A DNA stretch of 64,000 nt, taken from assembly GCA_024399495.1 (NCBI GenBank), contig JAKSNY010000008.1:39021-103020 (forward strand). Direction: 5' to 3'. The translations under genes were made by a program, and so were the position numbers. Positions within the stretch are counted from its first letter, which is position 1. Every line of letters starts with the position of its first letter. This document shows positions 1-64,000 of this stretch, piece after piece. The notes under the pieces were generated by a model. The model saw only the letters and a program-made list of their open reading frames with translations. It was not told the origin of the DNA and ran no database searches. This DNA is from Paludibacteraceae bacterium. GTDB lineage: Bacteria; Bacteroidota; Bacteroidia; Bacteroidales; Paludibacteraceae.

Positions 1-537
1 GGAGAGTCTGTAGATACCACAATGGGATTCACTCCACTTGAGGGTCTTATGATGGGTACACGTAGTGGTGATATAGATGCAGGTGCGGTAACATACATTA
101 TGCGTAAGGAGAATCTTGATGCTGCCGGTGTGTCTGCATTGCTTAATAAGAAAAGTGGTGTAGAAGGTATATGGGGCGGCTCTTCTGATATGCGTGATAC
201 CCAGGCTGCCGCAGACGGTGGCAATGAGCGTGCCGCACTTGCCATTGATATGTATATGTACCGTTGGATTAAGTACATTGGTGCGTTTACCGCCGCTCTT
301 GACGGTGTTGATGTTATAGTGCTTACAGGCGGCGTTGGCGAGAATCAGGCTCCACTCAGAAAAATCCTGTGTGATAGGCTTGGATTCCTTGGTGTAAAAC
401 TTGATGAGGAGGCTAACAAGTGTCGTGGCATAGAACGTGTAATCTCCACCCCTGACTCTAAGGTTACAGTGGTTATAATTCCTACAGATGAGGAACTTAT
501 GATTGCACAGGATACTATAGCACTTGTTAAGTGCTAA
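1..537 (+). CDS. ackA: Acetate kinase, C-terminal part (5' end outside window)
   Basis: About 178 residues of the C-terminal half are visible. The reading frame is open from base 1, ahead of the first ATG at 22, so the gene begins upstream of the window. The segment VDTTMGFTPLEG followed by GTRSGDID is the hallmark of acetate kinase, and VLTGGVGENQ near the C-terminus is the nucleotide-binding GGIGEN-type motif of the ASKHA fold. The enzyme interconverts acetyl phosphate and ADP with acetate and ATP in the cytoplasm, the last step of acetate fermentation. The usual partner pta would be expected upstream but is not in view. The frame ends with TAA at 535-537. Confidence 0.95.
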   Translation, partial: GESVDTTMGFTPLEGLMMGTRSGDIDAGAVTYIMRKENLDAAGVSALLNKKSGVEGIWGGSSDMRDTQAAADGGNERAALAIDMYMYRWIKYIGAFTAALDGVDVIVLTGGVGENQAPLRKILCDRLGFLGVKLDEEANKCRGIERVISTPDSKVTVVIIPTDEELMIAQDTIALVKC

Positions 538-606
538 TGTATGATGTATGATGTATGATGTATAAATTGACATACATCATACATTTATACATAATACATA
601 AAAGCG
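538..606. repeat. Intergenic TGATGTA/TACATCA unit repeats in inverted arrangement
   Basis: Three direct copies of a TGATGTATGA-like unit are followed by their inverted form (CATACATCATACAT), so the 69-bp gap can fold on itself. The repeat ends directly before the ATG at 607. The same unit recurs at 3968-3998, 37352-37382 and 38325-38352, so it is a dispersed family rather than a local slip. Confidence 0.8.
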
Positions 607-1209
607 ATGAACGATAAGATTGCACAAATATTAACCATCGTGTTTCAGCCCTTACTGGTTCCTCTGTATGGGCTGACGCTTCTTTTTGCAGTACCGCAGT
701 TCTATGGCTTTAACTTATGGGCAAAGACAGCGATTATAGCAATGTCGGCTGTAATAATGGTGGTGCTGCCTGTTATTTGCTACTCTTTACTTATAAAGTT
801 TAAGGTAATCACCACTCCGCAAGCCTCTGACCGCAAACAGCGTATTTGGGCATACCTTTTTACACTTATATGTTACTCATGCACAGCATTTATCCTATAT
901 AAAATCAGTGCTTATATCTTATCTTGGATTGTGCTTATGGCGGCATTGGCACTATTGGCTGTAACCATAATAAATTTCTTTTGGAAAATATCTGCACATG
1001 CTACAGGTATCAGCGGTCTTCTGGGTGCATCGTTGTATGCGACGTTTGCATACGGGGCGTATAATCCTGCTGTAATAGCGGTGCTTATTTTATGTTGCGG
1101 GCTTGTTTGTTCTGCAAGGCTTCAACTTAATGCACATACCCCGATGCAAGTGTTGGCAGGAACCATCTTGGGTTTCACGTTCATGTTTCCGCTGCCACTT
1201 ATAATCTGA
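607..1209 (+). CDS. PAP2-like integral membrane protein
   Basis: This 200-residue protein is almost entirely hydrophobic, with six to seven predicted membrane segments. Two short motifs resemble the PAP2 phosphatase core: KISAHATGISG near residue 130 and SARLQLNAHTPMQVLAG near residues 168-184, which align to the PAP2 patterns PSGHT and SRxxxxxHxxxDV. The histidines are present, but the Asp that follows the second His in classical PAP2 enzymes is Gln here. It could be a Bacteroidota-specific PAP2 variant acting on lipid-linked phosphates, or a non-catalytic relative. It follows ackA on the same strand and shares a bidirectional terminator with rpsT. Confidence 0.6.
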   Translation: MNDKIAQILTIVFQPLLVPLYGLTLLFAVPQFYGFNLWAKTAIIAMSAVIMVVLPVICYSLLIKFKVITTPQASDRKQRIWAYLFTLICYSCTAFILYKISAYILSWIVLMAALALLAVTIINFFWKISAHATGISGLLGASLYATFAYGAYNPAVIAVLILCCGLVCSARLQLNAHTPMQVLAGTILGFTFMFPLPLII

Positions 1210-1224
1210 CATGTCCAATAAAAA

Positions 1225-1255
1225 AATCCGCCCCATCTGTGAGATGGAGCGGATT
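1225..1255. terminator. Bidirectional intrinsic terminator
   Basis: AATCCGC and GCGGATT flank CCATCT and AGATGG around a GTG loop, giving a stem of about 13 bp with one mismatch. An A-run on the left and a T-containing stretch on the right let it serve the PAP2-like gene and the convergent rpsT. Confidence 0.85.
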
Positions 1256-1275
1256 GTCTTTAGAACTGCAAGACC

Positions 1276-1530
1276 TTATTTAAGCTTGTTGATGTAAAGT
1301 GCAAGTTTAGACTTTAGGTTGCTTGCCTTATTGCTGTGGATTACGTTAATCTTAGCAAGTTTGTCAAGCATAGCGGAAACTTTTGGAAGCATTGCCTCAG
1401 CAGCCGCTTTGTCTTTTGTTGCACGAAGGTCTCTTACTGCGTTACGCATAGTTTTTGCATAGTAACGGTTATGCAGTCTCTTTGTCTCTGTTTGTCTGAT
1501 TCTCTTCTCAGACGATTTGTGATTCGCCAT
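1276..1530 (-). CDS. rpsT: 30S ribosomal protein S20
   Basis: The 84-residue product is highly basic and begins [13 protein letters not shown], with [16 protein letters not shown] and the C-terminal [12 protein letters not shown] segment typical of S20, an all-helical protein that binds 16S rRNA early in 30S assembly. Length matches the family. It lies 23 bp downstream of tRNA-Glu on the same strand, and the promoter at 1645-1675 appears to drive tRNA-Glu and rpsT together. Confidence 0.97.
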
Positions 1531-1553
1531 TTTTTTAAATTTTTTGTTTATCG

Positions 1554-1625
1554 TAGCCCATAGCAGAATCGAACTGCTCTTTCAAGAATGAAAATCTTAC
1601 GTCCTAACCGATAGACGAATGGGCC
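1554..1625 (-). tRNA. tRNA-Glu (anticodon TTC)
   Basis: The minus strand reads as a 72-nt cloverleaf. Acceptor GGCCCAT pairs with ATGGGCT, the T arm carries GTTCGATTC, and the anticodon loop TTTTCAT gives TTC. CCA is not encoded. It is the first gene of a unit with rpsT. Confidence 0.96.
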
Positions 1626-1644
1626 ATTCCCTTTTTTGGGTCTG

Positions 1645-1675
1645 CAAAGATAGTGCTAATTTTTCAACTGCACAA
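1645..1675 (-). promoter_or_regulatory. Bacteroidota promoter for tRNA-Glu/rpsT
   Basis: On the minus strand TTTG is followed after 19 bases by TATCTTTG, a perfect match to the Bacteroidota -33/-7 consensus, 20 bp upstream of tRNA-Glu. Confidence 0.9.
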
Positions 1676-1688
1676 ATTTTTTTTGCTT

Positions 1689-1723
1689 TTGTTGTCAAGC
1701 AAACACTTTTTTTTGTACCTTTG
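1689..1723 (+). promoter_or_regulatory. Promoter for radC
   Basis: TACCTTTG at 1716-1723 is a good -7 box, with a weaker TTG about 21 bp upstream. It runs divergently from the tRNA-Glu promoter and lies 38 bp before the radC start. Confidence 0.75.
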
Positions 1724-1760
1724 CACCCGATAAGCACCATCTTTGCCCTAATTTTATTTT

Positions 1761-2456
1761 ATGCTTAACAAGGAAATTCAGGGTATAAAAGGTTGGAAGG
1801 AAGACGACCGCCCACGGGAGAAGTGCTTGACAAACGGCGTAAGTTCACTGTCTGATTCAGAGTTGATTGCCATACTCATCGGGTCTGGAACACGGAATTT
1901 GACGGCAGTGGAGTTAGGCAGAGCGATACTTAAAAAAGCCAATTACCGTCTGTCAGATTTAGGCAGAATGGGGAGCAGGGAGTTATGTTCAATAAACGGC
2001 ATAGGAGAGGCAAAAGCTGTCACCGTAATAGCCGCCCTTGAGTTAGGACGTAGGCGTAGGATTGATGACATTAACAAGGATGAGCCGTTTATAACAAGCC
2101 GTCAGGCGGCGGATGTGTTTATTCCCTTACTTGCAGACTTGCCGCATGAGGAGTTTTGGGTTATGTTTGTAAATCACTCCAATAAGTGCATATCCAAGAA
2201 AAGGGTCTCATCGGGTGGCGTACACCAAACGGCAGTTGACCCTAAACTTATATTTAAGGAGGCACTGCAGAATCTTGCAACGGGAATAATTCTATGCCAC
2301 AATCACCCAAGTGGCAATACAAAGCCAAGTGATTTGGATATAGAACTAACAGGAAACATCTGTCATGGGGCGGAAACGCTTGATATTAGGGTTTTAGATC
2401 ACATAATAGTGAGTGGAGGGGAGTATTTCAGTTTCTCTGACCACAATATGTTATGA
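1761..2456 (+). CDS. radC: RadC/JAB-domain protein
   Basis: A 231-residue RadC-family protein. A helix-hairpin-helix-like segment SINGIGEAKA lies near residues 77-86. The JAMM metalloprotease-like motif is complete: H180, H182, S190 and D193 in HNHPSGNTKPSDLD. RadC was named for DNA repair, but its biochemical role is unsettled; the JAMM residues suggest a zinc-dependent hydrolase. Length and domain order are typical. The stop at 2454-2456 lies 4 bp before the next ATG, so the two genes are probably co-transcribed. Confidence 0.95.
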   Translation: MLNKEIQGIKGWKEDDRPREKCLTNGVSSLSDSELIAILIGSGTRNLTAVELGRAILKKANYRLSDLGRMGSRELCSINGIGEAKAVTVIAALELGRRRRIDDINKDEPFITSRQAADVFIPLLADLPHEEFWVMFVNHSNKCISKKRVSSGGVHQTAVDPKLIFKEALQNLATGIILCHNHPSGNTKPSDLDIELTGNICHGAETLDIRVLDHIIVSGGEYFSFSDHNML

Positions 2457-2460
2457 AACA

Positions 2461-3801
2461 ATGGTAACATTTTATACAGAAAAATATACACCTCGTCTTA
2501 AATATGTGGTGCAACACGTGTTTGAGAAAATCCTATGCACCAATGTCAACATTACAAAAGAGATAGAGGATACAAGAAACGCTGACGGACCCGTTATCTG
2601 TTACTCAAGAACAGAGATAATGATGGGTGCGTTCAATATACTGCCTCACGGACTTCTTTTCCAATCAGACATAAGAGAACTTAATATAACGGTTTCAGAT
2701 TGGGACGGAATGCCCATATTTTTCCAATCAAACAGCGATAGATATGATCTTCCTTTTGATATTTTCTCAGCCATATTCTATTTAATAAGCCGTTATGAGG
2801 AGTACAACGGAGACACTGACAATCACGGCAGATTCCTTAAAGAGAATAGTCTTGCATATAAGAATGGCTTTATCACCCGCCCTTTAGTTGATGAGTGGGC
2901 ATATAGGTTTGAGGCATTACTGACAGAAAAGATTGGATATACACCAGCCAAGAAGCAGCGTTTCAGAATGCACTCATCTGTAGTTATTGACGATTTGTTT
3001 AAGTACCGTCATCGTTCCGTATTAAGAAATATAGCCAAATTATCAAAGAAACTGTTTTCCGGCGATTGGCGTGGCTTTAGGCATCAACTGCGTGTTTTGC
3101 TGTATTTAGATAAAGACCCATATAACAATTTGGACTACATTATAAAGTTCCACAACGATGTAAGGCTTAATCCGTCGTTCTTTGTCCTTATGCATAAAGG
3201 CGGTAAAGACAGTAAGTGTACATATTCTACGTATGGGTCATTGAGAAAGACTTTGAGACGCAGTTATGTTACAGGGTTGCACCCGTCTTACGCATCGGAT
3301 TCCAATACTAAAAAAATCCGTAAGGAACTTAAATCGCTTGAAAAGTACATCACAAAACAACGCGTAACTACGGCAATGTTCCACAGGTTGCGTTTTAATC
3401 TGCCTAAAAGTTATGAGTCTCTTCTCAAGATTGGCATTCAGGATGACTATTCTATGGGCTATATTGATGCCGTAGGGTTCAGAGCAAGCACATGTACACC
3501 CTTTAGGTTCTATGATATGAAACATGAGTGCAAGACACGTCTGATGGTACACCCTCTTCTGTTTACTGATGAGTCTATAAAAGAGTCGGGCATTCATCAT
3601 AACTCATTTGAGGATGCAATGATTCCTATGATAAACAGCATAAAGAAAGTGAATGGGCAGTTCTGTTGCTGCGTAAGCAATAGAGTGTTATCCAACACAG
3701 ATAAATGGTACGGATGGCGTTCCGCTATAGAACGTGTGTATCGTTACGCCTCAGAATTGGAGTTGCACGATATACAAGAAACACAGGAACTAATGCGGTA
3801 A
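2461..3801 (+). CDS. Polysaccharide-deacetylase-like protein (DUF7033-type N-terminus)
   Basis: About 446 residues from the ATG at 2461. The frame is open back to 2413, but that earlier ATG lies inside radC. No signal peptide is seen. The N-terminal half, with FDIFSAIFYLISRYEEY, resembles the domain that precedes NodB-type deacetylase domains in Bacteroidota proteins. The C-terminal half has VIDDLFKYRHR, where a deacetylase would place its metal-binding DDG, and GLHPSYAS, which resembles the deacetylase HPxx motif. A role in cell-surface polysaccharide modification is inferred from the family. Confidence 0.65.
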   Translation: MVTFYTEKYTPRLKYVVQHVFEKILCTNVNITKEIEDTRNADGPVICYSRTEIMMGAFNILPHGLLFQSDIRELNITVSDWDGMPIFFQSNSDRYDLPFDIFSAIFYLISRYEEYNGDTDNHGRFLKENSLAYKNGFITRPLVDEWAYRFEALLTEKIGYTPAKKQRFRMHSSVVIDDLFKYRHRSVLRNIAKLSKKLFSGDWRGFRHQLRVLLYLDKDPYNNLDYIIKFHNDVRLNPSFFVLMHKGGKDSKCTYSTYGSLRKTLRRSYVTGLHPSYASDSNTKKIRKELKSLEKYITKQRVTTAMFHRLRFNLPKSYESLLKIGIQDDYSMGYIDAVGFRASTCTPFRFYDMKHECKTRLMVHPLLFTDESIKESGIHHNSFEDAMIPMINSIKKVNGQFCCCVSNRVLSNTDKWYGWRSAIERVYRYASELELHDIQETQELMR

Positions 3802-3885
3802 GAAGCATTTTTGTTACTCGTTAGTTAACCGATAGAGTTTTAAGGTGGTTGTTCTTTTAGATAATTCTTTGATATTCAACTATTT

Positions 3886-3957
3886 GCCTCTGTAGTTCAA
3901 CGGATAGAATAGAAGTTTCCTAAACTTTAGATAGGGGTTCGATTCCCCTCGGAGGTA
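3886..3957 (+). tRNA. tRNA-Arg (anticodon CCT)
   Basis: A 72-nt cloverleaf: acceptor GCCTCTG pairs with CGGAGGT apart from one position, the T arm is GGGGTTCGATTCCCC, and the anticodon loop TTCCTAA gives CCT. No CCA is encoded. Confidence 0.94.
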
Positions 3958-3967
3958 CAAATTTTTA

Positions 3968-3998
3968 CTTGATGTATGATGTGTAGTGTATGATGTAT
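3968..3998. repeat. Copy of the TGATGTATGA unit repeat
   Basis: Three degenerate copies of the unit also found at 538-606, here between tRNA-Arg and the end of aroB. No open reading frame lies in this gap. Confidence 0.7.
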
Positions 3999-4034
3999 GC
4001 CCCAGATCAACGCATCACAAAGAACTAATTTTGA

Positions 4035-5096
4035 TTACAATCCTACGGTATCTCTGTAGAAATCAAGTGATTGGAATATTGCATTCTGGTCTGCGGTGCA
4101 GTTTAGAACAGGGATTCCTACACCACTAAGCAGGGTGAAATTAACCTCAGTGGCAGAGGTGTTCTTCTTATCGTGGAGCATAAGGTTGAAAAGCTCAGGG
4201 TAGTCATCGCACCCTATATTGTATGCTCCGTAATACTCCTTTATATATCTGGAAACGCTTAAAAGTGTCTCTTTTGGGAATTTGTACATCTTGTATGATA
4301 GGTACAACTCCGCTATCAGTCCGTAGGCTACAGCATAGCCGTGAGGCAGTGCTTTCTCTTTTTTTAGTGAGAAACTTTCAAGGGCGTGTCCTATGGTATG
4401 CCCAAGGTTAAGTGTCTTGCGTACCCCTTTTTCTGTGGGGTCTTGCTCCACTATTTTAGACTTTATATCTATAGATTCCCTAATAATGTCTTGCAGACCC
4501 TTAACATCGGGGTTTGCCAAGTCAAAATTCAGAATTGTATTCAGATAGGTGTTGTTGCTTATAAGTCCGTGCTTTATTATCTCTGCATAGCCCGAAAGCA
4601 GTTCCGTTTTAGGCAATGTGCGCAAAAACTCAGCACTGATAATTACATCTGACGGTTGGTTTATAACCCCAATCTCATTTTTAAGTCCGTTAAAATTAAA
4701 GCCTGTCTTACCCCCGATGGCGGCATCTACCATGCTAAGCAGTGTGGTGGGTATGTTTATGAACCTTATGCCACGCTTGAATGTGGAGGCGGCAAAACCT
4801 CCCATATCTGTAATTACGCCACCGCCAAGATTCAGCATTACGGAGTGTCTGGTGCCTCCATTTGTGCATAGGAATGTCCAGATTTGCTCTATGGTGTGTA
4901 GGTTCTTTGCAGAGTCTCCGTTAGAAACCTCTATTATTTTGGCATTGTTTGTAAGCGTGCCAAGTAACGGCAGACAGTGTTTTGCAGAGTTGGTGTCTGT
5001 AAGTATAAACAATTGTTCCGGTGAAACACCTTGTAATAGGGTGCTTACATCGGAACAAAGGTTCTGTGAAAAGTGTATGTTACTTTTTAATGTCAC
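4035..5096 (-). CDS. aroB: 3-dehydroquinate synthase
   Basis: A 353-residue enzyme of the shikimate pathway that closes DAHP to 3-dehydroquinate with NAD and a divalent metal. The NAD-binding and substrate region [11 protein letters not shown]...[14 protein letters not shown], then [11 protein letters not shown], is diagnostic. Metal-ligand segments [19 protein letters not shown] and PHGYAVAYG are all present. The start is a GTG at 5096, 17 bp inside the upstream asd gene, so translation is probably coupled. The arrangement asd-aroB puts two amino-acid biosynthesis genes in one unit. Confidence 0.96.
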
Positions 5097-6093
5097 CTTC
5101 CTTAATCAAGTATTCTGCAATTTGTACTGCGTTAAGTGCTGCACCTTTCTTGATTTGGTCTCCAACGCACCAGAATGTCATTCCGTTATCGTTTGCCAAA
5201 TCCTTGCGTACACGCCCTACATAAACAGGGTCAAGACCCGATTTGAACAGTGGCATCGGGTAAATTTTTTCTGCAGGGTTATCCTCAAGTACAAGCCCTT
5301 CTGCCTTTGCAAATGCGTCTTGAACCTCCTGAACTGTAAGAGGTCTCTCTGTCTCAACCCAAATAGCCTCAGAGTGAGCCCTAAGTGATGGCACACGTAT
5401 GCAGGTTGCACTGACTGCAATATCGGAGTGCATAATCTTGCGGGTCTCGTTATACATCTTCATCTCCTCTTTAGTGTAGCCGTTATCTGTAAACACGTCT
5501 ATTTGAGGAATAAGGTTAAATGCAAGTTGATATGCAAATTTATTAACTGTTACAGGCTCATTGTTAAGCACCTGACGATATTGAAGCTCAAGTTCTGCCA
5601 TAGCGGCCGCACCTGCACCCGATGCTGCCTGATATGTAGAGACGTGAACTCTCTTAATATGTGAAAGTTGCTCTATAGCCTTCAGTGCCACTACCATAAT
5701 GATGGTGGTGCAGTTAGGGTTTGCAATTACACCGCGAGGACGTATTTTGGCATCGGGGGCATTCATTTCAGGAACCACAAGAGGAACTTCAGGGTCCATA
5801 CGGAATGCACTTGAGTTGTCAATCATAACTGCCCCAAACTTTGTAATATCCTTTTCAAATTCTTTTGAAATGCCTGCTCCAGCCGATGTAAACGCTATGT
5901 CTATGCCTTTGAAATCATCGCCGTGCTTAAGCTCTTTTACTGTGTATTTCTTTTCTTTAAACTCATATTCAGTTCCTGCACTGCGTGAAGAACCAAAAAG
6001 GAATAACTCTGTGATGGGGAAATTCCTCTCCGCCAACACTCTTAAAAACTCCTGACCTACGGCGCCGCTGGCACCAACAATTGCTACATTCAT
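5080..6093 (-). CDS. asd: Aspartate-semialdehyde dehydrogenase
   Basis: 337 residues from the ATG at 6093. It makes aspartate semialdehyde from aspartyl phosphate with NADPH, the branch point to lysine/DAP, threonine and methionine. [10 protein letters not shown] at residues 7-16 is the NADP-binding loop, and NPNCTT contains the catalytic Cys near residue 128. The frame stays open for 15 codons upstream, but those codons overlap the promoter at 6116-6146, so 6093 is the right start. It overlaps aroB by 17 bp. Confidence 0.97.
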
Positions 6094-6115
6094 AATGCGT
6101 TTTAATTTGGTGGGA

Positions 6116-6146
6116 CAAAGGTACAAAAACGAGAGCAAAAATCAAA
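6116..6146 (-). promoter_or_regulatory. asd promoter embedded in a dispersed repeat
   Basis: On the minus strand TTTG is followed after exactly 19 bases by TACCTTTG. The spacer contains GCTCTCG, which is the reverse complement of repeat box CGAGAGC, so the promoter and the repeat overlap. Confidence 0.9.
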
Positions 6147-6380
6147 AAATGCAGGCATTTTTTGAAAAAAAAGATATAAGGTGGGAGTTGGGAGCTTGCT
6201 CACAAAATTCCACCGCATATCTTTTTCAAAAACGGAACGTTTTTGTTTTTGCCGAGTGCAGGTTATCTTCACGAGTACCCGTAGGGTACGAGTAAAGATA
6301 CACTTATAGAGTAAGTGGTTTTTATCTTCACGACGACTGGAAGGAGGAGTAAAGGTACACTTATAGCGTAAGTAATGGAG
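6130..6380. repeat. Promoter-bearing CGAG hairpin repeat, copy 1
   Basis: On the plus strand CGAGAGCA (6130-6137) and TGCCGAGTG (6250-6258) enclose three hairpins, including AAAATGC/GCATTTT and CAAAAACG/CGTTTTTG. A second module, CACGAG-TACCC-GTA-GGGTA-CGAG (6270-6292), follows inside a TATCTT/AAGATA outer stem. Two further CACTTA/TAAGTG-type hairpins reach about 6380. An inverted, nearly complete copy lies at 9861-10048. This gap of 316 bp holds no gene. Confidence 0.85.
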
Positions 6381-6409
6381 TGCCAACCTTAAAAATGAAA
6401 GTTGTTTGA

Positions 6410-7474
6410 TTATTGCCCAGCTTCAATTACGTTCACTAACTCGTTAATATTAACTGTTAAGTCAGGCGAACCATTCTTGTATTTCTCGTAAATATTATGA
6501 GAAAGGATTAAATCACACTTTTGCGGTTCTGGAACCCAATCCACTAAAACAACTTCTAAATATTCCAAATTATCACACTCACTTAAATCAATTTTCCGAA
6601 TCCCGTGACAGTTAGATAATGTCACATTTTTAACGTTTTTTGCATTTGACATGTTTAATTCTTTAATCGAGAATTTTTCTACCGATAGAGATGTTAACAA
6701 TGGCATATCAAGTTTTTCAAAACCATATATTGTAGGACAAGTGGAAGAATTGGATGTTAACGCAATACTTTCTATTACTGATTCAGATGAAAAAATCAAT
6801 CTTATATGATTAGCCGTACTATTGCAATTAATATAGTTTAAATTAATGATTCTAAGTGCTTTATTTCGACTAAAATCAACTGGTCTATCATAATAATAGT
6901 CATACTCTTCATCATAATAATCGAGATCTATATAAGCATAATAATCAATTTCAGACATAATAACCTTCACATTTTTGAGCAAAGAGGCATCTGCCTGATA
7001 CCACTTGTCAAGCATCTCTATTTTTGACATTTCATATTTTGACATAATGCCGTCATTGTTCAAGTCAAAACCTTTACTTATGTAATATGAATCCCCTCCT
7101 GAAGGCAAGGTTACAAGTACAACCAATGTATCCTTATACACCTTCCCATTATTTTCACAATACAAAGAAACGTATGTGGGGTCACTGCTTAATGAGGTTA
7201 TTTCACACTGTTCATTGACAGAAAGCACAGACGGGTCACACGGAGTGAATTTAATGTTATAATCTACTGGATTCTCTATCTTCTTATAATCCACATATAT
7301 ATCTGGCTTAATTACATCACCCACTTTGCATTTAATCACACGTGGCACAAATACTACCGTATTGTTAACTGGCAAGTATTTCTTTTGTGGTGTGTCCTCT
7401 TTCTTCTCACACCCGCACAGCAACACAGTACCTGCCACTAATAGAATAACTGCTCTTAAAATTGTTTTGCTCAT
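6410..7474 (-). CDS. Lipoprotein with leucine-rich-repeat-like C-terminal half
   Basis: 354 residues with a signal peptide ending in the lipobox LLCGC (Cys about residue 22), so it should be lipidated and likely sits in the outer membrane. Residues 140-155 (GFDLNNDGIMSKYEMSKIE) look like an EF-hand-type calcium loop. Beyond residue 160 a series of segments such as LRIINLNYINC, LTSLSVEKFSIKELNMSNAKNVKNVTLSNC and IRKIDLSECDNLEYLEV look like irregular leucine-rich repeats. No enzymatic motif is seen. It is AT-rich compared with its core neighbours. A truncated, frameshifted relative lies at 8117-8297. Confidence 0.7.
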   Translation of the reverse strand: MSKTILRAVILLVAGTVLLCGCEKKEDTPQKKYLPVNNTVVFVPRVIKCKVGDVIKPDIYVDYKKIENPVDYNIKFTPCDPSVLSVNEQCEITSLSSDPTYVSLYCENNGKVYKDTLVVLVTLPSGGDSYYISKGFDLNNDGIMSKYEMSKIEMLDKWYQADASLLKNVKVIMSEIDYYAYIDLDYYDEEYDYYYDRPVDFSRNKALRIINLNYINCNSTANHIRLIFSSESVIESIALTSNSSTCPTIYGFEKLDMPLLTSLSVEKFSIKELNMSNAKNVKNVTLSNCHGIRKIDLSECDNLEYLEVVLVDWVPEPQKCDLILSHNIYEKYKNGSPDLTVNINELVNVIEAGQ

Positions 7475-7556
7475 TGTTGTTTTTGTTTTTATGTTTTAAA
7501 TTTGTTCAAATCATAGTAAATGACCATATTTTGTCAAAATGCAATCTTAATATTTA

Positions 7557-7997
7557 CTATTCAGATTTCTCTAACCATTTCAATTTAGGTGCTCCGTCTG
7601 GGTCACCCTGATATCCGCGAGTTAATATTACTGGCCCGAAATAGATGTATTTATAGCAGGCATATAGGTGTGAATAATTGGAATGAATATCATTGTTTAA
7701 CGAATCTTTGTAAAGGTATATAATATTTTTACTATAGTGTCCTGGTATTTTTGATAGTTTATCTGAACAAAAATATTTCCATTCGCCATTTTCAATTATT
7801 GAAGAATCTTTGATTATAAGAGTTCTTTCATAAGAATAATCGGATTTTATATTGATTTTATCGTATTCGTTTTTGTCAATATACAAACCTAATATTTCCT
7901 CTTCTGGTATTGGTATGTTATTTATGGATGTTTTAATACATGATGTAAGAACGTATCCTATTACCAAAAGTAAAGTTATTTTAATTTTTCTTTCCAT
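7557..7997 (-). CDS. Small lipoprotein of unknown function
   Basis: 146 residues. The N-terminus is a signal peptide with lipobox VLTSC (Cys about residue 20). The rest has no recognised domain; the pattern IIENGEWKYF is common in small lipocalin-like or stress-type lipoproteins, but this is weak. It is AT-rich and lies just upstream of the 354-residue lipoprotein on the same strand, so both may belong to one accessory block. Confidence 0.6.
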   Translation of the reverse strand: MERKIKITLLLVIGYVLTSCIKTSINNIPIPEEEILGLYIDKNEYDKINIKSDYSYERTLIIKDSSIIENGEWKYFCSDKLSKIPGHYSKNIIYLYKDSLNNDIHSNYSHLYACYKYIYFGPVILTRGYQGDPDGAPKLKWLEKSE

Positions 7998-8116
7998 ATA
8001 AAAATTTGTCTTGTTTCTCCAAGTGGAGTGATATTTAGTTGTCTGGGATATTTTTCAGGGAATAATTGAATTGTATTAGTTATATCATTTAGTCCGAGAT
8101 AATGTAGAACTAGTGA

Positions 8117-8297
8117 TTACACATTAATTTTTACCGGATTCAGGATCTTGCACTTTATTACTTTATGCTCAAACTCAACAGAGCTGTTGACTTTTGGGGG
8201 ATTAGGTTTGGGTGTGTCCTCTTTCTTCTCACACCCGCACAGCAGCACAGTACCTGCCACTAATAGAATAACTGCTCTTACAAATTGTTTTGCTCAT
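8117..8297 (-). pseudogene. Truncated, frameshifted copy of the 6410-7474 lipoprotein gene
   Basis: Positions 8211-8325 repeat 7385-7503 almost base for base, covering the signal peptide, lipobox and leader. An extra G after the fifth codon shifts the frame behind the ATG at 8297. Past the lipobox the original frame still reads a relative of the intact protein: KVIKCK aligns with RVIKCK at residues 45-50. It meets a stop (8117-8119) after about 60 codons. The rest of the gap between 7998 and 8348 shows nothing else. Confidence 0.8.
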
Positions 8298-8348
8298 TGT
8301 TGTTTTTGTTTTTATGTTTTTAAATTACTTCACTTCTTACCCATTCCT

Positions 8349-9701
8349 TTATAGCAGTGGTGCCATATATAGGGGTAAATACACTATTCCATTGGCAACT
8401 TTAACATCGGCGGAATGCAGTACGTATGGCGTATGCAAATAAGAACTATACTTGCTTTTGAATTTGATAAGCGATGAAGTCCTGTATCTTGCAGTTGATT
8501 TAACCTCAATAGGGCAGATATTATGCCTGCTCGTCACAGACGGTTTACTTACAAGAAAATCTATTTCCATCCTTTCATCGGCGTTTTCTCTATCTGCTTT
8601 TGAAAAATAGTACAAATTCTTGTGTCCTGGCTTAATCATTTGAGCCACAAGATTCTCAACAAGCATACCCTTGTTTATCTCCAACTTGTCCAACATCAAT
8701 TTTCTGTACAAATCCGCCACTTCAATGGACTTCTCATCAAATGCGTGGGATATAAGTAAACCGGTATCTGCCATATATAACTTATATTTGGCATCGTCTC
8801 TGTTTAGTTTTAACCCGATGTTAGGTTCTGTGGCAGCGTAACACGTATTTGCAACCCTTGACTCTTCCAACCAAAAGAATGCATCTGCAAAATCCCTTGT
8901 CCTTGCTCCTTTTTGCAGGGAACCTATACGGAAACGCTTTTCGTGTTTTTGCAGTTGTCCGGGAATGGAATCCCAAATTTTTATGACTTTTGAGGCATCC
9001 TCTTCGGCGTAATGATAGATGTCATTTCTGTATAAATCCAAAATGCCACGCTTAATATGGTCTGTCTCCTCAAAATCTTTAGTTTGGATATACTGTGCCA
9101 CTGCTTGTGGCATGCCTCCAATTATCATATACAAGCGTAAATAGTCCATCGCCTTACGATGCAGAGCATTCCCAAGTGGCTTCTGATTTACATAGCACTC
9201 CTTTATAAAATCCATAAAATCAGTTTCTCCAAACGCCCATAAAAACTCTTCAAAATCCATTGGATACATATCCAAACGGGATTCTTCTGATGGAATGGTA
9301 ATATCTTTCACATTCTTGTTTATACTTACCAGTGAGCCTGTCTCAATGTAGTCATACCTACCATCCTGTACAAGCCACTTTACAGCCTCTCTTGCCTTTG
9401 GGTATCTTTGAACCTCATCAAATACAATCAGTGATTCCCTATTGTAGAGTTTCACATGTAATAATAGTTGCAGACGCTGGAAAAGGGCATCTATATCCGT
9501 AATGTAATTGTCAAAAACAGCACGTAACTCATCTGTCATCTTAGAAAAGTTTACTATGATATATGATTTGTACTCATTTTTGGCAAACTCTTCCACTATA
9601 AAACTCTTACCTACACGCCTTGCCCCATCAATAAGCAATGCCTCTTTATTGGAATATTTATTTTTCCATTGTAGCAACTCATTGTAAATCTTACGTTTCA
9701 T
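8349..9701 (-). CDS. AAA_14/DUF4143-type ATPase
   Basis: 450 residues from the ATG at 9701. Walker A is GARRVGKSF near residue 30, and Walker B is LIVFDEVQR near residue 100. The middle has the DUF4143 pattern of winged-helix and nuclease-like parts, and the C-terminus carries EIDFLVSK...CPIEVKS, a PD-(D/E)XK-like core. Such ATPases are common and often mobile in Bacteroidota; their function is not established. The frame runs 7 codons further upstream, but this region overlaps the iteron array, so 9701 is preferred. It is expressed, if at all, from inside that array. Confidence 0.85.
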   Translation of the reverse strand: MKRKIYNELLQWKNKYSNKEALLIDGARRVGKSFIVEEFAKNEYKSYIIVNFSKMTDELRAVFDNYITDIDALFQRLQLLLHVKLYNRESLIVFDEVQRYPKAREAVKWLVQDGRYDYIETGSLVSINKNVKDITIPSEESRLDMYPMDFEEFLWAFGETDFMDFIKECYVNQKPLGNALHRKAMDYLRLYMIIGGMPQAVAQYIQTKDFEETDHIKRGILDLYRNDIYHYAEEDASKVIKIWDSIPGQLQKHEKRFRIGSLQKGARTRDFADAFFWLEESRVANTCYAATEPNIGLKLNRDDAKYKLYMADTGLLISHAFDEKSIEVADLYRKLMLDKLEINKGMLVENLVAQMIKPGHKNLYYFSKADRENADERMEIDFLVSKPSVTSRHNICPIEVKSTARYRTSSLIKFKSKYSSYLHTPYVLHSADVKVANGIVYLPLYMAPLL

Positions 9702-9709
9702 AAATCTTA

Positions 9710-9796
9710 TACACCAAAACAAGATTATTAAAATAGTGAATTGTACACCAAAACAAGATTATTAAGGTGGATATTTATACACCAAAACAAGATTAT
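9710..9796 (-). repeat. Three 19-bp iterons with 34-bp period before the ATPase gene
   Basis: Identical 19-mers start at 9710, 9744 and 9778, each separated by a 15-bp unrelated spacer. On the gene strand each contains TAATCTTG, close to a -7 box, followed by TTTTGGTGTA. The nearest copy ends 8 bp from the start codon, so a bound factor would cover the translation start. Confidence 0.9.
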
Positions 9797-9860
9797 CTGC
9801 CACAAATATAGTGTTTTTTTTATACAACGTCAAAAAAAATTAGAAAAAACAAAATATTTT

Positions 9861-10048
9861 TGTATCTTTACTCGTACCCTACGGGTACTCGTGAAGATAA
9901 CCTGCACTCGGCAAAAACAAAAACGTACCGTTTTTGAAAAAGATATTCGGTGGTATTTTGCAAACAAGTTTCCAAACTCCCACCTTATATCTTTTTTTTC
10001 AAAAAATGCCTGCATTTTTTGTTTTTTGCTCTCGTTTTTGTATCTTTG
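9861..10048. repeat. Promoter-bearing CGAG hairpin repeat, copy 2
   Basis: Inverted relative to copy 1 at 6130. Order along the plus strand: the ACTCG-TACCC-TAC-GGGTA-CTCG module, CACTCGGCA, three hairpins, then TGCTCTCG merged with a promoter. A GATAT/ATATC stem region extends the central hairpin. With the iterons it fills the 404-bp gap before the lamin-tail gene. Confidence 0.88.
10018..10048 (+). promoter_or_regulatory. Promoter of the lamin-tail gene, inside the repeat
   Basis: TTTG (10018-10021), 19 bases, TATCTTTG (10041-10048). The spacer contains GCTCTCG from the repeat box, exactly as at asd. Confidence 0.88.
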
Positions 10049-10105
10049 TCACATTCTCCGTTTCGCTTTTTCGTCCTCACTTCAATGCTTGCAGTTGAAA
10101 TGGGT

Positions 10106-11527
10106 ATGAAAAAATTTTTTTATGTACTGCTTTTAAGCATTTGCGTTTTATGTAGTCAACAGTCCCAGGCATGGACTGGCGATGTGTCAAAATTCGGGGT
10201 GTATGGTGACACTCTGCAACTAAATGCTCCAGCGGAGACCTCTGATGCCTACTTGTCCGACACATCGACAGTAATATATAATGCGGCGTGGCACTGTAAT
10301 TTTAAGTTTGAGTTTGCCGCATCCTCTTCCAATTATGTGAAATGGTATCTGGTTTCAGACAGTTCTGACTTAAGGGGAAATTTGAACGGCTATTTTATAA
10401 GGGTTGGCTACACCGATAAGAACATTGCCTTATGCAGGCAGAGTGGTGCAAGTGTAAGTGTATTGGCTCAAGGAGAGAAATTGCGCATAACAGAGAACAC
10501 TCCCATTTACATAGCGGTGGAACGCTCTGAAAACGGAATGTGGAACGTATATTCTTGTTTAGAATCAGATGCAGACACAGTGCTTGAATGTTCTGTAACA
10601 GATAAAACATTTGAAAGGGCTGTGTATGGTGGCTTTTACGTGAAATACACCTCTACACGTTCACAAGGCTACAAGATGTGGGGGCTTATGCGTAACGGCG
10701 GTACTTATAAGGAGTTGCCCAAGCCTAAAAGGGGTGATATTGTTATAAATGAGATTCTTTCTTATCCCTACCCCGATGGTTATGATTTTGTGGAACTTTA
10801 CAATAACTCTGACTCCACGTTTAATCTGGCTGATTTGACATTGGGAAATGGGAAATCAGATGTGCCGCTACCTTCTGTAAAGTTTTATAGTGGTGATTAC
10901 AAGGTGCTTACGCAAGACTCCGCATCGCTGTCAGAACTGTATAAATGTGATTACGATGCCATAGTTGAGGTAAAAGTTCCATCGCTGGTAAAGGATTCAG
11001 GCAGTGTGGTGTTAAAGTGTGGAACTGTGCCTATAGATTCTGTCTATTATAATGCCAAAACCATGCATAACCCAATGCTCTCTAATAATCAAGGTGTTAG
11101 TTTTGAGAGGGTTAATCCTGCACTGACAGTGTGGACATCGGCGGCGGAGAATGTAGGCTTTGCCACTCCTGGGTATGAGAATTCGCAATATAAGCCTTAT
11201 AACCCCGATGATGAACAATCAGGCTCTGTTTGGGTTGAGCCTGAAACATTTACGCCAAACAGCGATGGCGTAAATGACTTGGCTATGATTTATTACAAAA
11301 TGGATGAGAGTGCGGTTGTGAATGTAGCCATCTATACATCGGACGGTGTTTTGGTCAGAAGGCTGTGCCGCAACGCACTGCTATCCCCATCGGGGGTTGT
11401 AACTTGGAACGGCTATTCAGACCGCAACCTGCTTATGCCCTTTGGCATCTACGTTGTGGCTTTTGAAGCCTTCTCCACCTCTAAAATCACTATTAAAAAG
11501 AAAGTTCCGCTGGTGTTGGGGGTGTAA
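10106..11527 (+). CDS. Secreted lamin-tail-domain surface protein
   Basis: 473 residues from the ATG at 10106 (an ATG at 10100 is also possible). A signal peptide (MKKFFYVLLLSICVLCSQQSQA) is followed by an N-terminal beta-rich, lectin-like region. A lamin-tail domain follows near residues 215-330, beginning GDIVINEILSYP and including DFVELYNNSD. The C-terminus has a gliding-motility or FlgD-Ig-like ending: TFTPNSDGVND, then VVTWNGYSDRN and FGIYVV. The last part suits export through an outer-membrane route such as type IX secretion. The frame extends to 9950, but that part overlaps the promoter and repeat. Confidence 0.72.
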   Translation: MKKFFYVLLLSICVLCSQQSQAWTGDVSKFGVYGDTLQLNAPAETSDAYLSDTSTVIYNAAWHCNFKFEFAASSSNYVKWYLVSDSSDLRGNLNGYFIRVGYTDKNIALCRQSGASVSVLAQGEKLRITENTPIYIAVERSENGMWNVYSCLESDADTVLECSVTDKTFERAVYGGFYVKYTSTRSQGYKMWGLMRNGGTYKELPKPKRGDIVINEILSYPYPDGYDFVELYNNSDSTFNLADLTLGNGKSDVPLPSVKFYSGDYKVLTQDSASLSELYKCDYDAIVEVKVPSLVKDSGSVVLKCGTVPIDSVYYNAKTMHNPMLSNNQGVSFERVNPALTVWTSAAENVGFATPGYENSQYKPYNPDDEQSGSVWVEPETFTPNSDGVNDLAMIYYKMDESAVVNVAIYTSDGVLVRRLCRNALLSPSGVVTWNGYSDRNLLMPFGIYVVAFEAFSTSKITIKKKVPLVLGV

Positions 11528-11543
11528 AATAATTAGTATAAAT

Positions 11544-11574
11544 TTTGATAGTATTAAAAATAATACTATTTTTG
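11544..11574 (+). promoter_or_regulatory. hicAB promoter with central palindromic operator
   Basis: TTTG (11544-11547), 19 bases, TATTTTTG (11567-11574). A perfect inverted repeat, TAGTATTA and TAATACTA around AAAA (11549-11568), fills the spacer and touches the -7 box. This is a natural operator for the HicB antitoxin, which is often an autorepressor. Confidence 0.8.
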
Positions 11575-11588
11575 CAAAATCATACGTA

Positions 11589-11783
11589 ATGAGAAGATAT
11601 AAAGTAAAAGAAGTATTAGACTTACTTAAAGCAGGAGGATGGTACATTATGACCATAAAAGGAGACCATAGGCAATTAAAACATCCTATGTTAAAAGGTA
11701 AGGTTACAGTTAATGGAAAACCAAGTGATACTCTAAGTCAGGAATTATTATCCAGTATATGGAAACAAGCGGGTTGGAAATAA
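11589..11783 (+). CDS. hicA: HicA-family mRNA interferase toxin
   Basis: 64 residues from the ATG 15 bp past the -7 box. The sequence VLDLLKAGGWYIMTIKGDHRQLKHP is the HicA double-stranded-RNA-binding-like fold with its catalytic His in GDHRQ, and GKVTVNGKPSDTLSQELLSSIWKQAGW is the usual ending. HicA cleaves mRNA when not neutralised by HicB. hicB follows 14 bp downstream. The frame is open further upstream from 11442, but that part overlaps the previous gene. Confidence 0.92.
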   Translation: MRRYKVKEVLDLLKAGGWYIMTIKGDHRQLKHPMLKGKVTVNGKPSDTLSQELLSSIWKQAGWK

Positions 11784-11797
11784 ATATAAAAAGTATT

Positions 11798-12217
11798 ATG
11801 GAACAAAAAGAAGTCTTAAAAATCAAACTTAATTGGGAGGATAAAAACTTTAGTGCGGCATTTGCGATGCCTGATTTTGGTGCAATTATTGTTACAGATA
11901 AAACAGAAAGTGGGATAAAGCAGAAGTTTGCAGAAGCCATGGCTTTTCATATTGAAGGAATGAAAAATGATGGGGATAAATTACCTATATGGGCTGAAAC
12001 TGGCAATTATGAGTTTGAATTTGTTTCAACGGTATCCGCTATGCTTCAACAAGCATTACAATATACCACATTAACGGCATTAAGTAATGTTACTGGTATG
12101 AAACATGCACAATTATCGCATTACGCCAATGCGGTAAGCATACCACGCCCCAAACAAAGAGAAAAAATAATCACTGGATTGCACACCATAGGGCAAAAGT
12201 GCTTGGCGGTTAATTGA
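11798..12217 (+). CDS. hicB: HicB-family antitoxin
   Basis: 139 residues from the ATG at 11798. The N-terminal half (KIKLNWEDKNFSAAFAMPDFGAIIVTDKTESGIKQKFAEAM) is the degraded RNase H-like HicB fold. The C-terminal half (SNVTGMKHAQLSHYANAVSIPRPKQREKI) is a helix-turn-helix that would bind the palindrome at 11549-11568. It neutralises HicA and represses the operon. The frame runs 13 codons further upstream into hicA. It is AT-rich like the next two genes. Confidence 0.9.
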   Translation: MEQKEVLKIKLNWEDKNFSAAFAMPDFGAIIVTDKTESGIKQKFAEAMAFHIEGMKNDGDKLPIWAETGNYEFEFVSTVSAMLQQALQYTTLTALSNVTGMKHAQLSHYANAVSIPRPKQREKIITGLHTIGQKCLAVN

Positions 12218-12224
12218 ATTTTAT

Positions 12225-12254
12225 TTTGTAAATCAAAAAAATCTATTATCTTTG
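12225..12254 (+). promoter_or_regulatory. Promoter of the PIN-GNAT gene
   Basis: TTTG (12225-12228), 18 bases, TATCTTTG (12247-12254), 11 bp before the ATG at 12266. The messenger would have almost no leader. Confidence 0.8.
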
Positions 12255-12265
12255 TAGAAGTTTAT

Positions 12266-13771
12266 ATGAAGGCACTTTTAGATACAAATATAATTATACA
12301 TCGGGAGACAACAAAAGTTATTTCTCAAGATATAGGATTGTTATTCAAATGGTTAGAAAAATGCCATTATACTAAATGTGTGCATTCTGCAACTATTGAG
12401 GAAATAAAAAAGAATCCTAATAAATCAACTGTTGATAGTTTTCTTATAAAAATAAGCAGTTACGAACAAATTACAATTCCGTCACCAATCCACGATGAAG
12501 TGCTCAGGGTATCGTCATTACTGGACAGTACTCCAAATGACAAAATAGATACCCAACTTTTAAATGAAGTATATGTCGGACGTGTTGATATATTGGTAAC
12601 AGAAGATAAAAAAATCCATACTAAAGCCAAGCATCTTAAAATTCAAGACAAGGTGTATAATATTGACTCTTTTTTGGAAAAAGCCTTTGCTGACAACCCA
12701 GATTTAGTTGACTATAAAATATTAAACGTTAGAAAGAGAAAGTTTGGTGAAATCGATTTAAAGGATTCGTTTTTTGATAGCCTTAGAGCAGACTATTCCG
12801 GTTTTGACAAGTGGTTCGTTTCAAAATATGATGAAGAAGCCTATATTACAGAAAATGCTGACAACAAGAAGTTACTATCATTTCTGTATTTAAAAATAGA
12901 AGATACAACAGAAAATTATTCTGATATTACACCATTGCTTGTACCCAAAAGAAGGCTAAAGATAGGTACTCTAAAAATTATAAGTAATGGATTCAGGTTA
13001 GGAGAACGTTTCCTGAAGATAATTTTTGATAATGCGTTAAAAAACAAAGTTCAAGAAATCTATGTTACAATTTTTGACAAAAGAGACGAACAACGCAGAC
13101 TTATAACACTTTTAGAGCAATGGGGATTTGTGTATTGGGGTACAAAAAATGGAGAAGAAAAAGTCTATGTCCGTAATTTCAGTCCAAATTTTAATATTAA
13201 CAATATAAGGGGTTGTTTCCCATACGTGTCACGGGCACAAAACTGTTTTATTGTACCTGTTTTCTCTAAATATCATACAGAATTATTACCTGATTCAATT
13301 TTAAATACGGAATCACCGTTAAATTTTGTGGAAAACTTTCCTCACAGAAATTGTATTGGGAAGGTCTATGTGTCAAGATTTTTAAAACCTTATCCAAACA
13401 AAGGTGATTTAATAATCTTCTATAGAACAGGAGGGTATTACAAGAGCGTTGTCACCTCATTGTGTATAGTGGAGGAAGTTAGAGATAGATTTTCCTCAAA
13501 AGAAGAATTTTTATCATATTGTAGAAAAAGTAGCGTTTATTCAAATGAGGAGTTGGTTGAATTGTGGGAGTATTCAAAAGGTTCTCCAGTTGCAACTAAA
13601 TTTTTATACACCTATTCATTTCCACACAGGATAAATATGGCAGAACTTATACGTTTGGGGGTTCTTTCCGGCATAGATGACGCACCACGTGGTTTTAAAA
13701 AAATTACTACCGATAAACTAAATACAATACTAAAAGCAACACAATCAAATGAAAGTTTTATTGTCAATTAA
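12266..13771 (+). CDS. PIN-GNAT-PUA-like three-domain protein
   Basis: 501 residues. Residues 1-140 are a PIN nuclease domain: LLDTNIII supplies the first Asp, ATIEEI a Glu, and VDILVTEDKKIHTKA the later acidic residues. Residues 230-310 look like a GNAT acetyltransferase: LKIGTLKIISNGFRLGERFLKIIFDNAL holds the acetyl-CoA loop position, and LEQWGFVYWG is the usual late strand. Residues 370-440 (GKVYVSRFLKPYPNKGDLIIFYRTGG) resemble a PUA/EVE/ASCH-type RNA-binding barrel. An ASCH protein follows with a 23-bp overlap. An RNA-directed effector acting with the ASCH partner is inferred. The gene is clearly AT-rich and sits in a defence-like island. Confidence 0.75.
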   Translation: MKALLDTNIIIHRETTKVISQDIGLLFKWLEKCHYTKCVHSATIEEIKKNPNKSTVDSFLIKISSYEQITIPSPIHDEVLRVSSLLDSTPNDKIDTQLLNEVYVGRVDILVTEDKKIHTKAKHLKIQDKVYNIDSFLEKAFADNPDLVDYKILNVRKRKFGEIDLKDSFFDSLRADYSGFDKWFVSKYDEEAYITENADNKKLLSFLYLKIEDTTENYSDITPLLVPKRRLKIGTLKIISNGFRLGERFLKIIFDNALKNKVQEIYVTIFDKRDEQRRLITLLEQWGFVYWGTKNGEEKVYVRNFSPNFNINNIRGCFPYVSRAQNCFIVPVFSKYHTELLPDSILNTESPLNFVENFPHRNCIGKVYVSRFLKPYPNKGDLIIFYRTGGYYKSVVTSLCIVEEVRDRFSSKEEFLSYCRKSSVYSNEELVELWEYSKGSPVATKFLYTYSFPHRINMAELIRLGVLSGIDDAPRGFKKITTDKLNTILKATQSNESFIVN

Positions 13772-14120
13772 ACCTGAGTTTGCCAACAAGATATTTGATG
13801 GTTCCAAAAAATTTGAATTTCGTAAAAGTGTCTTCAAAAATCCAAGTGTTGACACAGTAGTAGTATATGCTTCCTCTCCAGTGCAAAAAGTAATTGGAGA
13901 ATTCAAAATTTCTAAGATAATGACTGATGATGTAGAATGTCTATGGCAGAAAACTGCATTGTTTTCGGGTATTAGCAAAATGTTTTATGATGAATATTTT
14001 TCTCATAAGAAGGAAGCCAATGCAATTGCAGTAGGCAGAATGACCAAATATTCAGAACCATTATCTCTAAGTGATTTCGGCATTAAGTACCCTCCTCAAT
14101 CATTTATGTATATACAGTAA
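13749..14120 (+). CDS. ASCH-domain protein, partner of the PIN-GNAT gene
   Basis: 123 residues forming a single ASCH (PUA-like) domain. SIKPEFANKIFDGSKKFEFRK is the characteristic first part, followed by VVVYASSPVQKVIGEFKI. ASCH proteins bind RNA or modified nucleotides; some are nucleases or sensors. Its start lies 23 bp inside the PIN-GNAT gene in another frame, which points to coupled translation and a joint function. Confidence 0.85.
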   Translation: MKVLLSIKPEFANKIFDGSKKFEFRKSVFKNPSVDTVVVYASSPVQKVIGEFKISKIMTDDVECLWQKTALFSGISKMFYDEYFSHKKEANAIAVGRMTKYSEPLSLSDFGIKYPPQSFMYIQ

Positions 14121-14156
14121 CGGTTTTACAGGAATTATTATAGGTATATTGACGGG

Positions 14157-15194
14157 TTATAGCAATTTGGCGTTAATGTATTTTTGTATAATACGATTTT
14201 CTATGTTTTTCATATAGCCTGCCATATATTCGTAATCTGGTGTTCCTTCGTGGGTGGTTGGAAGCATAATTATTTCTCGCCTAATGCGGTCATCGTTAAT
14301 TTCTCTATTAAAGCTATACTTTTCTCTTATTTTTTCAACTATCTGTGCTATAAATAAATATGCATATTTGCTCATTAGATTATTCTCTAATTTAGTTACA
14401 TGGTCGCTCGCTACAAATGAGTATGGATGATAAAAAGTAGAACCAACACTGCCACTATTTGCTATTGTTAAACAATTTGCAAATATACGTACGTTCTTCG
14501 TGTTGCTTATAAAATCATCTATTCCATTATCCATCGCAGATGATGAAGCATAAGGTGTTTTTCCTGTAATATGGTCGCCATTTTTCAAACGTTTACCACG
14601 TTGTATTGAAAATATATCCTCTATTCTAAATGCTCTCCATTGTTTACTGCTGATAGGGGGGGCAATTTGTTGATTATCAATAATTTGTGCAATATATTTT
14701 TGATATTGTGCAAGTAATTGATGCTCTTTTGCTTTCATATACTCCTCCATAAAGGCCCAATCTGGATCGCCTTGTTCTGTTATGGGGAGCATAATTTTTT
14801 GCTTAGGCAAATCAGATGAGGATAATTGATTACCATAATTTATATGCTCACAGAATCGTTTGCATTGTGTTGTTATAAATAATGCAAGATATTTATTTAG
14901 TTTTTTTTCTTTCAGTTGAATATTATGAATTTTCATGTCATAACTGGCTTCGTATGGTTGATAGAAGCAAGAACCTAAAAAAGATATAGAAATACAATTT
15001 TTATATGTTCTGTAATTGCGAATTGATGAATGCTTTGCTGTAAAGGATTCAATACCATTATTTGCATCTGTTGCTGAAATACGAGGTGTATTACCTTCAG
15101 TTAGCTGCTGTTTAGCTATATTTGCACCAGTTCCTATACTTGCTATTTCACTTATATTAAATGCTTTCCATTTGCATTGGTCTAAAGTTTTCAT
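14157..15194 (-). CDS. BcgI-like specificity subunit (B/S subunit)
   Basis: 345 residues built from two similar halves. Each half begins with a target-recognition domain (WKAFNISEIASIGTGANI and WRAFRIEDIFSIQRGKRL). Each ends with a matching linker and helix (MLPITEQGDPDWAFMEEYMK and MLPTTHEGTPDYEYMAGYMK). This is the pattern of HsdS-type subunits that read a two-part DNA target. BcgI B is about the same length (about 340 residues). It overlaps the A-subunit gene by 4 bp (ATGA), so the two are translated together. Confidence 0.88.
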   Translation of the reverse strand: MKTLDQCKWKAFNISEIASIGTGANIAKQQLTEGNTPRISATDANNGIESFTAKHSSIRNYRTYKNCISISFLGSCFYQPYEASYDMKIHNIQLKEKKLNKYLALFITTQCKRFCEHINYGNQLSSSDLPKQKIMLPITEQGDPDWAFMEEYMKAKEHQLLAQYQKYIAQIIDNQQIAPPISSKQWRAFRIEDIFSIQRGKRLKNGDHITGKTPYASSSAMDNGIDDFISNTKNVRIFANCLTIANSGSVGSTFYHPYSFVASDHVTKLENNLMSKYAYLFIAQIVEKIREKYSFNREINDDRIRREIIMLPTTHEGTPDYEYMAGYMKNIENRIIQKYINAKLL

Positions 15195-17110
15195 AGTGTT
15201 ACCTCCTTCTCCTCGTTTGTGTTTTCAAATAAATATCCACGTCCGTGTGCAATCATATTAAATTCAAATGTAAGATAATCTGCCATTGTTTTTTCAAAGT
15301 CTGCATCAGTGGGAATATCCTCATTAAAATAGTAGAATGAATGTAACCATTCGTCCTCTGCGGTAACTGTAGAGCGAACCATAAAATCATTAGGTGCTGG
15401 TCTGTTTTTATTCCAACATTCCAAAAGAAACTCTCGTCGTTCTTTTGCTCTATTTGTTGGAACAAAACCTATATGTGGTTTGGTTTCATAACCGTCGTCC
15501 TTAAAATTGATAAACTTTGAGTAATAGTTAGATGGTTGCGGTTGGTGTGCCGTAAAAATAGCAATAACTGGGTTAGTGCCAACACGATAAAAAGTGTCCG
15601 GATTTAGAGTGACAACACCCTCCAATGTATGATGTTCCAATAAATAGTATTTTATTTCTTTGTCCTTTGTCGTTTTCCCTACCATCGTAGATTGGGGTAC
15701 AATAACAGCACAACGTGCGCCATCATCTAAAGAATCCAACAAATGCTTAATAAAGTGCAATTCACTTAAATGTCTTGTTTCTCCATTTATTGCCAACGAA
15801 TACGGAGGATTCATCAGTCCTACAGTGAAATGTCTCTGTCTTAAATCGTTAGTATCTTGTTTTAGGAAATCCGCACATACTAAATTACTCTTGCCATCAC
15901 CTCTTAGAATCATATTTGTTGTTGCAATAGAGTACATACGCACATTTTGTTCTATCCCATATAATTGTTGTCTTCGTATATCTTTGCGTTGTTGGTTAGT
16001 TCGTGCTTTATTTAACATATTATGCATAGCTGCTACGAGAAAACCACCTGTACCACATGTAGGATCAAAAACTACATCTGAGGGTTTTAGATTAACTAAA
16101 TCACAAAACAATTGAGTAATGTGCTTTGGAGTTAATATTATTCCAAGTGACTGACCATCGCCACCGCTATAACTCATGAATTCTCCATAAAAGCGACCTA
16201 AAATGTCTTCAGGTGTATTAAAGTGAAAAGCAGTTGAAACATTGGAATAAAGGTATTCTGCAAAAAAACGTATAGGGGTTTTGCCCAATCTTTCTTCATA
16301 TTGAGACAACTTAGGGCTTGTTTTAATAAATCTAAATTCATCTAGTACGCGTTCCTTTTTTTCTTGAGGTGCGACCTCCACTTGTTCCATATAAGACTCT
16401 AATGCGTCATAAACTTTTTGTCCATCTGTATGATTTTGATCTCCAGTCAAGTCTTCTGTGGAAAAATGCGGATTTTCTATAGCCAATAATATTGCGGAAA
16501 CTGCAATAGGTTTTTGCTCATTGGAAAGAGAACCATATATGTGTAAATCTTCATGCAACGATGATGCTTTTGCTAAAATGTTCTCCAATTCTATCTGATC
16601 TGCCGTTTTCTCCTGACAGACTACAGTAGTATAATAGGATGATATTTTATCAACTGAAAAGTTGCTAAAATCTTTTATTTTATCTAATAGTTTGTAGCTA
16701 GTTGGGGATACAAAAATTGGACGAATTATCAAATTTTCACTTTCAGTACCAGAGCAACCAAACGCAAAAACTTTGTTAAAGTGTGTGTTTGCTACAATCT
16801 TTTGAGCATAGTGTAACGCACCGTTTTCAGCATAATTTGAAATAGATGTATCATCCATCAATAAATTTTGATTATTGGCATCAAGATATTTGGCTTGTTT
16901 TGATCTGTCTGCTTTATCTTCAATTACCATTATGAAATCGCCAACTTGTGCAACATACTCAGGGAAACCTTTATGCCCAGTTCCACGTTTGGAAGCAGTT
17001 TTCAAAGCATTTTGAACCTCTAATATTTTACTGCCATTGGGCGTTGCATCTATGCCAGCACTATTTAACAGTGAGGCTACCAATAGGTCTGTTTGTCGTT
17101 CATTTGTCAT
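15191..17110 (-). CDS. BcgI-like restriction-modification A subunit (nuclease plus N6-adenine methylase)
   Basis: 639 residues from the ATG at 17110; BcgI A is of similar size. The N-terminus carries a PD-(D/E)XK-like core around GDFIMVIEDKAD (about residues 54-65). The C-terminal two-thirds is a gamma-type adenine methylase: DPTCGTGGF is the AdoMet-binding motif I, and NPPYS is catalytic motif IV. With the S subunit it should form a type IIB/IIG-like enzyme that both methylates and cuts, as in BcgI. The frame is open 16 codons upstream, but the promoter TATATTTG (minus strand, 17136-17143) lies there, so 17110 is chosen. No separate HsdR gene is present. Confidence 0.9.
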   Translation of the reverse strand: MTNERQTDLLVASLLNSAGIDATPNGSKILEVQNALKTASKRGTGHKGFPEYVAQVGDFIMVIEDKADRSKQAKYLDANNQNLLMDDTSISNYAENGALHYAQKIVANTHFNKVFAFGCSGTESENLIIRPIFVSPTSYKLLDKIKDFSNFSVDKISSYYTTVVCQEKTADQIELENILAKASSLHEDLHIYGSLSNEQKPIAVSAILLAIENPHFSTEDLTGDQNHTDGQKVYDALESYMEQVEVAPQEKKERVLDEFRFIKTSPKLSQYEERLGKTPIRFFAEYLYSNVSTAFHFNTPEDILGRFYGEFMSYSGGDGQSLGIILTPKHITQLFCDLVNLKPSDVVFDPTCGTGGFLVAAMHNMLNKARTNQQRKDIRRQQLYGIEQNVRMYSIATTNMILRGDGKSNLVCADFLKQDTNDLRQRHFTVGLMNPPYSLAINGETRHLSELHFIKHLLDSLDDGARCAVIVPQSTMVGKTTKDKEIKYYLLEHHTLEGVVTLNPDTFYRVGTNPVIAIFTAHQPQPSNYYSKFINFKDDGYETKPHIGFVPTNRAKERREFLLECWNKNRPAPNDFMVRSTVTAEDEWLHSFYYFNEDIPTDADFEKTMADYLTFEFNMIAHGRGYLFENTNEEKEVTL

Positions 17111-17135
17111 AGTTTCATATTTATTAAGTGCACGA

Positions 17136-17212
17136 CAAATATACAAAAACCATTGCACTTTTAAGACAATTTTTGCACTTTTAAGACATTTTTTGCACTT
17201 TTAAGACAATTT
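17136..17212 (-). promoter_or_regulatory. Restriction-modification promoter with three 20-bp iterons
   Basis: On the gene strand TATATTTG (17136-17143) is the -7 box. Just upstream, three 20-bp units start at 17153, 17173 and 17193 with no spacer and differ at a single position; each includes GTCTTAAAAGTGCA. They cover the -33 region and look like tandem operator sites controlling a restriction-modification operon. Confidence 0.85.
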
Positions 17213-17369
17213 TTGTGTTTTTTATAACTTTTATGATACTTTTGTGCACAAATATATTGTCTGTTTTTATAATTCCTACAATTATCCCATAAACTAATTT
17301 TTTTGTTTTTTCTGATTTTTTGATGTTGTAAATCTTGTTTTTCATATATGGTATCGTTATTAAAAAACA

Positions 17370-17478
17370 GATGTGAGGATAACTTGCACTCGGCAAAAAC
17401 AAAATCGTTCCGTTTTTGAAAAAGATATGCGAAAAATGCTCGCATTTTTTGATTTTTGCTCTCGTTTGTGTATCTTTG
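17370..17478. repeat. Promoter-bearing CGAG hairpin repeat, copy 3 (short form)
   Basis: It starts at a degenerate GAGGATAACTTG, then CACTCGGCA, CAAAATCG/CGTTTTTG and AAAAATGC/GCATTTTT hairpins, then TGCTCTCG in a promoter (TTTG 17448-17451, 19 bases, TATCTTTG 17471-17478). The central GATAT hairpin of copies 1 and 2 is missing, showing that the hairpins are modular. The remaining sequence between 17213 and 17370 shows no gene. Confidence 0.85.
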
Positions 17479-17503
17479 TACCCATATATTAAAACATTTG
17501 GCC

Positions 17504-18376
17504 ATGAAAAGAATTGCATTACTATTAGCATTGCAGGCAGTTATGACATTAAGTGTTATGGCTGAGAATGAGTATATGTATGTGTATGGGCATATTGGAC
17601 TTTATTCCGATGTAATAACCATTCCGGTTGATATGATTGACAGCATCTGTTTTACGGCACCTGAGCCTATATATGATGACCCCGTTACAGATGCCTGTGG
17701 AAACACGTATAGGGTAATAAGATTGGGAGAACAGTACTGGATGGCGGAAAACATGAAGTGTGATAAATATGATGAAGGTAGTGAAAGACCAGGACAGACC
17801 ATACAGGCAGACCTTTTTACAGTTGCACCGTATTATCATGATGGGAAAAATGCTGTATCAGAGTACTCTGAAAAGCTTACCCCTGAATTGCGTGCAAAAT
17901 TGGGTTACCTGTATAATTTTGCCGCATATATGGGATACACAGAAGAGGAAGCCGAGGCACAAACAGGAGACTATGATGAAACGAATCCAAGACAAGGTAT
18001 TTGCCCTGATGGTTTTCATATTCCAACTATGGCTGAATGGGAGGCTGCTGTGTTGTATATTGCGTCAATGAATCCAGGACGTGCAGGTGCCGCCACTCAT
18101 TTAAAGGCAAAAGAAGGTTGGTTTATAGATCAGTCATACACAGACAGGACAGGTATTGATACATACGGTTTTTGTGCATTGCCTGCCGGAATGGCTAGTT
18201 TGGATGAAGGTGGTAAGACTATTGTTAATCCAAAAATTGGCAAGGAGGGCTTTTTTGGCACAACTGATGCCCAAAATAATTATGGGTTGAACAGAAGTAT
18301 GGAAGATGCATACGATAGTATGTTTGGTGGTGGAGAACTAAAGAATATGGCTGTAAGTGTACGTTGCGTACAATAA
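17504..18376 (+). CDS. Secreted FISUMP-domain protein
   Basis: 290 residues from the ATG at 17504, 26 bp after the promoter. A signal peptide (residues 1-20, ending SVMA) is not followed by a lipobox Cys. A FISUMP domain (Fibrobacter succinogenes major paralogous domain) fills residues 60-290: [25 protein letters not shown], then [20 protein letters not shown] and the closing SVRCVQ. The domain is common in surface proteins of Bacteroidota and Fibrobacteres; its function is unknown. It lies immediately upstream of gpmI, which uses a separate start. Confidence 0.85.
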
Positions 18377-18398
18377 AAAAAATAAAGATAATAGAATT

Positions 18399-19916
18399 AT
18401 GTCACAGAAAGCGTTATTGATGATTTTGGACGGCTGGGGTATTGGAAATCACTCCAAAGCCGATGTTATTTACAATACACCAACCCCTTATTGGGATTAT
18501 TTGGTAAAGACTTACCCTAACTCACAGTTGCAGGCATCGGGTGAGAACGTGGGACTTCCTGACGGTCAGATGGGTAACTCAGAGGTAGGTCACCTTAACA
18601 TAGGTGCAGGGCGTGTAGTTTATCAGGATTTGGTAAAAATAAACAAGGCTTGTGCAGACGGCTCAATACTTCAGAATAAGGAGATTGTTGCCGCATTCTC
18701 ATACGCAAAGCAGAATGGTAAGAGCGTTCATCTTATGGGTCTTACCTCCGATGGCGGTGTTCATAGCTCACTTGACCACTTGTTTAAACTTTGTGATATA
18801 GCCAAGGAGTACGATATAAAGAACACATTCATCCATTGTTTTATGGACGGGCGTGATACAGACCCTAAAAGCGGTATCGGGTTTATTAAGCAACTTATAG
18901 AGCACACGCAAAAAAGTGCTGGCGTAATAGCCTCTATAGTAGGACGTTACTATGCTATGGACCGTGATAAGCGTTGGGAACGTGTAAAAGAGGGCTATGA
19001 CCTGCTTGTAAACGGCAAGGGAGCGGAGTTCACTGATATGGTGGCAGCAATGCAGGCATCGTACGATGCAGGTGTTACAGATGAATTTGTTAAACCTATA
19101 GTTAACACATCAGTTGACGGAAAAATAAAGGAAGGTGATGTTGTCATATTCTTCAATTACCGTAATGACCGTGCTAAGGAGATGACCATTGCCCTTACCC
19201 AAAAGGATATGCCTGAGGCTGGAATGCATACAATTCCAAATCTTCACTATTGCTGTATGACCCCATACGATGCCTCGTTTACAGGCGTTCACATTCTGTT
19301 TGACAAGGAGAACGTGGAGAATACACTTGGAGAGTATGTTTCATCTAAAGGTTTGAAACAACTTCATATTGCTGAGACAGAGAAATATGCACACGTTACC
19401 TTCTTCTTTAACGGCGGTAGGGAGGAGCCATACAAGAACGAGGACAGGATTTTGGTTAATTCACCTAAAGTTGCCACATACGATTTGCAGCCTGAGATGA
19501 GTGCCTTCAGCGTATGTGCCAAACTTGTTGATGCTATCAGAGAAGACAAGTATGATTTTATAGTTGTTAATTTTGCCAACGGCGATATGGTAGGTCACAC
19601 AGGAGTTTATAGTGCTATAGAAAAGGCTGTTACGGCTGTTGATGCCTGTGTTCACAGTGTTATAGAGGCTGCCCGTGCCACAGGATATGAGGCAATTATA
19701 ATTGCTGACCATGGTAACGCCGATAATGCAATAAACGCAGACGGCACACCAAATACGGCACACTCTCTAAACCCTGTTCCATGTATCTATGTTACAGATA
19801 ACAAGGCGGCAAAGGTTGCAGACGGCAGACTTGCCGATGTGGCTCCGTCAATACTCCATATTATGGGACTTGAGCAGCCAAAAGAGATGAACGGAAGCAA
19901 TTTAATTAAAAGTTGA
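18399..19916 (+). CDS. gpmI: 2,3-bisphosphoglycerate-independent phosphoglycerate mutase
   Basis: 505 residues from the ATG at 18399; the frame extends upstream into the previous gene, but [15 protein letters not shown] is the true N-terminus. It interconverts 3- and 2-phosphoglycerate in glycolysis. The alkaline-phosphatase-superfamily core is complete: DGWG metal site, catalytic Ser near residue 61 in [30 protein letters not shown] substrate loop, and ADHGNAD metal ligands near the C-terminus. Confidence 0.97.
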
Positions 19917-19932
19917 AAGTTGAAAATTGAAA

Positions 19933-19996
19933 GTAACCAAGTTTGCTTGGGTTATGCCGAGTGACGACGAAACATGGTTACGGCAAAGCCGTAACA
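19933..19996. repeat. CGAG hairpin repeat (module with 3' hairpin)
   Basis: CCAAG-TTTG-CTTGG is followed by TTATGCCGAGTGACGA, AACATG and a 3' hairpin GTTACGGC-AAA-GCCGTAAC. The 5' GTAGCGAG box is replaced by AAAGTAACC. Its stems differ from the copies at 39007 and 53707 by paired changes. Confidence 0.8.
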
Positions 19997-20033
19997 AAAG
20001 GGTTAAGGGTCAAAGAAAATAAAGATAAAATAT

Positions 20034-20333
20034 ATGAGGTTTAATGTAGAGCAGAACGGCAGTGAGATTATCTGTACCTTGAGTGGCAGACTTAACACAG
20101 AGGTTGCTACAGGCTTATGTAATCAAGTTGATGAATTGATTGTACAGGCCCAAGGGAAACACCTTGTTATTGATTGTTCCGGGTTGGAGTATATAAGTTC
20201 ATCGGGGTTGAGGTTGTTCCTTAAAATAAAAAAACAACTTGATGGCGTTATTACCATAAGGAATATGAAACCCGATATAAAACAGATACTTACACTAACA
20301 AAAATTGATGAGTTTTTTGAATTTGAAGATTAA
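20034..20333 (+). CDS. STAS-domain anti-sigma factor antagonist
   Basis: A 99-residue single STAS domain. VIDCSGLEYISSSGLRLFL contains the conserved DxSG...SSG segment, where a kinase (RsbW-like anti-sigma factor) would phosphorylate a Ser. Such proteins release a sigma factor or another partner when unphosphorylated. No anti-sigma factor gene is adjacent. The start ATG follows a gap rich in repeats. Confidence 0.88.
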   Translation: MRFNVEQNGSEIICTLSGRLNTEVATGLCNQVDELIVQAQGKHLVIDCSGLEYISSSGLRLFLKIKKQLDGVITIRNMKPDIKQILTLTKIDEFFEFED

Positions 20334-20357
20334 AATCCAAAAAATCATCATTATTTT

Positions 20358-20388
20358 TTTGTAGTTAGTATAAATTGTATTACCTTTG
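20358..20388 (+). promoter_or_regulatory. rpmH promoter
   Basis: TTTG (20358-20361), 19 bases, TACCTTTG (20381-20388). Transcription from it would give a leader of about 190 nt containing the hairpin repeat at 20424-20563. Confidence 0.88.
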
Positions 20389-20423
20389 CAGTCCAAAATT
20401 AAAGTAATAACAAAATTTATGAC

Positions 20424-20563
20424 TGTTTGGAGTAGCGAGAGCAGAATCTGCGTAGCAGATTAAAGTTTTACGATGGGTGTTGATAGAATTTATTCTAATC
20501 AACACACAGAGAAAAACTTAGGAATCAGGTTTACCTGATTATGCCGAGTCACGAACAAACATG
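20424..20563. repeat. CGAG hairpin repeat within the rpmH leader
   Basis: TGTTTGGAGTAGCGAGAGCAGA precedes AATCTGC-GTA-GCAGATT. A middle hairpin GTGTTGAT...ATCAACAC follows, then AATCAGG-TTT-ACCTGATT and ATGCCGAGTCACGAACAAACATG. TGTTTG and CAAACA close the outside. This is the most complete multi-hairpin copy, and it lies wholly in the 5' leader of rpmH. Confidence 0.85.
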
Positions 20564-20587
20564 CATAAAAATTTAGAATAAATTTTT

Positions 20588-20749
20588 ATGAAACGTACAT
20601 TTCAACCATCAAACCGCAAAAGAGCCAACAAGCACGGCTTTAGAGAAAGAATGTCCACACCAAACGGACGTAGGGTATTAGCAGCACGTAGAGCAAAAGG
20701 CCGTAAGAAACTTACAGTTTCTGATGAGGCTTGCGTAAGACGTAGCTGA
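20588..20749 (+). CDS. rpmH: 50S ribosomal protein L34
   Basis: A 53-residue basic protein beginning [22 protein letters not shown], with [14 protein letters not shown], the invariant L34 signature. L34 binds 23S rRNA in the large subunit. It carries a slightly longer C-terminal tail ([11 protein letters not shown]) than the 44-46 residue standard form, which is common in Bacteroidota. It is followed by its own terminator. Confidence 0.97.
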
Positions 20750-20769
20750 TAATATAAAAGAGTGTTAAT

Positions 20770-20809
20770 AAAAGGGTGGCTTAAAATTTTCAGTCATCCT
20801 TTTTTTTTT
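20770..20809 (+). terminator. Intrinsic terminator after rpmH
   Basis: AGGGTGGCT pairs with AGTCATCCT (two G-U pairs) around a TAAAATTTTC loop, followed by a run of nine or more T. Confidence 0.88.
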
Positions 20810-20843
20810 GTAAATTTGCCTCGTATATAAATAATTACCGTAG

Positions 20844-21464
20844 ATGAATAAGCTAATACAGTTTTTTAAGGCTCACCCAATAATAAAACATATTGTCTAT
20901 ATTATATTGGTTGCAATCCTGTTAATTGTCATGGTTGCAGTATATCTTAATTTATACACAAACCACAATGACCGCCTGAGTGTACCCGATGTTTGCGGAT
21001 TGCGTGTGGAGAGTGCCGCCAAACTGTTGGAGGGTAAAGGACTTCTGTATGAGGTTATAGACTCTGTTTATTCCAAAGATGTGCCAAAGGGCTTTATAGT
21101 GGAGCAGACCCCTACTGCAGGCAGTATTGTCAAGCAGGAACGTAAGATATATCTTGTGATAAATTCACATTCAGACCGTGCCATACCGCTTCCAAACGTA
21201 GTGGATTTATCTGTAAGGCAGGCCACCAGCATTATTGAGGCATCGGGTCTTAAGGTAGAGAAGGTTACATATAAGCCAAGTGACTTTAAGGATTTGGTGC
21301 TTGGAGTCTATTATAAGGGGAAAGAGCTGCATGAGGGTACATTGCTGTTAGACGGCTCTGCGGTAGAGTTTTATGTAGGTGATGGGAATGGAGAGTCGGA
21401 CTCTATTACAACCGCCATTGATTCATTGGTTTATAGAGAGGTTATAGAAGGAGAAGAATTATAA
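20844..21464 (+). CDS. PASTA-domain membrane protein
   Basis: 206 residues: a short cytoplasmic N-terminus, one membrane helix at about 18-38 (IVYIILVAILLIVMVAVYL), then two PASTA domains facing the periplasm. The first (SVPDVCGLRVESAAKLLEGKGLLYEV) covers about residues 46-110, the second (PLPNVVDLSVRQATSIIEASGLKV) about 113-178. PASTA domains bind peptidoglycan or beta-lactams in kinases and PBPs; this one has no kinase domain. rluD follows after 7 bp. Confidence 0.9.
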   Translation: MNKLIQFFKAHPIIKHIVYIILVAILLIVMVAVYLNLYTNHNDRLSVPDVCGLRVESAAKLLEGKGLLYEVIDSVYSKDVPKGFIVEQTPTAGSIVKQERKIYLVINSHSDRAIPLPNVVDLSVRQATSIIEASGLKVEKVTYKPSDFKDLVLGVYYKGKELHEGTLLLDGSAVEFYVGDGNGESDSITTAIDSLVYREVIEGEEL

Positions 21465-21471
21465 TTCCCCG

Positions 21472-22515
21472 ATGATAAGTGAAGAAGAGATATTTGACTA
21501 TATGCAGGACGATGAGTCCGATGAACGCTATGAGCATTTCCGTTTTACGGCAGACCCTGGACAGACGCTGATAAGGCTTGATAAGTTTCTTACAGACAGA
21601 ATTACAGGTGCCTCCCGTAACCGTGTGCAGATGAGTGCCGATGCAGGTAACATTGAGGTTAACGGAGTGCCACAGAAATCATCATATAAGGTTAAGCCGT
21701 GCGATGTGGTTACCATTATGTTCTCATATCCACCCAAGGATACCTCAATAGTGCCACAGGATATTCCGCTTGACATTGTGTATGAAGATGACTCGCTGCT
21801 TGTGGTAAACAAACCTGCCGGAATGGTTGTCCACCCAGGACATGGAAACTTTGAGGGCACATTGCTGAATGCACTTGCTTGGCATTTTGGAGAGAGAGAG
21901 GCGTTTGATGCAGGTGATGACCGTTTAGGGTTGGTTCATAGAATAGACAAGGATACATCGGGGCTGTTGGTTATAGCAAAAACGCCACACGCCAAGACAT
22001 TCCTTGCAGAGCAGTTCTTTAACAAGACATCAAGCCGTCTGTATAATGCACTTGTGTGGGGCGTGCCTGACAAGGAGGGTACAATAGTGGGAAACATAGG
22101 CAGAGACCCTAAAGACCGCCTTGCCATGACAGTCTTTCCAGAGGGCAGTGAGAACGGCAAACATGCCGTAACACACTACAGAGTGTTGGAGAGTTTTGGG
22201 TATGTATCACTTGTGGAGTGCAGGTTAGAGACAGGGCGTACACATCAGATTAGGGCACATTTCAAGCATATCGGGCATCCGTTGTTCTCTGATGAACGTT
22301 ATGGAGGAGACAAGATTTTAAGAGGAACAACATTCCCAAAGTATCGTCAGTTTGTGGAGAATTGCTTTAAAATATGCCCAAGGCAAGCCTTGCATGCCAA
22401 AACCCTTGGTTTTGAGCATCCGGAGACCCATGAACGCATGAACTTTGATTCTGCCATTCCGGAAGATATGCAGAATCTGATAGATAAATGGAGAGGTTAT
22501 TCAAATAGCAATTGA
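21472..22515 (+). CDS. rluD: RluA-family 23S rRNA pseudouridine synthase (RluD-like)
   Basis: 347 residues. An N-terminal S4 RNA-binding domain (IRLDKFLTDRITGASRNRV) is followed by the RluA catalytic domain. The catalytic Asp is D159 in HRIDKDTSGLLV, and GRTHQIRAHFKHIGHP is the second family motif. It isomerises uridine to pseudouridine in large-subunit rRNA. The gene is probably co-transcribed with the PASTA gene; its stop touches the structured element at 22514. Confidence 0.95.
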   Translation: MISEEEIFDYMQDDESDERYEHFRFTADPGQTLIRLDKFLTDRITGASRNRVQMSADAGNIEVNGVPQKSSYKVKPCDVVTIMFSYPPKDTSIVPQDIPLDIVYEDDSLLVVNKPAGMVVHPGHGNFEGTLLNALAWHFGEREAFDAGDDRLGLVHRIDKDTSGLLVIAKTPHAKTFLAEQFFNKTSSRLYNALVWGVPDKEGTIVGNIGRDPKDRLAMTVFPEGSENGKHAVTHYRVLESFGYVSLVECRLETGRTHQIRAHFKHIGHPLFSDERYGGDKILRGTTFPKYRQFVENCFKICPRQALHAKTLGFEHPETHERMNFDSAIPEDMQNLIDKWRGYSNSN

Positions 22516-22691
22516 AAGTTTTATGATAAAAAGGAGTTTATATATACCTATGACAGTGCGTCTGCACCCACGCAGTCGTATAGTGGGAGGGACCCATAGG
22601 CTCACAGAGCCGTTATGGGAGGGACGAATACCTTCACAGAAGGTATGAGCCACTGGAATGGGTATATATAAACTCTTATCATAAAACTTTC
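22514..22691. other. Structured element with long terminal inverted repeat and three inner hairpins
   Basis: The outer arms (22514-22549 and 22656-22691) pair over about 33 bp, reading GAAAGTTTTATGATAA then GAGTTTATATATACC. Inside, CAGTG/CACTG closes a multi-branch region. It holds CTGC-ACCCAC-GCAG, CCCATAGGCTC-ACA-GAGCC-G-TTATGGG and ATACCTTC-ACA-GAAGGTAT, with GGGAGGGAC repeated before and after the middle hairpin. It could be a MITE-like element or a non-coding RNA. It has no open reading frame. Confidence 0.75.
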
Positions 22692-22721
22692 GGTAGCGAG
22701 TATAAATTTATTAAATATCTT

Positions 22722-23357
22722 ATGGAGTCAGTAGAATCATTAGTAGCAGGTAAGCTGCTTGAAATCAAGGCGGTAAAATTAAGACCGTCAGAGCCTTTCA
22801 CTTGGGCATCGGGTTGGAAATCACCAATCTATTGTGATAACCGTCAAACCCTGTCGTTTCCGCAGGTGCGTTCTATCATAAAGATTGAGCTTGCACGTCT
22901 TATTCTTGAAAAATACCCCGATGCAGAGGCCATTGCCGGTGTTGCCACAGGTGCCATAGCAATGGGAGCATTGGTGGCAGAAGAACTTGGATTGCCTTTC
23001 CTTTATATCCGTTCAGCAAAGAAAGACCATGGAATGGAGAATCTTGTAGAAGGCTATATAGAGAGTGGCAAGAAAGTGGTTATAGTGGAGGATTTGGTAT
23101 CTACAGGTGGCAGCAGTCTAAAGGCAGTGGAAGCCATAAAGAGAGAGAAGAACAGCATAGTGCTTGGTATGGTTGCAACCTTCACATACGGATTCCCTGT
23201 TGCTGAGCAAGCATTCAAGAATGCAGGTATCGAGCTTACAACCCTTAGTAACTATGAGGCTATAATAGCTAAAGCGTTATCAATAAACTATATACCAGAG
23301 AGTGCTCTACCTACCCTAAAAGAGTGGCGTAAAGACCCTTCTGTTTGGAATGTATAA
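22722..23357 (+). CDS. pyrE: Orotate phosphoribosyltransferase
   Basis: 211 residues. It joins orotate and PRPP to make OMP in pyrimidine synthesis. SGWKSPIYCDNR near residues 29-40 and the PRPP-binding VVIVEDLVSTGGSS near residues 119-132 are diagnostic, as is YIRSAKKDHG. It heads a unit with the SRPBCC gene (16-bp gap) and argH. Confidence 0.96.
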   Translation: MESVESLVAGKLLEIKAVKLRPSEPFTWASGWKSPIYCDNRQTLSFPQVRSIIKIELARLILEKYPDAEAIAGVATGAIAMGALVAEELGLPFLYIRSAKKDHGMENLVEGYIESGKKVVIVEDLVSTGGSSLKAVEAIKREKNSIVLGMVATFTYGFPVAEQAFKNAGIELTTLSNYEAIIAKALSINYIPESALPTLKEWRKDPSVWNV

Positions 23358-23373
23358 TGCATAATAAGGCATA

Positions 23374-23802
23374 ATGGCAGATTATCAAAGCACAGTAAAG
23401 CATATAGCGGCACCTGCAGAAAGAGTGTTCGCTAAATTTACAGACCTAACACTATTGCAGCCTGTAATAGATAAGTATAAAGAGCAGGTTCCGCAGGAGC
23501 AGGTTAAGATTAAGGATATAGAACTCAGTAAAGACAGTTGTTTCATTACTGTAGAACCAGTAGGTAAGATTGGACTCAAGATAATAGAGGCAGAGCCGTA
23601 CAAAACGGTAAAATTTGCGTCAGAAAGTTCTCCTTTAGACTTTAACTTTTGGATACAACTTGTGGAGAAAGAGCCTGGCGATACCAAACTAAGGCTCACA
23701 CTGAGGGCTGATATACCTTTTATGATAAAGGCTATGATAGGCAGCAAATTGGAGCAAGGCATAGAGATGATGGCTGAGGCATTAACTAAAATAGAATACT
23801 GA
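23374..23802 (+). CDS. SRPBCC/START-like small protein
   Basis: 142 residues with a likely SRPBCC fold: the N-terminal VKHIAAPAERVFAKFTDL is typical of polyketide-cyclase/AHSA1-like proteins, and the C-terminal long helix (MIKAMIGSKLEQGIEMMAEALTKI) closes the cavity. Ligand unknown. It sits between pyrE and argH in the same direction with gaps of 16 and 2 bp, so it is likely co-expressed with them. Confidence 0.75.
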   Translation: MADYQSTVKHIAAPAERVFAKFTDLTLLQPVIDKYKEQVPQEQVKIKDIELSKDSCFITVEPVGKIGLKIIEAEPYKTVKFASESSPLDFNFWIQLVEKEPGDTKLRLTLRADIPFMIKAMIGSKLEQGIEMMAEALTKIEY

Positions 23803-23804
23803 TT

Positions 23805-25136
23805 ATGGCAAACAAACTTTGGCAGAAAAACATTACAGTTGACTCTGAAATTGAGCGTTATACAATAGGCAAGGATGCAGAGATGGATATGTATCTTGCA
23901 CAGTTTGATGTTATAGGCTCCATTGCCCACGCCACTATGCTTGAGACTATAGGGCTTCTTTCCACCGCTGACCGCGATGCTTTGCTTAAAGGGTTGCGTG
24001 AGATATATACAAAAATCCAAAATGGGGAGTTTGAGATAGAGCCTGGTGTTGAGGATATTCACTCAGAGGTGGAGTTGATGCTTGGAGAGGTTGGAAAGAA
24101 ACTGCATAGCGGACGTTCACGCAATGACCAGGTTCTGCTTGACCTTAAACTCTTTACACGCTCAAAGTTACAGGAGGTGGTCTCTGCCGTTAAGGATTTG
24201 TTTGACACCCTACAGGCACAAAGTGAGAGATATAAAAATGTTCTGATTCCAGGTTATACTCATTTGCAGGTTGCTATGCCGTCATCATTCGGGCTTTGGT
24301 TCGGAGCATACGCAGAGAGCCTGCTTGATGATATGCAGATGCTTCTTGCCGCTTACAAGGTTGCAAACCGTAATCCGCTTGGCAGTGCCGCAGGCTACGG
24401 CAGTTCGTTCCCGCTTAACCGTACTCTTACAACAGAGTTACTTGGCTTTGACTCAATGTGTTACAATGTTGTATATGCACAGATGGGCAGAGGCAAGACA
24501 GAGAGGATTGTGGCACAGGCGGTGGCATCGGTGGCAGGTACATTGTCTAAACTTGCGTTTGACAGTTGTATGTTCACAAGCCAGAACTTCGGGTTTATGA
24601 AACTTGATGCCAAATATACCACAGGCTCCAGCATTATGCCTCATAAAAAGAACCCCGATGTGTTTGAACTCACACGTGCAAAATGCAATAAGATTCAGAG
24701 CATACCTAATGAGATAATGATGATTACCAATAATCTGCCATCGGGTTATTTCCGTGATTTGCAGATTATTAAAGAGTCATACATGCCTATGTTTGATGAG
24801 ATTCTTGATTGCCTTAATATGGTTAAGCGTATGATGGCAGAGATTACTGTTAATGAGAATGTGCTTGGTGATTCCAAGTATGACTGCATTTTCAGCGTAG
24901 AAGAAGTTAACCGTCTTGCCACTGAGGGTATGCCTTTCCGCGATGCCTACAAAAAGGTGGGGCTTGACATTGAGGCGGGCAAATTTAAGGCCAACAAGGA
25001 AATCCACCACACCCATGAGGGCAGCATAGGCAACCTTTGCAATGATAAGATAGCAGCACTTATGGATGGTGTGCTAAACCAATTCAATTTTGATAAGGCA
25101 AACAATGCTGAAAAAGGTCTGCTCTCACTTGCGTAA
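23805..25136 (+). CDS. argH: Argininosuccinate lyase
   Basis: 443 residues of the fumarase/aspartase superfamily. It splits argininosuccinate into arginine and fumarate. The signature GSSIMPHKKNPD, the N-terminal HSGRSRNDQV and GYTHLQVAMP are all present. The other arginine genes are not in the window. The protein is slightly shorter than the common 460 residues. It is followed by the first peptide/lipoprotein cassette. Confidence 0.95.
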   Translation: MANKLWQKNITVDSEIERYTIGKDAEMDMYLAQFDVIGSIAHATMLETIGLLSTADRDALLKGLREIYTKIQNGEFEIEPGVEDIHSEVELMLGEVGKKLHSGRSRNDQVLLDLKLFTRSKLQEVVSAVKDLFDTLQAQSERYKNVLIPGYTHLQVAMPSSFGLWFGAYAESLLDDMQMLLAAYKVANRNPLGSAAGYGSSFPLNRTLTTELLGFDSMCYNVVYAQMGRGKTERIVAQAVASVAGTLSKLAFDSCMFTSQNFGFMKLDAKYTTGSSIMPHKKNPDVFELTRAKCNKIQSIPNEIMMITNNLPSGYFRDLQIIKESYMPMFDEILDCLNMVKRMMAEITVNENVLGDSKYDCIFSVEEVNRLATEGMPFRDAYKKVGLDIEAGKFKANKEIHHTHEGSIGNLCNDKIAALMDGVLNQFNFDKANNAEKGLLSLA

Positions 25137-25163
25137 CAACGTAGCGAGAAATCTTATAAAAAA

Positions 25164-25194
25164 TTTGTAAAATCAAAAATAATTCATAACTTCG
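25164..25194 (+). promoter_or_regulatory. Promoter of peptide/lipoprotein cassette 1
   Basis: TTTG (25164-25167), 19 bases, TAACTTCG (25187-25194; one mismatch to TAnnTTTG). The flanking bases resemble those at 56049-56079 and 61108-61136. Confidence 0.8.
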
Positions 25195-25200
25195 CACCCG

Positions 25201-25309
25201 ATAAAGAGAAAAAATGAAAAGACATAGAAGCCGGAAACGGCTTACATATAAATGTAGGTAGAAATTACCCTCCCCGAGTGCATCGGGGGGGGTAATTTGC
25301 TTATATTCA
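25201..25309 (+). ncRNA. Structured leader of cassette 1
   Basis: About 110 nt with two hairpins: AGCCG-GAAA-CGGCT, then AAATTACC...GGTAATTT with an apical CCCCGA-GTGCA-TCGGGG. The same arrangement occurs at 56086-56192. There the first loop is TTTA, and the apical pair A-T has become T-A while the GTGCA loop is unchanged. It contains the 15-codon frame at 25214. The last stem could work as an attenuator, but it lacks a T-run. Confidence 0.7.
25214..25261 (+). CDS. Possible 15-residue Arg/Lys-rich leader peptide
   Basis: MKRHRSRKRLTYKCR, with a stop inside the leader. 8 of 15 residues are Arg or Lys. A paralogous frame of identical length (MTRHRSRLRLKYKCR) lies at 56099-56146. It may be a translated leader peptide for attenuation, or a by-product of the conserved RNA hairpins it overlaps. 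No strong Shine-Dalgarno is expected in this phylum; an AG-rich stretch precedes the ATG. Confidence 0.45.
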   Translation: MKRHRSRKRLTYKCR

Positions 25310-25321
25310 ATGAGTTATGAT

Positions 25322-25491
25322 TTAGTAATGAGCATTGTTTCTTGCTGGGTGCTCGCCGAGAACCCTTCAAAACGCCAAACTTGTTGCGGTGCTCCGCAAA
25401 CTCGCACTACGTGCTCAAACAATGCTCCGCTCCTCCAAGTGGGAGCGTTTTGTGCGGGGCTCGCAATGCAATTCACAATGCTCATTACTAA
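25322..25491. repeat. 170-bp element with 17-bp perfect terminal inverted repeats
   Basis: TTAGTAATGAGCATTGT at 25322-25338 is matched by its exact inverse at 25475-25491. Internal hairpins include TTGCGG-TGCT-CCGCAA, GCAC-TAC-GTGC within ACTCG...CTC, and GCTCC...GGGAGC. It has no transposase; a MITE or REP-cluster-like element inserted between the leader and peptide gene. Confidence 0.75.
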
Positions 25492-25566
25492 AAACAATAA
25501 TTATCCGAATCACCGATATAGATAACGAGATTAACTAACATATTTATTAACTTTCAACTTTTAACT

Positions 25567-25686
25567 ATGAAAAAGATTTATTCCGCTCCTAAAATGGAGC
25601 AAGTTAGAATGGAGGCAGAAATGCCCGTAATGGCTGGTTCAGCCGCAGTGCCAAGTTTCACAACAGAGAGTGTAAGCTGGCTGTAG
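25567..25686 (+). CDS. 39-residue peptide, paralog 1
   Basis: MKKIYSAPKMEQVRMEAEMP followed by VMAGSAAVPSFTTESVSWL. Its first 22 residues match the 41-residue peptide at 56352 at 19 positions (MKKIYSAPxxEQVRMEAExPVM); the tails differ but both end in an aromatic segment (SWL or CQW). It has no signal peptide. Small proteins of this KKxYxxP type are seen next to fimbrillin-like genes in Bacteroidales; their role is unknown. The lipoprotein gene begins 28 bp downstream, so they are probably one operon. Confidence 0.8.
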   Translation: MKKIYSAPKMEQVRMEAEMPVMAGSAAVPSFTTESVSWL

Positions 25687-25714
25687 TATTAACCTTAAAA
25701 ACAAGAAGAAAGAG

Positions 25715-27121
25715 ATGAAAAAACTTATTTACTTAGCAGGAGCCGCATTGGTAATGATGGCTTCAGCATCGTGTGAAAAGAAAGCAGATGTACAGAACCC
25801 TGAGAGCAAGAAGGGTATGGTAAAGACGGTGTTCAGTGCCGTATCAAATGAGAGCAAAGAGAAGACCTCAATAAGCGGTTCTGATATTCTATGGTCAGCA
25901 GACGACCAAGTTAAAATCTACGCAGGTACATCAACAACAGGCAATAACTTCACCCTTACAGATGGTGAAGGCACCACATCTGCAATATTTGAGGGTTGGA
26001 TAGCAGAGACAGCCACAGCACCTTACTATGCAGTATATCCATCATCAGCGGCACAGGGCATAGACGGCAGTACCATCAAGTACAGCATACCTGCTAATCA
26101 AGCGTATGTAGAGAACTCATTTGCCACAAGCACAGTTCCAATGGTTGCATACAGTGAGGCAGACAAGTCACTTGCTTTCAAGAACCAGACAGCGTTCATA
26201 AAACTGCAACTGACAGGTGCTGGCACAATAAAGACAATGGAGATAGCATCTGCCGCAAACAACATCTGCGGAACGTTCAGCGTAAGCAAGACTGACCCCA
26301 CAGCCGCATCAACGGCAGTTACAGGTGCAAAGAAGATAACAGTCACAAACATAGAAGGTACAGAACTTGACGCATCAGAAGCCATAAATGTTATAATAGC
26401 ATTAGCACCTGCTAATTTTGCTGCAAATGACCTCACTCTCTCAATGACGGCAACTGATGGCAAGGCGTTCTCAACAAAGTTAGGTGGCTTTACCGTAGGA
26501 CGTTCACAAGGTAAGGCTGTTGCGATTAATGTGGAGTTTGTGACACAAACCACAGGCGAGGCTGAGACAAAAGACGGAACTATGGTTAAGTGGGTTCAGC
26601 TGTGGGAGAATGGTCCTAAGTGGGCTGAGTACAACGTAGGTGCAACATCTGTAGGAGAGTACGGTGGCTACTACTGCTGGGGTGGAACATACGAGAATGG
26701 AGAAGGAATAACTTGGATGGATGACCATTATACTGGTTCTGAAGACATCCAAGGCGGAAGCCACGACACAGCAAAGAACCTGTGGGGTGATAAATGGCAG
26801 ATGCCTACAGAGGCAGACTATCGGGCTCTTATTGCCAGCTGTGATGTAGATTGGAAATCAGAATCAGAGAGAGGACATGGTGTTGCAGGACTGCTCGTTA
26901 AAGGCAAGGGTGACTACTCTGGCAACTCCGTATTTTTCCCTGCTGCGGGCTACTACTACGATGGCAGAGTCGACAACGCAGGCAGTGGCGGCAGCTATTG
27001 GAGTTCCACTCCTTTTGGTGGCAACAACGCCTACTACTTGCTCTTCGACTCAAACGGTCAGATCATGGACAGCTTCAACCGCCACAACGGACAGTCTGTG
27101 CGTGCGGTTTTGGCTGAGTAA
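25715..27121 (+). CDS. Fimbrillin-like/FISUMP lipoprotein 1
   Basis: 468 residues. Lipobox ASASC (Cys about 20) follows a typical signal peptide. Residues 30-265 form a fimbrillin-like (Mfa-like) beta domain, with DILWSADDQVKIY, then VPMVAYSEA and TAFIKLQLTG. Residues 285-468 are a FISUMP domain: VKWVQLWENGPKWAEYNVGA, WGDKWQMPTEADYRAL, NSVFFPAAGYYY and the closing SVRAVLAE. It is likely a surface-exposed lipoprotein. The C-terminal domain is far closer to that of 57495-58910 than the N-terminal part is. Confidence 0.85.
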   Translation: MKKLIYLAGAALVMMASASCEKKADVQNPESKKGMVKTVFSAVSNESKEKTSISGSDILWSADDQVKIYAGTSTTGNNFTLTDGEGTTSAIFEGWIAETATAPYYAVYPSSAAQGIDGSTIKYSIPANQAYVENSFATSTVPMVAYSEADKSLAFKNQTAFIKLQLTGAGTIKTMEIASAANNICGTFSVSKTDPTAASTAVTGAKKITVTNIEGTELDASEAINVIIALAPANFAANDLTLSMTATDGKAFSTKLGGFTVGRSQGKAVAINVEFVTQTTGEAETKDGTMVKWVQLWENGPKWAEYNVGATSVGEYGGYYCWGGTYENGEGITWMDDHYTGSEDIQGGSHDTAKNLWGDKWQMPTEADYRALIASCDVDWKSESERGHGVAGLLVKGKGDYSGNSVFFPAAGYYYDGRVDNAGSGGSYWSSTPFGGNNAYYLLFDSNGQIMDSFNRHNGQSVRAVLAE

Positions 27122-27162
27122 AAAGATCTCTCGTTTCACTCGAGATGACGTTCTATAATCAC

Positions 27163-27190
27163 AGGGTCAGGGTTTCAAAATCTTGACCCT
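27163..27190 (+). terminator. Hairpin terminator after lipoprotein 1
   Basis: AGGGTCA pairs with TGACCCT around a 14-base loop, followed by TGTTGTT. The same GGTCAA/TTGACC core ends the other FISUMP units at 59036, 62276 and 62974. Confidence 0.65.
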
Positions 27191-27247
27191 TGTTGTTATA
27201 TATATTGCGGAAAAATTGACCGCAATAAAAATTATTTAACAAAACAT

Positions 27248-27278
27248 TTTGTTTTTATAAGGATATGTTATATTTTTG
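27248..27278 (+). promoter_or_regulatory. Promoter of the second AAA ATPase
   Basis: TTTG (27248-27251), 19 bases, TATTTTTG (27271-27278), 40 bp before the start codon. Confidence 0.85.
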
Positions 27279-27318
27279 CATTGAGTTCTAACTTTTAATA
27301 AAAAATAAAGTTTTAGAA

Positions 27319-28512
27319 ATGAAACTAGTGCAGAGGACACAGCTTTTGGAGAAAATCAAGTCAACCAAAGGCACATCAGACATAAAAATCATTACAGGTG
27401 TCAGGCGGGCAGGTAAATCAAAGTTACTATCAGCCTACATGGATTTTTTGCAGGAGAATGAAGTGAACTGTAACATCATTTTCATAGATTTAAGACTGCT
27501 TGAATTTGAACATCTGCAAGAGTATCATGCATTGAATGAATACATCTGCTCACATTATGTTCCAAATGTAAATAACTACCTTATCATAGATGAGGTGCAA
27601 ATGTGTGAAAAATTTGAATTGTGCATCAATAGTCTGCATGCAACGGAACAATATGACATATACCTTACCGGTAGTAATGCGTTTCTGTTATCATCTGATT
27701 TGGCAACACTATTCACTGGAAGGTATATTGAAATAAGCGTTCTCCCATTCAGTTTCAATGAGTACCGAACATATTTTGGAGAGCAGGAAAAGCATGCTCA
27801 GTTAGATGAATACTTAGTAAATGGCGGTTTGAGTGGCAGTTATGTCTATAAAGATGAAGAACTAAGGAAAGAGTATATCAAGGATGTTTATAATACCATA
27901 CTTCAACGTGACTTAGTTGAAAAATATAATTTGGCTGATTCTGATGTGTTGCCCAGATTGATGGAGTATATGATGGACAACATCAGCAATATTTCATCTC
28001 CAAATAGTATTGCAGGGGCTTTGACAGCAACAAACATTCCTTCAAATAACCATACAATTTCAAAATACCTGGATTATCTGACGAAAGCATATATATTGTA
28101 TAAAGTTAACAGATATGATATCAGGGGCAAAAAGTACTTACAGTCACAAGGCAAATATTATTTGGTGGATAGTGGTATAAGGTATGCTATTCTTGGTACA
28201 CGTAACATAGATTATGGACGGATATATGAAAATATTGTTTTCTTAGAACTTATCAGACGCGGTTATGAAGTGTATGTAGGTAAATTATATCAAAAAGAGA
28301 TAGATTTTGTAGCATTAAAGGGAACAGAGAAGATATATATTCAGGTAAGTGACAACATAGCAAATGAGGAGACTTTCAAGAGAGAATATACTCCTTTGCT
28401 GCAAATAAAAGATGCATATCCCAAATATATTATTGCCAACACCAGACATCCTGAATATAATTATGAAGGCATATTGGTTAGGGATATTGCAGATTGGTTG
28501 ACTTTAAAATAA
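27319..28512 (+). CDS. AAA_14/DUF4143-type ATPase
   Basis: 397 residues. Walker A GVRRAGKSK near residue 26, Walker B YLIIDEVQMC near 89, then LTGSNAFLLS, the sensor-type motif, and FSFNEYRTYF of the lid. The C-terminal nuclease-like part reads KEIDFVALKGTEKIYIQVSDN, where the usual E-x-K is Q-V-S; this form is frequent in DUF4143 proteins. Function unknown. It differs from the 8349 ATPase and lacks iterons. The next gene follows after 17 bp. Confidence 0.88.
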   Translation: MKLVQRTQLLEKIKSTKGTSDIKIITGVRRAGKSKLLSAYMDFLQENEVNCNIIFIDLRLLEFEHLQEYHALNEYICSHYVPNVNNYLIIDEVQMCEKFELCINSLHATEQYDIYLTGSNAFLLSSDLATLFTGRYIEISVLPFSFNEYRTYFGEQEKHAQLDEYLVNGGLSGSYVYKDEELRKEYIKDVYNTILQRDLVEKYNLADSDVLPRLMEYMMDNISNISSPNSIAGALTATNIPSNNHTISKYLDYLTKAYILYKVNRYDIRGKKYLQSQGKYYLVDSGIRYAILGTRNIDYGRIYENIVFLELIRRGYEVYVGKLYQKEIDFVALKGTEKIYIQVSDNIANEETFKREYTPLLQIKDAYPKYIIANTRHPEYNYEGILVRDIADWLTLK

Positions 28513-28529
28513 AAATAACTAAAATAAGT

Positions 28530-29279
28530 ATGATTTGTAATTCCACCATATTCGGACCAATCCACAGCCGCAGGCTTGGAACATCGCTTGGCGTGAATCT
28601 TGAACCAAACAACGGCAAGATTTGCTCTTTTGACTGCGTATATTGTGAGGCAGGTCTTAATAAAGATGGCAGAAGCGATACCGTAATGCCTACAAGAGAG
28701 CAGGTTTATTCAGACCTTGAAACATACCTGAAAGGGGAACATGAGCCTCTGGATACCATTACTTTTGCAGGTAACGGAGAGCCTACTCTGCACCCTGAGT
28801 TTGCTGAGATTATAGATGATACCATTAAGTTAAGGAACCGTTATGCTCCTCAAACCCAAATCTCTGTGCTTACAAACGCATGGCAGATTAGGAATCCTAA
28901 GGTTGCTATGGCACTGCGTAAGGTTGATAATAATATTCTGAAACTTGACAGTGCTGTAAAGTCAAGCGTGCTTGCCATTAACCGCCCTAACAATCCTGAT
29001 TTTGACCTTGATGCCCATATACGTGATTTGGCAATGTTTTCAGGCAACTGTATTATACAAACTCTGTTTATAACAGGTAATACAGTAGATAACACCACCG
29101 ATGCTGAGGTTTCCGCTTTGCTAAAGGCGTATGCTGTAATTCAGCCTAAATCGGTTCAAATATATAGCCTTGATCGCAAAACTCCGTTTGACACCCTAAA
29201 ACCCGTAACACGTGAATTCCTTGATGGTGTTGCGGTAAAAATCAAGAGGTTGGGGATTGGAGTTACGGTAACTTTATAG
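28530..29279 (+). CDS. Radical SAM protein
   Basis: 249 residues from the ATG at 28530. CSFDCVYCEAG near residues 32-42 is the CxxxCxxC cluster ligand for the 4Fe-4S centre. IHSRRLGTSLGVNL before it and TFAGNGEPTLHP after it are typical of the small, widespread radical SAM subfamily often annotated as wyosine-like or unknown. Substrate not known. The start overlaps no other gene. Confidence 0.85.
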   Translation: MICNSTIFGPIHSRRLGTSLGVNLEPNNGKICSFDCVYCEAGLNKDGRSDTVMPTREQVYSDLETYLKGEHEPLDTITFAGNGEPTLHPEFAEIIDDTIKLRNRYAPQTQISVLTNAWQIRNPKVAMALRKVDNNILKLDSAVKSSVLAINRPNNPDFDLDAHIRDLAMFSGNCIIQTLFITGNTVDNTTDAEVSALLKAYAVIQPKSVQIYSLDRKTPFDTLKPVTREFLDGVAVKIKRLGIGVTVTL

Positions 29280-29374
29280 TTGGTGAATCGGTGAACTGGT
29301 GAATCGGTGAATCGAAAAATAAAAAGATTAACCGAATCCACGATTAACCGATTAACCGATTAACCGGTTAAACT
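29280..29374. repeat. Short tandem repeats GGTGAATC and GATTAACC, facing each other
   Basis: Four copies of a GGTGAATC-like octamer lie at the left. At the right, four units of the GATTAACC type form a loosely inverse tract ending just before the ATG at 29375. It is one of several unit-repeat tracts that abut a start codon in this window. Confidence 0.8.
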
Positions 29375-30256
29375 ATGAGAATATTAGTCGCACCACTAAA
29401 TTGGGGACTTGGTCACGCCACACGGTGTATTCCAATAATCAATGACCTGCTAAAAGAGGGTCATGAGGTGATGATTGGCGGTGACGGAGAGTCTCTTGAA
29501 CTGCTACGCAGTGAGTTTCCCACACTTTGGTGCAGATATATACCCTCTTTTAAGATAAGATACTCAAAATCAAATTCTCAGATATTTGCAATGCTTAGGT
29601 ATCTGCCGTCAATTATATATTACTCCATAAAAGAACATAGGGAAATAAAGCATATTGTAAAGGATTTGGAGATAGATATGATTGTGTCAGACAACCGTTT
29701 TGGTTTGTTTGTAAGTGGTATTCGCACTATATATATTACACATCAGATAATGGTTAAGATGCCTAAAGGTCTTAAATGGCTTGAACCATTAGTATATAGG
29801 CTACATCGCTCTATAATAAGTAATTACGACGAGTGTTGGATACCTGATTATGCCGATAAGGATAAGTCGCTTGCAGGTGATTTGACACATAAATATCCTG
29901 TTCCAGATAATGCTAAATTTATAGGTCCATTATCGAGGTTTAAAGGTATGGTTTGTAAACCCAAACATTGCGAAGTGCTTGTTGTTCTTTCTGGTGTAGA
30001 ACCAAGTCGCACTATTTTTGAAAAAAATATCCGTCAGCGATTCTCCCAAAATAATACAAATGTTGTTATAGCAAAAAAATATAGAGCAACTGAGTTGTTG
30101 CCCTATATTCTTGGTGCTGATAAGATAATCTGTCGTTCAGGTTATACCAGCGTTATGGATATGCACCTGCTTGGCGTCTCTGACAAAGTGGAGTGGAGTG
30201 CCACTCCAGGTCAGACGGAGCAGGAGTACCTGCTATCCTTGCTTACTTCACCTTAA
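29375..30256 (+). CDS. Glycosyltransferase (GT-B, MurG/UGT-like)
   Basis: 293 residues. APLNWGLGHATRCIPII at the N-terminus is the typical glycine-rich loop of GT-B enzymes that bind a sugar or lipid acceptor. CRSGYTSVMDMHLLG and WSATPGQTEQEYL near the C-terminus match the nucleotide-sugar site of this family. It is shorter than MurG (about 355) and lacks its usual membrane-associated motif set. Donor and acceptor unknown. The 3' end overlaps the convergent Fn3 gene by 14 bp. Confidence 0.8.
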   Translation: MRILVAPLNWGLGHATRCIPIINDLLKEGHEVMIGGDGESLELLRSEFPTLWCRYIPSFKIRYSKSNSQIFAMLRYLPSIIYYSIKEHREIKHIVKDLEIDMIVSDNRFGLFVSGIRTIYITHQIMVKMPKGLKWLEPLVYRLHRSIISNYDECWIPDYADKDKSLAGDLTHKYPVPDNAKFIGPLSRFKGMVCKPKHCEVLVVLSGVEPSRTIFEKNIRQRFSQNNTNVVIAKKYRATELLPYILGADKIICRSGYTSVMDMHLLGVSDKVEWSATPGQTEQEYLLSLLTSP

Positions 30257-32360
30257 TGGTGTTTATGTTTCCTTCTAAATCCACTAACTTAACCAGATAG
30301 GTCTGACCTTGTGCTACTGCTATAGTGTGGCCTTTACCCTGTGCCACTGTTTTGCCGGCAAGATTGGATACAACTATACTTGCGTAATCGTTATTTAATT
30401 GAAGCAATCCGCTATTAAATGATTTTACAATTCCTGATATAGTGTTTTCAGGCACGTCTGTAGGCTTAGATGCTGAAGCATATAGCGATAGATGTGCATC
30501 TTCTGCATCTGTTGCACTAAATGTTATAGTTCCATTAAAATCACCTTCCTCGGTAAACTTGTAAAGTAGATTAAACTCAACACTACCATCCTCATTTACT
30601 GTTAATGTTTTTGTAAGTTCTCCGCCCTCAAAATAGAATCCTGCGTCACCAGCAATTGTGGCGGTAACTTCCTCAACATTAACAGTGCTTACAACTATAG
30701 TTTCGCTCTGTTCAATATCTGTATCTGTGCTTATAAATAACTCTTCACTATTAAGTATAATGGTTGGTTTAGCCAAAGTTGTAACCTCTATTGAGTTAGA
30801 AGCATCGCTTGTAACTTCGCTTACTGTAACATATACAACGTATGTGTATGTGGATTCAGGGTCAAGGTTTGAAACTGCGTATGATGTCTTTTCCAAACCT
30901 GAAGCGGATGCAATGGTCTCATCAGTGCTATTCTTAACTTCTATGGTATATGTAGCACCCTCCATATCAGATGCCTCCCAATTAGCTGTAAATGAGTTAA
31001 ATGTAACATCAGTAGCCTCAAGAGCCTCAGTGGCTGGAACCACAAATGTAGCTGTAGCTGTTACAGATACGGTAACATTGTCAGCATCAGTTGCACTGAT
31101 GGTTACAGTGGCATTGTAGTCACCACCTGCTGTAAAATAAGAGAATAGTTCAAACTCTGTAGGACCTTCAGCCGCTATTGTAACTGTTTTTGTAGTTACA
31201 GGGTTGCCGTCAGCATCTTTGAAATAGAACTCAGCGTCACCTGTTATAGTGGCGGTAGCCTCTGTAACATTTACAGCGGTAATAAGCACACTTGTCAGAC
31301 CCTCTATACCTGTGTCAGAAAATAATTGATACTCATTTGTAACAGGTGTTATTGTTGGCTTAGATAGTGTTGTAACACTAATAGCATTAGAAGCCTCGCT
31401 TGTAGCCTCACCTATAACAACATAAGCAACGTATGTATAGGTTGATTCTGGGTCAAGGTTTGAAACTTCAAAGTAGTTTTCTTCTATATTAGAGGCAGAA
31501 GCAATGTTTGTCCCCTCTGCATCATAAACATCTACATTATATTTAGCACCCTCTAAATCAGAAGCCTCCCAATTAGCGGTAAATGAGTTGAATGTAACAT
31601 CTGTGGCATCAAGAGCAGTAGTTGGGGTTGGTAATGTTGTAACCTCTATTATATTTGAAGCATCAGATGTTGTATTGCCGTTGGCAACAACATAAACAAC
31701 GTATGAGTATGCTGTCAGTGGATTCAAATCCTCTACTGTATATGATGTTCCTGTTATATTCTCAATATTTTTTACAACTCCGTTAGCATCACTGACCTCC
31801 AATGTGTAGGTTATATTGGTACCTTTAGCGGCATCCCAGTTGGCAGTGAAGGAATTTGCTTCTAAAGCGGTAGCGGCTGTTGCCACAGGGGTGTATTTGC
31901 TAACAGCAATGTTTTTCATAGTACCTTCAAGATTTCCTGAAAAACAAAGTTTTATATACTTGGTATCTTGATTCAAACTAATTGTCGGGGAATTAGTTTG
32001 TTTGTTACTTGTCCACACTTTATCATTATTACTAAAAGAGGTGCTTGTGCTTTGACTTGCATACCAATAATCCCCTAGGCTTTTAGCAGTAGAGGCACCA
32101 TTAGTAGATGTACTGAATGTTAATTTGTCAGGCAATCCGTCTATTGCTATTACAACATACGAATCATCCCAATTAAATCCCAAACTTCCTTGAGTGTGTT
32201 TTACTCCACCACTCCAAGAAATAGTGCCTTTTGTTCCTTTTTGAACTGTTACTGTACCATCATTAAAATTTGTTTGGGTGTAGTCAAACGGCACAGCAAG
32301 TTGTGCAAACGCACTTAATGCAAATATTGCACTTAAAAGTGTAAAAATTATCTTTTTCAT
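30243..32360 (-). CDS. Secreted fibronectin-type-III repeat protein
   Basis: 705 residues with a signal peptide (residues 1-19). An N-terminal beta domain (about 20-155) is followed by three Fn3 domains. The second and third Fn3 contain almost identical copies of TDVTFNSFTANWEAS, evidence of internal duplication. Two other repeat units, each ending in a TVT or ATD segment, alternate with them. The C-terminal 60 residues (SGLLQLNNDYASIVVSNLAGKTVAQGKG to the end) resemble a type IX secretion/sorting tail. A surface-exposed adhesin or glycan-binding protein is likely. Confidence 0.8.
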   Translation of the reverse strand: MKKIIFTLLSAIFALSAFAQLAVPFDYTQTNFNDGTVTVQKGTKGTISWSGGVKHTQGSLGFNWDDSYVVIAIDGLPDKLTFSTSTNGASTAKSLGDYWYASQSTSTSFSNNDKVWTSNKQTNSPTISLNQDTKYIKLCFSGNLEGTMKNIAVSKYTPVATAATALEANSFTANWDAAKGTNITYTLEVSDANGVVKNIENITGTSYTVEDLNPLTAYSYVVYVVANGNTTSDASNIIEVTTLPTPTTALDATDVTFNSFTANWEASDLEGAKYNVDVYDAEGTNIASASNIEENYFEVSNLDPESTYTYVAYVVIGEATSEASNAISVTTLSKPTITPVTNEYQLFSDTGIEGLTSVLITAVNVTEATATITGDAEFYFKDADGNPVTTKTVTIAAEGPTEFELFSYFTAGGDYNATVTISATDADNVTVSVTATATFVVPATEALEATDVTFNSFTANWEASDMEGATYTIEVKNSTDETIASASGLEKTSYAVSNLDPESTYTYVVYVTVSEVTSDASNSIEVTTLAKPTIILNSEELFISTDTDIEQSETIVVSTVNVEEVTATIAGDAGFYFEGGELTKTLTVNEDGSVEFNLLYKFTEEGDFNGTITFSATDAEDAHLSLYASASKPTDVPENTISGIVKSFNSGLLQLNNDYASIVVSNLAGKTVAQGKGHTIAVAQGQTYLVKLVDLEGNINTIKVK

Positions 32361-32480
32361 AATCTTAAAATTAGTTTGTTTTTTTTCTGCCCCAAAGATA
32401 TAAAAAGATATCTGATTTTAAAACTTTTTAACAAAAAAGTTAAAGGATTTAACATTTGGGAATAAAAGATGTTACAAAAT

Positions 32481-33167
32481 TTATTCAAAAACCTCTTCCA
32501 GTACCTCAACAGCCTTTACGTCTAGCATATCGGGTAGGTTGAATTTAAGGAATCCAAGCAGCAGATGTAGCAATTCCCGCCTTTGTGAGTGTGAGAAAAT
32601 GTTTGGCTTCCCGGATTTATATGCGGTTAAAAAATCCAAAAACAGTTGCCTCTGTCCTGAGTTTGCAATGGTGTCAAGATAAGAGTTAAGTATAAGTGAT
32701 TCAGAGTCGTAAGTGGGGTTAAAGCCAAGAATATCTGACAGTTCCATTAAAAATCTTATGGCAAAGTGGGAATCCATGCGGTTTGCTGAATCAAGGAATC
32801 GTACTGTGTTTTCCAATTTTTCAAAAACAGACGGGTCAGTATGTCCCTCATATATGCAGGCATCGGTGGTCTCCGCTATAAACATAGCCATTGCCATTTT
32901 TGCAGGTTCTTTCAGCAGATATTCTCCTGATGTCAAAGCCCTTGCCTCTTTTAATTGCTGAATGGTGCGGTTTGGTTTATGCTCAGCCTCTATTTCAAGC
33001 ATAGTCAGCGGTTGTAGCATATTGTTATGAATCTTGCTCCGTTTGCTCTGTGGGGCATATACGGCGTATGTAATCTTACCGTTGTCTGGGGTAAGAATAT
33101 GCACCAGACACTTGTTGTCAGCGTACTTGTAGGTGCGTAACACTATGCCTGTGGTCTTTATCAGCAT
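32481..33167 (-). CDS. recO: DNA repair protein RecO
   Basis: 228 residues. MLIKTTGIVLRTYKYADNK is the characteristic RecO N-terminus (OB-fold), and the C-terminal helical part fits the family. No zinc Cys pairs are present, as in other Bacteroidota. RecO with RecR loads RecA on gaps. Its start lies 50 bp inside the upstream protease gene, in another frame. Confidence 0.93.
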   Translation of the reverse strand: MLIKTTGIVLRTYKYADNKCLVHILTPDNGKITYAVYAPQSKRSKIHNNMLQPLTMLEIEAEHKPNRTIQQLKEARALTSGEYLLKEPAKMAMAMFIAETTDACIYEGHTDPSVFEKLENTVRFLDSANRMDSHFAIRFLMELSDILGFNPTYDSESLILNSYLDTIANSGQRQLFLDFLTAYKSGKPNIFSHSQRRELLHLLLGFLKFNLPDMLDVKAVEVLEEVFE

Positions 33168-35340
33168 TTATTTTAAACAGGTAGCTGCCAGCCGATACGC
33201 CTTGTAGTGTTATCTCTGCCGAGCCATTGTTAAATTCAGTATATCCTTGCTCTATAGTCCTGCCACAAAGGTCTGTAATAGAGTATGTTGCAGTATAATC
33301 TGCATCGGGGTTTGAAATATCAGTTATATATACATATCCCGATGTAGGGTTAGGAGAAACGGAGTATGATACCACAGTGTCATCAGCGTAAGTCTGCTCT
33401 ACAGGTGTGCCGCCCCCATAACAAACCACAGGCTCTATCCATATAGAGGCAGGCATAGGAGAATAAGGGTAGGCGGTAAAAGGTTTCCATCCGTCACTGC
33501 TCTTCAGATAGGCACTGTTACCCGATGCTCGGTTTGTAGTCTGATACAGCCCCAAACTGTCCAAATTAGAGTAATACTCCAATCCTACTCCCACAAAACA
33601 CCCTTTTTTAACCTCTATGGGCTTGCTAAAGCGGACGTAGGTCTCACGCTTGTTCCAGTTGGTTATTATCTTTGATGTTAAATTACCTGCATAATTGTAT
33701 TTGTACTCAATAGGCTTTAATTCTTCTGTGCCTAAAATTTCTGAGGGAGTATCACCATCGCCATATACAATGACTTTTACAGGGTGAGAGGCATTATATC
33801 TGCCTTTATATGTCATAACATAAACCCCATAAACGGTGGCATCGGAGTTAAAAGTGTATTTTTCTGCATACTCTGTGTAACCCAATGAGTTATGCCCTGC
33901 CATATATCCTTTTGCACCACCGTTAAGGTGCATTGGTGATAGAGCATCTTCTGCATCTATGTTAGACTCTCTAAAGCAAGGGTTACTTGTGGTGTATGGG
34001 TCATATCCGTCCATATAGGTAATGCCTTGATTGTGAGGGTCAAGCCATGCCTTTAGTTGCTGTGATGGTTCTGAATGCAGATTGTATTGCTCTGATAGTT
34101 GTGCAAAATCATCTCTTATTGGCGATTGGCAGATTGATGAGCCTCCTGTAAGAGTTCCTATTATTCTGTTTTCTGCATTTAGCAGTGCAGAACCCGATGA
34201 ACCGCCTTGAGTGCAGCCTCTGCTCCAGCGTGATATAAACCAAAATGATTTGTAGGGGAATTTTGATGTGTCTACAGTGCTTTTTGATTTTACAGGATTA
34301 ACCATAGCGTAAGATACTTTTGCCATATCGCCATTAGGGTGCTGAATACATTTAAGTGGTGCGTACTGTGGCTCGGTAGCGTCCCAACCTGCAAGGTAAG
34401 GTCTGTAGTCCTTAGGAGGCATTTGGTTTAACTCCAAAAGGGCAAGGTCAAGGTCTTTGGCGTATGCTACGGTTGTGGCTCCGCAAACAGACAACTCTCT
34501 GGAGCCTTGTACTAGTGTATCTGCCGCAGGTACATGATATTGGAAATAGAATACGCTTTTTTTAGAGTTTTCAAGACCTTCCATACAATGCCCTGCCGTA
34601 ATTATGTATGGTTTATGGTCAGGGTTATTTATTAGGGTGCCTGTTCCGTACCAAGATGAGTTGTCGCCTGTGGTGAATATACTACAAACGGCATTGATTA
34701 CAGGGTTGCCTGATTCCTCCACTTCTACATGTGGAATGCAAGTGTCGCCATCCCATGGTCCGCTTTTAAGTGTTGGGTATATGAAATTGTGGCTTGCCTC
34801 CCCAATTTTTAGTTTACCATTGAACTTGTTGTTATCAGTATCGGGTTCAGAATACTCAACAATAAGAGTGTCGCATGGTAGCGGTGCTATTGCTAAAATG
34901 TTGTAATTGTTATTATTAGCAGAGGTAAAACTGCCCTTAACTATGCTCTGTGATGGATTATAAATAAAAAGGTTGGCATCAGAGGGTAAATTAAACTCAG
35001 TAAACACAATGCCTATGGAAACCGCCCTTTTGGATACTATACCTACTCTCCATACGCGCAAACCGTCTTTTGTAAATACAGTGCCGCTGTTATATGGTGT
35101 AATATCTGTTTGGCAGACGTTACCTGCATACAGAAGTTTGGTGTGGGTGGTGTCATTATGATAAACGGTGTCAACCTGTAGTTCATAGTATATATTCTGT
35201 GCATTTTTAAGAACAGGCACAGATTTTATAGAGTGTGTATAGACTACGTCAAACTTTAATGGTTTGCCGCCTCCGCTTATTTGTGCAATAGATATTACAG
35301 ATATACAACTTGCAATCAATATGTTTAGCAGTCGTCTCAT
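33118..35340 (-). CDS. Secreted trypsin-like serine protease with type IX sorting tail
   Basis: 740 residues with a signal peptide (about 1-20). The catalytic triad fits H251 in ITAGHCMEG, an Asp near 296-298 in AYAKDLDLALLEL, and S382 in GGSSGSALL, a pattern like lysyl endopeptidases. Residues about 405-640 form a beta-rich region. The C-terminal 80 residues begin SVSPNPTSGYVYI, typical of type IX secretion sorting domains, and end in LQVR. Export to the surface and possible attachment is inferred. recO begins within its last 50 bp. Confidence 0.88.
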   Translation of the reverse strand: MRRLLNILIASCISVISIAQISGGGKPLKFDVVYTHSIKSVPVLKNAQNIYYELQVDTVYHNDTTHTKLLYAGNVCQTDITPYNSGTVFTKDGLRVWRVGIVSKRAVSIGIVFTEFNLPSDANLFIYNPSQSIVKGSFTSANNNNYNILAIAPLPCDTLIVEYSEPDTDNNKFNGKLKIGEASHNFIYPTLKSGPWDGDTCIPHVEVEESGNPVINAVCSIFTTGDNSSWYGTGTLINNPDHKPYIITAGHCMEGLENSKKSVFYFQYHVPAADTLVQGSRELSVCGATTVAYAKDLDLALLELNQMPPKDYRPYLAGWDATEPQYAPLKCIQHPNGDMAKVSYAMVNPVKSKSTVDTSKFPYKSFWFISRWSRGCTQGGSSGSALLNAENRIIGTLTGGSSICQSPIRDDFAQLSEQYNLHSEPSQQLKAWLDPHNQGITYMDGYDPYTTSNPCFRESNIDAEDALSPMHLNGGAKGYMAGHNSLGYTEYAEKYTFNSDATVYGVYVMTYKGRYNASHPVKVIVYGDGDTPSEILGTEELKPIEYKYNYAGNLTSKIITNWNKRETYVRFSKPIEVKKGCFVGVGLEYYSNLDSLGLYQTTNRASGNSAYLKSSDGWKPFTAYPYSPMPASIWIEPVVCYGGGTPVEQTYADDTVVSYSVSPNPTSGYVYITDISNPDADYTATYSITDLCGRTIEQGYTEFNNGSAEITLQGVSAGSYLFKINADKDHRHSVTHLQVR

Positions 35341-35357
35341 TATGTGAGCAAAGATAA

Positions 35358-35963
35358 CTATTTTTTTAATACAAGAATGCTCTCAGGTCCCATATTCATA
35401 AGTAAGTCCAATACACTTAGGTTTTCCACAAACCCGAATTTCTCTTTAAACACCTGATAATAAGGCTCTGCCGTGAAGCTTTCAGTGAGATTGCCCTTTT
35501 TGTCTATTAGGAAGCGGTAATCTGCTTTATCGGGGTACGATAGGTAACTATCTGAAATGTGTCTTTTAAATGATATGCCTATCAGAGAGCATAGTTTATC
35601 CTCCAATTCCATATTGAAATCATAGAGCCATTTATACACTTTAGTGTAGAATGGCATAAGGTCATCTATGTAGTACTCCAAGAAAGGACTTGAGTTATAG
35701 GCAGTCTCTATAGCCCTTATATGCTGTGTCTGCCACTGAGTGCCGTCTATTACAATATCCTTGACTATTGTCTTTTCCTGTGGCTTGATTACAGGGATAG
35801 TCAATGTCTCCACGCCGTTTGGACCAAGTATTCTACACCTGGTGCGGAATGTTTGGCGGCTGTAGTTGTCATTAACCTCAGTTATAACCTCAGATGCACC
35901 TGATAGTATAGAGTAATGGGCAATGCTGCCTGCGTATGTGGATGATAAAACAACTTTTGACAT
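35358..35963 (-). CDS. WbqC-family protein
   Basis: 201 residues of the WbqC family; STYAGSIAHYSIL and NYSRQTFRTRCRI...LTIPV are characteristic. WbqC proteins are linked to surface polysaccharide synthesis in some genomes, but a reaction is not established. The start overlaps lepB by 1 bp and the protease follows after 17 bp, so this is a tight operon. Confidence 0.88.
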   Translation of the reverse strand: MSKVVLSSTYAGSIAHYSILSGASEVITEVNDNYSRQTFRTRCRILGPNGVETLTIPVIKPQEKTIVKDIVIDGTQWQTQHIRAIETAYNSSPFLEYYIDDLMPFYTKVYKWLYDFNMELEDKLCSLIGISFKRHISDSYLSYPDKADYRFLIDKKGNLTESFTAEPYYQVFKEKFGFVENLSVLDLLMNMGPESILVLKK

Positions 35964-37351
35964 TATTTTATGTTGTCAACTACACTGAACAGACGTTTCC
36001 AACGTATGGCAGAGAAGAAACTTTTATCCTTATCAAGTGACAGCCAAATAAAAATAGGCTTGCCAACTATGTGGTCTTCAGGTACATATCCCCAAAATCT
36101 GGAATCGGCTGAATTGTGACGGTTATCGCCCATCATCCAGTAGTAGTTCATCTTAAAGGTGTAACTGTCTGCCGGTTCTCCGTTTATATATATGGTGCTG
36201 TCTTTAACCTCCAATGTATTGCCCTCATAATTTTTAATCACACGCTCATAGATGGGCAGATTGTCAAGTGTAAGGGGAGTGGTTGCACCTTTACGTGGTA
36301 TGTATATAGGTCCGTAATTGTCTCTTGTCCAGTTGTTATGACCTATAGGATAAACAGGCTGTGCAAATATACAGGGGTCAACCGTAACTTTTTTAACGTT
36401 TGGTAATTTTTCCGCTTTTGCGGCGGATGCTTTGGTTAGAGGTATGTAATATACAGGGTTGAATTGTCCGTTACTTGCAGTGCTACAGCCCAAGAACGCA
36501 AGAATGCCGTTTCCCTGATTCCAACTGTTTACAAGCAGACGGTCATCAACGCTAACCCCCAATGTCTCAAACTGTGAGTCGGAGATATGCCTTCCGTCAG
36601 TCTCTACAAAATAGTTAAGTTGCATATATTCAGGCTCATGCTGAGGCTTGCCGTTTATGTATATATGGTTGTCTATTATTAGCAGAGAGTCTCCCGGCAG
36701 ACCTACACAACGCTTTACATAATTCTCACGGCGGTCAACAGGTCTGGTTATTATCTCACCGAATATCTGTGGGTTAGAGCGTACATAATCTCTGCCATAC
36801 ATGGCACAAAGTGTATAGTAATCAGGGTTTTGTTGCAGTACTGCCACCGTATCGCCGGTAGGGAAATTAAATACCACAATATCAAGTGCCTTTATAGTGT
36901 CTAACCCCGATAGGCGTTTATAGTCCCACTTAATAAGTTCAGAGTAAGATTTGGTTGTCTGAGACCAAGGCATTGTGTGTTGGGTAAGTGGCATAGAAAG
37001 TGGTGTCATAGGTACACGCGGACCGTAACTTACCTTGCTTACCATAAGAAAATCACCCACCATAAGGGATTTCTCAAGGCTTGATGACGGAATCTTATAG
37101 TTTTGAAATAGGTATAGGTTTATGAAATACACTGCCACCAGTGCAAAAAGAATGGCATCTATCCAACTGCACAATACGTAAAGCCCATGGTTTGTATCCT
37201 TGTATTTTTTCCAGAATCCCCAAGGTATGAATTTGGTGATATATATGTCAAAGATAAACGGCAACAGCAGCAACCACCACCAGTTGCCCACCCACGCCAA
37301 AAACAGCACGTAGAGTACTGCTACTATAGAGAATTTAATCCATTGCTTCAT
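35963..37351 (-). CDS. lepB: Signal peptidase I, Bacteroidota type
   Basis: 462 residues, longer than E. coli LepB (324) because of a large insert, as is common in Bacteroidota. Two N-terminal membrane segments (about 5-37 and 62-83) precede the catalytic Ser near residue 91 in PSSSLEKSLMVGD. ENYVKRCVGLPGDSL holds the general-base Lys, and MGDNRHNSADSRFWGYVPEDHIVG is the closing conserved block. It removes signal peptides from exported proteins. Confidence 0.95.
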   Translation of the reverse strand: MKQWIKFSIVAVLYVLFLAWVGNWWWLLLLPFIFDIYITKFIPWGFWKKYKDTNHGLYVLCSWIDAILFALVAVYFINLYLFQNYKIPSSSLEKSLMVGDFLMVSKVSYGPRVPMTPLSMPLTQHTMPWSQTTKSYSELIKWDYKRLSGLDTIKALDIVVFNFPTGDTVAVLQQNPDYYTLCAMYGRDYVRSNPQIFGEIITRPVDRRENYVKRCVGLPGDSLLIIDNHIYINGKPQHEPEYMQLNYFVETDGRHISDSQFETLGVSVDDRLLVNSWNQGNGILAFLGCSTASNGQFNPVYYIPLTKASAAKAEKLPNVKKVTVDPCIFAQPVYPIGHNNWTRDNYGPIYIPRKGATTPLTLDNLPIYERVIKNYEGNTLEVKDSTIYINGEPADSYTFKMNYYWMMGDNRHNSADSRFWGYVPEDHIVGKPIFIWLSLDKDKSFFSAIRWKRLFSVVDNIK

Positions 37352-37382
37352 ACATCATACATTTATACATCATACATTAATC
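37352..37382. repeat. CATACATCATACAT unit repeat before lepB
   Basis: Two CATACATCATACAT-like tracts lie immediately upstream of the lepB start codon (minus strand), filling most of the 41-bp gap from dapB. Same family as 538-606. Confidence 0.75.
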
Positions 37383-37392
37383 CTTGTCCCTA

Positions 37393-38109
37393 TTAGAATT
37401 TCAGCATATCCTGCATTCCAAGTATTCCCTTTTTGCCTTTGGTGAATTCTGCTGCAAGTACGGCACCAAGTGCAAATCCCTCACGGCTTTTAGCACTGTG
37501 GGTTATGGTTATGCTATCTACAGATGAGTCATAGTTTATGGTATGGATTCCTGCAACTTCACCCTCACGTATAGCCTCTATGCCTATTTGAGAATCGTTC
37601 TGTTGCTTGCCAAGAACCCAACTCTGCTTGCGGTCTATATTCTCAAGCAGTCCCTCTGCAAGTGTAACGGCTGTACCGCTTGGTGCGTCAAGTTTGTGAA
37701 TGTGGTGAGTCTCTGTCATATCCACATTGTAGTTTTCAAAACCGTTCATAATCTTTGCAAGATATTTGTTAAGTGCAAAGAATATGTTTACGCCAAGAGA
37801 GAAGTTTGAGGTCCAGAAGAAGGCAAGCCCTTTCTCTTTGCAAAGTGCTTGCACCTCAGGCATCTTGTCTGTCCAGCCTGTAGTTCCTGACACTACGCTT
37901 ACACCCTCTGCAAATGCTTTTTTATAGTTCTCTACAGCCACACTTGGAGCGGTGAACTCTATTGCCACATCTGCACTGCGGAATGCATCGGTGTGGAAAT
38001 CCTCCTGATTGTCTATATCAATGCGGGCTACAATCTCATGCCCTCTACTTAGGGCAATATTCTCTATAATATGCCCCATTTTACCATAACCAATTAATGC
38101 TATCTTCAT
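37393..38109 (-). CDS. dapB: 4-hydroxy-tetrahydrodipicolinate reductase
   Basis: 238 residues, second step of the lysine/DAP branch. The N-terminal GYGKMGHII (nucleotide-binding), SGTTGWTD and HHIHKLDAPSGTA (substrate-binding) motifs are diagnostic. The start is the ATG at 38107-38109. It leads the block dapB-lepB-wbqC-protease-recO. asd, which makes the precursor of its substrate, is at 5080. Confidence 0.95.
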   Translation of the reverse strand: MKIALIGYGKMGHIIENIALSRGHEIVARIDIDNQEDFHTDAFRSADVAIEFTAPSVAVENYKKAFAEGVSVVSGTTGWTDKMPEVQALCKEKGLAFFWTSNFSLGVNIFFALNKYLAKIMNGFENYNVDMTETHHIHKLDAPSGTAVTLAEGLLENIDRKQSWVLGKQQNDSQIGIEAIREGEVAGIHTINYDSSVDSITITHSAKSREGFALGAVLAAEFTKGKKGILGMQDMLKF

Positions 38110-38179
38110 AAATTCCTTGTATTGTATTTTTAGTTTCTCATAAATTTCAAAAAGGAATTTATGAAAATAAATCCTTTTT

Positions 38180-38355
38180 TATTGGGGCATATCCCCATTT
38201 TCTGCTTCGCAGAACATGTTTGTCGTGACTCGGCATAGCTCGCAAGCGGCTCTGCCCTCGCTACTCCAAACAGTCCCCTACGCTTCGCGTCGGGCTATCG
38301 CCCTCTGTCGCCTTCGGCTCCTCATACATCATACATTATACATCATACATAATTA
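38180..38355. repeat. Repeat-filled gap: GGGGCATATCCCC unit, inverted CGAG hairpin repeat, TACATCA units
   Basis: On the minus strand TGTTTGGAGTAGCGAGGGCAGA precedes a GCCGCT...GCGAGC stem and TATGCCGAGTCACGACAAACATG, then TTCTGC-GAA-GCAGAA. Palindrome GGGGCATATCCCC lies at 38184-38196 and recurs at 41315 and 41421. TACATCATACAT units fill 38325-38352. No gene is seen between 38110 and 38355. Confidence 0.8.
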
Positions 38356-38727
38356 CTATCTCATCGGACTCATAAAGGCATCCTCTATATGCTCTATTGT
38401 CATAAGTCCCGTTTTTTTGTCTCTTATTATTGAAATTATGTCAAATCTCACAGGTAAATCCAACCCGAAATACTTAATGTAGCCGTCAGTGGCGTTTACT
38501 ATGCGGCGTATTTTTTTGTTGTTCACCGCAGATTCAGGATTGCCATAGATGCTTGTGCTACGTGTCTTTACCTCTACAACCACCAACATGCCGTCTTTCT
38601 GAGCCACAATGTCAAGTTCCAAGTGTCCGCAATGCCATTTGGTATGGCGTATGCTGTAACCTCTCTTTTTTAAATATTCAGCAGCCGCATTTTCACCTTC
38701 GTTTCCGATATTGGCGTTTTCTAACAT
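38356..38727 (-). CDS. YraN/UPF0102 family protein
   Basis: 123 residues from the ATG at 38727. NIGNEGENAAAEYLKKRGY and the nuclease-like core ELDIVAQKDGMLVVVEVKTR (E...E-x-K) define UPF0102, a predicted PD-(D/E)XK fold with no proven activity. An upstream ATG at 38748 is in frame but the segment between crosses the promoter of the divergent gene. Confidence 0.93.
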   Translation of the reverse strand: MLENANIGNEGENAAAEYLKKRGYSIRHTKWHCGHLELDIVAQKDGMLVVVEVKTRSTSIYGNPESAVNNKKIRRIVNATDGYIKYFGLDLPVRFDIISIIRDKKTGLMTIEHIEDAFMSPMR

Positions 38728-38735
38728 TTTTTTTG

Positions 38736-38743
38736 TACCTTTG
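38736..38743 (+). promoter_or_regulatory. -7 box for the 73-residue protein
   Basis: TACCTTTG, preceded by TTGG at 38711-38714, about 41 bp before the ATG at 38784. Confidence 0.7.
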
Positions 38744-38783
38744 CACATTCAAAGTGCATTGGACGGCAAAGTTAATATTTTTA

Positions 38784-39005
38784 ATGCAAAAAAAAGAAAA
38801 AAATATTGTAAAACCTGATTGTGTGCAGAATCCGTTTATTCGTAGGAATAGGGTTGTGATTATGCTTAACGATAAGGAACACAATACATTAAGCCGTTAT
38901 TTAGATAAATATAAGGTCAAGAATAAATCAAAATTTGTACGGGAGGCACTGATGCAGACAGTCTTAAAAAGATTAGAGGAGGATTATCCAAGTTTGTTTG
39001 ATTGA
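38784..39005 (+). CDS. Small DNA-binding-like (ribbon-helix-helix) protein
   Basis: 73 residues from the ATG at 38784. NRVVIMLNDKEHNTLSRYLDKYKVKNKSKFVREALMQTVLKRLEEDYPSLFD has a short beta strand and two helices, as in ribbon-helix-helix repressors or the conserved Bacteroidales small-protein family with this pattern. Specific target unknown. The ORF open further upstream overlaps yraN and is not meaningful. Confidence 0.65.
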   Translation: MQKKEKNIVKPDCVQNPFIRRNRVVIMLNDKEHNTLSRYLDKYKVKNKSKFVREALMQTVLKRLEEDYPSLFD

Positions 39006-39006
39006 T

Positions 39007-39176
39007 AAGGGACTGTTGCTAGGAACGAGAGCAGAACTCTTTGAGTAGCGAGAGCAGAGTGAACTTGTTCACTATGCCGAGTCACGAGAAAGAGTCACAG
39101 AAAGTAACCAAGTTCACTTGGGTTATGCCGAGTGACGAAGTAACATGGTTAAGGCGGAGCCTTAACAAAAGGGTCA
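39007..39176. repeat. Nested CGAG hairpin repeats
   Basis: TGTTGCT...AACGAGAGCAGA and ACTCTTT open an outer module. An inner GAGTAGCGAGAGCAGA-GTGAAC-TTG-TTCAC-TATGCCGAGTCAC lies inside, closed by AAAGAGT. A third CCAAG-TTCA-CTTGG-GTTATGCCGAGTGACGA follows with AGTAACATG and the 3' hairpin GTTAAGGC-GGA-GCCTTAAC. It fills the gap before tadA. Confidence 0.85.
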
Positions 39177-39182
39177 AGTGTT

Positions 39183-39623
39183 ATGGAATGTGATGATATA
39201 AGGTATATGAGGTTGGCGTTAGATGAGGCTCAGAAGGCGTACAATGACGATGAGGTTCCCATCGGGGCAGTGATAACACTTGACGGACAGGTGATAGGGC
39301 GAGGACATAATCTTACCGAAAGGCTTGCTGATGTTACGGCTCATGCTGAGATTCAGGCTATTACAGCGGCTGCTGAGACACTTGGCTCTAAATATTTAGA
39401 GAGATGTACGGTTTATGTTACGGTAGAGCCTTGCGTAATGTGTGCAGGGGCTATGTATTGGGCAAAGATAGCAAGACTTGTATATGGAGCACCCGATGAT
39501 AAATACGGATACACCCATATAGCACCCGATGCCTTGCACCCCAAAACAACTGTAGAATGTGGCATACTTGCAGATGAGTGTGCTGAACTAATGAAGAAAT
39601 TTTTTAAAAATAAAAGAGATTAA
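39183..39623 (+). CDS. tadA: tRNA-adenosine deaminase (TadA-like nucleoside deaminase)
   Basis: 146 residues. HAEIQAI supplies a zinc-ligand His and the catalytic Glu, and PCVMCAGAMYWAKI the two Cys ligands of the cytidine-deaminase fold. TadA converts A34 to inosine in tRNA-Arg(ACG), although paralogs act on guanine or other bases. The C-terminal ECGILADECAELMKKFFKNKR is usual for TadA. Confidence 0.9.
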   Translation: MECDDIRYMRLALDEAQKAYNDDEVPIGAVITLDGQVIGRGHNLTERLADVTAHAEIQAITAAAETLGSKYLERCTVYVTVEPCVMCAGAMYWAKIARLVYGAPDDKYGYTHIAPDALHPKTTVECGILADECAELMKKFFKNKRD

Positions 39624-39628
39624 TAACT

Positions 39629-39668
39629 AATTTTTAACTTTCAATTTTCAACTTTCAACTTTCAATTA
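39629..39668. repeat. AACTTTCAATTTTCAACTTTC unit repeats before tyrS
   Basis: Four degenerate 9-10-bp units of the AACTTTCA type end 4 bp before the tyrS ATG. Similar units lie before 25567, 53826 and 56352. Confidence 0.8.
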
Positions 39669-39672
39669 TATA

Positions 39673-40962
39673 ATGGACTTTGTAGAAGAATTAAAATGGC
39701 GTGGAATGTTGCATAGTATGATGCCAGGCACGCAGGAACAGTTACAGAAAGAGATGACCGTTGCATATCTTGGCATTGACCCTACAGCGGACTCCCTACA
39801 TATAGGGCATCTTTGCGGAGTAATGATGTTACGTCATTTCCAACGTTGTGGACATAAACCAATCGCTCTTATAGGCGGTGCCACAGGTATGATAGGCGAC
39901 CCATCGGGTAAGAGCCTTGAGCGTAATTTGCTTGACGAGGCTACATTGAGGCACAATCAGGAGGCTATAAAGAAGCAACTTGAGCATTTCCTTGATTTTA
40001 ACAGCAATCAGCCTAATGCGGCAGAGATGGTTAATAACTATGATTGGACTAAAGATGTAACGTTTCTTGATTTTGCCCGTGAGATAGGCAAGCACATAAC
40101 CGTTAACTATATGATGGCAAAAGAGTCTGTGCAGAAACGTCTTAACGGTGAGGCTCGTGACGGTTTGTCATTTACAGAGTTTACGTATCAGCTTCTTCAG
40201 GGTTTTGACTTTATGACCCTTTATCAGACAAAAGGTTGCAGACTTCAGCTTGGAGGCTCAGACCAATGGGGAAATATCACTACAGGTACTGAACTTATCC
40301 GCCGTAAACTTGGCGGTGAGGCGTTTGCCCTTACTTGTCCGCTTATAACTAAGGCAGATGGCACTAAGTTTGGTAAGACAGAGAGTGGCAATGTATGGCT
40401 TGACCGCCGATACACATCGCCTTACAAGTTCTATCAGTTCTGGCTGAATGTGGCTGACGATGATGCGGAGCGTTATATAAAAATCTTTACATCACTCCCA
40501 AAAGAGGAGATAGATGCACTTATAGTGGAGCATCAGCAGGCACCTCATTTAAGAGTGCTTCAAAAGAGACTTGCAGAGGAGGTTACTGTTATGGTTCACT
40601 CACGTGAGGACTACGATAAGGCAGTGGAGGCATCGGGTATATTGTTTGGCAACGGTACTGCTGATTCCCTAAAGTCACTTGATGAGGAAACGCTGCTCGA
40701 TATTTTTGCGGGTGTGCCAAGTTTTGAATTCTCTGTAGCAGAGAATGAGGGGGCAAGGCTTGCAGACCTTATGGTTGATAAGACTCAGGTTTTCCCGTCA
40801 AAGGGTGAAATGAGAAAATTAGTGCAGAATAACGGATTCTCAGTAAATAAAGTTAAAATCACAGACCCCAATGCAGTGTTTGGCAGTGATATGCTCCTTG
40901 ATGGAAAATACCTGTTGGTACAGAAGGGTAAAAAGAACTATGTTCTGCTTATTGCAAAATAA
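39673..40962 (+). CDS. tyrS: Tyrosyl-tRNA synthetase
   Basis: 429 residues, class Ic. [16 protein letters not shown] contains the HIGH-type motif, and [14 protein letters not shown] is the KMSKS equivalent. [10 protein letters not shown] and the C-terminal S4 domain ([12 protein letters not shown]...) complete the family features. It charges tRNA-Tyr. tRNA-Met and tRNA-Gln follow in the same direction from a separate promoter. Confidence 0.97.
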
Positions 40963-40973
40963 TCTTAAAAAAA

Positions 40974-41005
40974 TTTGTAAGTAAAACAAATTTGTTGTAC
41001 TTTTG
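40974..41005 (+). promoter_or_regulatory. Promoter of the tRNA-Met/tRNA-Gln pair
   Basis: TTTG (40974-40977), 20 bases, TACTTTTG (40998-41005), 29 bp before tRNA-Met. Confidence 0.88.
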
Positions 41006-41034
41006 CACCGCTTTATTGGAAAGAGCAATATGAT

Positions 41035-41111
41035 GGGCTCATAGCTCAGTCGGTTAGAGCATCGGACTCATAACCCGCAGGTCCTTGGTTCAAGTCCAAG
41101 TGGGCCCACCA
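41035..41111 (+). tRNA. tRNA-Met (anticodon CAT)
   Basis: A 77-nt cloverleaf including an encoded CCA: acceptor GGGCTCA/TGGGCCC, D arm with AGTCGGTTA, anticodon loop CTCATAA, T arm CTTGGTTCAAGTCCAAG. Two end pairs of the anticodon stem are imperfect. Confidence 0.92.
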
Positions 41112-41115
41112 AGAT

Positions 41116-41187
41116 TGCCTTGTCGTATAACGGTTATTACATCAGATTTTGGTTCTGGCTATCTCTGTTCGATTCAGAGCAAGGCAA
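41116..41187 (+). tRNA. tRNA-Gln (anticodon TTG)
   Basis: A 72-nt cloverleaf: acceptor TGCCTTG/CAAGGCA, anticodon loop TTTTGGT, T arm with GTTCGATTC. It begins 4 bp after tRNA-Met. CCA is not encoded. Confidence 0.93.
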
Positions 41188-41188
41188 C

Positions 41189-41217
41189 AAAAAAGAGTGG
41201 TTCAACCACTCTTTTTT
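41189..41217 (+). terminator. Intrinsic terminator of the tRNA pair
   Basis: GAGTGG-TTCAA-CCACTC flanked by an A-run and a T-run: a perfect, nearly symmetric bidirectional terminator. Confidence 0.92.
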
Positions 41218-41223
41218 GTTTTA

Positions 41224-41455
41224 GCCTTGCTCTGAATCCTTCCCTTGTTTACGGGGAGTACCCCGAACCCCCTCGTGCTCCGCACGGTGCCCTTCGGGCT
41301 TTGCTCTTTTTTTATGGGGCATATCCCCAGACCCCTACGCTACGCGGGAGAGTGATTTTTCACTCTCCTCTTTATGTTGCCTTGCTCTAAAGAATCGAAC
41401 AGATATAAATCCTTTTTTTATGGGGCATATCCCCATGCCCCTACGCTACGCGATA
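41224..41455. repeat. Gap with inverted tRNA-Gln 3'-end fragments and GGGGCATATCCCC repeats
   Basis: 41224-41238 and 41376-41405 are reverse-complement copies of the tRNA-Gln 3' part (GCCTTGCTCTGAATC; a 30-base degenerate copy). Between and after them, two ATGGGGCATATCCCC...CCCCTACGCTACGCG units occur near 41313 and 41419, plus hairpins CGTG-CTCCG-CACG and GGAGAGTG-ATTTTT-CACTCTCC. No gene is seen between 41188 and 41560. Confidence 0.75.
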
Positions 41456-41560
41456 TGCTTTATCATTGTGTTGATAAAAAAAATTGGAATTTTTTAATAA
41501 AAATATACTTATTTGTAAAAAGTGTATTACCTTTGCGGAAATTTTTAGAAAGAGACTTCA

Positions 41561-42478
41561 ATGGTGATAGTAGAAGACTTGAGTTCTTTCAAGGCAGAAA
41601 GCGGATATGCCGCTGCCATAGGCTTTTTTGATGGGTTGCACATCGGGCATAAGGCTCTGATTGGCAAACTAAAGGAGGAAGCCTCTGCTCGTGGGCTAAA
41701 AACGCTGATTGTTACATTTGCACAGCATCCACGTGAGCTTATGCATGCAAGTTATGTGCCTAAATTACTTACTACTAAACAAGAGCGTATTGCACTATTA
41801 GAACAGGAGGGCATTGATATTTGTTATGTCATTAAGAAGAGCGATGTTTTCTCAATGACAAGTGCCTATTTCCTTAAAAGTGTGCTTGCCGCCAAACTTA
41901 ATGTCAAATATTTATTGGTTGGTTATGACCACCATTTCGGGTGTGACAGAGAGAAGGGATATGATTATTACAAGATGTGTGGTGCGGATTGCGGTGTGGA
42001 GGTGGAGCAGTTTGGTGCAGTGTCTGTTGCTGATAATCATTTAAGTTCATCTACAATACGCCATTTGCTTGAAGATGGCAAAATAGATAAAGTAAATAAA
42101 TATTTAGGCTATAATTACTCGATAGGTGGTACTGTGATTCATGGCAGAAACATAGGAAAAACCATCGGATTCCCTACTGCAAATGTGGCAATAAACGATG
42201 TACGCAAGCTTGTGCCTAAAGAGGGTGTTTATTCAGTAAAAGTAACTTTAGATGGTGAAAAAAAATCATATAAGGGGGTTTTGAATATAGGTGTGCGTCC
42301 CACATTTATTGATTTGGGCTCAATAAAGACAATTGAGGTGCATCTTCTTAAATTTGAGGGGGATATCTATCAAAAGAGAATCTATATTGAGTTTGTTAAG
42401 TTCTTACGTGAGGAAGAAAAATTTGACAGTCCGCAATTGCTTGCACGTCAGATAGAGAAGGATTGTAAAGAGTCTTAA
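41561..42478 (+). CDS. ribF: Bifunctional riboflavin kinase/FAD synthetase
   Basis: 305 residues. The N-terminal nucleotidyltransferase domain has FFDGLHIGHKALIG, the HxGH-type motif that makes FAD from FMN and ATP. The C-terminal riboflavin kinase domain has GKTIGFPTANVAIND. Its promoter has TACCTTTG at 41528-41535. The 3' end overlaps the convergent ClC gene by 4 bp. Confidence 0.96.
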   Translation: MVIVEDLSSFKAESGYAAAIGFFDGLHIGHKALIGKLKEEASARGLKTLIVTFAQHPRELMHASYVPKLLTTKQERIALLEQEGIDICYVIKKSDVFSMTSAYFLKSVLAAKLNVKYLLVGYDHHFGCDREKGYDYYKMCGADCGVEVEQFGAVSVADNHLSSSTIRHLLEDGKIDKVNKYLGYNYSIGGTVIHGRNIGKTIGFPTANVAINDVRKLVPKEGVYSVKVTLDGEKKSYKGVLNIGVRPTFIDLGSIKTIEVHLLKFEGDIYQKRIYIEFVKFLREEEKFDSPQLLARQIEKDCKES

Positions 42479-44247
42479 TCTGCGGACAGTTCCACAAGCA
42501 CTTCCCTGTATGCGTTAAATATCTTTGATTTGGAGACATATCCAATGTATTTGTCTCCGTCCAATACAGGCAGATTCCATGCCCTTGAATCCTCAAACTT
42601 ACGCATTACAGACTCCATTGAATCATTTATATAGATTTTTGCAGGGGGCGAAACCATAAGTTTGCGTACCGTGAACCTGTTGTAAAGTTCTGGTCTAAAC
42701 ATAATGTTACGCACCTCTTCCAGCGTTATTACGCCTACAAAATCCCCTTTGTCATTAACCACAGGGAATATATTACGACTTGATTGTGAAATCAGTTTAA
42801 TCAAATCCCCGAACATGGCTTCAGGTTTTATGGTTTGAATATCGGATTCTATTAAATCTTCTGTTTTTAAGAATCCTAATACCGCTTTGTCTTTATTGTG
42901 TGTCATAAGCTCACCTTTTTTTGCCAATCGCATTGCGTAAAGGCTATGAGGCTCAAACACAATAATTGTGCAGTATGACACCACGCTTACTATCATCAGC
43001 GGAATAAACAGTGAATAGCCGCCAGATAACTCAGCAATGAGGAATATACCTGTTAGAGGGGCGTGCATTACACCCGACATCAATCCAGCCATACCGGCAA
43101 GAGCAAAGTTCTGTAAAGGGACATTGACCCCTAATAAATGTAGTACTGTGGCGGTAATAAAACCTGTAAAGCAGCCTACAAACAAAGATGGTGCAAATAT
43201 ACCGCCGCAGCCTCCTCCTGCATTGGTTGCCGCAGAAGCGAATATCTTGAACAACACAATCATAAGCAAATACGCAATAAACCAGAAAGTGCTGCCTTTT
43301 AATCCGTAGAACAGACTTTTTTCAAAAACCATAGAGGAATCCACATTCAATAATGCCGATATTGACTCATATCCCTCACCATACAGTGGCGGGAACAGGA
43401 ATATAAGACTGCTAAGCACAACCGAACCTACGGCAAACTTAATCCATTTATTTGAAATTTTACCAAATAAGCCCTCAATCCAATTCATTCCTCTTGTAAA
43501 ATAGAGCGACATAAAACCACATATTACACCCAGTAGAAGATAGTATGGTATGCGTTGTAGGGCAAATGTTTCACCTTGCATCTGAAACAGGACAGCGTCG
43601 CCTTGCAGAAAATAGGCTAAAGAGGTTGCTGTGATTGATGATATAAGCAATGGTATTACAGAGGTGAATGTCATATCCAGCATAAGTACCTCAAGAGTGA
43701 ACACAATTCCCGCTATCGGGGCTTTGAAAATACCACCAATGGCACCTGCCGCACCACAGCCCACCATAAGCATCAAAGTCTTTTGGTCAAGTTTGAAAAA
43801 TCTTCCCAAATTAGACCCGATGGCGGAGCCGGTAAGAACTACAGGAGCCTCTGCACCTACAGAACCGCCGAACCCTATTGTAACGGAACTTGCCACAAGT
43901 GAAGTCCACGTATTGTGTGGCTTGATTATGCTTTTTCGTTGGGATATTGCAAATAGAATCTTTGTAACGCCATGACTTATATCATCTTTCACTACGAATG
44001 TCACAAATAGCAGAGCCAAAAGGATACCTATTGCAGGATATATAAGATACAGGTACTGTTCTTCATAAAAGTTAAAGTTAAGAGTTAAAATGTGCTGGAT
44101 AAGATATATAAGCCACTTTAACGCGCAAGCGGCAAGAGAGGTGAATATACCAACAAAGAAACTCAAAACTAGTATAAATCTATTGTTTGGAATGTTTTTC
44201 TCCCGCCAACGCAATAAATCGCCATACCAATCCACTTTTCTTTTCAT
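42475..44247 (-). CDS. ClC-family chloride channel/antiporter with CBS domains
   Basis: 590 residues. Ten or more membrane segments fill residues 25-430. GSVGAEAPVVLTG contains the gating Glu region, and GGIFAPSLFVG is the second anion-binding motif. Two CBS domains (about residues 455-580) should sense adenosine nucleotides. Whether it works as a channel or an H+/Cl- exchanger is not decided by the sequence. It overlaps the next gene by 4 bp (ATGA), so they are co-translated. Confidence 0.92.
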   Translation of the reverse strand: MKRKVDWYGDLLRWREKNIPNNRFILVLSFFVGIFTSLAACALKWLIYLIQHILTLNFNFYEEQYLYLIYPAIGILLALLFVTFVVKDDISHGVTKILFAISQRKSIIKPHNTWTSLVASSVTIGFGGSVGAEAPVVLTGSAIGSNLGRFFKLDQKTLMLMVGCGAAGAIGGIFKAPIAGIVFTLEVLMLDMTFTSVIPLLISSITATSLAYFLQGDAVLFQMQGETFALQRIPYYLLLGVICGFMSLYFTRGMNWIEGLFGKISNKWIKFAVGSVVLSSLIFLFPPLYGEGYESISALLNVDSSMVFEKSLFYGLKGSTFWFIAYLLMIVLFKIFASAATNAGGGCGGIFAPSLFVGCFTGFITATVLHLLGVNVPLQNFALAGMAGLMSGVMHAPLTGIFLIAELSGGYSLFIPLMIVSVVSYCTIIVFEPHSLYAMRLAKKGELMTHNKDKAVLGFLKTEDLIESDIQTIKPEAMFGDLIKLISQSSRNIFPVVNDKGDFVGVITLEEVRNIMFRPELYNRFTVRKLMVSPPAKIYINDSMESVMRKFEDSRAWNLPVLDGDKYIGYVSKSKIFNAYREVLVELSAD

Positions 44248-45644
44248 AAGCCTCTGCCGGTAAAAATAATTTTAATTGTATAAATCATTATTTTAACATC
44301 TAAAAGCATTGATGCATTTTCAATATAAAGTATATCGTAGGCACTTCTGTCAATCATTTGCGCTACAGATGTGGCATACCCATATTTTACCATACCCCAT
44401 GAGGTGATGCCAGGCTTAACATTATGCAATATATAATAATATGGAGCCACTCTTACAATCTGCTCAATATAGAATTTGCGTTCAGGTCTTGGCCCTACAA
44501 GAGACATATCACCTTTTAAAACATTGTAAAATTGTGGAATCTCATCTAAACGGTATTTTCTAAGAAAAGCACCTGATTTTGTAACTCTTGAATCATTTTC
44601 ATTAGATAACATTGGTCCGTTATCCTCAGCATCAAGTACCATAGAACGGAATTTGTAAATTATAAATGACTTTCCATGCAACCCGATGCGTTCTTGCTTG
44701 AATATAGGCTTTTTGCCTATTATTATAAACAACATTATGTATACAGGAATCAACAAAATCATTGCCAATAATGAAATAGTTACGTCAACAATTCTTTTTA
44801 TGTTAATTTCGCAGGCATTCATTTTATTAGCAGACAAATCAACCATCGGAATTCCATACAAGGTATCAAGTTTGACTCCACCTGTAATAAACTGATATTT
44901 GCTTGGAATAAATTTTACTTTTACATTTCTTCCACCCAGTTCCCCTAATATGGAATAAATTTTTGATTCATTGATTTCGTCATTAGCGACAATAATCTCC
45001 TCAATAGATAACTTATCAATAATATCTGTTATATCAGCTATGTTTCCCAATATCATATTATCGGGAACATGTTTTTTACAAATTGTGGAATCGTCAATAA
45101 AACCCCTCACCAAAAATCCTGTAGATTTAGGGGTGTGCTCTAAATCATAGAATAGTTTGGCGGCATTTTGTCCCGTACCGATAATCAGAGTGTTAAAACC
45201 AATGTTTCCTTCTCTGATTTTAGATATGGAATTGGCTGTTATAATAGTTCGGACAGTGTAAGTAAGTATAAAATGCACCCAAATAAGCGACAAATAAGAC
45301 ATATAATAACCATTGTAGTCGTTTACGTTATCATCAATAAGAATTATAAAGAACAGAATGGTTGAGCCTATAATGGTACATATAAGAGTGGAAAATAACT
45401 CAGAAAGCCTTGACTTGAACCAAATCTCACCATAATAGCCGGATATCCAATATATTACAAGCCAAAAGAAAGGAATAATCGGATATACCATTTTGGCATT
45501 GTACTCGGGCAACAGAAACATGTAATCAAACTCAACAGTACCAAGGTGAATCATAGTCCTGATACTATTCAGTATAGCCCAAGCCACTAATGCGGTCATT
45601 GCATCTGCCACGATATACTTATACAGTTGACTTTTGTCTTTCAC
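44244..45644 (-). CDS. Undecaprenyl-phosphate sugar phosphotransferase (WcaJ-like)
   Basis: 466 residues. Four to five N-terminal membrane helices precede a Rossmann-like CoA-binding fold (about 145-250, with LIIGTGQNA), followed by a further helix and the bacterial sugar transferase domain. The catalytic region reads KQERIGLHGKSFIIYKFRSM, YRLDEIPQFYNVLKGDMSLVGPRPE. It starts a lipid-linked glycan by moving sugar-1-phosphate to undecaprenyl phosphate. No other capsule genes are adjacent. tsaC is upstream with a 3-bp gap. Confidence 0.92.
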   Translation of the reverse strand: MKDKSQLYKYIVADAMTALVAWAILNSIRTMIHLGTVEFDYMFLLPEYNAKMVYPIIPFFWLVIYWISGYYGEIWFKSRLSELFSTLICTIIGSTILFFIILIDDNVNDYNGYYMSYLSLIWVHFILTYTVRTIITANSISKIREGNIGFNTLIIGTGQNAAKLFYDLEHTPKSTGFLVRGFIDDSTICKKHVPDNMILGNIADITDIIDKLSIEEIIVANDEINESKIYSILGELGGRNVKVKFIPSKYQFITGGVKLDTLYGIPMVDLSANKMNACEINIKRIVDVTISLLAMILLIPVYIMLFIIIGKKPIFKQERIGLHGKSFIIYKFRSMVLDAEDNGPMLSNENDSRVTKSGAFLRKYRLDEIPQFYNVLKGDMSLVGPRPERKFYIEQIVRVAPYYYILHNVKPGITSWGMVKYGYATSVAQMIDRSAYDILYIENASMLLDVKIMIYTIKIIFTGRGL

Positions 45645-45647
45645 AGA

Positions 45648-46232
45648 TTATTTTCTTAAAAGTGCAAAGGTACCGTTTTTTTCTAACTTAATAATGCTTG
45701 AAGGCTGTTTTTTTTCAGTATTGTCCTGCCCGTAGCCCACAATGTAATCCACCGCACCCTTGATTTGCTCTGAAATTTCAGAGAAACAAGCCGCTGCAGG
45801 CTCTCCGCTTATGTTTGCTGATGTAGATACAATAGGTTTTCCGAATGCTCCGCACAGATATTTTGAGAACTTTTCCGCCGTAACCCTGATGCCTATACTG
45901 CCGTCAGAGGCAATAAGGTTGGGTGCAAGCCCTTTTGCATCGGGGTAAATTATGGTCATAGGCTTTTCAGAGAGTTCAGTAAGGTCGTATGCAATATCGG
46001 GTATTTGGTTTACATATAACGAGACTTTTGCCATAGAATCACACAGTACAAGCATAGATTTGCTATCCTCTCTATGCTTAATGGCGTATATCTTAGCCAC
46101 ACTATCGCTGTTAGTTGCATCACAGCCTATTCCCCAAACAGTGTCGGTAGGGTAAAGAATAATCCCACCCTTACGCAGTATTTCAACAGCCTTTTTTACT
46201 TCCGCTATCAATATTTCATCATTATTTGCCAT
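45648..46232 (-). CDS. tsaC: L-threonylcarbamoyladenylate synthase
   Basis: 194 residues. ILYPTDTVWGIGCDATN is the Sua5/YciO/YrdC signature, and TSANISGEPA follows. It makes threonylcarbamoyl-AMP from threonine, bicarbonate and ATP for t6A in tRNA. The Sua5 C-terminal extension is absent, so it is the short TsaC form. Confidence 0.93.
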   Translation of the reverse strand: MANNDEILIAEVKKAVEILRKGGIILYPTDTVWGIGCDATNSDSVAKIYAIKHREDSKSMLVLCDSMAKVSLYVNQIPDIAYDLTELSEKPMTIIYPDAKGLAPNLIASDGSIGIRVTAEKFSKYLCGAFGKPIVSTSANISGEPAAACFSEISEQIKGAVDYIVGYGQDNTEKKQPSSIIKLEKNGTFALLRK

Positions 46233-46272
46233 AATTTAAATAATTCTTTATAACTTTGCAAAGATACAAAAT

Positions 46273-46304
46273 TAGGGACAAGGGACAAGGGGCAAGGGAC
46301 AAGT
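46273..46304. repeat. GGGACAA unit repeats before recJ
   Basis: Four tandem 7-8-bp units (GGGACAA, one GGGGCAA) lie 21 bp before the recJ start codon. Confidence 0.8.
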
Positions 46305-46324
46305 TTTTATATATTTTTTAGATT

Positions 46325-48043
46325 ATGGAAAGTAAGTGGATAATAAATAATCTTTCAGAAGAAGACGAGCGTTGTAAAGATAATTTAGTGGAGCAACTTA
46401 AAATCAGCCCCACACTTTGCCGTTTGCTTGTTCAGCGTGGAATAAAGACAATGGATGATGCCAGCAGGTTCTTTCATCCGCAGTTAAGCCATATACATGA
46501 CCCATTCCTTATGAACGATATGGATAAGGCTGTGGAGCGTATTAACCGTGCATTAGGTAAAAAGGAGAAGATTCTTATTTATGGAGACTACGATGTTGAC
46601 GGCACTACGGCTGTGGCTCTTGTCTATAAATTCCTACAGCAGTTCTATTCAAGCATAGATTTCTATATACCAGACCGTTACGATGAGGGTTACGGCATCT
46701 CATATAAAGGTATAGATTATGCCTCAGAGAACGGCTTTTCACTTATTATAGTTTTGGATTGTGGCATAAAGGCTGTAGAAAAGGTAAAATATGCCACCCA
46801 GCGTAATGTGGATATTATTATTTGTGACCATCATAACCCCGATGATGTGCTTCCTGCCGCAGTTGCTGTATTAGACCCTAAAAGAGTTGATTCCACATAC
46901 CCATACGCACACTTATCTGGTTGCGGAGTTGGGTTCAAGCTTATGCAGGCTTTTGCCATCAGCAATCATATTCCGTTTGAGAAACTTATACCTCTTATGG
47001 ATTTGCTTGCAGTCAGCATAGCGTCAGATATAGTGCCTATCACTGGGGAGAATAGGGTGCTTATGCTGTTTGGACTAAAGCAGTTGAATGCCAACCCGTG
47101 CATAGGCTTGCAGGGTATAATAGACGTATGCGGGCTTAGAGGCAGAGAGGTTACGGTAAGCGATATAGTATTTAAAATAGGACCAAGAATCAATGCATCG
47201 GGTCGTATGCACTCTGCAGGAGAGGCTGTGGAATTGCTCATAACCAAGGATTTACATTTTGCAAAAGAGCGTAGTGGCTGTATAGATAAATACAATCAGG
47301 AGCGTAAGGATTTGGATAAGATGACCACCGATGACGCACTTGACAGTATCAATGATGATGCAGAGTTCAAAAACCGCAATTCAATAGTGGTGTATAACCC
47401 TAAATGGAGTAAGGGTGTTATTGGTATAGTTGCCTCACGTCTTAGTGAGAAATTCTATCGTCCGTCAGTGGTGCTGACACTGTCTAACGGTTTTGCTACA
47501 GGCTCGGCACGTTCTGTAAGTGGTTTTGATATATATAAGGCTATAGACTCATGCCGTGATTTGCTTGAGAATTTCGGCGGTCATATATACGCTGCGGGTC
47601 TTACTATGAAAGAGGAGAATGTGGCAGAGTTCCAACGCCGTTTTGATGAGTATGTAACCGCCAATATTACAGATGAGCAGAAGACACCACAGATAGATGT
47701 TGATGCCACAATACATTTTTCAGAGATTACACCTAAATTTTTTAACATACTTCAGAAATTCGCTCCTTTCGGACCTGATAACATGAAGCCTGTTTTTGTA
47801 ACACACAATGTGGTTGACTTTGGTACCAGCCGTCTTGTAGGCAAAGAGTTGGAACACCTTAAACTTGAACTAACAGAGCCTGACAGTGAGAGTGTTATGA
47901 ACGGTATTGCATTTGGTATGGGAGAGCAGTTTAATGACCACATCAAGGGACTGAAGCCTGTAAGTATTTGCTACACCATAGAGGAGAATAACTTTAATGG
48001 CAACAAATCCATACAACTTATGGTAAAGGACATTAAGATTTAG
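46325..48043 (+). CDS. recJ: Single-stranded-DNA-specific exonuclease RecJ
   Basis: 572 residues. The DHH phosphoesterase motifs are present: IYGDYDVDGTTA, VLDCGIKA, IICDHHNPDD (the DHH motif) and the DHHA1 part with SGRMHSAGEAVELL. A C-terminal OB-like segment follows. RecJ degrades single strands 5' to 3' in recombination and mismatch repair. It overlaps the convergent pnuC-type gene by 11 bp. Confidence 0.95.
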   Translation: MESKWIINNLSEEDERCKDNLVEQLKISPTLCRLLVQRGIKTMDDASRFFHPQLSHIHDPFLMNDMDKAVERINRALGKKEKILIYGDYDVDGTTAVALVYKFLQQFYSSIDFYIPDRYDEGYGISYKGIDYASENGFSLIIVLDCGIKAVEKVKYATQRNVDIIICDHHNPDDVLPAAVAVLDPKRVDSTYPYAHLSGCGVGFKLMQAFAISNHIPFEKLIPLMDLLAVSIASDIVPITGENRVLMLFGLKQLNANPCIGLQGIIDVCGLRGREVTVSDIVFKIGPRINASGRMHSAGEAVELLITKDLHFAKERSGCIDKYNQERKDLDKMTTDDALDSINDDAEFKNRNSIVVYNPKWSKGVIGIVASRLSEKFYRPSVVLTLSNGFATGSARSVSGFDIYKAIDSCRDLLENFGGHIYAAGLTMKEENVAEFQRRFDEYVTANITDEQKTPQIDVDATIHFSEITPKFFNILQKFAPFGPDNMKPVFVTHNVVDFGTSRLVGKELEHLKLELTEPDSESVMNGIAFGMGEQFNDHIKGLKPVSICYTIEENNFNGNKSIQLMVKDIKI

Positions 48044-48626
48044 GCTCCTTTGCCATTCTGCACCACTCCCTGTATCCTGCTATTGCAAGTACAGAGTATA
48101 ACATGTATAGAGATGCAGTAACGGGTATATCCTTGTAGATATACAGACCTACTGTAACCAAATCCACCACAAGCCATACAAGCCATTGCTCTGTGTATTT
48201 ACGTGATAACATCCACAATGCCACAATGGAGAGTGCTGTAGTGAAACTGTCACAGATAGGAACTGTGCTGTTTGTAAAGTTTACTAACAACAGGTAAATT
48301 GCAAGATGTATGGCAGCGTAGGAGGCAATGATACATGGAATCAGTTTCTTATCATTCTTCATAATGGAGTGCGGGTGAGCAGTGCCTTTTGTTTTTGATT
48401 TTGAAGGAGCGTGATAAAGCCAACAGATAAGTCCGTATATTCCTGCAAAAATATAATACACATTTATTGCGGCATCGGCGTAAAGGCCTTTGTCATAGTA
48501 AAGCGTTCCCTGAACTATAGGCATAAGAATGCCTACAATCCACATCCATACATTAACCTTATACTCAAGCCAGATATATAGGAGACCTAAAATAACTCCT
48601 GCTATCTGTAGTATCATTGTTTCCAT
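48033..48626 (-). CDS. pnuT: PnuC-family transporter, probable thiamine transporter PnuT
   Basis: 197 residues with about seven membrane segments. The PnuC signature appears in IYGLICWLYH and in the paired helices with WLVWLVVDLVTVGLYIYKDI. PnuC proteins facilitate uptake of nicotinamide riboside or, in the PnuT branch, thiamine. Here the operon begins with a TPP riboswitch, so thiamine is the likely substrate. It follows the TonB receptor gene after 11 bp. Confidence 0.85.
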   Translation of the reverse strand: METMILQIAGVILGLLYIWLEYKVNVWMWIVGILMPIVQGTLYYDKGLYADAAINVYYIFAGIYGLICWLYHAPSKSKTKGTAHPHSIMKNDKKLIPCIIASYAAIHLAIYLLLVNFTNSTVPICDSFTTALSIVALWMLSRKYTEQWLVWLVVDLVTVGLYIYKDIPVTASLYMLYSVLAIAGYREWCRMAKEPKS

Positions 48627-48637
48627 ATAGAGTAAAA

Positions 48638-50791
48638 CTAAAAAGATACTGTTACGTTCCCTGTAGCGTTGAATTTAGCCTGCGGGAAATAGTATGCCTC
48701 CCCATCATACGATGATGCGTTTGCACAATACTCTGCATTAAACAAATTGTTAAGTGCCACGCCAAAATGTATTTTACATGCATTTTTGACATTAAACTCA
48801 TAACCTAAACTTAGGTTTGTAACCCAATACGCATCTATTGTAAGATTGCTCTCAGAATAGTTTGTAATATATTGTCTGCCTACATACCGGGTATCCCAAA
48901 CTGCACTGAACCCATTAGTGTCAACTCCTGCCTTTATGGTTGCTATCACAGATGGAGAGTAAGATAACTCTGTACCATAATCAATCGCTTTATTTTGGCT
49001 TAGGGTAACATTACCGCCAAACCATAGACACTTTATGGGAGTGGCTATAGCCTCTATCTCAATGCCTCGCCTGTAACTGTTGTCTATATTCATATAAAGG
49101 GCTTCGTATGTATCGGGATTCTGCTCACCCGTAAGTACAAGTTGGTCTTTATATATCATATAGTATAGGTTTACTGAACCTTTAATCCATTTGTGCTCAA
49201 CACTATATCCGCATTCAACATCATACAGTCGTTCCGTTTTAGGCTGTACCTCTGCAATAGCGTTCACCAAATCACGCCTTGTAGGCTCCCTGTTTGCCAT
49301 TGAGGCTGAGGCATAAACCTTATTATACTTACAGAACCTGTAGCTGACACCAACTTTTGGATTTACAAAATTATATAATTTTTTAATATCTATACCTTGC
49401 ATTCCGCCTTTTTTATAATCATAAACGTCATTTAATCCGTTTATTGCGTAATTTACATAACGATATTGAACGTCAGCATAGATATTGAATCCGTTAAATG
49501 CCTCCCAATTAACCTTTGCAAATACACTTACATCGTGTTTTAAGGAGTTATTTCTATAATATTCATAATTTCCGTTAAAGTTTGCCGCCTTAAATACATT
49601 TGTAACATACCCTTTATGCAGACTTGAGTATGTGTTCCATGACACACCGAAATCTGTAGTCACTCTTCTGTTTTTATAAACTGCATACGCAATAAGTCCG
49701 CCAAAATGGCTCTCCTGCCTTTTCTCTCTTGTAAGATTGCTTTTAGTGACAGGATTACCATCAGAGTCGTACATATTATATAAGGTGTATTCTGATAATG
49801 TACGTGCGTTCTTATATTGGTCATACCAGCCATTGCCGTATGTGTAGTGTGCAGTGGCGTTAAGCCCCCAATGTGCATTAAAATTGTGCGTTATAATAAT
49901 GTGGTTGTTTGTCTGAATGTAATTGTCCTTTTGGTTGTCATAAAAAGATATTACGTTCCCGTTGTCATCTTTTATCTCTCCGCAAGGATTATATCGGCGG
50001 TTTTTTGCCATCTGTTCTTTTGTAATGCCGTCCCACGCATTGTAGGTATGTTCCACTCCGCCAAATGATAGCAACTTAACCTTAGTGGCACTACCTATGT
50101 ACCCTGCCTGTATCATATATGAGCCTAATTCAGTACTTGCCCTTTCCATGTATCCGTCAGAGCCTGTATGAGATAACATTCCCTCTATGGCCCATTTCTC
50201 TTTCAGTAGCCCCGATGTTATATTAACCAACTCTTTGTTAGTGTTATAACTGCCATACAGGGCTGTTACCTTGCCACCGAATTTCTCCGAGAATTTTTTA
50301 CTCTCCAAATTTATGGAGCCTCCAAATGCACCTGTACCTGTAGATGAGGTTACAGCACCTCTGTTTATCTGCACATTGTCAGCACTCTGTATTAAGTCCG
50401 GCGTGTCCACCCAATACACTTTATGACTTTCCGCATCGTTAAGCGGAACATCACCTACCGTTACGTTTATACGTGTTCCGTCATAGCCACGCATTCTTAC
50501 ATCGGTGTAGCCCACCCCGTTACCTGCATCTGATGTGGCAATAACAGATACTGAATTCTGCAAAATGTACGGAATATCCTCTGCACTGTTTGTCTTGTTA
50601 AGTTCCTCTATGCCTATAGTTGTTTGTGCCACAGGGTCAGCCACACCAGAGTGCATGGCAGTAACGTCTATTTGCCCCAATGTCTGAATATATGTGGAGT
50701 CATCAACCTGTTCCAATACATTAGGAACACCTGCCAAACAAAACGCCTGGCTTAAACAGAATAAAAAACAAGATAGTAAGATTCTTTTCAT
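48638..50791 (-). CDS. TonB-dependent outer-membrane receptor, probable thiamine receptor
   Basis: 717 residues from the ATG at 50791 (a TTG three codons upstream is also open). Signal peptide, then a plug domain (about 45-160) with VRMRGYDGTRINVTVGDVPLNDAES and TGTGAFGGSINLESK, then a 22-strand-type barrel ending in the typical aromatic strand ANVTVSF-like FNATGNVTVSF. It lacks a carboxypeptidase-like N-terminal domain, so it is not a SusC type. The TPP riboswitch upstream and PnuT-type gene downstream imply thiamine (or a thiamine precursor) uptake. Confidence 0.9.
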   Translation of the reverse strand: MKRILLSCFLFCLSQAFCLAGVPNVLEQVDDSTYIQTLGQIDVTAMHSGVADPVAQTTIGIEELNKTNSAEDIPYILQNSVSVIATSDAGNGVGYTDVRMRGYDGTRINVTVGDVPLNDAESHKVYWVDTPDLIQSADNVQINRGAVTSSTGTGAFGGSINLESKKFSEKFGGKVTALYGSYNTNKELVNITSGLLKEKWAIEGMLSHTGSDGYMERASTELGSYMIQAGYIGSATKVKLLSFGGVEHTYNAWDGITKEQMAKNRRYNPCGEIKDDNGNVISFYDNQKDNYIQTNNHIIITHNFNAHWGLNATAHYTYGNGWYDQYKNARTLSEYTLYNMYDSDGNPVTKSNLTREKRQESHFGGLIAYAVYKNRRVTTDFGVSWNTYSSLHKGYVTNVFKAANFNGNYEYYRNNSLKHDVSVFAKVNWEAFNGFNIYADVQYRYVNYAINGLNDVYDYKKGGMQGIDIKKLYNFVNPKVGVSYRFCKYNKVYASASMANREPTRRDLVNAIAEVQPKTERLYDVECGYSVEHKWIKGSVNLYYMIYKDQLVLTGEQNPDTYEALYMNIDNSYRRGIEIEAIATPIKCLWFGGNVTLSQNKAIDYGTELSYSPSVIATIKAGVDTNGFSAVWDTRYVGRQYITNYSESNLTIDAYWVTNLSLGYEFNVKNACKIHFGVALNNLFNAEYCANASSYDGEAYYFPQAKFNATGNVTVSF

Positions 50792-50819
50792 ATCCGACAA
50801 AATTCAGAGGTGTACAAAT

Positions 50820-50900
50820 TTTGCCGTTATCCCGGTATCAGCATTATCCGTATCCGGTACAATGGGTATAATCTCAGCCGTAATTTGGCACCCCCCCCTT
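50820..50900 (-). promoter_or_regulatory. TPP riboswitch
   Basis: On the minus strand the thi-box elements are clear: GGGGGGGGTGCC, CGGCTGAGATTATACCC (CTGAGA...ACCC) and CGGATAATGCTGATACCGGG (GGATAATGC...GGGA). The order and spacing fit the THI/TPP aptamer, which in this position would repress the TonB-PnuT operon when TPP is plentiful. The start codon is 29 bp after the aptamer's 3' end. Confidence 0.92.
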
Positions 50901-50912
50901 TAATTTTGGTTG

Positions 50913-50944
50913 CAAAGATAGTGCAAACCGAATTCAAAACCAAA
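50913..50944 (-). promoter_or_regulatory. Promoter of the thiamine operon
   Basis: On the minus strand TTTG, 20 bases, TATCTTTG (50913-50920), just upstream of the TPP riboswitch. AAAATGC/GCATTTT and GTAC/GTAC hairpins like those of the CGAG repeats lie directly behind it (50940-50985). Confidence 0.82.
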
Positions 50945-50975
50945 AATGCAGAGCATTTTTTGAAAAAAGTACATT

Positions 50976-52490
50976 TTAGTACAAAATTCCACTGATATCG
51001 GTAGCCTTTATGGCAGGTTTTGTCTCTTGTGTGAGTGAACCTCCATAAATGTAAACAGGTATTGCAGTGGTGTATGATGAGAAGTATCCTGTAGGATTGT
51101 CCTTTAAATCAACCTCATACCATCGGGGCATAAGAGAATACATCAAGTCTCCGCTAAGCCCTCTGTAATAGGCATATCTTAGTGTGCCTGTAGAGAAGAA
51201 AGCTGATTCCATATCCTCTGCTGTGCATAGATTCTGCACACCTGGTATAAGGTAGAAAAACTCCTTTGCCTTTTTCTGCACGTCATATAAATTAAGTCCG
51301 GCTTTGGTTATTTCATCGTGGTTAAGGTAAATGTTCCCGTAACCGCAACTAAGCACCCATTTTTTTTGTCCAAAAAACGCCATCAAGTAAGAGTTAAGTA
51401 GGGCAGAATACTTACCTATATTAAACGATTCGCAACTTACTCTTGGATTCATAGGTCTTGTGTTCTCTTTGCCTCCTGTGCGTGCTCCTATTAGTGCTAT
51501 TGTCACATTTTCCTTGCCGACTTTACTTATAACATTCTCTATAAGGCGTTTTATTGTCTGATCTAATCTAAAATAAGCGTCTTCTGTCTCAATTGATACA
51601 GAAGAACCGCTTAACATATAAAACTTGGATAGTGAGAAATTCACCATCAATAGGTCTGTTGTAAGGTCTTCACCCATTTTCTCTTTGGTCAGAGCAGTAA
51701 GGGCTAAATCACAAATATAATCGTTACAATATGGTGTGGTTGTGAAATTGTCATACATTTTAAGCCCATTGCAGACCTCTCTTATTCCATAGTTAAAACC
51801 TAATACAGTTTTATTGCCCGATGAAACATAAAATGCGGTAGGGTACATATTTTCCCAATTGCGGTCTAAATATTGTTCTATAGGCTTGGTTGCGTTGTAC
51901 TCCGATAACCATTCAGGCATTGCAGCGGTGTAGTATGATGAAGTGCTCCATTCTCCTGTAAGGTTGTTCATATAGACAGGCATACCGGAGTGTCCGCACA
52001 TAGTCATCGCTATTGATGGGTCAGCAGCCACCGACACTATTTTTGCCATACCGTATGTGTCTTCGTATAATCTGTCTGCTATGGTTGTGGAGTGAATGTT
52101 TTTGCCACTTAACTGATAGTCGTCATTTAATCCTTTAGTGGTCTTATCTGTAAGAATATTAATGTATTTGTAGTCGGTGGAACTGAAAACGTATTTGCCT
52201 GTTACGCCGTGAAAACAAGGATTTGTACCCGTCATCAGGGTGGCTATATCTGTTGTGTAGTCTGTGGTCAGATAGTTGAATTCAACATCGGGGTAATATT
52301 TGCCCTGACACAATTTCTTGAATCCGTCGTTAGAGAATCCGTTGAAAAATTGAGAGAAATAGTGTTGGTTAAAATCTTGAATAGTTATTATAACTTGAAG
52401 TTTAGTGGAGTGATTTGAAGCCTTGGCACTGAAAAATGCAAGATACAATGTGCAGAATAATATCAACCTCCTGAATCTGTTCACCTTCAA
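50976..52490 (-). CDS. Alkaline-phosphatase-superfamily protein, probably inactive
   Basis: 504 residues with a signal peptide (about 1-25). The fold of Bacteroidota PafA-like phosphatases is visible in FNGFSNDGFKKLCQGKYYPDVEFNYLTTDYTTDIATLMTGTNPCFHGV. However, the usual catalytic motif with TGPGHAS is replaced by TTDYTTDIAT, and the DH ligands near the C-terminus are not seen (IGARTGG appears instead). It could be a binding or structural protein. It follows the SPOR gene by 3 bp, so the pair probably works together at the cell envelope. Confidence 0.7.
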   Translation of the reverse strand: MKVNRFRRLILFCTLYLAFFSAKASNHSTKLQVIITIQDFNQHYFSQFFNGFSNDGFKKLCQGKYYPDVEFNYLTTDYTTDIATLMTGTNPCFHGVTGKYVFSSTDYKYINILTDKTTKGLNDDYQLSGKNIHSTTIADRLYEDTYGMAKIVSVAADPSIAMTMCGHSGMPVYMNNLTGEWSTSSYYTAAMPEWLSEYNATKPIEQYLDRNWENMYPTAFYVSSGNKTVLGFNYGIREVCNGLKMYDNFTTTPYCNDYICDLALTALTKEKMGEDLTTDLLMVNFSLSKFYMLSGSSVSIETEDAYFRLDQTIKRLIENVISKVGKENVTIALIGARTGGKENTRPMNPRVSCESFNIGKYSALLNSYLMAFFGQKKWVLSCGYGNIYLNHDEITKAGLNLYDVQKKAKEFFYLIPGVQNLCTAEDMESAFFSTGTLRYAYYRGLSGDLMYSLMPRWYEVDLKDNPTGYFSSYTTAIPVYIYGGSLTQETKPAIKATDISGILY

Positions 52491-52493
52491 AAC

Positions 52494-52949
52494 TTAATTG
52501 AATGTTTCTTCCAATTTTGTAACAGTGTTGTCTGTCTTATTGTCAAAATAAATAGGCTTAATAACATCCTCTTTAACCACAAAAACCTCTGTAGCCCTAT
52601 CAGGAAATGCCTCTTTTATAGTGTTGCTGAAATTAAGAGCCTCATAATAGGAAGAGAAATCGCCCAAACGCACTTTCCAAAACGGAGCGTTGTAAGTTAC
52701 ATAAGTGTGCAAATCGGGGTAAATCTCTTTAATGTTTTTCTCTAGTTCAAAAGCACCTTGCTTTGCTATCTGAGCCCTGTTGCTTGAGTAAATCTGTACC
52801 CGATAGCCACTTGTGGTTACGGCTGGATTGTTGATACGCTCCGATGGTTCCACATTTTTATATAACAGAGAGTCAAGTTTTGCGTCATCTGCAAACACAT
52901 AGCCTATATGGCAGATTAGAGCCAATAAAATAGAGAATCTGGTTTTCAT
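52494..52949 (-). CDS. SPOR-domain secreted protein
   Basis: 151 residues with a signal peptide ending about residue 20. The C-terminal half is a SPOR domain (GYRVQIYSSNRAQIAKQGAFELEKNIKEIYPDLHTYVTYNAPFWKVRLGDFSSYYEAL), which binds denuded peptidoglycan at division sites. A CAAAGATA inverse -7 box (TATCTTTG on the gene strand) lies at 52968-52975. It is the first gene of a unit with the alkaline-phosphatase-like gene. Confidence 0.85.
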   Translation of the reverse strand: MKTRFSILLALICHIGYVFADDAKLDSLLYKNVEPSERINNPAVTTSGYRVQIYSSNRAQIAKQGAFELEKNIKEIYPDLHTYVTYNAPFWKVRLGDFSSYYEALNFSNTIKEAFPDRATEVFVVKEDVIKPIYFDNKTDNTVTKLEETFN

Positions 52950-53044
52950 GTTTTTATGTTTTGACTACAAAGATAGTGCTTTTTAGATAAAAATTTGTAA
53001 TAAATGGCTATATTTGCAAAATGTAAGGTTAAAACTTTTATAAA

Positions 53045-53695
53045 ATGTCTCAAATTCCCCGATATGTCATAATAGTTGCCGCAGGCAGCGGTAGCAGAAT
53101 GGGAGGAAATATTCCAAAACAATTTCTGCCGATAGATGGAAAGCCCATACTTATGCGTACTATTGACGCGTTTTCTTTTGTGCCTAATAAGATATTGGTG
53201 CTGTCTCATAGTGGTGTTGATATGTGGAGGCGTTTATGTAAGGAGTATGGCTATACGGTGCAGTGTAGAGTTGTTGAGGGTGGGGCGGAGCGATTTCATT
53301 CAGTAAAGAACGCATTGGATTTTGTACCCGATGATGCCGTAGTGGCAATCCACGATGGGGTGCGTCCATACGTTACAGAGACTGTTATAGAAGATGCGTT
53401 TTGTGTAGCGGAGATAGAGGGCAGTGCGGTACCTGTGGTGGATTGCGTGGATTCTGTAAGGGTGCTTACAGAAGATGGCGGCAATATGCCCTTTGACAGA
53501 AACAGGGTTAAATTAGTGCAGACTCCGCAGGTGTTTAAAGCCTCAATAATAAAAAAAGCGTATAATGTTGAATATAATTCTGCATTTACAGACGATGCTT
53601 CTGTAGTGGAGGCATCGGGGTACCGAATATACCTTACTAATGGAGACTCTAAAAACAAGAAAATTACAACTATTTCCGATATACAAAACTATTAA
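53045..53695 (+). CDS. ispD: 2-C-methyl-D-erythritol 4-phosphate cytidylyltransferase
   Basis: 216 residues. VAAGSGSRMGGNIPKQFL is the nucleotide-binding loop, IHDGVRPYV and FTDDASVVEASG are the other conserved parts. It makes CDP-methylerythritol in the MEP isoprenoid pathway. The start is the ATG at 53045, 96 bp from the divergent SPOR gene. Confidence 0.95.
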   Translation: MSQIPRYVIIVAAGSGSRMGGNIPKQFLPIDGKPILMRTIDAFSFVPNKILVLSHSGVDMWRRLCKEYGYTVQCRVVEGGAERFHSVKNALDFVPDDAVVAIHDGVRPYVTETVIEDAFCVAEIEGSAVPVVDCVDSVRVLTEDGGNMPFDRNRVKLVQTPQVFKASIIKKAYNVEYNSAFTDDASVVEASGYRIYLTNGDSKNKKITTISDIQNY

Positions 53696-53706
53696 CTAAT
53701 CACTTT

Positions 53707-53822
53707 GTTAAAACAAGTTTTAACCATGTTACTTCGTCGCTCGGCATAGTTCAAGTAAACTTGCTTCTGCTCTCGCTCATAGTAACAGTCAACTTTCCAC
53801 TTTCAACTTTCCACTTTCCACT
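53707..53822. repeat. Inverted CGAG hairpin repeat followed by AACTTTCCA units
   Basis: Read on the minus strand: TGTTACTATGAGCGAGAGCAGA, AGCAAG-TTTA-CTTGAAC, TATGCCGAGCGACGA, AGTAACATG, then the 3' hairpin GTTAAAAC-TT-GTTTTAAC. TGTTACT pairs with AGTAACA. Four AACTTTCCA-type units (53790-53822) end 4 bp before recG. Confidence 0.82.
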
Positions 53823-53825
53823 AAT

Positions 53826-55913
53826 ATGCAGATAACAGCACCTATAAAATATTTGCCCGGAGTAGGTCCTAAACGCTCAGATATCCTTGAAAAAGAGTTG
53901 GATATACACACAGTTTATGACCTTATCCGCTATTTCCCATACAAATATATAGACCGTAGCAAGTTCTATATGATTAGGGAGTTGGAGAGTGCCACTGCAT
54001 ACGTTCAGATTAGGGGCATGATTTTAGGTTTCAGACCTATGGGAGAGGGCAAGGGTAAACGCCTTGTGGCTACATTTACAGATGGCAAGGACACTATTGA
54101 ACTTATATTCTTTAAAGGTCTTAATTATATTCTTGACTCATATCAGCTTAATACAGAGTATATTGTATTTGGCAAGCCAAGCCTTTTTAACGGAAAGTTC
54201 AGTTTTGTACATCCTGAGATAGAGAAACCGTCGGCAGATAGAATTACAGGCTTTATGCCGTTATACCATACCACAGAGAAGATGAAAAACCATTTTCTTA
54301 ACTCCAAGGCGGTGCAGAAACTTGTATATATGGCATTTAAGAATATAGACAGAAACTCCATAAAAGAGACACTTCCTGCTTATATACTTTCAAAATACGG
54401 ATTTCCCGATATTGCTACGTCACTTCTGCAAGTGCATTTCCCGCAGAATGTGGCGGAAATGGACAAAGGGCGTGCCAGATTAAAATTTGAAGAACTCTTT
54501 TATATACAACTTGCCATACTTAAACAGGCTAACCAGTTCCGCAGTAAGGCAATGGGGCATCCGTTTCCTACAGTGGGGCACTATTTCAACACCTTTTACA
54601 AGGAGTGTCTGCCGTTTGACCTTACAGATGCTCAGAAGCGTGTTTTGCGTGAAATTCGTAACGATGTGCGTGGACCGGGGCAGATGAATCGTCTGCTTCA
54701 AGGTGATGTGGGCAGTGGTAAGACCATAGTGGCTCTGCTTAGTATGTTGCTTGCCATAGATAATGATTATCAGGCTTGTATAGTGGCACCTACAGAAATT
54801 CTTGCCACACAGCATTATGAGAGTATGAGCAAGATGATAGCACCACTTGGCTTGGAGGTAGGGCTTCTTACAGGTTCAACTCGTACAAAAGAGAGGGCTC
54901 GTATAGCGGACGGCCTTACATCGGGTAGCCTGAAAATTCTTGTAGGTACGCATGCGGTTTTTGAGGATAATGTGCAATTTAACCGTCTTGGACTAGTTAT
55001 AATAGATGAACAGCACCGTTTTGGAGTGGCACAGAGGGCAAAACTTTGGGGCAAGAACATACGTCCGCCACATGTGCTTGTAATGACTGCTACCCCTATA
55101 CCACGTACCCTTGCCATGACTCTTTACGGCGATTTGGATGTAAGTGTAATAGACCAGCTTCCCCCTGGCAGAAAAGAGATACAGACAGAGCATATATTTG
55201 ATGAGAAACGCCCTGCACTAAATAACTTTTTAAGAAAACAGATGACTTTAGGCAGACAGGTGTATGTTGTCTATCCGCTTATCAAGGAGTCAGAAAAAAC
55301 AGATATGAGGGATTTGGAGAACGGATTTGAGGCTATGAAAAACATATTCTCTGACTTTACTGTCTGTATGGTGCATGGAAAAATGAAACCGACGGAAAAA
55401 GAGGCTCAGATGAGGGAGTTTATAGAGGGGCGGGCTAATATGCTTGTATCAACCACCGTAATAGAGGTGGGTGTCAATGTACCAAACGCCACAGTTATGG
55501 TTATAGAGAATGCAGAGAGGTTCGGACTTTCACAGTTGCATCAGTTGCGCGGCAGAGTGGGGCGTGGAGGAGACCAATCGTACTGCTTACTTATTACTAA
55601 ATATAATATAGGTGTAGATACCCGCAAACGCATAGATATCATGACCCAAACATCCAATGGATTTGAGATAGCGGAGGCTGACTTGCGGTTACGTGGTCCC
55701 GGCGATATGGAGGGTACTCTACAGAGTGGACTGCCGTTTAACTTGCGTATTGCAGACCTAAGTCGTGATGGGCAAATGCTTGGGCTTGCACGTGATGAGG
55801 CATCGGCGTTGCTTGATAAAGACCCTATGTTATCAACCACAGAGAACAGACTGCTACTTGAGAACCTGCAGCAAATGACAAAAAACGTGGTGAATTGGAG
55901 TTTTATCAGCTAA
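53826..55913 (+). CDS. recG: ATP-dependent DNA helicase RecG
   Basis: 695 residues. An N-terminal wedge/OB domain (YLPGVGPKRSDIL) is followed by superfamily 2 helicase motifs: QGDVGSGKTIVALL (Walker A), DEQHRFGVAQR (DEQH box), MTATPIPRTLAMTLYGDLDVS, then STTVIEVGVNVPNA and QLRGRVGRG. RecG remodels stalled forks and Holliday junctions. It follows ispD. Confidence 0.97.
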   Translation: MQITAPIKYLPGVGPKRSDILEKELDIHTVYDLIRYFPYKYIDRSKFYMIRELESATAYVQIRGMILGFRPMGEGKGKRLVATFTDGKDTIELIFFKGLNYILDSYQLNTEYIVFGKPSLFNGKFSFVHPEIEKPSADRITGFMPLYHTTEKMKNHFLNSKAVQKLVYMAFKNIDRNSIKETLPAYILSKYGFPDIATSLLQVHFPQNVAEMDKGRARLKFEELFYIQLAILKQANQFRSKAMGHPFPTVGHYFNTFYKECLPFDLTDAQKRVLREIRNDVRGPGQMNRLLQGDVGSGKTIVALLSMLLAIDNDYQACIVAPTEILATQHYESMSKMIAPLGLEVGLLTGSTRTKERARIADGLTSGSLKILVGTHAVFEDNVQFNRLGLVIIDEQHRFGVAQRAKLWGKNIRPPHVLVMTATPIPRTLAMTLYGDLDVSVIDQLPPGRKEIQTEHIFDEKRPALNNFLRKQMTLGRQVYVVYPLIKESEKTDMRDLENGFEAMKNIFSDFTVCMVHGKMKPTEKEAQMREFIEGRANMLVSTTVIEVGVNVPNATVMVIENAERFGLSQLHQLRGRVGRGGDQSYCLLITKYNIGVDTRKRIDIMTQTSNGFEIAEADLRLRGPGDMEGTLQSGLPFNLRIADLSRDGQMLGLARDEASALLDKDPMLSTTENRLLLENLQQMTKNVVNWSFIS

Positions 55914-55925
55914 AATCCACTTCCC

Positions 55926-56040
55926 GTCATTTTGAGTGAAGCCGAAAATGCACGAAGTGAATTTTCGTGCAAACGAGAGCAGAGAAAGTTTACTTTCTAT
56001 GCCGAGTGAAGCCGAAAATGCACGAAGTGAAAGATCTCAT
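55926..56040. repeat. CGAG hairpin repeat with GTCATTTTGAG/AGATCTCA ends
   Basis: CGTCATTTTGAGTGAAGCCG begins it and AAGATCTCA ends it. Inside are GCACGAA...TTTCGTGC and CGAGAGCAGA-GAAAG-TTTA-CTTTC-TATGCCGAGTG. The segment GAGTGAAGCCGAAAATGCAC occurs twice. 60938-61097 carries a near-identical stretch of about 110 bases, in both cases right before a lipoprotein promoter. Confidence 0.82.
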
Positions 56041-56048
56041 AAAAATAT

Positions 56049-56079
56049 TTTGCAGAATAAAAAATAATATCTATATTTG
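56049..56079 (+). promoter_or_regulatory. Promoter of peptide/lipoprotein cassette 2
   Basis: TTTG (56049-56052), 19 bases, TATATTTG (56072-56079). Confidence 0.86.
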
Positions 56080-56085
56080 TCGCAG

Positions 56086-56192
56086 ATGATCAAATACAAT
56101 GACAAGACATAGAAGCCGTTTACGGCTTAAATATAAATGTAGGTAGAAATTACCCTCCCGTGTGCAACGGGGGGGGTAATTTGCTTATATTC
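56086..56192 (+). ncRNA. Structured leader of cassette 2
   Basis: Same plan as 25201-25309: AGCCG-TTTA-CGGCT, then AAATTACC...GGTAATTT with apical CCCGT-GTGCA-ACGGG. Compared with copy 1, the closing A-T pair is now T-A, while the GTGCA loop is unchanged and the stem is one pair shorter. The gap between 56193 and 56351 has only a TCGAG/CTCAC-type CGTCAT hairpin and AACTTTCAA units. Confidence 0.7.
56099..56146 (+). CDS. Possible 15-residue Arg/Lys-rich leader peptide, copy 2
   Basis: MTRHRSRLRLKYKCR, the same length and stop position as the frame at 25214, with changes at residues 2, 8 and 11. It overlaps the first hairpin. Confidence 0.45.
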   Translation: MTRHRSRLRLKYKCR

Positions 56193-56351
56193 AGTTAGTT
56201 AGCGTCATTTCGAGTAGAACAAGAAATCTTTACTTGAACATTGCACAATATGAACCAAAAGATATCTCACTTCGTTCGATATGACGAAATTGCAAGAAAC
56301 GAGTTTAACAAAATATTTATTAACTAATTTTTTAATTTTCAACTTTCAACT

Positions 56352-56477
56352 ATGAAAAAGATTTATTCCGCTCCTACATTGGAGCAAGTTAGAATGGAGG
56401 CAGAAACGCCTGTGATGCAGACATCGGGTGTAATGCCAACTACAGGAAACATTGCAAGTTTTGCATGTCAATGGTGA
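56352..56477 (+). CDS. 41-residue peptide, paralog 2
   Basis: MKKIYSAPTLEQVRMEAETP followed by VMQTSGVMPTTGNIASFACQW. It has the KKIYSAP...EQVRMEAE core of the peptide at 25567 and a different tail. No signal peptide. The fimbrillin-like lipoprotein gene begins 30 bp downstream. Confidence 0.8.
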   Translation: MKKIYSAPTLEQVRMEAETPVMQTSGVMPTTGNIASFACQW

Positions 56478-56507
56478 TTAACAATTTTAATTTTTAAATT
56501 TTAAATT

Positions 56508-57452
56508 ATGAGGAAATTTACAATTTTAGCAACGGCACTTGCCGCAGTGTTGGCGGTGCTGGCGGGTTGCGAGAAGAAGAGCAGTGCCTCCGATTCCGAA
56601 CAATCTGCAAAGAAGGTTCCCATGACCTTCTACGCATATTCGCAAGGCGGAGAGCGTACGGGAATGGATACGGACGGCAAGACGTCCGTATGGACAACTG
56701 ATGATGAGATAAAGATATTCTCATCAGCAGATACAGATGGTGAGGTGTTCACGCTTACAGAGGGCGATGGCACTACGTTTGGTACGTTTGAGGGCGAGTT
56801 GGTGAAGGCTTCAAGTTACTCAGCCGCATACCCTGCAAGCCTTGCAAGCGGACAGGACGGCAGCATAATAATATTTGATTTGCCAAACAACCAAGATTAT
56901 GCGGAAAACAGTTATGCCAATAACACAGTGCCTATGGTGTCATACACAACAGACAACCAGTTGCAGTTCCAAAACACTACAGGACTTCTGCGTTTGGGCA
57001 TAAAGACCACAGCAGACGTTACAGTTACCAAGATGGTACTTACAGACAAAAACAGCAGTGCCAAACTGTGGGGTAAGTTTAAGGTTACGGCAGCATCTGA
57101 TAACGGACTTGAGTATGTGTCTGGCGGTGACAACACCCTTACAGTGAATTTAGGCAACGGCGTTGCACTGAACTCAGCAGACTACACCTATTTCTTCTTC
57201 TGTCTGCCTGCCGGAACACTTGCAGGTGGTTTCACAGTAGATATGGAGACAGCAAATGGAGATGTAGCCAAAATAGACTACACAGGTACCGATAAGAAGA
57301 CAGAACTTAACGTAGGTAAGCCGTATGACGCAGATGGAGTTGAGATTGTGGCACCTACAAGCGTGCTTGATGAAATGTCTGAGAAGGATGGTGAATGGAA
57401 AGACCCATCAAGTGAGCTTGACGGCGTAACGGAGAAAGACGGAAATTGGTGA
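56508..57452 (+). CDS. Fimbrillin-like lipoprotein
   Basis: 314 residues. Lipobox LAGC (Cys about 20) after a typical signal peptide. The rest is a fimbrillin-like domain: SVWTTDDEIKIF, VPMVSYTTDNQLQFQNTTGLLRLGI and AGTLAGGFTVDM. No FISUMP domain. The C-terminus repeats a short acidic-aromatic unit: SEKDGEW then TEKDGNW. It lies between the peptide gene and the FISUMP lipoprotein 57495 in one operon. Confidence 0.8.
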   Translation: MRKFTILATALAAVLAVLAGCEKKSSASDSEQSAKKVPMTFYAYSQGGERTGMDTDGKTSVWTTDDEIKIFSSADTDGEVFTLTEGDGTTFGTFEGELVKASSYSAAYPASLASGQDGSIIIFDLPNNQDYAENSYANNTVPMVSYTTDNQLQFQNTTGLLRLGIKTTADVTVTKMVLTDKNSSAKLWGKFKVTAASDNGLEYVSGGDNTLTVNLGNGVALNSADYTYFFFCLPAGTLAGGFTVDMETANGDVAKIDYTGTDKKTELNVGKPYDADGVEIVAPTSVLDEMSEKDGEWKDPSSELDGVTEKDGNW

Positions 57453-57494
57453 TAATAAACAATAACAGAAAAAATTAAAAAAAAACATAAAACA

Positions 57495-58910
57495 ATGAAA
57501 AAACTTATTTACATGGCAGGAGCGGCATTGGTAATGTTAGCCTCTGCATCTTGTGAGAAAAAAGAGACAGTAAAAGAGGCACAGTCATCTGTAGAGAAAG
57601 TGGATATGGTGTTTACAGCCACATCTGATAACGGTGGCTTAAAAACCACAATAGTGGATAACACAAAAGCAGTATGGTCATCAACAGACAACCTGAAAGT
57701 GTTCACAGCAGAAGACCAAACAGGTAGCGTATGTAACTATAAAAGCGGTGCAGGCACAGCAACAGCGGAGTTTGAAGGACAATGTGCCAAAAAAGGTCCT
57801 TGGACAGCGATATGCCCTGCTGGTAAGGGCACAGGTTTTGCAGACGGCACCATAACATTTACAATGCCAGAGAATCAGACATACGCCACTAACACATTTG
57901 CAGACGGTGCAATGCCTTGCGTAGCATACTCAGAGACCAACACATTTAATTTCAAGCACTCATTTGGTGTGCTTAAACTCAGCCTTAAACTTAAGAGTGG
58001 AAAGACAGGCTCAGTAAAGAGCATAACCGTTACAACCAAAGGTTCTGAGAAACTTAACGGTACATTTACAGTTAATCCTCAGACAAGTGCGGCTGCCACA
58101 TACAGCACAGGCGGAACATCATCTGTAACCCTTAACTGTACAAGTGTAGCACTTAGTGAAAGCACAGCCACAGATTTTTGGATTGTAGTACCAGAGGGTG
58201 CGTTTGCAAGCGGATTTGATGTAACAGTAACACCTACATCAGAAGACCTTCTTCCAGCAACATTATCAACCACAAAAGCCAACACCATTACTGCAGGTGA
58301 GGTTAATAAGATGCCTGTACAATTGGTTGAGTTTAAGATACCAACCACAGGCTACGCAGACAGAAAAGAGGGTACAGGCACAGTAAAAGTTAAGTGGGTG
58401 CAACTGTGGGAGAATGGTCCTAAGTGGGCTGAGTACAATGTAGGTGCCACAACTGTAGGAGAGTATGGTGGCTACTATGCGTGGGGAGGCAGTCAAAGTA
58501 CGGTTGACGACCACAATACAGGTACAGACCCTCTTTCAGGCGACTCTGACACCGCTACTAAGTTGTGGGGTTCTAATTGGCAGATGGCTACAACGGAAGA
58601 CTTTGACGCTCTTTTTGCTAACTGTGATGTAGAGTGGAAATCTGCAGATAATAGCGGATATGGTGTTGCAGGCAGACTCTATACAGGTAAAGATGACTAC
58701 GCAGGCAACTCCGTATTTTTCCCTGCTGCGGGCTACTACGGCTTTGGCAAAGTCAACTTCGCAGACAGAGACGGCGACTATTGGAGTTCCGCTCCTAATG
58801 GCAAGTCCTACGCCTACACCCTGTACTTCACCTCAGGCTCTCAGAGCGTGAGCAGCCTCAACCGCATGTACGGCTACTCTGTGCGTGCGGTTTTGAATGA
58901 GAGTAATTAA
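57495..58910 (+). CDS. Fimbrillin-like/FISUMP lipoprotein 2
   Basis: 471 residues. Lipobox ASASC after a signal peptide almost identical to that of 25715. Residues 30-285 form a fimbrillin-like domain (VWSSTDNLKVF, MPCVAYSETN). Residues 300-471 form a FISUMP domain (VKWVQLWENGPKWAEYNVGA, GSNWQMATTEDFDALF, NSVFFPAAGYYG, SVRAVLNESN). The FISUMP part is nearly identical to 25715 in places, including long identical DNA runs, whereas the N-terminal domain has diverged. Confidence 0.85.
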   Translation: MKKLIYMAGAALVMLASASCEKKETVKEAQSSVEKVDMVFTATSDNGGLKTTIVDNTKAVWSSTDNLKVFTAEDQTGSVCNYKSGAGTATAEFEGQCAKKGPWTAICPAGKGTGFADGTITFTMPENQTYATNTFADGAMPCVAYSETNTFNFKHSFGVLKLSLKLKSGKTGSVKSITVTTKGSEKLNGTFTVNPQTSAAATYSTGGTSSVTLNCTSVALSESTATDFWIVVPEGAFASGFDVTVTPTSEDLLPATLSTTKANTITAGEVNKMPVQLVEFKIPTTGYADRKEGTGTVKVKWVQLWENGPKWAEYNVGATTVGEYGGYYAWGGSQSTVDDHNTGTDPLSGDSDTATKLWGSNWQMATTEDFDALFANCDVEWKSADNSGYGVAGRLYTGKDDYAGNSVFFPAAGYYGFGKVNFADRDGDYWSSAPNGKSYAYTLYFTSGSQSVSSLNRMYGYSVRAVLNESN

Positions 58911-58918
58911 GCCATAGC

Positions 58919-59024
58919 CCCGTCATGCTGAGTGAAGCGTAGCGTAACGAAAAATCTCATAATGAATAGGAGATTACCTTCGGTCAGCAAGCAGTCTTCG
59001 CTCCGCTCAGGATGACGGGCGGAA
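58919..59024. repeat. CGTCATGCTGAG...CTCAGGATGACG inverted repeat
   Basis: CGTCATGCTGAG and CTCAGGATGACG close a 100-bp structure with inner GTGAAGCGTAGCG-type segments. Variants of the CGTCAT end occur at 55926, 56211, 60938 and 62953. This is a widespread pattern of Bacteroidota intergenic repeats. Confidence 0.72.
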
Positions 59025-59035
59025 AACAATTCAGG

Positions 59036-59067
59036 CGGGTCAAGGTTTCATTGGAAACTTTGACCCG
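59036..59067 (+). terminator. Hairpin terminator after FISUMP lipoprotein 2
   Basis: CGGGTCAAGGTTTC pairs with GAAACTTTGACCCG (one mismatch) around ATTG. Related to 27163 and 62276. Confidence 0.75.
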
Positions 59068-59084
59068 TTGGCTATATAATAAGG

Positions 59085-59328
59085 TGTAACTTTACTCGCA
59101 CCTTATAGGTGCTCGTTAAGATAAAAACTCCGTTTTCACTAACTTTACTCGTGGCTTCGCCACTCGTGAAGTTAACTGTCGCTCGGCAAAAAACAAAAAG
59201 CGTTCCGCTTTTTCTTTGAAAAACCATCTTTCCCTATTGAAAATCAAGCTTTCCAATAGGAAAATCTGTTTTTTTAGCAAAAAAATCCCAGATTTTTTTG
59301 GTTTTTTGCTCTCGCTTATGTATTTTTG
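59085..59328. repeat. Promoter-bearing CGAG hairpin repeat, copy 4
   Basis: Two ACTCG-stem-CTCG modules come first: GCACC-TTATA-GGTGC, then GTGGC-TTC-GCCAC. Then GCTCGGCA, hairpins AAAAGCG/CGCTTTT and TTGGAAAGC/GCTTTCCAA-type, TGCTCTCG, and TTTG (59297-59300)-20-TATTTTTG (59321-59328). No gene is seen between 59067 and 59455. Confidence 0.8.
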
Positions 59329-59455
59329 CATCATAATAGAGCGATAGTAAATCCTTATGTATGGTGAAATACTAAGAAAAGGATATGATATCAGTATTAT
59401 GTATCCTTAAACATAAAAAACAATATGGATAAGGATAAGATATACAATAATTAGT

Positions 59456-60925
59456 ATGGATGATAAAATAGTAATAAGTATGGAAAGTAACAATCTCATA
59501 GGAAGAGAATATGAAAAAGGGTTGCTAAAGAATTATTATAATAGTCCTAAACCAGAACTTGTTGCTATATATGGTCGTAGGCGGGTTGGAAAGACTTTTC
59601 TAGTTAAAAAAACATTTGGACAACAATTTGCATTCTCTTTTACAGGTATGTACAATACCTCTCGTGCAATACAACTTAAGGAGTTTAAGCGTAGTTTAGA
59701 AAAATATTCAGGAGAATTATGTCTTACACCAAAAAATTGGTTTGAAGCGTTCAATATGCTTGCTGAATACTTAGACACACTTAAACAAGAGCGTATCGTG
59801 GTGTTTTTAGATGAATTGCCGTGGATGGACACTCCTAAAGGAAACTTTCTTGGTGCATTTGGAAGATTTTGGAATGATTGGGCTTCAACCAAAGACAATT
59901 TTAAGCTGTTTGTTTGTGGAAGTGCCACTACGTGGATGGTTTCAAAATTTATAGGTAATAAGGGAGGTTTGTACGGACGCGTGTGCCGTCCTATTCATTT
60001 GGCACCTTTTACATTGCTTGAAACAGAAAAGTTTTTACACGATGTAAAGGGTATTGAATATAATAGAAAGCAGATAACTGATGTATATATGATATTAGGT
60101 GGCATCCCTTTCTATTTGGATATGCTTGTAGCAGGTCAGCCTTTATCCAAGTGTATAGATGATTTGTTTTTTAGAGATGGTGCTCCGTTAAGAAATGAAT
60201 ATGATTTTTTATTCCGTTCATTGTTTAATGATTCAAAAGTTTACAGAAGGGTTATAGAGTATTTGTCCGATAATGTATCGGGTAAAAGTCGTCAAGATAT
60301 TATGAACGGTATTAAATTACAAGAAGGTGGTAATTTGACAGAAATTCTTGACAATTTGGTTAAATGTGATTTTATACGTAAGTTTACTGTTATCGGAAAA
60401 AATTCAAGAGATGCCCAATACCAGTTAACTGACAATTTTACATTATTCTATAATCGTTTTGTTTCAAATAATAGTGGACAAGATGAACATTTTTGGACAA
60501 ATATTGATGGTAAGCCGCTAAAGTCATCATGGAGTGGTTCTGCATTTGAACAGATTTGTTTGTTACATATAAGGCAGATAAAAGAAGCGTTAGGCATCTC
60601 CGGTATTTTGAGTAATGTTCATTCATGGAGTTGCAAACCTTTTGTTGATGCTGATGGAACACAATGGAAGGGTGGTCAGATAGACCTTATAATTGACCGC
60701 AGCGATAATGTCATCAATATTTGCGAAATGAAATATGCATCCGATACATACACAATAACGTCAGATTATGAGCAATCTATACGCCATAGGGCATCGCTGT
60801 TTCAAAAAATGACTAAAACCCGCAAAGCGATTCAACATATATTTGTTACTACATACGGAATTAGTGCCAATAATTATAGTCATTTGGTGCAAAACAGTCT
60901 GATTTTGGATGATTTGTTTAAATGA
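59456..60925 (+). CDS. AAA ATPase of the archaeal-ATPase/DUF234 type
   Basis: 489 residues (ATG at 59456; ATG at 59480 is also possible). Walker A GRRRVGKTFLVKK near residue 40, Walker B IVVFLDELPW near 115, then VCGSATTWM and the lid. The C-terminal part has GGQIDLIIDRSDNVINICEMKYA, a PD-(D/E)XK-like core with D...E-x-K intact. Third ATPase of this broad group in the window, but a different subfamily from the DUF4143 pair. Confidence 0.88.
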   Translation: MDDKIVISMESNNLIGREYEKGLLKNYYNSPKPELVAIYGRRRVGKTFLVKKTFGQQFAFSFTGMYNTSRAIQLKEFKRSLEKYSGELCLTPKNWFEAFNMLAEYLDTLKQERIVVFLDELPWMDTPKGNFLGAFGRFWNDWASTKDNFKLFVCGSATTWMVSKFIGNKGGLYGRVCRPIHLAPFTLLETEKFLHDVKGIEYNRKQITDVYMILGGIPFYLDMLVAGQPLSKCIDDLFFRDGAPLRNEYDFLFRSLFNDSKVYRRVIEYLSDNVSGKSRQDIMNGIKLQEGGNLTEILDNLVKCDFIRKFTVIGKNSRDAQYQLTDNFTLFYNRFVSNNSGQDEHFWTNIDGKPLKSSWSGSAFEQICLLHIRQIKEALGISGILSNVHSWSCKPFVDADGTQWKGGQIDLIIDRSDNVINICEMKYASDTYTITSDYEQSIRHRASLFQKMTKTRKAIQHIFVTTYGISANNYSHLVQNSLILDDLFK

Positions 60926-60937
60926 TGTTGCTTCCGT

Positions 60938-61097
60938 CATTTTGAGTGTGCTTGCTAGCGAGGGCAGAAGCCAAACTTGTTTGGATTATGCCGAGTGTAG
61001 CCGAAAATGCACGAAGTGAATTTTCGTGCAAACGAGAGCAGAGAAAGTTTACTTTCTATGCCGAGTGTAGCCGAAAATGCACGAAGTGAAAGATCTC
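60938..61097. repeat. CGAG hairpin repeats with AGATCTCA end (copy near FISUMP lipoprotein 3)
   Basis: GCGAGGGCAGA-AGCCAAAC-TTG-TTTGG-ATTATGCCGAGTG, then GCACGAA/TTTCGTGC and CGAGAGCAGA-GAAAG-TTTA-CTTTC-TATGCCGAGTG, then AAAGATCTCA. The right 110 bases are nearly identical to 55926-56040 and again end a few bases before a promoter. Confidence 0.82.
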
Positions 61098-61107
61098 ACA
61101 AAAAAAT

Positions 61108-61136
61108 TTTGCAGAAAAAAATAATATGTAACTTTG
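61108..61136 (+). promoter_or_regulatory. Promoter of FISUMP lipoprotein 3
   Basis: TTTG (61108-61111), 17 bases, TAACTTTG (61129-61136), inside an AT-rich stretch shared with 25164-25194 and 56049-56079. Confidence 0.75.
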
Positions 61137-61209
61137 TATTGTTAGCCTCTCCGTAGAAGTATATCGGGGGGATATTAAAAATCAAATAGTTATAAAATAA
61201 TAAATCATT

Positions 61210-62052
61210 ATGAAGACATTAAAGTTTATTTCAATTGCACTGGCTGGAGCGTTGCTGGTGCTAAGTGCGTGCAAGAAAGACAGTGGTAATGAGCCAAGTC
61301 CAACACCCGGACCAACCCCAACAGAACAGGTTACCGATGCCTGTGGCATCACCTATCCAGTAGTTAAGATAGGGGAGCAGTACTGGATGGCGGAGAATTA
61401 CCGTTGTTCAAAGTATGACACAGAGTCAGAGGCATACAACGCCTCATGGCTTACAGATAATACCATTCCAACATCAGCAATAATTTACACATACACCCCA
61501 TACTACACCGATGCCTCGGACAAGAGCAAGTGGGATAGTTATAGCAAACGGTATGGAGTGAATCTTACAGATGCACAAGTTGCAAAACTTGGTTACCTCT
61601 ACAACTGGGCCGCAGCTGTAGGTGTTGCGGACGGATGGGAACAGACATCAGCGTTCAGTGGCAATCGTCAGGGCATCTGCCCCAACGGTTGGCACGTACC
61701 GTCAAGAGCGGAGTGGCAGACGCTGTATGATTACATATACAGTGCACAAAAACTCACATCAAACGCAGTCGGCAAATATCTGAAGACCACCTCCGGCTGG
61801 TACGATGAGGGCAAACCACAAACCTACCCACAGGGCTTAGACACGTATGGTTTTGCGGCTCTGCCGGCAGGCTACGCATTTGGAAGTAGTGTGGACAATG
61901 TTGGCTACGATACCCATTTCTGGTCGGCTACTCCAAATGAGAGCTACAGCAGCTACGCTTACTACAGGACCCTCTATTACGACTATGACTACTTGAACGA
62001 GGGCGACGGCAGTAAGGGCCACGGACGATCTGTGCGTTGCTTAAGGAATTAA
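61210..62052 (+). CDS. FISUMP lipoprotein 3
   Basis: 280 residues. Lipobox LSAC (Cys about 20), a short Pro-rich linker (PSPTPGPTPTE), then a FISUMP domain from about residue 40: [56 protein letters not shown] and the end SVRCLRN. It resembles the FISUMP of 17504 (shared VTDACG and QYWMAEN motifs) more than those of 25715 or 57495. No peptide gene and no conserved leader hairpin precede it. Confidence 0.85.
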   Translation: MKTLKFISIALAGALLVLSACKKDSGNEPSPTPGPTPTEQVTDACGITYPVVKIGEQYWMAENYRCSKYDTESEAYNASWLTDNTIPTSAIIYTYTPYYTDASDKSKWDSYSKRYGVNLTDAQVAKLGYLYNWAAAVGVADGWEQTSAFSGNRQGICPNGWHVPSRAEWQTLYDYIYSAQKLTSNAVGKYLKTTSGWYDEGKPQTYPQGLDTYGFAALPAGYAFGSSVDNVGYDTHFWSATPNESYSSYAYYRTLYYDYDYLNEGDGSKGHGRSVRCLRN

Positions 62053-62245
62053 GGAGCAAGCCGAATGCAGACAAACTTGTTTGTATGCTGAGGCGAAGCC
62101 CTTAATCACAACGAAGTTGAAATTAATGGAGTAGCGAGAGGAGAACAAGTTTACTTGTTATCCCGAGTCACGACATTAATCACAACGAAGTTGTAATTAA
62201 TACTAAATCATCAGCCTTCGGGCTGAAAGCCAAAGTCTGATGATA
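62053..62245. repeat. CGAG hairpin repeat with GGA/TCC box variant
   Basis: GGAGTAGCGAGAGGAGA-ACAAG-TTTA-CTTGT-TATCCCGAGTCACGA (62129-62174): the usual GCA/TGC pairs of the boxes have become GGA/TCC. AATCACAACGAAGTTG-type and TCAG-CCTTCGGG-CTGA hairpins surround it. No gene in 62053-62397. Confidence 0.82.
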
Positions 62246-62275
62246 TTATGCGGGCTGCCCCAAAACAAGGTTAAC

Positions 62276-62311
62276 AGGTCAAAGGAGAATAAACGCTCCT
62301 TTGACCTTTTT
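62276..62311 (+). terminator. Intrinsic terminator of FISUMP lipoprotein 3
   Basis: AGGTCAAAGGAG pairs with CTCCTTTGACCT around AATAAACG, followed by TTTT. Confidence 0.9.
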
Positions 62312-62346
62312 GATTTTGTGTTTTTTATAAAAAAGTTCCATACTTG

Positions 62347-62378
62347 TTTGCTTTTGTATTCTGTTTATCCTATATTTG
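62347..62378 (+). promoter_or_regulatory. Promoter of the DUF4160/DUF2442 pair
   Basis: TTTG (62347-62350), 20 bases, TATATTTG (62371-62378), 20 bp before the ATG. Confidence 0.85.
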
Positions 62379-62397
62379 CAAAAAATATGTAGTGTTT

Positions 62398-62649
62398 ATG
62401 CCAGAGATTAGTCGTTTTTATGGAATTATTATAAAAATGTTCTTTAAACCCAAAGAACATGAACCTGCACACATCCACGCTTTGTATGATGAATATGTGG
62501 GTATTTTTAATATTGAAACTTTAGATATGATTGATGGTGATTTGCCACAGCGTGCCCAGCAATTAGTGAAAGAATGGATGACACTTAATAGAGAACAGTT
62601 GAAGGAAATGTGGCAGAAGCAAGTAATGATAAAATTACCTCCATTATGA
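62398..62649 (+). CDS. DUF4160 protein
   Basis: 83 residues from the ATG at 62398; the frame upstream covers the promoter. MPEISRFYGIIIKMFFKPKEHEPAHIHALYDEYVGIFNIET is the DUF4160 pattern. DUF4160 genes often lie next to DUF2442 genes, as here with an ATGA overlap, and such pairs behave like candidate toxin-antitoxin modules. Function not shown. Confidence 0.88.
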   Translation: MPEISRFYGIIIKMFFKPKEHEPAHIHALYDEYVGIFNIETLDMIDGDLPQRAQQLVKEWMTLNREQLKEMWQKQVMIKLPPL

Positions 62650-62894
62650 TTCCTAAAATACAAGACATACAAGCATTGGATAATTTTATTCTTTGGGTAA
62701 AATTTGATGACGGGAAGCAAGTTCACTATGATCTTAAAGAAGATATAGCTACTATTCCTGCTTTTCGTGGTTTGATAGATGAGTATGGACTCTATCGCAA
62801 TTTTTATGTTGACACAAGTCGTACGTGTGTAACTTGGAATGAAGAGATAGATTTACCGAGCGATTGCATTTATGAGTATGGTAAGGTGAAGTGA
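62646..62894 (+). CDS. DUF2442 protein
   Basis: 82 residues from the ATG at 62646, which overlaps the previous stop codon. LWVKFDDGKQVHYDLKEDI and VTWNEEIDLPSDCIYEYGK are characteristic of DUF2442. The two genes are translationally coupled. It could be the partner or antitoxin of the DUF4160 protein. Confidence 0.88.
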   Translation: MIPKIQDIQALDNFILWVKFDDGKQVHYDLKEDIATIPAFRGLIDEYGLYRNFYVDTSRTCVTWNEEIDLPSDCIYEYGKVK

Positions 62895-62895
62895 T

Positions 62896-62962
62896 AGCAG
62901 CACTCGGCATAACCCAAGTAAACTTGGTTCTGCCTTCGTTGGCAAGCACATTCAGGATGACG
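62896..62962. repeat. Inverted CGAG hairpin repeat (short)
   Basis: On the minus strand: CGAAGGCAGA-ACCAAG-TTTA-CTTGGGT-TATGCCGAGTG. The first box has CGAA in place of CGAG. It is joined to a CAGGATGACG end. Confidence 0.75.
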
Positions 62963-62973
62963 AACTAAACAAT

Positions 62974-63012
62974 GGGTCAAGGGAGAAGAATAAACGCTCC
63001 TTTGACCTTTTT
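62974..63012 (+). terminator. Intrinsic terminator after DUF2442
   Basis: GGGTCAAGGGAG pairs with CTCCTTTGACC (G-T pairs allowed) around AAGAATAAACG, then TTTTT. Nearly the same hairpin ends FISUMP lipoprotein 3. Confidence 0.88.
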
Positions 63013-63037
63013 GTTTTTGTCAAAATGTATATAAAGG

Positions 63038-63336
63038 GGTGTAACTTTACTCGTACACTGCGTGTGCTCGTGAAGATAAAAACTCCGTTTTCACTAACTT
63101 TACTCGTGGCTTCGCCACTCGTGAAGTTAAATCTCCTTACTCTGTAAGTGTAACTTTACTCGCACACTGCGTGTGCTCGTGAAGATAGGATGCATTATGG
63201 CAGAACCAAAAATGTTCCATTTTTGAAAAATATGTGTTGTATGGGTATGTAAACAAGTTTCCAACCCACACTCCACATATTTTTTGCAAAAAAACTGCAT
63301 TTTTTTTTGTTCTGCACATAATTTTCACTATCTTTG
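63038..63336. repeat. Promoter-bearing hairpin repeat, copy 5 (rpsO), diverged boxes
   Basis: Three ACTCG-stem-CTCG modules: TACAC-TGC-GTGTG, GTGGC-TTC-GCCAC and GCACAC-TGC-GTGTGC. Then GGCAGAAC...GTTCTGC replaces the CGGCA/TGCTCTCG boxes, so the closing helix is fully Watson-Crick. The inner hairpin AAAAATG-TTC-CATTTTT follows. It ends with TTTG (63306-63309), 19 bases, TATCTTTG (63329-63336). Confidence 0.82.
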
Positions 63337-63366
63337 TCGCCCAATTTAAAATTATCAGTTTTTATT

Positions 63367-63636
63367 ATGTATTTATCAAAAGAAGAAAAAGCGGAAATCT
63401 TTGGGAAATACGGAAAGTCCAATACTGACACTGGTTCTCCAGAAAGCCAGATAGCATTATTCTCTGCCCGTATTGCTCATTTGCAGGAACATGTTCAGGC
63501 AAATAAGAAAGATTATAGTACACGTCGTGCTTTAGTAATGTTGGTTGGAAAACGCCGTCAACTCCTAAATTTCCTTAAGGAGCGTGACATTAATCGTTAT
63601 CGTGCCATCATTAAAGAGTTAGGTATTCGTAAATAA
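63367..63636 (+). CDS. rpsO: 30S ribosomal protein S15
   Basis: 89 residues from the ATG at 63367, 31 bp after the promoter. TDTGSPESQIALFSARIAHLQEHVQANKKDYSTRRALVMLVGKRRQLLNFLKERD is the four-helix S15 pattern; S15 binds the central domain of 16S rRNA. The frame extends to 63334, but that covers the promoter. An rrn operon follows. Confidence 0.97.
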   Translation: MYLSKEEKAEIFGKYGKSNTDTGSPESQIALFSARIAHLQEHVQANKKDYSTRRALVMLVGKRRQLLNFLKERDINRYRAIIKELGIRK

Positions 63637-63658
63637 TTGCATACCTAAAATGTTAAAA

Positions 63659-63690
63659 ATGAGGGAGTACTGATGTGCGCCCTCATTTTT
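63659..63690 (+). terminator. Intrinsic terminator after rpsO
   Basis: AATGAGGG pairs with CCCTCATT around a 14-base loop, followed by a T-run. Confidence 0.9.
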
Positions 63691-63722
63691 TTTAATTTTT
63701 TTTAAATTTTTTTTAAAAAATA

Positions 63723-63754
63723 TTTGGTAGGTTGCAAAAAAGGGTGTAATTTTG
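63723..63754 (+). promoter_or_regulatory. rrn promoter
   Basis: TTTG (63723-63726), 20 bases, TAATTTTG (63747-63754), about 140 bp before the mature 16S start. AGATCTTTGA in the leader resembles the rrn leader of other Bacteroidota. Confidence 0.85.
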
Positions 63755-63895
63755 CACCCGCTTTTGAGAAAAAGCAAGATCTTTGAAAGACTGGAAACAA
63801 CAAACAACCAAAACAAGGAAGGAACAAGAGCATATTATGTAGAGATACATAAGTCCCCGAGCCATCAATTCAGGAAATAAAGAAAAAAATATACT

Positions 63896-64000
63896 TTACA
63901 ATGAAGAGTTTGATCCTGGCTCAGGATGAACGCTAGCGACAGGCCTAACACATGCAAGTCGAGGGGCAGCGGGGTGTAGCAATACACCGCCGGCGACCGG
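63896..64000 (+). rRNA. rrs: 16S rRNA, 5' end (truncated by window)
   Basis: GAAGAGTTTGATCCTGGCTC and CTAACACATGCAAGTCGAGG at the usual positions. GGGGCAGCGGGG with TACACCGCCGGCGACCGG suits Bacteroidales. The rest lies outside the window. Confidence 0.97.

Follow-up and report, generated by a model that had tools for sequence, protein, structure and literature searches.

Between an upstream open reading frame and a deaminase gene, the window (the whole 64,000-nucleotide [nt] stretch that we analyzed, C25:39021-103020 of the 2.08-Mb, 82.5% complete draft genome G000) contains a 157-bp insertion made up of two structured elements, one of which sits in the loop of the other. The deaminase assignment of the downstream gene comes from Pfam, and tadA-like is our own label. 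The preliminary description had entered this site, at 39007, as one copy of an intergenic hairpin repeat; there are in fact two, and our covariance model of the family (R1, described below) reports the inner one. The parts of the insertion are as follows.

39012..39168, plus strand: insertion of 157 bp between the upstream open reading frame and the deaminase gene (tadA-like); outer element with stem TGTTGCT/AGTAACA and a second element in its loop
39007..39011, no strand: left copy of the flanking direct repeat AAGGG, from the empty-site comparison
39169..39173, no strand: right copy of the flanking direct repeat AAGGG, from the empty-site comparison
39026..39035, plus strand: outer element, left kernel box CGAGAGCAGA, from the sequence
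39124..39132, plus strand: outer element, right kernel box TATGCCGAG, from the sequence
39148..39166, plus strand: 3' hairpin GTTAAGGC/GCCTTAAC, from the sequence

The relative G010 has the exact empty site, GATTGATAAGGGTCAAG; there the two flanks abut at 630-634, overlapping by the 5 bases AAGGG. On both strands, the 400 nt upstream of the deaminase gene are free of copies in all 13 relatives compared, and the spacer at this position is 15 nt or shorter in 11 of them; elsewhere in the deaminase loci examined, there is a copy in G004 and a weak partial match in G001. By this comparison, at least one copy of the family, that at the deaminase gene, is a recent insertion, and we read the copy-in-loop arrangement as a nested insertion.

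Element copies in the window and their kernel

The preliminary description had proposed a family of intergenic hairpin repeats sharing one shape, at nine sites in the window, and a covariance model as the way to check it. The family is confirmed: R1, which was trained on 24 copies, all from other genomes, recovers nine copies in the window at E values of 1.1e-4 or below, and two further matches (E values of 0.083 and 0.38) were taken as chance. Together with two sites of other kinds, the copies are the following.

38216..38273, minus strand: short element (R1) upstream of dapB, outer stem TGTTTG/CAAACA; the counterpart at dapB in G003 is the long form
39036..39095, plus strand: inner element at the deaminase locus (R1, E = 9.1e-10), outer stem CTCTTT/AAAGAG, GTAG present
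53726..53788, minus strand: element between ispD and recG (R1), outer stem TGTTACT/AGTAACA
55960..56020, plus strand: element within a CGTCATTTTGAG-type repeat (R1)
60958..60998, plus strand: element kernel (R1) in a context like that of 55960..56020 (CGTCATTTTGAG-type)
61019..61079, plus strand: element adjoining 60958..60998 (R1)
62051..62103, plus strand: diverged element (R1, E = 5.1e-5)
62122..62180, plus strand: element with compensated box GGAGA/TATCCC and outer stem ATTAATG/CATTAAT (R1, E = 0.00011)
62901..62939, minus strand: element kernel (R1)
20412..20592, plus strand: long form of about 180 nt whose end coincides with the rpmH ATG, with a multibranch interior and an AUG hairpin (from sequence and folding)
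19933..19995, plus strand: right half-copy with 3' hairpin; the counterpart of this spacer in G002 contains a full long form

Seven of the nine sites originally listed are matched by R1. Of the other two, 19933 is only a right half, and 20424 is a long form that has a 94-base interior and is missed by R1; the copies at 61019 and 62051 were absent from that list.

Each copy is built around a near-constant kernel, CGAG-N-GCAGA on one side and TATGCCGAG on the other, flanked by two stems whose letters are freely exchanged while their complementarity is kept; the invariance of the kernel is overstated because the patterns used to find copies fix most of it. Reading inward, the outer stem, about 7 bp long, is followed by a linker that belongs to one of several fixed classes, the CGAG box, a single free base, GCAGA, and an inner hairpin; the right side continues through TATGCCGAG, a linker, and the outer stem, with a 3' hairpin added in several types. 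RNA folding indicates that the free base is best taken as a one-base bulge, with GCA paired with TGC. The facing CGAG/CGAG boxes probably form tandem sheared G.A pairs, a geometry that we assume from established nucleic acid chemistry. Examples of the linker classes are GAGTAG/TCACGA, GATTAAG/CGTGA, GAAAAGT/ACGGA, TGCAAXX/X'X'GCAGC, and AGGAA/TGACGA. The GTAG that had been noted before the stem is present in some copies, but this foot is confined to the GAGTAG/TCACGA-type class; the other classes have AAG, AAGT, GGAA, or CAAA.

Genome-wide, the kernel pattern GCAGA-N6..36-ATGCCGAG has 50 matches, as opposed to 3 with a reversed control pattern. The sequence GTAGCGAG occurs seven times in the window against an expectation of 0.68, and four of the seven occurrences (20432, 38257, 39045, and 62131) are inside copies. 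At the gathering score, Rfam models matched only tRNA and 16S rRNA across the whole window, with the element unmatched, and the long form returned only subthreshold hits, none of them near the gathering score. A description of the kernel was not found in the literature, as judged mainly from titles and the beginnings of abstracts and with most subscription journals outside the coverage.

Other hairpin repeats are present in the same stretch. A different repeat (CTCGTACACTGCGTGTGCTCGTGAAG and kin) is arranged in tandem at 63030-63190, ahead of the 16S rRNA gene (start at 63898), and another dispersed hairpin family, ending in TTTTTGCCGAG, occurs at 6215-6256, 17389-17430, and 59182-59208; at 6215, the TTTTTGCCGAG-ended hairpin is followed by GTTATCTTCACGAG-like hairpins. 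At L023, L032, and L036, copies of the CGAG element are joined to a longer repeat (AACCAAAGKGGGAGGGACC).

Covariation of the replaceable stems

The flanks of individual copies are complementary far more often than flanks taken from different copies. Among 194 copies (39 from G000, 3 from its genus, and 152 from the wider set), 106 have a complementary run of 6 or more between their flanks, versus 5.5% of 3000 cross pairs, and this test is conservative because the cross pairs include pairs from the same family. The pair beside the CGAG boxes, which was not used in any selection, is of Watson-Crick type in 132 of 173 distinct copies (62 G-C, 28 C-G, 22 A-T, and 20 T-A), with a further 26 being G.T or T.G. 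Within the kernel, the one pair left free in the search pattern is C-G in 189 of 194 copies, and 4 of the remaining 5 are compensated. A one-class alignment of 24 copies (A2) yields a covariation score of 0.425, as opposed to 0.109 when shuffled and 0.035 to 0.123 when slid, and contains 8 pairs changed on both sides, compared to 5.5 in shuffles (8 was reached in 4 of 500); the number of pair types in this alignment is not above that of the shuffles, 72 of 500 reaching the observed value. Copies entered A2 only if they had 5 or more of the 7 outer pairs, so the outer-stem counts of this alignment are biased, and the tests free of such preselection are the arm-run comparison (194 copies) and the flanking-pair count (173 copies).

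The arm runs, the flanking pair, and the alignment score agree in upholding the earlier statement that structure is kept while sequence is not. Recent duplication followed by random stem changes, which the preliminary description had named as the contrary case, is not supported, because the two arms of one copy match far better than arms drawn from different copies. Its claim of compensatory changes at every stem applies to the two replaceable stems and to the pair flanking the CGAG boxes but not to the kernel, which is almost invariant.

Mismatches in the outer stem comprise 13 G.T and 2 A.C, hinting at a preferred strand for this stem only; wobble in the inner hairpin has no strand bias (8 G.T and 11 A.C). 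In the counts of arm runs, orientation, direct repeats, and promoter boxes, copies from the same locus or the same tandem array were each counted as separate copies. Six contigs with titles from other phyla were kept in these counts and in the flanking-pair and wobble counts: the matches on L090, L112, and L154 look like chance, and those on L144, L151, and L165 look like copies, which misbinning possibly explains.

Complementary arms can also arise without selection, at any sequence, through quasi-palindrome correction, in which a hairpin templates its own mutation, and the stem matches would then reflect neither selection nor recognition. The mismatched kernel (CGAG/CGAG, a G.A, and the bulged N) has stayed uncorrected across many genomes, although searches that fix most of the kernel would miss corrected copies, and we regard this origin of the stems as very improbable.

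Distribution, insertion, and the search for a mover

Copy numbers are uneven across the order. The strict pattern occurs in 24 of 295 sampled genomes, including G000 with 44 copies, and numbers range from 0 to 57; most pattern-bearing genomes have few copies, and three have 32, 32, and 57. Contig titles among the matches listed name Rikenellaceae, Prevotellaceae, Paludibacteraceae, Bacteroidaceae, Muribaculaceae, Dysgonomonas, and others. On the strength of these named contigs, which carry the repeat as well, we place the genome of the window in Bacteroidales. A looser pattern matched 57 of 61 genomes, at near chance level in most, and was used for G006 and G008 only. A scan of viral contigs returned 90 stretches, each of which may be a true copy or a chance match.

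Neighboring copies no more than 150 nt apart are head to tail in 23 of 23 pairs, 14 of which have a period of 75 to 84 nt. With respect to flanking genes, 39 of 130 intergenic copies are oriented with both, 36 against both, 36 are between divergent genes, and 19 are between convergent genes; the background of gaps in the same loci is 235 same-strand, 91 divergent, and 70 convergent. Because copies oriented with both genes (39) and against both (36) are nearly equal in number, the family has no fixed orientation. Open reading frames in the orientation, neighbor-pair, and promoter-box counts were called by a simple script, and the orientation count left out 24 copies located at the ends of loci and a further 40 within long open frames, many of these frames being probably spurious as genes.

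The Bacteroidetes promoter box TAnnTTTG, in reversed form (CAAANNTA), lies no more than 34 nt from the kernel on its 5' side in 48 of 149 copies from outside the genus, and 40 of these share one offset; random windows contain it in 61 of 4000 cases, and copies within the genus in only 2 of 60. In 40 of the 48 copies with this promoter-like box, the gene on the left points away from the copy. Copies also occur in frame inside genes, at L011, L012, and L072 in G000 and at L222 in another genome of the order, and motifs lead us to assume that these genes belong to the RHS family. Rickettsia palindromic elements, from a different host phylum, are likewise palindromes inserted in frame in coding genes.

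These placements bear on whether the element is a cis-acting structured RNA (a leader, terminator, or processing site) that was spread by ordinary duplication and not by transposition. Such a role is suggested by the excess of G.T over A.C in the outer stem and by 12 copies, treated below, that end at start codons and fold into a hairpin containing the AUG, but it is at odds with the unbiased orientation of the family as a whole, with the 40 left genes that read the other way, and with the in-frame copies in putative RHS genes, and we judge it improbable as an account of the family.

Direct repeats of at least 9 nt flank 49 of 154 single copies, versus 2.9% of 1500 cross pairs, and AAGGG stands at both ends of the one exact insertion, as would be expected of a miniature inverted-repeat transposable element (MITE) of a DDE transposon making short target duplications. 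The lengths of the flanking repeats vary, however, and many are within short tandem arrays or are equal to the outer arm or half of a neighboring copy, so that apart from the AAGGG repeat, the flanking repeats are confounded by arrays. No parent element came to light incidentally, and a MITE is in our estimation unlikely. At the ispD-recG spacer, copies are present in G000 and G012, with differing outer stems, and there are none in G001, G002, and G003. Only the deaminase locus provides a base-exact empty site; the two others, ispD-recG in G003 and L017 in G010, are gaps of greater length within spacers that have diverged.

Short tandem arrays of (AAAGTTG)n adjoin many copies (53776-53822 in the window; L035 and L080), and arrays of GTCAATC, TTCAATC, AATTCAA, and AAAGGAG adjoin copies in other genomes. 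These arrays might have been left behind by recurrent insertion and loss.

The copies are likely to represent a mobile, non-autonomous DNA repeat of Bacteroidales, recognized by its folded shape and moved by an enzyme acting in trans, and this reading accounts for most of the data. The kernel, comprising CGAG/CGAG, the one-base bulge, GCA/TGC, and a G.A, would be held between two replaceable parts, the inner hairpin and the outer stem, and would be recognized as a folded single strand, with the mobilizing enzyme supplied from elsewhere. Against this reading, our searches found no mobilizing enzyme, no transposition event was observed, there is a single base-exact empty site, and the flanking repeats, mixed with arrays and half-copies, do not establish a target duplication of fixed length. 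The unbiased wobble of the inner hairpin and the number of pair types in A2 also weigh against it. A purely DNA-based reading also leaves unexplained the copies at start codons, which look like the product of an RNA function.

The preliminary description, which saw in GTAG a reminder of REP elements moved by RAYT transposases, had suggested looking for a RAYT (Y1/HUH) gene elsewhere. As the present mechanism, this idea fares poorly. Y1_Tnp has no match in the 82.5% complete draft G000. A Y1 gene is carried by 35 of 61 relatives in all and by 2 of 16 genomes within the genus. In a chosen set of 27 genomes, they occur in 4 of 18 that bear the element and in 0 of 9 that do not. They are absent from the copy-rich genomes G064 (57 copies) and G271 (32 copies), both 99% complete, and from the drafts G006 and G008. 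An R1 scan of 18 Y1 loci, most with about 1.5 kb on each side, found a copy at one, which is among the 7 loci from element-bearing genomes. In that genome, G009 (L083:5115-6414), the Y1 gene is bracketed by inverted hairpins that belong to another GTAG-like repeat, and a CGAG copy abuts one of these hairpins, about 700 bp from Y1.

With Y1 missing from 14 of the 16 genus members and from 14 of the 18 chosen genomes that bear the element, and with GTAG restricted to one linker class, a RAYT was rejected as the current mover for most hosts among the 61 relatives and the 27 chosen genomes; the mover of the proposed mobile repeat is probably not a Y1/RAYT transposase. The Y1 genes of the 35 relatives are compatible with a past role.

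An alternative is that the family is a classical REP/REPIN, moved by a RAYT (Y1 HUH) transposase since lost or located in unassembled DNA. The imperfect palindrome with conserved mismatches, the GTAG foot of one class, the frequency of Y1 among relatives and its restriction, within the chosen set, to element-bearing genomes, and the proximity of a copy to Y1 in G009 all point in this direction. In addition, genes of the Bacteroidetes Y1 subclass 2.6 are reported to have atypical secondary structures on their flanks, of which further copies occur at other places in the genome (PMC6006769). Copy-rich genomes without Y1, and the presence of a copy at only one of 18 Y1 loci, where the gene lies between inverted repeats of another kind, argue against a classical REP/REPIN, which we hold to be quite unlikely.

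The family shares with REP elements an imperfect palindrome in many, mostly extragenic copies; it departs from them in that a GTAG (or GTGG) foot is present in one class only, most tested hosts have no cognate Y1/RAYT gene, all but one of the Y1 loci scanned have no element beside the gene, and neighboring copies do not form dimers in opposite orientation. It is REP-like in appearance and is not assigned to REP here. One source reports that GTAG REPs are hypothesized to be moved by RAYTs, that CGTC REPs are without a known mover, that both are known mainly from Proteobacteria, and that CGTC-tagged REPs in Bacteroidetes have no dedicated transposase and have stems of 8 to 9 bp and loops of 4 to 5 bases (PMC3733652). 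Like GTAG REPs, the elements are small, dispersed, intergenic, mismatched palindromes, with subfamilies that swap complementary stems within one genome and with occasional copies in genes. They differ in having GTAG in one class, one kernel across many genera, head-to-tail neighbors, most tested hosts without a RAYT, and a fixed middle between two replaceable stems. As in CGTC-tagged REPs, the contexts at 55926 and 60938 begin with CGTCATTTTGAG; the element differs in that its CGAG kernel is set within a repeat of this type. Palindromic candidate RNAs of Bacteroidetes (HMP2_4078 and others) resemble the element in being palindromic and in coming from the same phylum, a likeness by description only, and their description, in the available part of the source, mentions no kernel, mobility, or start-codon hairpin (PMC8040213).

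The family combines one non-Watson-Crick kernel with swappable stems and a spread over many Bacteroidales genera. With no RAYT found in most tested hosts, the question of what moves RAYT-less palindromes becomes testable.

Copies that end at start codons

A DNA query with the 20412-20590 form, the loci that it returned, and the loci found earlier yielded 12 related copies, in G000, G002, G003, and G010, whose ends coincide exactly with a start codon. The genes that follow are rpmH in three species; an oxidoreductase, a decarboxylase-like, and a PII gene in two species each; and a nucleotidyl-transferase gene, a STAS gene, and dapB in a single species each. Family names are from Pfam, and the decarboxylase-like gene had no Pfam match in the 60 residues tried; the labels korC, rfbA, and decarboxylase are our presumptive ones. 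Seven of the copies have long interiors, in three sequence versions, and five have a short hairpin. These 12 copies have a fixed position and orientation before genes, which the family as a whole does not.

The last hairpin of these copies, CATAAAWWTTTA-loop-TAAAWWTTTATG, holds the AUG in one arm and includes three compensated pairs. Its CATAA arm has an alternative partner in the TATG near the start of the element, at its 5' end, and in constrained ViennaRNA folds, the two mutually exclusive structures differ by -0.2 to 3.1 kcal/mol in 12 of 12 copies. The 5' TATG arm is invariant, so covariation is silent on the second fold, and the 12 copies are related and do not constitute independent cases. 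In 5 of the 12, TAnnTTTG is present 34 to 80 nt upstream, and on the basis of this sequence, at least these 5 are probably transcribed.

The copies at gene starts may be a subclass that has turned into leader elements, able either to conceal the start codon or to expose it. It is conceivable, though we hold the idea only tentatively, that the subclass constitutes a mobile translational switch, a transposable structured element installed exactly at the start codon. Pairing of CATAA with the element's own 5' TTATG would leave the start codon free, and pairing with the TTATG of the gene would hide it; the replaceable interior, either a short hairpin or a multibranch domain of about 80 nt, would, together with the G.A kernel, sense a protein or metabolite and tip the balance. 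If so, one regulatory RNA would have been copied before rpmH, dapB, ferredoxin-oxidoreductase, PII, and other genes, and its interiors would have been swapped among species. With some copies fused to start codons, it also becomes testable whether a regulon of structured leaders can originate from mobile repeats.

At the rpmH locus, the copy is absent from G001 and G002. Elsewhere in G000, two weaker matches of the long type are located at C16:8936 and C23:2799.
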